Assembly (NCBI GenBank): GCA_040757115.1
Contig: JBFLYA010000043.1
Span: 7,066 to 23,142 of the forward strand
Direction of reading: 5' to 3'
Origin: a bacterium
GTDB taxonomy: Bacteria > UBA9089 > CG2-30-40-21 > SBAY01
DNA: 16,077 nt
Below the pieces are notes generated by a model. The model was not told where the DNA came from and did no database searches. It saw only the letters and a program-made list of their open reading frames with translations. Position numbers and translations under genes: made by a program. This document shows, one piece after another, positions 1-16,077 of the stretch; the first letter of the stretch is position 1; every line of letters begins with the position of its first letter.

Positions 1-1065
1 CCCGAGCCCCGATTTTCAGAGGAGATAATTGGAACAGCCAGCATAACTGTCAGGTCTGGTAGAGTGAGTCGATTTGACTTTGACCCGATTAACCATCAGA
101 TTATCAACACGAAGTTTGGCATTAAAGTAACTGCCCGGGACAGGTATGGCAATCTGGCAAGTGATTACAACCAGACAGGTTCTCTTACAACTAACTTTGG
201 TCAAATAAAACCTGCCTTTATTACCTTCAAGAACGGTATATCTACCGGCACAGTAATGATTGAAACTAACAAGGCAGGACCTGATGTCCGTATCAGTCTT
301 AGAGCCGAGGCAATAGAGTCTCAGAGTAATAATTTTGCTGTTTTATACGATGATGGAAGTGATGTCCGGATTGAAGAGGAAGGCTTGAAGATAGACATTA
401 AGTCTCATAGTGTAAGTAAAGATTATTACCTAAAGATAGATAAACGAGGTCTGGATGAGGATGAAATTAAGATAGCGAATTTGCGGATGAATCATTATAA
501 CCCGGGATTTTGTCTGCTAACTGATACCATTATCCGCATAGCAGCTAAAGATGGGGATAAGAAACCGATAGAAGGAGATTTTGGGACACGAACGACCAGA
601 GTGGCGATTTATTACTATCAGCCACCAAAGAATGTAGCCGAGGAGACATTGAAATTATACATCCTGGATGAGGAATCAATTGAATCGAGGTGGGTGGAGG
701 TAGCCAATGCACAGGTCTTAATCGGAAGTAATTTTATCTATGGCAATATACCGCATTTTGGGACATTTATCTTGATTGGGGAAGGGATACCGGCGGGTTT
801 TGATGCGGTTGTGGTCTATCCGAATCCGTTCAAGCCAAGCCGCGGGGATGAAAATATCGTTTTTGAAGGGTTACCAGAGGATACCCAGCTCCGCATCTAC
901 GACATCTCAGGTAGTTTAGTCAGAGATGAAGAAGGCAAACGCGCCACCTGGATTTGGGATGTTCGGGATAATTATGGGAAGAAGGTAGATAGTGGGGTGT
1001 ATATTTATGTGTTGACTACTGACGATGGGAAAAAGAAGATAGACAAGCTTGCGATTATCAGGTAG
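1..1065 (+). CDS. Secreted/surface protein with Ig-like region and C-terminal T9SS/FlgD-like sorting domain (5' partial)
   Basis: The frame is open from base 1 to the TAG at 1063-1065, so the gene enters from the left. The GTG at 64 is internal to the open frame and has no good Shine-Dalgarno, so it is probably not the real start. About 354 residues are visible. The first ~115 (nt 1-350) look like a bacterial Ig-like/invasin-like repeat, with text such as GIKVTARDRYGNLASDY. The middle (nt ~490-780) ends in a GNIPHFGTFILIG strand, resembling the membrane-proximal fold that often precedes such tails. The last ~88 residues (from nt ~802) carry VVVYPNPFKPS, a central LRIYDISGSLV strand, DSGVYIYVL, and a basic end, DKLAIIR. 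This is the pattern of T9SS type A sorting or FlgD-like Ig domains, which direct outer-membrane export and surface attachment. The passenger function is unknown because the N-terminus is missing. It converges on the broken nuclease gene. Confidence 0.85.
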   Translation, partial: PEPRFSEEIIGTASITVRSGRVSRFDFDPINHQIINTKFGIKVTARDRYGNLASDYNQTGSLTTNFGQIKPAFITFKNGISTGTVMIETNKAGPDVRISLRAEAIESQSNNFAVLYDDGSDVRIEEEGLKIDIKSHSVSKDYYLKIDKRGLDEDEIKIANLRMNHYNPGFCLLTDTIIRIAAKDGDKKPIEGDFGTRTTRVAIYYYQPPKNVAEETLKLYILDEESIESRWVEVANAQVLIGSNFIYGNIPHFGTFILIGEGIPAGFDAVVVYPNPFKPSRGDENIVFEGLPEDTQLRIYDISGSLVRDEEGKRATWIWDVRDNYGKKVDSGVYIYVLTTDDGKKKIDKLAIIR

Positions 1066-1068
1066 AGA

Positions 1069-1344
1069 AGTAATTATTCAGCCACAGATGAACACGGATG
1101 AAACACTGAAAATTCGTAATCCGTGTCCGTTTTCCGTGTCCGTAATTAGGCTGAAGAGTTTTTCTCCTTCTGACTTTTATCTTCTATCCTTCTTGATTCT
1201 CTGTCAGTGGAGGAAATTTCCACCCCCTAACCCCCGCCAGCGGGGGACAACCTGGCTATGACCTCTGTCTTCTGTCCTCTGCCTTCTATCGACCTCTGTA
1301 TTTATCCGTGCTAATCCGTGTTAATCTGTGGCTGAATAGTTACT
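1069..1344. repeat. 276-bp palindromic (MITE-like) element with ~35-bp terminal inverted repeats
   Basis: The left end (1069-1110) reads AGTAATTATTCAGCCACAGA followed by ACACGGATGAAACACTG. The right end (1304-1344) is its near reverse complement, finishing TGTGGCTGAATAGTTACT. The same two ends bound the 92-bp element at 1715-1806, so this is a dispersed non-coding family rather than a chance hairpin. The interior differs: it contains a doubled TCCGTGTCCG motif (about 1119-1142), a CT-rich stretch (1262-1298) and a second hairpin at 1231-1246. It starts 3 bp after the stop codon at 1065 and ends 7 bp before the stop codon of the opposing gene at 1352. The transcript of either strand could fold into a long hairpin and act as a bidirectional terminator; that role is inferred. 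No transposase is encoded. Confidence 0.7.
1231..1246. repeat. GC-rich hairpin inside the 1069-1344 element
   Basis: CCCCCGCCAGCGGGGG is a compact inverted repeat with 6 G:C pairs around a short loop, preceded by CACCCCCTAA. It is far more GC-rich than its surroundings and looks like an independent short repeat inserted in the larger element. No function can be assigned. Confidence 0.55.
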
Positions 1345-1351
1345 AATTTTC

Positions 1352-1651
1352 TTAATTTTCCTTCAACATCTTCTCTATCTTTTCCTTACCAAGAAGTTTT
1401 ATAAGATCTCTTTGTATTTTCTCTTCCCCAATGCTACGAATTACCTCTTTTTCTCCAATGCTACGAATTACCTCTTTTTCCCCAATGCTACGAATTACCT
1501 TCTCCTCTCCAATCCCTTGCACAAATTTGTCAATCCCTACTATATCGACAAGCTCTCTCATTATATCTGGTCTATCCGCTAATGTCTGTGGCATCAATTT
1601 TACCTCCTCCTTGAATTCATCAGGATGTAAATATAATCCTGTTTCGAGCAA
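1352..1651 (-). pseudogene. C-terminal fragment of an Rpn-like/PD-(D/E)XK nuclease-family protein with 9-residue tandem repeats
   Basis: Read from the TTG at 1651 it gives 99 residues, but the frame stays open upstream to 1711, through ERLLLELLETGLYLHPDEF, directly into the inserted element that ends at 1659. The TTG is therefore probably not a natural start. The sequence is charged and helical (FKEEVKLMPQTLADRPDIM), followed by copies of a 9-residue unit, IGEKEVIRS, and a closing LLGKEKIEKMLKEN. At DNA level the unit is a 27-bp tandem repeat from 1429 to 1509. Such repeat-bearing helical tails are common in Rpn-like nuclease/transposase-related proteins of candidate phyla. The fragment is on the same strand and in the same codon phase as the nuclease fragment at 1871-2146, so the two are probably parts of one disrupted gene. 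The middle of the protein may also be missing. Whether this piece is translated is unknown. Confidence 0.6.
1429..1509. repeat. 27-bp in-frame tandem repeat, 3 copies
   Basis: Three adjacent 27-bp units begin at 1429, 1456 and 1483, each starting CCAATGCTACGAATTACC. The first two are almost identical and the third diverges at its end. The unit is a multiple of 3 and encodes 9 residues on the minus strand (IGEKEVIRS-like), so copy-number change would keep the reading frame. Confidence 0.9.
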
Positions 1652-1658
1652 CTCTAAT

Positions 1659-1870
1659 AGTAACCGTTCACCGCAGAGACGCAGAGACGCAGAGAAGAAA
1701 ATTAAAATTTATTGATAACTATTCAGCCACAGATGGACACAGATGAAACACTGATTTTATTTTTTTATCCATGCTAATCCGTGTTAATCAGTGGCTGAAT
1801 AGTTACTTTATTTCTATGTCTTCTCTGTTCCTCTGCGTCTCTGCGGTGAAGGACTACCTGAACGGTTACT
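1659..1870. mobile_element. Outer palindromic MITE-like element inserted in the nuclease gene
   Basis: The ends are matching inverted repeats: AGTAACCGTTCA at 1659-1670 and its complement TGAACGGTTACT at 1859-1870. Each is followed inward by CCGCAGAGACGCAGAG-type sequence (1671-1696, against 1823-1848 on the other strand). The right arm has about 10 extra bases (GGTAGTCCTT on the minus strand) before the arms match again. There is no coding capacity and no clear target-site duplication. A third copy of the end motif lies at 2508-2519. The element sits exactly where the minus-strand nuclease reading frame breaks, after residue Lys92. It brings an in-frame stop (1814-1816, minus strand). Confidence 0.7.
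1715..1806. mobile_element. Inner 92-bp palindromic element nested in the 1659-1870 element
   Basis: The left end, ATAACTATTCAGCCACAGAT (1715-1734), pairs with the right end, CAGTGGCTGAATAGTTAC (1789-1806). Flanking arms GAAACACTG and TCCGTGTTAATC extend the homology. Both ends match those of the 1069-1344 element, so this is the minimal form of the same family. It lies between the two arms of the CGCAGAGACG element, which shows it arrived second. Confidence 0.7.
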
Positions 1871-2146
1871 CTTAAATAATAGCACATAAGCAAATAATCG
1901 GTCAAAATCATTCCGGGTGAATCTATCCCCAGGTGATTTATATTCAATAACATTATAATCAGTAAATGATTGGAAGACAAGAGGTAAAGACTTAACATCC
2001 GCATCCTTGCCCTTTCTAATGACCACAATATCTATCCTTAATGGCATTTTGCCAACTTCAACCTCAGTTTCAACCGTAAACCCTTTAGGTTCGAGTAAAT
2101 GTTTTAATACATTTGAGAAATACGGATGCCATTTCTTCTTCATCAT
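1814..2146 (-). pseudogene. N-terminal fragment of a PD-(D/E)XK nuclease-like protein, disrupted after residue 92
   Basis: The frame runs 110 codons from ATG 2146 (a second ATG follows at 2143) to a TAG inside the inserted element. Only the first 92 residues (2146-1871) are native; the rest, SNRSGSPSPQRRR and onward, is translated repeat DNA. The native part has the marks of a PD-(D/E)XK nuclease core: Glu26 in a first helix, Asp39 in MPLRIDIVVIRKG, and the E-x-K signature Glu68-Tyr69-Lys70 in YNVIEYKSPGDRF. This matches restriction-enzyme-like or Rpn/transposase-associated nucleases. The core looks intact up to YVLLFK, then the palindromic element begins. The likely remainder of the gene is at 1352-1658 in the same frame. 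A near-consensus promoter lies immediately upstream. The truncated product may still be made, but it lacks the rest of the fold and the tail. Confidence 0.7.
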
Positions 2147-2151
2147 CTATA

Positions 2152-2180
2152 AGTATATACTAAACTTCTATCTTTGTCAA
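2152..2180 (-). promoter_or_regulatory. Sigma70-type promoter of the nuclease-like gene
   Basis: On the minus strand there is a perfect -35, TTGACA (2180-2175), a 17-nt spacer and a -10, TATACT (2157-2152). Transcription would start around 2147-2144, on or next to the ATG codons at 2146 and 2143. There is no room for a Shine-Dalgarno, so the message would be leaderless or nearly so. Confidence 0.7.
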
Positions 2181-2242
2181 TAAATTTTTGCACGAAAATG
2201 TAATCCCTCAGTTATTGGTGGGAGAAAGGAACAAAGATTAAA

Positions 2243-2519
2243 TTTCTCGCCAGGGCGCAAAGAACGCAAAGTAGTCAGAAATTCCAAATCACAAATTCCA
2301 AATTCTATTTAGTGAATTAGTGAATTAAGCGAATTAGCGAATTAGTAAAATCTAATCTCTAATTCGCTTTTTGGTATGTGGAATTTGGTGTTTATTTGAG
2401 ATTTGGTGCTTGGGATTTGGGATTTTTCCCTTATCCACTCTGAGTAAAATTTTGACTAATAACTGCTATATTTCTTCTGTGTTCTCTATGACTCTGTGGC
2501 TATATCCCTGAACGGTTAC
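2243..2519. repeat. Cluster of nested inverted repeats (non-coding)
   Basis: This fills most of a region without genes. The outer parts, GCGCAAAGAACGCAAAG (2255-2271) and CTTCTGTGTTCTCTATGACT through GTGGC (2474-2500), resemble degenerate arms of the CGCAGAGACG family. The right side ends in CTGAACGGTTAC (2508-2519), the same terminus as the 1659-1870 element. Inside is a second inverted repeat, ATTCCAAATCACAAATTCC (2281-2299) against a GAATTTGGTG...GGGATTTGGGATTT arm (2381-2425). At the centre is a perfect 11-bp stem, AAGCGAATTAG (2327-2337) with CTAATTCGCTT (2359-2369). No open frame of note is present. No matching left terminus was found, so the outer element is partial or decayed. Confidence 0.55.
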
Positions 2520-2571
2520 AAATTTACGAAAGTCCAGATAATTAGAATTGCTGTAAAAAATCAAATTCCTA

Positions 2572-2600
2572 TTGCCAAAAGGGGAAAAGTGTGCTATAAT
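2572..2600 (+). promoter_or_regulatory. Near-consensus extended -10 sigma70 promoter of the giant surface-protein gene
   Basis: -35 TTGCCA (2572-2577), exactly 17 nt, then -10 TATAAT (2595-2600) preceded by TGC, giving an extended -10. Transcription should begin near 2607. It is the only strong promoter seen upstream of the start at 2885 and implies a leader of about 280 nt. Confidence 0.75.
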
Positions 2601-2608
2601 TAAAATGA

Positions 2609-2671
2609 GGGTAATTAGTTACCCACAAACGGATAATTGGTAATTAATTACCATTCACCAGTTACCAATTA
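2609..2671 (+). repeat. Inverted repeats at the 5' end of the giant-gene leader
   Basis: Two stems lie just after the predicted transcription start. GGGTAA (2609-2614) pairs with TTACCC (2619-2624) around TTAG. TAATTGGTAA (2634-2643) pairs perfectly with TTACCAATTA (2662-2671). GGTAATTAATTACC (2639-2652) is also a perfect palindrome. The stretch is made of GGTAATT/ACCAATT-type short repeats and may be another dispersed element or a 5' stem protecting the transcript; neither is proven. Confidence 0.5.
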
Positions 2672-2693
2672 CCAAATTAGGGAGGGACAGGAA

Positions 2694-2771
2694 ATGCTCC
2701 TGGTAATAAAATCAACACAAAGAATAATGAAGATTAGAACGCAAGATTTTTTCAGGACTTTTCAGACTTAA
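2694..2771 (+). CDS. Possible 25-codon leader ORF upstream of the giant gene
   Basis: ATG at 2694 is preceded by a strong Shine-Dalgarno, GGAGG (2681-2685), with an 8-nt spacing. The frame runs 25 codons (MLLVIKSTQRIMKIRTQDFF and five more) to TAA at 2769-2771, about 110 nt before the giant gene start. It lies in the predicted leader of the promoter at 2572-2600. CAGGA (2688-2692) and TCCTG (2698-2702) could form a small stem around the start codon. The peptide matches nothing I recognise. It may be a regulatory upstream ORF or a decayed remnant; the strong ribosome-binding site is the only real support. Confidence 0.35.
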   Translation: MLLVIKSTQRIMKIRTQDFFRTFQT

Positions 2772-2807
2772 CGCAGATTTTTATTTTTATGACAAAGAAT
2801 AAGCGAG

Positions 2808-2831
2808 ACGCCTGACCTACCAGCGTTTTTT
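2808..2831 (+). terminator. Weak terminator-like hairpin in the giant-gene leader
   Basis: ACGC (2808-2811) pairs with GCGT (2823-2826), and TG with CA inside it after one bulged base, giving about 6 pairs around ACCTAC, followed at once by six T residues (2826-2831). It sits between the leader ORF and the giant gene, where an attenuator would lie. The stem is short and may not terminate efficiently. Confidence 0.25.
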
Positions 2832-2870
2832 CTTTCATTAAAATTTGTGAAAGTCTGTATTATTAGAGAT

Positions 2871-2875
2871 AAGGA
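2871..2875 (+). promoter_or_regulatory. Ribosome-binding site that decides the giant-gene start
   Basis: AAGGA directly abuts the ATG at 2876 (zero spacing, unusable) but lies 9 nt before the in-frame ATG at 2885. The later codon also begins a normal signal peptide (MKRLNLF), so 2885 is preferred. Confidence 0.7.
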
Positions 2876-2884
2876 ATGATAAAA

Positions 2885-5800
2885 ATGAAGCGTCTCAACT
2901 TATTTGTCAGCATATCTATAATTTTCTTTAGCCTGACTAAACTCTGTGAGGCAAGCCTGCCGAAAGAAATACGAATTACCAATGTTACGGATAGCCAGAT
3001 TATTGTCTCATGGATAACCGATGTTGAGGAAACCTGCCAGGTCAACTATGGCCTTACCCATGCCACTGGTTTAACCGCTTACGATGTGCGTGGGCTACTG
3101 ACAAGTGATGATACTCATTATGTGAAAATCACTGGTTTAAATCCTGAAACTATATATTATTTTGAACTCGTCTCTGGCGCCACTGTGGATAATAATAATG
3201 GTATGTATTATCAGGCGAAAACCGGGGCAGATATTAAGCGGTCTGGACTTGATTTTGCCTACGGCAGGGTATTTAAGTCTGACGCCGTCACCTATGCCAC
3301 TGGCGCTATTGTTTATTTCTATCTCAAGGATGGGAATGCACAGGATAGTCCCGGTAACTCCGCCCTCTGGTCAAGTTTAGTCGATAGCAATGGTTATTGG
3401 TCTGAAAATCTAATTAATCTGAGAACACAGGATGGTAAAGAATTCTTTGAGTATTCTGTTGATGGTGGAGATAATCTCATTCTCTATGGAGAAGGAGCAA
3501 AAGAGGGAACGGCATCATTGACTATCTTTACCAATCAGGATTCACCTGCCCCGGATATGATTCTCACCTCAGACCGAATCAAACCTTCAGCCATTACTAC
3601 ACTAACAGTCAAACAGGTTACTTCTAATTCCATTTTCTTGAACTGGATTGCCCCGGGCGATGATGGAAATTCGGGACAGGCATCTTTATATGATTTAAGA
3701 TGGTCTTATGCGGAAATAAATGAAGGCAATTTCAAGAATGCTACACCAGTCCCAAATCTCCCGACGCCTTTACCTGCAGGTAATCAACAGGAATTTGAAG
3801 TCAAAGGGCTTTTGCCCGATACGCTTTATTATTTTGCCATTAAAACCCGTGATGAAGCTGGGAACTGGTCTAATTTATCCAATATTGTCTCTGGAAAAAC
3901 ATTGCCGCCACCTACCTCAATGTTAGCCTGGACAGGAGAATATAATTTTGTTAAAGATGCTCTACGATTAGATTTTGGCACACTGGGAACTAACTTTGTT
4001 TATATGGTTAAGTATATTCATCCGGGAAATCTTGCTCCACAAAAAGGTGAGCCAAAAATCATCCTTTACAAAGAGACAATTCCCATAGGCACATATTCGT
4101 TAACTTATGTCAACGGCACTTTTTCTACCGGAGCAATCTACACCTATTCCAGAGTCTTTCCAGAGAAAGGTGAATACAGTTATAAATTCTATTGTCAGGG
4201 TGCAGATGGCGAACCAACTCTTTTAACTAAAGGACCAATAGTTAGTGACATAGAGACTGGGGTGCGAATAACAAATCAAACCGATGCCCAATTTACCGTC
4301 TCCTGGAGGACTTCACAATCTACAACAGGATATATAAAATATGGCACAAATATTGCAGACCTGAATAAAATTGGGGATGATGACCGTGGTCAGAGTTTTA
4401 GCGGACAAACACACCATGTTACAGTTAAAGGGTTAGAGCCAGAAAAGATTTATTATTTTGATGTTGTCTCAGGCGGCGTGGTTGATAACAATTCTGGAAA
4501 CCACTACATTGCCCAGACAGGTCCGTCAGTTCTTGCCTCAGGAAGCGATTTGGTTTATGGACAGGTATTTAAACAAGGAGGAGAGGTTCTGGCGAAAAAT
4601 AGTATTGTTTATCTTGAATTAAAAGATAATGATGGTCAGGATAGTCCGCTTAGTTCAGCCATTGCCTCTGCACTGGTGCAGGATAATGGTTACTGGATGG
4701 CAGATTTAGTCAATTTCCGCACCCTAAACTTATCCGCACCATTTGAATACTCACCAACGGATGATTTGCTCTGTATATTTGTCCAGGGGGCAAATGAAGG
4801 CATTGGCAGTGAAATAGTGTTGACCGCGAATGATTCGCCAGCATCACCTGTAGAACTTTGCCTTGATACCGTTGCTCCGGCATCAATCACGACCCTTCAG
4901 GTAATAAAAGCAGGCATAGGCTCTATTACCTTAAAATGGCAAGCCACTGGTGATGATAAAACCATTGGCACAGCAACAAGTTATGACATAAGATATGCTA
5001 CCTTTACGATTACCGAGTCCAGCTGGGGATTGGCTAATGAAGTCCAATTAGAGCCTGCACCTGCCTTGCCAGGCGTTTTTCAGGAATTTGTCGTCAAAAA
5101 CCTTAACACCGCCACGACTTATTATTTTGGAATAAAGGCAATCGATGAAGTGTGGAATATCTCTGAATTATCCAATATTGCCATTGGCTCAACTACCCCT
5201 GAAATAAAACATCCGCCAATACTTGATTGGGTGGGTGAAGAAGAGTATTTAAAAGATGGTGTCTATCCCGATACCGGTAATAATGATATGAAATTTACCT
5301 TTCAGGTAAAATATATCGATTTAGACAATGATGCCCCAAAATCAGGTGAGCCAAAGGTGATTATTAAATCTTTTGGCACCTACACGATGAATTATGTAAA
5401 AGGCACATATTCTACCGGGGCAATTTATAAATATACGACATTTCTTCCATCACCAGGGACTTACACTTATCGGTTTTTCGCCACAGATGCCTCTGGTAGC
5501 CCTACTTTTACTATGGAAGGACCAATTGTTACGGATATTCCATACCGTGAGACGAATATTACTGACTCACAATTTACTATCTCCTGGCCATCGACTAAAT
5601 TAGAAATCGGCACGGTTAATTATGGCACCAATCCGGATTCTTTAATCTTATCCTTTAGTGATAATCGGGTAGATGATACCCATCATATTGATGTTACTGG
5701 TCTTACGGCAAATACTTTATATTATTATGATGTTGTCTGTGGTGGAGTAAAGGATGATAATCAAGGGTTCCATTATAAAGTCCAGACAGGTGCCTCGATT

Positions 5801-8800
5801 ATTCCCACGCCTGACTATCAAATGGTCTATGGCAAGGTTTATAAACAGGGTTGTTTTGAATATGCCGATGGCGCCATTGTCTATATTCAATTGCAGGATA
5901 AGGACAACAAAGGTGATTTGGGTAATTCTGCCTGGGCATCAGTTTTAGTCAGAGATGGAGAATGGAGATATAATCTGGTAAATCTCCGAACGGCTAATCA
6001 TCAATCTTTTTTTGATGACTGGAGCGGGGATAAAGATGAACTTTATTTATTTGCCGAAGGGGCGTTGGAAGGCACGGATACACTCACCATTTTCCCAATC
6101 AATGGCACTCCTGCTGAATATATGGAGTTATCGCGTGATATTACCCTACCGGGAACAACCACCTTAATTGCAACTAATACCACGCCGTTTTCCGTAACAT
6201 TGTTCTGGAGAGCCGCAGGCGACGATAAAAAATTAGGGACAGCAACCAGTTATGATATTCGCTACTCAAAAGGAGTCATAGATGAAGATACCTGGGCTAC
6301 CGCAAACCAGGTAATAGATGAACCCAAGCCTTTAGTCGCCGGAACAGAACAACAACTGATGATTACAGACTTAGAGCCAGATACCCTTTATTACTTTGGA
6401 TTAAAAAGCATAGATGAGGCAGGCAATGCCTCATCTATAAGTATTGCCACAGCAACGACAAAACCTCACCCTCCACCTGCCCTCAAATGGATAAATGAAC
6501 CTAACTATCAAGAAGACGGTTTAGAGCCAGAAAAAGGGTCTGTGGAGACTGTTTATACCTACTATGTTGATTATTTTCATACCGATAATCTTGCCCCGGC
6601 ACCTGGTTTTCCCAAATTACATATTTTAGCAGATGTTTATACAATGGTTGCAGATAACCCGGCGGATACAAATTACAGAGATGGCAAACGATACAAATAT
6701 ATTAAAATCTTTACCTTGCCCGGGACATACACCTACTCTTTTGAGGCGAAGGATACGGCTAATGTTCTGGCTCAAGGCACACCAACTCAAATTTCATCAG
6801 GGCCGGTGGTTGGTGTTATTCCTGTTTTAACATGGACTAAAGAAGAAGGATATGGAACAGACGGTCTTGAACCCGAAATAGGTGCTCCAAACACAACCTT
6901 TACTTATCGAATAAATTATCTCCATAGCCAGAATATCCCGCCAGCACAGGGTTATCCAAAGGTTTATATTTCAGGGCCTGTCAATCAATCTTTTTCTATG
7001 CAAGAGGTTGATTCGCAAGATACTGACTACACCAATGGAAAATTTTATACCTTCTCCATTGCGTTAACCACGATGGGGAAATATTATTACCATTTTGAGG
7101 TAAAAGATACAAATGATTTTCTGGCGACAACTCAAAAAATGACAGGACCTATTATTGCCAATGCACCAGTATTAAGTTGGGTTGATGCCGATGGCTATAA
7201 AACTGATGGCGTAGAACCAAACACAGGCAATAATAAAACCATATTTACCTATAAAGTCCGATATTGCGATGTGGATAATAATCCACCGGATTTATATTAT
7301 CCAAAATTATATGTGCTTCGTGGGGGCGAGATGGTGTATGAAAGGAAGATGTATCGAATCGAAGGAAATGATTATGTGACGGGCATAGTCTATTGTGTTC
7401 AATTACCACTTATTATCGCCAGTGATTACTATTCTTATTATTTTGAGGCAAAGAATGCGAGAGGGGTGTTGGCTGTGGGCACGCCAACGAATATTCATCC
7501 AGGACCTTTAGTTAATGGTCCCAATTATCCACCACGACTTCAATGGGTTGGCAAGGGTGAGTATATTGCGGATGGTCTTAACCCGGAAACCGGAACCGTA
7601 GGCACGACATTTACTTATCAGATTAAATACTCTGATATGAATGCCGACCCTCCTCAATCTGGATACCCATTAGTTTATCTCTACCGTGGGGAAACTCTTT
7701 CTGGAACAAAGACAATGAGTTATCTTTATGGGTCATTTACCAATGGTGCGGTATTCGAGGCAACTTATACCTTTAAATCAACAGGTATTTACAAGTATAA
7801 ATTTGAGGCAAAGGACAAAAAGGGTTTACCAACTTACATATCTTTTAAAATAGGTCCTCTAATTAGCACCGCACCGACATTGGAAAGGGGGACTGTCACA
7901 CCAGCGGTAGGCACGATAAATCTAACTACCTTTACTTACAAAGTTACCTATAAAGATGCCGATAATGACCCGCCAAATGCTCTATATCCAGTAGTGCATA
8001 TATTTAAAGATAGCAAGGAAATCATCGGCAGCCCCTGTCGGATGGAACCAGAAAACCCAGCGGACATTACTTATAATGATGGCAAGGTGTATAAATTCAC
8101 CAGGATTTTTGACCAGGCAGGCTCATTTACATATCAATTTGAGGCTTATGATTGTTTTGGAGTAAAAGCCACTGCCCCACCAATGGCACCGGGCCCTATT
8201 GTCCGCAGTGCACCTACATTGAATTGGACTTATGAACCAGGCTATTTGAATGATGGTCTTGAGCCTGAAGGCGGAACAATTCAAACCATATTTACCTATC
8301 GAGTCAATTATACTGACCTGGATAACCAACCACCTTTATCGAACTATCCTGTGGTTCATATTCTAAAAGGAGGTTATGAAATTCTCAACAGCCCCTTTGT
8401 GTTAGAGGAGGTAGATACATTAGACACCATTTATAAAGATGGGAAATTATTTACTCTGTCATACTCATTTTCAGGAATTGGCACATACTCGTATTATTTT
8501 GAGGCTTATGATTCTTTAAATATTAAAGGTGAAGGACCCGCAACAGGTACCAAAACAGGTCCTTCAATCATTGAGGGACCGATATTAAAATGGGCAAATG
8601 AGGAAGGCTACATTAATGATGGGATTAACCCTAGCACAGGCACAAGATATGTAACTAATTTTACCTACAAGGTAACTTATCAAGACCCTACGGGTTATCC
8701 TCCGGCAACAGGCTATCCGCGGGTGCATATCTTTCGCGGCGGTAATCCTGAACATATAGGTGGTCAGCAGATGTTCATTAAAGTTGGTGATGATTATAAA

Positions 8801-11800
8801 ATCGGGGTAACATACACCTTTGCCACTACCTTTCCAATTGGCGGCAAACATTACACCTATTATTTTGAGGCAAAAAATACCAAAGGGATATTTGCTTCAG
8901 GAGAACCAACAAATGAACAGGAAGGACCAATAGTTGAAGGACCTAATTTTAAACCAACACTTTTCTGGTCGCAAAAACAAGGTTTTATTTCAGACGGCAT
9001 TGACCCGAATTTCGGCACGCTCAAAACTGATTTCACTTATCAAATATTATATCAGGATACAAATGGTGACCCACCGGCAATTGGTTATCCAATAGTTTAT
9101 ATCTACAAACAAGCAAACTTAATCGCCACCGCCACGATGAATTTTGTTGACGGAAATTGGGCAAAAGGGGCAAATTACGCTTATTCAACCACACTCCCTC
9201 AAAAAGGTGAATATCAATATCAATTTAAGGTCAAAGATGAGCCGGGAGAAGAGGTAATATTTCCGCCATATTCCTTTGCCACAGGTCCAAAAATTAGCGG
9301 TAGTCCACAATTATGGTGGACTCAAGAGGTAGGATATACTTCTGATGGATTAGAACCCGAGACCGGCACCAAAGGAACGATTTTTACCTACCGTGTGGTC
9401 TATGTTGACGAGGATAACGAACCGCCGGGGGCATTGTTTCCTAAATTACACATCTTAAAGGGTGAGGTAGAAATATTAGCTCCAAAAATGTGGGAAGCAA
9501 ATCCAGCAGATACAAAATATGATGATGGGAAGATTTATAAATATTCTATCTCATTGACCTCGCCAGGAACTTATACTTACCGATTTGAGGCACAGGATAT
9601 CAATGGGCTATTGGCTGTGGGCACCCCGACGATACTTCAGCGGGGTCCAAAGGTTATACCTCTCCCATTTTTAGACTGGGTAGGGGTAGGGCAGTTCACT
9701 TCAGATGGTTTAGACCCGGAGGCAGGCACACCGGGCACTAAATTCACATTCAGGATAAAATATATTGACCTCGATAATCTTCCACCAGGAATTGGCTCAC
9801 CAAAGGTAGTTATCTTTTCAAACCAGCCACCTCATACTTCCTCTGTGATGCAAGCTGAGGATATTTATGATGATAACTATACTGATGGCAAACTGTATGG
9901 TATTTCTATCTTCATCCCCCAGGGAACATATACCTATAAATTTGAGGCAGAAAATATTGAGGGTGGCAAAGCGATTGGTCTGCCAGCACAATGGCAATAT
10001 CCCGGCCCACAGGTAAGTAATGCCCCGCAAGTAATAAATGGTCGGGTTAATCCAGGCACCGGAACCAAAGATACCTTGTTCACCTACATTGGAGAATACA
10101 AAGATATTGATAATGACCCACCGGCAACAGATTATCCAAAAGTTTGTATTCTGAAAAACGGTAAAGAGATTGCGGGAAGCCCATTTAAAATGAATGCCGA
10201 TGGCAATGAATACAAATTTTCTACCTACCTGCCAGCAGGGATAAATTATAGTTATCGATTTATCGCAAAAGATATTTATGGTGTAGAGGGTATGAGCCAG
10301 GATTATGGAGGACCATTTGTAAATAACATCCCTGTTTTACTCTGGGCAGGTGATACAGGATATACCGCAGATGGGCTTGAACCAGAGGTAGGCACGACCG
10401 GGACTATGTTCACTTTTTTAGTTAAATACAAAGATATTGACAACGACCCACCAGGCACAGGCTCTCCAAAGGTGCATATCTTTAAAGCAGACCAAACCAT
10501 TCCCGGAAGCCCTTTTGCAATGACCGCGGTTAATCCTGAGGAACACTATTTTAATGGTAAACGATATAAATTAGTAATTGCCTTTAACGAAAATGGGTCA
10601 TATAGTTACAGATTTGAGGCAGAGGATATGTATGGCAGTCCGGCAATTGGCGAGCCTGTTCAGAGGGTATCATCCGGGCCACAGGTCAGTATTCAACCTT
10701 CTTTAGATTGGCTTGGACTGGAAGACTACATCACCACTGGTGTCAGCCCCAATACCGGCACAATTGGCACAGAATTTGTTTATATGATAAAATATACCGA
10801 CCTGGACAATGACCCACCTGGCACGGATTCTCCAAAGGTAGATATTTTTAAAAATCAGGTTAGAATTGCGGATAGCCCATTTAAGATGGACGAAGTTTAT
10901 CCAGCAGATACGGATTATACAGATGGGAAATGGTATAAATTTACGAAAAAACTACCGTCTTGCGGAACTTATTCTTGTAATTTTATTGCCCGGGATAACA
11001 AAGGCCTTTTTGCCAGCGGCGAACCAACAATTATCAAAGAAGGACCAATAATTACTGGCCAGCCTATTTTAGAATGGACAGGTAAAGTAAATTATATAAC
11101 CGATGGCGTTGACCCGGATCCAGGTCTTACCTCTACCTATTTTACTTATCAGGTGAAATATATTGATATTAATAACTCAGCGCCCCAGCCGGGTTATCCA
11201 AAATTATATATATTAATGGATGGGCAGATATTTTCTCCATATCCATACGGTGTCACAATGTATCGAAAAGAAGGCTATAATTACCAGGAAGGGGTAATTT
11301 ATACGACACCATCGATAAGACTTCCATTTGCCAGCACAAAGTATGGTTACTATTTTGTGGCGAAAAATACGGAGGGACAACTGGCAAAAGGCACACCGAC
11401 TCTTCCTCAAACAGGTCCTACGGTTACTGGCGATAATAATCGACCAATGCTTTTATGGGCAAATCAGTCAGGATATATTTATGATGGTTTAGAACCCGAG
11501 GCAGGCACCTCTGGCACAATATTTACCTATTTAATCATCTATAGAGACTTAAATGGTGATGAGCCTTTTCCCGGCAATCCTCTTCTTCATATCTACAAAG
11601 GAGATATATTCTTCACCTCAACCACGATGAAAAAAGAAAATGGTGATTTTTATAATGGGGCGTTGTATAGTTATTCAACGGTTTTTGAGCAAAACGGCAA
11701 TTACAAATATAAGTTTTCTGCAAAGGATATTTATGGGGTTGATTGTTATCCATCTGCACCAACTAATTTTAAATCAGGACCTAATGTTGGTGCGGCACCT

Positions 11801-14800
11801 AAATTAATGTGGATTGGAACTGGCAGTTTTCAATCAGATGGGCTTGACCCGGAAACCGGCATCGTTTATGAAACAATCTTTACTTATAAAGTCAAGTACC
11901 AGGACGATAAAAATACCCCACCCGCTTCAGGTTATCCCAGAGTCCATATCCTTAAAAAAGGTATGGCGATAGACAATAGCCCTTTTCCAATGACACCAAT
12001 TGAAGGCGGAGATTATCAGACAGGCAAGGGATATCAATTTTTCAAGAGACTTGTTGTGGCAAGTGCAGAATATACTTATTATTTTGAGGCAAAAAATACC
12101 TCTGGAATTTATGCGATTGGAACTCCCACCGTTTCAATAAATAGCCCTGATGTTACCGGAGAACCATTACTTATCTGGTGTGGAGATAAACCTGAATATC
12201 TAACCGATGGATTAGACCCTGAATTTGGGACTGAGGGGACAAGGTTCACCTACCGCGTTTCTTATCGTAATGCTAATAATGACCCACCCGACGCAGATTC
12301 ACCCCGAGTGCATATTTTTAAACAGGGTGTAGAAATACCCAATAGTCCATATTTGCTGGTAGAAGAAAATCCTGCAGATACAGATTATGAAGACGGTAAA
12401 TTATACAATCTTACGCTCACGCTTGTGGTTGGCACATACACCTATAAATTTGCCGCAGAAAGTAATCACGGCATATCGGCTACCGGCACCGCTACATTTA
12501 TTAGACAGGGTCCTCAAGTTACTTTAGCCCCACAGTTAACCTGGGTAAATAAAGAAGGGTATATCACGGATGGACTTCATCCTGAGACAGGCTCGGCCAC
12601 CACACCTTTTGTCTATCGCATCATTTATACGGATAACGAGCCGCCGTCAGCCGGTTATCCTGTCGTTCACATCCTTAAGGCACACAACGAGATAAGCGGA
12701 AGTCCTTTTGTGATGAAACAAACTAATCCGGCTGACCTGATTTATAACGATGGTAAAGAGTATGAGTTCACCGCAACCCTCACCGCGAGTGGCAAGGATT
12801 ATGAATATTTCTTTGAGGCAAAGGATATAGTTGGTATTTCTGCCCAAACATCAAAAATAAATGCACCGGTCGTTACAAATCCCCCAGAATTAAAGTGGGT
12901 AGATGAAGATAATTATCGCACCGATGGACTTCACCCAGAGTTGGGCACCTGGAGCACAGAATTTATTTATAAAGTCCGATACCAGGATGCTAATAATGAT
13001 ATGCCAGCCGCAGGTTTCCCAAAGATTCACATTCTCAAAGGTGGAACTGAGATTTCAGGCGCTCCATTTCCAATGTTAGCCGTAAATCAATATGATACAA
13101 ACTGTGTAGATGGTAAAGATTATTATTTTAAGAAAACCCTGTCCGCCACGGGTAAGGATTACACTTATTTTTTTGAGGCAGAAGATGAATATGGTATCAA
13201 GGCAGAAGGGACGGCAACCACAAAAAAGGATGCACCAGATGTCAGTCGAGAACCAATATTATTATGGACGGGTAATGCGGGATTTATTGAAGATGGCGTT
13301 GAGCCTGAACTCGGCACAACAGGCACTAAATTTACCTACCAGGTCAAATATTTTGACCCGGATAACGACCCACCAACATCAGGTTTTCCAAAACTACATA
13401 TCTATCGGGAGGCGACATTTATTGGTTCATTTACTATGAATCCGGTGAATACGATATATCAATATGAAACTACCTTACCGCTGGGTAATTATTCATATTT
13501 TTTTGAGGCAAGGGATAACTATGGGATTTTAGCCGTGGGGACACCTACTTCACTTAAAAATAAACCCGTTGTTACAGATGCACCAATTTTAGACTGGGTT
13601 GATGAAGAGGGATTTAAAACCGACGGTGTTAAGCCAGATTCCGGTAATACAGACATTAACTTTACCTATAAGATAAAATATATAGATAGCAATAATAACC
13701 CACCTATCACTGGTTATCCAAAGGTAGTTATTTTTAAAAATGTTCTGGTATTGGGCTCATTTACTATGAAAGAGGTAGATGTAGAGGATATAACTTATAC
13801 TGATGGCAAGTTGTATTATTTTAACCTTCAATTTGCAGAAAGTAGTATTGATTACCTATATAAATTTATTGCTAAAGATTCTAATGGGATGGATGCGGTT
13901 GGTAAAATTGAACTTATGAACGGACCACAGGTCAATAATCCACCAGTCCTCGATTGGACAAAAGAAAGTGGGTATGTATCCGATGGAATTGACCCTAATT
14001 TTGGGACAACAAAGGAAAAATATATCTATCGAGTTAAATATACGGATAAAGATAATCATCCACCGTCTGCCGGGTATCCTAAATTATATATCTATTCTCA
14101 AGATGTGCCAATTCAGGATAGTCCGATAACGATGAATCCTGTTGATACTCAGGATGGGACTTATACCGATGGAAAATTGTACACCTTTGAGACTACTTTT
14201 GAAGAAGGCACATATACCTATAAATTTGAGGCAAGAGATATTTATCAAGCAACCGCAACAGGTGTAGCAACAGCCATTCAATTTGGTCCAACGGTAAATG
14301 ATGCCCCAGAACTAATCTGGGTAGATGCCGATGGATTTAGAACAGATGGCGTTGACCCGAACATAGGCTCAACAAATAGTAGATTTACATATAAAGTGCT
14401 CTATAAGGATGTTAAGAATATCCCTCCAGCACCGGGTTATCCTCGGGTGAATCTCTATATGGGAGGAATTTTCATCACGCCATCGTCTTTACTCATAAAG
14501 GAAAATGAAAATGATAACGATTATACAGATGGGGTAATTTACGGGATTTATGATGTTAGATATTCTTATGCCAGTGATGCGTATAGCTATCGCTTTGAGG
14601 CTAAAAACAATAATAATGTCGAGGCAATAGGTGAGGCAACAACGATTCATTCAGGACCTAAAGTTGAAGGGGTGAATTATTCACCATTACTCCTCTGGAC
14701 TGGCGAAAGTGATTATACAGATGGTTGTAATCCCGATTCCGGGGCGCCAGATACCCCTTTTACCTTTCATACGGCATATCTGGATATTAATGTTGACCCA

Positions 14801-15730
14801 CCGGCTCCAGACTATCCCGCTGTCCTTATTTATAAAGACGATAAGCCTTATGGAATCGGAACCTACACAATGGATTATGTCAATGGAAGTTATTTTAAAG
14901 GAGCTACTTATTCCAAAACCATCTTTTTAAATGCTACGGGAACCTATAAATATAAGTTTTATGCTAAGGATAATAAAGGGGAAGAGGCAAGAGGACCATT
15001 TACTATTCTGAGAGTGGGACCAAAGGTCAGTCATACCCCAAAGTTAGAATGGGCTGGACAGACAGGTTTCCAAACCGATGGATTAGAGCCACATGAAGGT
15101 ATTGTTCGAGAGACATATTTTACATTTAAAGTAAAATATAAAGATGAAGATGGCGATGCACCTTTGACTGACTATCCTAAAATTTGTATTCTTAATAATG
15201 ATAAGTTAGTCGGAAAGGCTAAGATGGTCGTTGAATCCGGGAATGATTTCAAGACAGGCAAGATTTATTTTTGTATCTTTAGACTAAATGAGGTAAGTGA
15301 TAAATACGAGTATTACTTTGAGGCAAAGGATGCAATGGGTGTAGTTGCTACAGGGACACCAACCTATGAACATCCAGGTCCAAAGGTGAAAGAAAAACCT
15401 CCTTCTTCCCCACAATTTGACCCATTACAAACCCTTGAGTTTCTTGAGATATTCAACTATCCAAATCCCCATACAGGGAAAACCACGATTTGTGCCAGGA
15501 CTAACTTGAATAATGTGCCAGTAACGATGCAAGTTGAGGTATTCAACATTATTGGCGAACTTATCTGGCAAATAGAAAAAAACATAGTTGTGGATAACGA
15601 CGGCATAGCCCAAATTGAGTGGAATAGCCAAAATGAGCAAATAGCCAGCGGTATTTACATTTATAAACTCAGGCTAAGCTATAACGGTAAAACAATGCAA
15701 AAAATAAACAAGATGGGAATAACACGCTAA
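2885..15730 (+). CDS. Giant (4281-residue) T9SS-type secreted modular surface protein
   Basis: Likely an extracellular stalk or adhesin; ligand unknown. The start at 2885 rests on AAGGA at 2871-2875 (ATG 2876 would add three residues). Residues 1-23 form a signal peptide, MKRLNLF plus a hydrophobic core, with likely cleavage after CEA. Residues 26-1312 are three ~430-residue blocks, each FN3-like, then a carboxypeptidase-regulatory-like sandwich (YGxVF, GAIVY, GYW, LxNLRT), then FN3-like, then an LxW module. Residues 1313 to about 4170 are 24 further tandem LxW modules with consensus LxW..GY..DGL.PE.GT, FTYxVxYxDxDNDPP, GYPKVHI and YxYxFEAKD. A Pro-rich linker (KEKPPSSPQFDP) leads to a sorting domain at ~4186-4281: FNYPNPHTGKTT, VFNIIGELIWQI, ASGIYIYKLRL and the end NKMGITR. 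There is no lipobox, enzymatic motif or membrane anchor beyond these. The frame is uninterrupted over 12.8 kb. It probably has its own promoter at 2572-2600. Confidence 0.9.
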   Translation: MKRLNLFVSISIIFFSLTKLCEASLPKEIRITNVTDSQIIVSWITDVEETCQVNYGLTHATGLTAYDVRGLLTSDDTHYVKITGLNPETIYYFELVSGATVDNNNGMYYQAKTGADIKRSGLDFAYGRVFKSDAVTYATGAIVYFYLKDGNAQDSPGNSALWSSLVDSNGYWSENLINLRTQDGKEFFEYSVDGGDNLILYGEGAKEGTASLTIFTNQDSPAPDMILTSDRIKPSAITTLTVKQVTSNSIFLNWIAPGDDGNSGQASLYDLRWSYAEINEGNFKNATPVPNLPTPLPAGNQQEFEVKGLLPDTLYYFAIKTRDEAGNWSNLSNIVSGKTLPPPTSMLAWTGEYNFVKDALRLDFGTLGTNFVYMVKYIHPGNLAPQKGEPKIILYKETIPIGTYSLTYVNGTFSTGAIYTYSRVFPEKGEYSYKFYCQGADGEPTLLTKGPIVSDIETGVRITNQTDAQFTVSWRTSQSTTGYIKYGTNIADLNKIGDDDRGQSFSGQTHHVTVKGLEPEKIYYFDVVSGGVVDNNSGNHYIAQTGPSVLASGSDLVYGQVFKQGGEVLAKNSIVYLELKDNDGQDSPLSSAIASALVQDNGYWMADLVNFRTLNLSAPFEYSPTDDLLCIFVQGANEGIGSEIVLTANDSPASPVELCLDTVAPASITTLQVIKAGIGSITLKWQATGDDKTIGTATSYDIRYATFTITESSWGLANEVQLEPAPALPGVFQEFVVKNLNTATTYYFGIKAIDEVWNISELSNIAIGSTTPEIKHPPILDWVGEEEYLKDGVYPDTGNNDMKFTFQVKYIDLDNDAPKSGEPKVIIKSFGTYTMNYVKGTYSTGAIYKYTTFLPSPGTYTYRFFATDASGSPTFTMEGPIVTDIPYRETNITDSQFTISWPSTKLEIGTVNYGTNPDSLILSFSDNRVDDTHHIDVTGLTANTLYYYDVVCGGVKDDNQGFHYKVQTGASIIPTPDYQMVYGKVYKQGCFEYADGAIVYIQLQDKDNKGDLGNSAWASVLVRDGEWRYNLVNLRTANHQSFFDDWSGDKDELYLFAEGALEGTDTLTIFPINGTPAEYMELSRDITLPGTTTLIATNTTPFSVTLFWRAAGDDKKLGTATSYDIRYSKGVIDEDTWATANQVIDEPKPLVAGTEQQLMITDLEPDTLYYFGLKSIDEAGNASSISIATATTKPHPPPALKWINEPNYQEDGLEPEKGSVETVYTYYVDYFHTDNLAPAPGFPKLHILADVYTMVADNPADTNYRDGKRYKYIKIFTLPGTYTYSFEAKDTANVLAQGTPTQISSGPVVGVIPVLTWTKEEGYGTDGLEPEIGAPNTTFTYRINYLHSQNIPPAQGYPKVYISGPVNQSFSMQEVDSQDTDYTNGKFYTFSIALTTMGKYYYHFEVKDTNDFLATTQKMTGPIIANAPVLSWVDADGYKTDGVEPNTGNNKTIFTYKVRYCDVDNNPPDLYYPKLYVLRGGEMVYERKMYRIEGNDYVTGIVYCVQLPLIIASDYYSYYFEAKNARGVLAVGTPTNIHPGPLVNGPNYPPRLQWVGKGEYIADGLNPETGTVGTTFTYQIKYSDMNADPPQSGYPLVYLYRGETLSGTKTMSYLYGSFTNGAVFEATYTFKSTGIYKYKFEAKDKKGLPTYISFKIGPLISTAPTLERGTVTPAVGTINLTTFTYKVTYKDADNDPPNALYPVVHIFKDSKEIIGSPCRMEPENPADITYNDGKVYKFTRIFDQAGSFTYQFEAYDCFGVKATAPPMAPGPIVRSAPTLNWTYEPGYLNDGLEPEGGTIQTIFTYRVNYTDLDNQPPLSNYPVVHILKGGYEILNSPFVLEEVDTLDTIYKDGKLFTLSYSFSGIGTYSYYFEAYDSLNIKGEGPATGTKTGPSIIEGPILKWANEEGYINDGINPSTGTRYVTNFTYKVTYQDPTGYPPATGYPRVHIFRGGNPEHIGGQQMFIKVGDDYKIGVTYTFATTFPIGGKHYTYYFEAKNTKGIFASGEPTNEQEGPIVEGPNFKPTLFWSQKQGFISDGIDPNFGTLKTDFTYQILYQDTNGDPPAIGYPIVYIYKQANLIATATMNFVDGNWAKGANYAYSTTLPQKGEYQYQFKVKDEPGEEVIFPPYSFATGPKISGSPQLWWTQEVGYTSDGLEPETGTKGTIFTYRVVYVDEDNEPPGALFPKLHILKGEVEILAPKMWEANPADTKYDDGKIYKYSISLTSPGTYTYRFEAQDINGLLAVGTPTILQRGPKVIPLPFLDWVGVGQFTSDGLDPEAGTPGTKFTFRIKYIDLDNLPPGIGSPKVVIFSNQPPHTSSVMQAEDIYDDNYTDGKLYGISIFIPQGTYTYKFEAENIEGGKAIGLPAQWQYPGPQVSNAPQVINGRVNPGTGTKDTLFTYIGEYKDIDNDPPATDYPKVCILKNGKEIAGSPFKMNADGNEYKFSTYLPAGINYSYRFIAKDIYGVEGMSQDYGGPFVNNIPVLLWAGDTGYTADGLEPEVGTTGTMFTFLVKYKDIDNDPPGTGSPKVHIFKADQTIPGSPFAMTAVNPEEHYFNGKRYKLVIAFNENGSYSYRFEAEDMYGSPAIGEPVQRVSSGPQVSIQPSLDWLGLEDYITTGVSPNTGTIGTEFVYMIKYTDLDNDPPGTDSPKVDIFKNQVRIADSPFKMDEVYPADTDYTDGKWYKFTKKLPSCGTYSCNFIARDNKGLFASGEPTIIKEGPIITGQPILEWTGKVNYITDGVDPDPGLTSTYFTYQVKYIDINNSAPQPGYPKLYILMDGQIFSPYPYGVTMYRKEGYNYQEGVIYTTPSIRLPFASTKYGYYFVAKNTEGQLAKGTPTLPQTGPTVTGDNNRPMLLWANQSGYIYDGLEPEAGTSGTIFTYLIIYRDLNGDEPFPGNPLLHIYKGDIFFTSTTMKKENGDFYNGALYSYSTVFEQNGNYKYKFSAKDIYGVDCYPSAPTNFKSGPNVGAAPKLMWIGTGSFQSDGLDPETGIVYETIFTYKVKYQDDKNTPPASGYPRVHILKKGMAIDNSPFPMTPIEGGDYQTGKGYQFFKRLVVASAEYTYYFEAKNTSGIYAIGTPTVSINSPDVTGEPLLIWCGDKPEYLTDGLDPEFGTEGTRFTYRVSYRNANNDPPDADSPRVHIFKQGVEIPNSPYLLVEENPADTDYEDGKLYNLTLTLVVGTYTYKFAAESNHGISATGTATFIRQGPQVTLAPQLTWVNKEGYITDGLHPETGSATTPFVYRIIYTDNEPPSAGYPVVHILKAHNEISGSPFVMKQTNPADLIYNDGKEYEFTATLTASGKDYEYFFEAKDIVGISAQTSKINAPVVTNPPELKWVDEDNYRTDGLHPELGTWSTEFIYKVRYQDANNDMPAAGFPKIHILKGGTEISGAPFPMLAVNQYDTNCVDGKDYYFKKTLSATGKDYTYFFEAEDEYGIKAEGTATTKKDAPDVSREPILLWTGNAGFIEDGVEPELGTTGTKFTYQVKYFDPDNDPPTSGFPKLHIYREATFIGSFTMNPVNTIYQYETTLPLGNYSYFFEARDNYGILAVGTPTSLKNKPVVTDAPILDWVDEEGFKTDGVKPDSGNTDINFTYKIKYIDSNNNPPITGYPKVVIFKNVLVLGSFTMKEVDVEDITYTDGKLYYFNLQFAESSIDYLYKFIAKDSNGMDAVGKIELMNGPQVNNPPVLDWTKESGYVSDGIDPNFGTTKEKYIYRVKYTDKDNHPPSAGYPKLYIYSQDVPIQDSPITMNPVDTQDGTYTDGKLYTFETTFEEGTYTYKFEARDIYQATATGVATAIQFGPTVNDAPELIWVDADGFRTDGVDPNIGSTNSRFTYKVLYKDVKNIPPAPGYPRVNLYMGGIFITPSSLLIKENENDNDYTDGVIYGIYDVRYSYASDAYSYRFEAKNNNNVEAIGEATTIHSGPKVEGVNYSPLLLWTGESDYTDGCNPDSGAPDTPFTFHTAYLDINVDPPAPDYPAVLIYKDDKPYGIGTYTMDYVNGSYFKGATYSKTIFLNATGTYKYKFYAKDNKGEEARGPFTILRVGPKVSHTPKLEWAGQTGFQTDGLEPHEGIVRETYFTFKVKYKDEDGDAPLTDYPKICILNNDKLVGKAKMVVESGNDFKTGKIYFCIFRLNEVSDKYEYYFEAKDAMGVVATGTPTYEHPGPKVKEKPPSSPQFDPLQTLEFLEIFNYPNPHTGKTTICARTNLNNVPVTMQVEVFNIIGELIWQIEKNIVVDNDGIAQIEWNSQNEQIASGIYIYKLRLSYNGKTMQKINKMGITR
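2959..6815 (+). repeat. Three tandem ~430-residue four-domain blocks in the giant protein
   Basis: Block 1 is nt 2959-4261, block 2 is 4262-~5539 and block 3 is ~5540-6815. In block 1 the order is FN3-like (2959-~3235), carboxypeptidase-regulatory-like (~3258-3565), FN3-like (3581-~3905), LxW module (~3912-4257). The same order recurs in blocks 2 and 3. The first FN3 begins ITN.TDSQ..VSW and ends with a VxGGVxDNNxGxHY segment. The second holds a GDD..xGTATSYDIRY segment and YYFGIKxIDE. Protein similarity between blocks is clear but well below identity, so the duplication is old. Confidence 0.85.
6821..15395 (+). repeat. Array of 24 tandem LxW modules in the giant protein (27 counting those in the blocks)
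   Basis: Taking the Pro of PxLxW as the first residue, and counting modules 1-3 in the blocks, modules 4-27 start at 6821, 7166, 7532, 7874, 8213, 8579, 8954, 9305, 9665, 10025, 10331, 10697, 11063, 11444, 11798, 12164, 12530, 12884, 13253, 13583, 13943, 14306, 14684 and 15038. Spacing between starts is 306-381 bp (102-127 residues), always in frame. The conserved core is a Trp near the start, DGLxPExGT, FTYxVxY, an acidic turn before PP, GYPKVHI, and YxYxFEAKD. The fold is predicted all-beta, like Ig/PKD/cadherin-type domains; I do not recognise an exact named family. Modules 7 and 13 are short at the front. Confidence 0.9.
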
Positions 15731-15741
15731 AAATAACCAAC

Positions 15742-15768
15742 CACAGAGACTTAAAAAAAGTCTGTGTG
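15742..15768. terminator. Hairpin between convergent genes
   Basis: CACAGAGACT (15742-15751) pairs with AGTCTGTGTG (15759-15768), 9 of 10 bases matching, around TAAAAAA. It begins 11 bp after the giant gene's stop and ends 7 bp before the opposing gene's stop at 15776. The plus strand has no real T-tract after the stem; on the minus strand T-rich sequence lies in the loop and after the stem. It may be a bidirectional terminator. Its CCACAGAGAC start also resembles the arms of the repeat family seen at 1659-2519. Confidence 0.45.
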
Positions 15769-15775
15769 AAGATAT

Positions 15776-16077
15776 TTAATTAATACCCTTGATTTCCTCT
15801 ATTGTTAATCCCGTTACCTGTGATATTTTTTCAACTTTCTCTCCTGATTTCAAAAGACTTTTCGCTACTTCTATTTTGCCTTGTTGTAGCCCTTGTTGTA
15901 GCCCTTGTTGTAACCCTTGTTGTAGCCCTTGTTGTAGCCCTTGTTGTAGCCCTTGTTGTATTCCTTGTTTTAACCCTTTTTGTATTCCTTTTTCTATTCC
16001 TTGTTTTAACCCTTGTTTTAAGGCAAACTCTATCGCACCTCTTTGCATTCGGATAAAATCGTGCCGCTTATATTGAA
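15776..16077 (-). CDS. Rpn-like nuclease/transposase-family protein, C-terminal part with 4-residue tandem repeats (5' partial)
   Basis: The minus-strand frame is open from the right edge (16075) to the TAA at 15776-15778. The ATG at 16048 is internal to an open frame reading QYKRHDFIR and onward, so the true start is outside the window. About 100 residues are visible. They comprise a short helix (MQRGAIEFALKQG), a run of GLQQ/GIxK four-residue repeats, and a helix-turn-helix-like end (VEKISQVTGLTIEEIKGI). This tail is characteristic of Rpn-family recombination-promoting nuclease or PD-(D/E)XK transposase-related proteins, in which the nuclease domain is N-terminal. That domain is not in the window, so the assignment rests on the tail alone. 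It converges on the giant gene, with 45 bp and a hairpin between their stops. Confidence 0.65.
   Translation of the reverse strand, partial: QYKRHDFIRMQRGAIEFALKQGLKQGIEKGIQKGLKQGIQQGLQQGLQQGLQQGLQQGLQQGLQQGKIEVAKSLLKSGEKVEKISQVTGLTIEEIKGIN
15879..16022. repeat. 12-bp in-frame tandem repeat, 12 units
   Basis: Twelve consecutive 12-bp units start at 15879. Six of the first seven follow CCTTGTTGTARC closely, and later ones drift to CCTTGTTTTAAC or CCTTTTTCTATT. On the minus strand each unit encodes four residues (GLQQ, then GIxK or GLKQ). Homogeneous units lie towards the C-terminal side and degenerate ones towards the N-terminal side, as expected if one end of the array is expanding. Confidence 0.9.

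What the first reader, a model, noticed from the sequence alone, without database searches (positions are those of the whole stretch)
2885..15730. 4281-residue surface protein with 27 copies of an apparently uncharacterised ~118-residue module
Seen: one uninterrupted 12.8-kb frame with a signal peptide, a T9SS-type end and 27 copies of a Trp-initiated beta-rich module that I cannot assign to a named family. Known: very long repeat proteins with sorting domains are usually adhesins, S-layer components or gliding and contact proteins. Inferred: if extended, 36 or more beta domains could reach well beyond 100 nm from the cell, giving a stalk or bridge. The modules have diverged too much for this to be an assembly artefact of a collapsed repeat.
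Basis: partly seen in the sequence, partly recalled or inferred. Interest (0 to 1): 0.7.

Follow-up and report, generated by a model that had tools for sequence, protein, structure and literature searches.

The report
Giant fixed-order bacterial surface stalk
An uncultured bacterium makes a 4281-residue protein, probably displayed on its surface, in which a head of fibronectin-like domains sits on a chain of 25 related but individually distinct domains; the chain is kept in the same order in relatives, and a sister family makes the same head without it.

Summary
One intact frame (2885-15730, 4281 aa, 475 kDa) has a signal peptide, three fn3-X-fn3 head blocks, 27 copies of a ~118-residue module and a T9SS type A tail. 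Pfam and NCBIfam do not know the module, but it has relatives: it matches a C-terminal beta domain of the Paenibacillus xanthanase 6FHJ (profile E 6e-11; fold Z 12.8, 30% identity) and recurs in other bacterial phyla and in archaea, mostly between a head domain and a sorting tail. The array is not a recombining repeat. In four genomes of the family, module n best matches module n (93-99% within the genus, about 50-78% between genera, against 38% between positions), with one two-module indel; dN/dS is about 0.2. The sister family has the same head (38% over 1081 residues) and tail type but no stalk, with a PorV-OmpA gene directly downstream. A SprA-like translocon occurs in all 19 genomes of the phylum. 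Best reading: a T9SS-displayed rod holding a head roughly 75-110 nm or more from the cell. A polysaccharide-binding array is the main rival. New variant of a known kind, moderate interest.

The parts
2871..2875 (+). Shine-Dalgarno-like AAGGA, 9 bases before ATG 2885
   Evidence: sequence
2885..15730 (+). whole coding sequence, 4281 aa, MW 475 kDa, pI 4.7
2885..2956 (+). signal peptide, residues 1-24, no lipobox
   Evidence: sequence; similar start in three orthologues
2957..3922 (+). head block 1: PAP_N-like fn3, unnamed beta domain X, fn3 (residues 25-346)
   Evidence: Pfam fn3 and PF16656 hits; model of the homologous block 2 and fold search
3923..4258 (+). module 1, embedded in the head (residues 347-458)
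4259..5221 (+). head block 2: fn3, X, fn3 (residues 459-779); the block that was modelled
5222..5545 (+). module 2, embedded in the head (residues 780-887)
5549..6481 (+). head block 3: fn3, X, fn3 (residues 889-1199)
6482..15403 (+). stalk: modules 3-27 in tandem (residues 1200-4173), gaps of -1 to 3 residues, mostly 0
10028..10702 (+). modules 13-14, absent from the sister genus: the only indel of the array
6074..15424 (+). part absent from the sister family's orthologue: last fn3 of block 3 and modules 3-27 (approximate limits)
15455..15727 (+). T9SS type A C-terminal sorting domain (residues 4191-4281)

Best explanation
The protein is a type IX secretion cargo that stands on the outer membrane as a long rod. 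SHOWN by sequence: signal peptide, type A sorting tail, a SprA-like translocon in the genome, a head of three fn3-X-fn3 blocks, 25 directly abutting beta-sandwich modules between head and tail, each module kept in its own place under purifying selection, and a stalkless orthologue in the sister family. INFERRED: the tail is anchored at the cell surface, so the N-terminal head points outward. The 25 modules act as an extender of roughly 75-110 nm (3.0-4.5 nm each, taking published adhesin beta-sandwiches as yardstick), stiffened by near-zero linkers and perhaps by Ca2+ at the conserved D12, D33, D35 and D96. The head is the part that binds a surface or another cell. The modules stopped recombining before the genera split, so the stalk has a set length and order.
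For: Colinear modules in four genomes and dN/dS about 0.2. Same head and tail type without the stalk in four sister-family genomes, each followed directly by a PorV-OmpA gene. SprA homologue in 19/19 genomes. Gaps between modules mostly 0. Confident Ig/E-set-like model, pLDDT 94. Elsewhere the module mostly sits between a propeller, kelch, FG-GAP or beta-helix head and a T9SS tail. Known adhesin extender domains have the same size and fold class (PMC7493085). In the Cohnella xanthanase, versions that keep the b2-b3 modules but lack the C-terminal module do not bind XLT-xanthan (PMC11002231).
Against: No ligand, localisation or length has been measured. The SprA match is below its cut-off (106 bits for the best stretch; 193 of 200 on the whole protein). 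The relative orientation of modules was not modelled. The Ca2+ site is a guess from conserved acidic residues. The stalk could have been lost in the sister family rather than gained here. Individually distinct modules are unusual for a pure spacer and could mean position-specific binding.
Confidence: 0.6

Rival explanations
1. The array is a multivalent polysaccharide-binding surface: many weak sugar-binding modules that hold cell-surface or matrix polysaccharide.
For: The nearest solved relative is a beta domain of a xanthan-degrading enzyme. One carrier outside the phylum has CBM_4_9 and DUF5060 domains. Deleting an N-terminal b2-b3 pair of the Cohnella xanthanase lowered activity about 17-fold (PMC11002231). 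Modules differ from one another, which could give mixed specificities.
Against: Cohnella xanthanase with both b2-b3 pairs but no C-terminal module showed no XLT-xanthan binding. Most carriers are not carbohydrate enzymes. Most strongly conserved aromatics fall on predicted strands, as in a core.
Confidence: 0.17
2. It is a structural matrix or sheath component (S-layer-like or fibre-forming) in which modules pack side by side between cells or molecules.
For: Strict register and fixed length across genera; acidic protein, pI 4.7.
Against: The head is conserved alone in the sister family, so the stalk is not needed for its basic role. No S-layer family hit.
Confidence: 0.12
3. It is a gliding or contact adhesin moved along the surface, like SprB of Flavobacterium.
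For: Giant T9SS cargo on a cell with a SprA homologue.
Against: The tail is type A, whereas SprB belongs to the type B cargo that uses PorP/SprF shuttles (PMC12618676, and general knowledge). Gliding genes were not searched for.
Confidence: 0.06

Closest known systems
beta domain at about residues 824-930 of Paenibacillus GH9 xanthanase PspXan9 (PDB 6FHJ, 6FHN), probably the one called beta3
   Same: Homologous by profile (E 6e-11) and fold (Z 12.8, rmsd 3.2, 105 residues, 30% identity), including the DTxYxDGxxY and GPxV motifs
   Different: One copy (two in the Cohnella enzyme) in a secreted enzyme, against 27 here in a T9SS protein without a recognised enzyme domain
extender regions of RTX adhesins (MpIBP, MhLap, AhLap, SiiE)
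   Same: Tandem beta-sandwiches of about 100 residues that extend a distal binding head
   Different: T1SS export; MpIBP repeats are identical and MhLap/AhLap repeats 65-95% alike (PMC7493085), against a median of 38% here with position-by-position orthology
T9SS type A cargo proteins with Por_Secre_tail
   Same: Signal peptide, type A tail, SprA-like translocon in the genome
   Different: No enzyme domain found; length and array
SprB, giant T9SS adhesin of Flavobacterium
   Same: Giant T9SS surface protein (general knowledge)
   Different: Type B tail with a SprF shuttle; not compared by sequence here
titin and other fixed-order Ig/fn3 chains
   Same: Many distinct beta-sandwiches in conserved order; titin fn3 domains are among the fold matches of the head
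   Different: An analogy only, no claim of shared origin of the array

Membership tests
T9SS type A cargo | type A C-terminal sorting domain over the curated cut-off | tested here: met
   TIGR04183 29 bits (cut-off 23); PF18962 27.3 bits (cut-off 27)
T9SS type A cargo | genome encodes the SprA translocon | tested here: inconclusive
   three stretches in one 2011-aa frame, 193 bits on the whole protein against cut-off 200; present in 19/19 genomes of the phylum, 0/14 controls
T9SS type A cargo | N-terminal Sec signal peptide | tested here: met
   MKRLNLFVSISIIFFSLTKLCEAS by inspection; no signal-peptide program was run
T9SS type A cargo | cleavage of the tail and attachment to the surface | not testable with these tools
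   needs biochemistry
xanthanase beta domain (6FHJ about 824-930) | homology by sequence profile and fold | tested here: met
CBM84 | homology to the xanthan-binding module | tested here: inconclusive
   6FHJ holds four C-terminal beta domains and the CBM84 limits could not be read (the original paper is not held). By module order the match is most likely beta3, just before CBM84. No xanthan lyase chain was hit, though that family also carries CBM84 (PMC10881899)
RTX adhesin | C-terminal RTX repeats and T1SS signal | tested here: not met
   the C-terminus is a T9SS tail; no RTX family hit
RTX adhesin | Ca2+ in linkers between extender domains | not testable with these tools
   conserved acidic D12, D33, D35, D96 are suggestive only
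PKD or fn3 domain family (Pfam) | a module reaches the Pfam cut-off | tested here: not met
   25 modules scanned on their own; best E 0.0068 (X25_BaPul_like); each of the 13 families listed was matched by one module only, weakly

The most novel reading that the evidence does not exclude
A domain family not in Pfam or NCBIfam, spread over several bacterial phyla and archaea, has been built in one family of an uncultured phylum into a titin-like stalk of frozen order and length that lifts an existing surface head about 100 nm off the cell. The sister family gives a natural control with the same head close to the surface.
Probability: 0.45. Interest if true: 0.6.

Novelty: new variant of a known kind. 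Interest (0 to 1): 0.48.

Why it matters
The well-studied giant adhesins use near-identical repeats (MpIBP, MhLap, AhLap). This protein kept its modules distinct and in fixed order over a divergence in which silent sites are saturated. With a stalkless orthologue at hand, it allows a direct test of what a long stalk adds to a surface head. The module itself deserves a family entry: it covers a beta domain seen in a solved enzyme and found here in several phyla.

Tried and rejected
Original xanthanase paper: not held. Phylum name: not established. Related records are labelled 'bacterium Yes70-31' (JASEHU010000002.1), 'bacterium Yes70-11' and 'Nitrospira sp. Bin_21_1' (SBAY01000257.1), and the last label is doubtful. 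Considered and rejected: collapsed-repeat artefact (separate assemblies agree); recombining repeats (every shared position is its own clade); lipoprotein (no lipobox, and no Cys in the leaders of two orthologues). Middle domain X of the head: no Pfam name; the model of the whole block (pTM 0.49) matches mainly fn3 chains, so the fold of X is undetermined.

Full report
OBSERVATION. The frame at 2885-15730 is open over 4281 codons, with a Shine-Dalgarno-like AAGGA nine bases before ATG 2885. The window is G000:C43:7066-23142, at the end of its contig. A profile of the modules finds 27 copies: two embedded in the head and 25 in tandem. Median pairwise identity is 38%, range 24-53%. Two copies left out of the profile were recovered at E 2e-29 and 3e-22, so the repeat is not chance.

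ANATOMY. A signal peptide is followed by three blocks of PAP_N-like fn3, an unnamed beta domain X and fn3. Each block is followed by a module. After the third block the modules run without interruption to residue 4173, with gaps of -1 to 3 residues, mostly zero. The protein ends in a T9SS type A sorting domain. It is acidic (pI 4.7) and weighs 475 kDa.

THE MODULE. No Pfam or NCBIfam family covers it. A profile search of solved structures gives one clear hit, residues 822-917 of the xanthanase chain 6FHJ, E 6e-11. A model of module 11 (pLDDT 94; the piece starts five residues late and runs six into the next module) has 6FHJ 824-930 as best match in Foldseek and VIA-align (Z 12.8, rmsd 3.2, 105 residues; apart from the second xanthanase entry 6FHN the next rows are at Z 9.7 and below). 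The Cohnella relative of this enzyme is described with modules b1, b2, b3 and a C-terminal binding module. Versions with b2-b3 but without the C-terminal module did not bind XLT-xanthan, yet loss of the N-terminal b2-b3 pair cost about 17-fold activity (PMC11002231). That the matched domain is b3 is my inference from module order.

DISTRIBUTION. The module occurs in 12 of 19 genomes of the phylum and 27 of 367 sampled genomes outside it. Named records carry it in Bathyarchaeota, Methanomassiliicoccales, Sigynarchaeota, Desulfobulbaceae, Elusimicrobia, Armatimonadetes and others. Outside the phylum it mostly sits, in one to five copies, behind a propeller, kelch, FG-GAP or beta-helix head and before a T9SS tail, with PKD or carboxypeptidase-regulatory domains in others.

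HISTORY OF THE ARRAY. All four genomes of the family have the protein, with 27 modules in the genus (the second copy is cut by its contig end) and 25 in the sister genus. Each module's best match is the module at the same position, 93-99% identical within the genus and about 50-78% between genera; modules 13-14 have no partner in the sister genus. In a tree of 125 modules every shared position is its own clade, once with a paralogue from another gene inside or beside it. Modules 5, 9, 16 and 25 form one type and are each followed by a second type (6, 10, 17, 26), so pairs were probably duplicated before the genera split. dN/dS is 0.24 within the genus and about 0.20 between genera, where dS exceeds 1.2, so the second value is rough. 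Higher identity within a position than between positions follows from age alone; what it shows is that modules have not been exchanged since the split.

THE STALKLESS ORTHOLOGUE. Four genomes of the sister family encode a protein of about 1100-1180 residues: block 1, module, block 2, module, part of block 3, sorting tail. It aligns with window residues 6-1063 at 38% identity over 1081 residues. The next gene downstream encodes a PorV/PorQ-family barrel with an OmpA domain, a second link to T9SS. In the window's family that gene is not next door: a RecQ-like helicase follows in two genomes. Whether the stalk was gained or lost is open.

EXPORT. A SprA homologue lies in one 2011-residue frame (193 bits, cut-off 200) and is found in 19/19 genomes of the phylum and none of 14 controls.

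HOW IT PROBABLY WORKS. Shown: export signals, order, conservation, a stalkless relative. Inferred: surface anchoring by the tail, head outward, stalk as extender. A Ca2+ role is a guess from conserved acidic positions.

VERDICT. Observation confirmed; interpretation partly supported. It is a new variant of a known kind, with a module that is unnamed in the family libraries but has a solved relative.

Noticed in passing
G001:C2 (L046-L049) and G000:C29 (L042, L080): A 70,478-bp contig of a species of the same genus is one open frame of 23,492 codons, open at both ends, built of ~84-residue repeats. The window genome's C29 frame (8268 aa, cut at its own contig end) matches its last 7341 residues at 89%, continues about 930 residues with modules of the window's kind and ends in a T9SS-like tail, so the protein likely exceeds 24,400 residues. 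Two tested pieces had no Pfam hit.
   Followed up: partly
G000, many contigs (e.g. C2, C37, C44, C139): About 33 PorV/PorQ-family genes in one genome; 15 lie within 1.5 kb downstream of a T9SS tail on the same strand, against 0.3 expected. This looks like cargo-shuttle pairs made with PorV relatives, as known for PorP/SprF with type B cargo (PMC12618676).
   Followed up: partly
G000:C43:611-7090 (L040) and window 1-1065: Upstream lies a gingipain/PorU-like (C25) protein with a T9SS tail; a run of N separates its main part from the tail read in the window.
   Followed up: partly
G000:C13 (L041): A T9SS protein of over 4,200 residues with beta-propeller repeats carries four modules, three of which are the closest paralogues of modules 25, 26 and 27: a three-module cassette seems to have been copied between genes.
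   Followed up: partly
window 15776-16048 (-) and 1352-2146 (-): A downstream fragment with a QGLQ-type 12-bp repeat, and two upstream frames, look like pieces of Rpn-type nuclease genes among dispersed repeats; judged by eye only.
   Followed up: no
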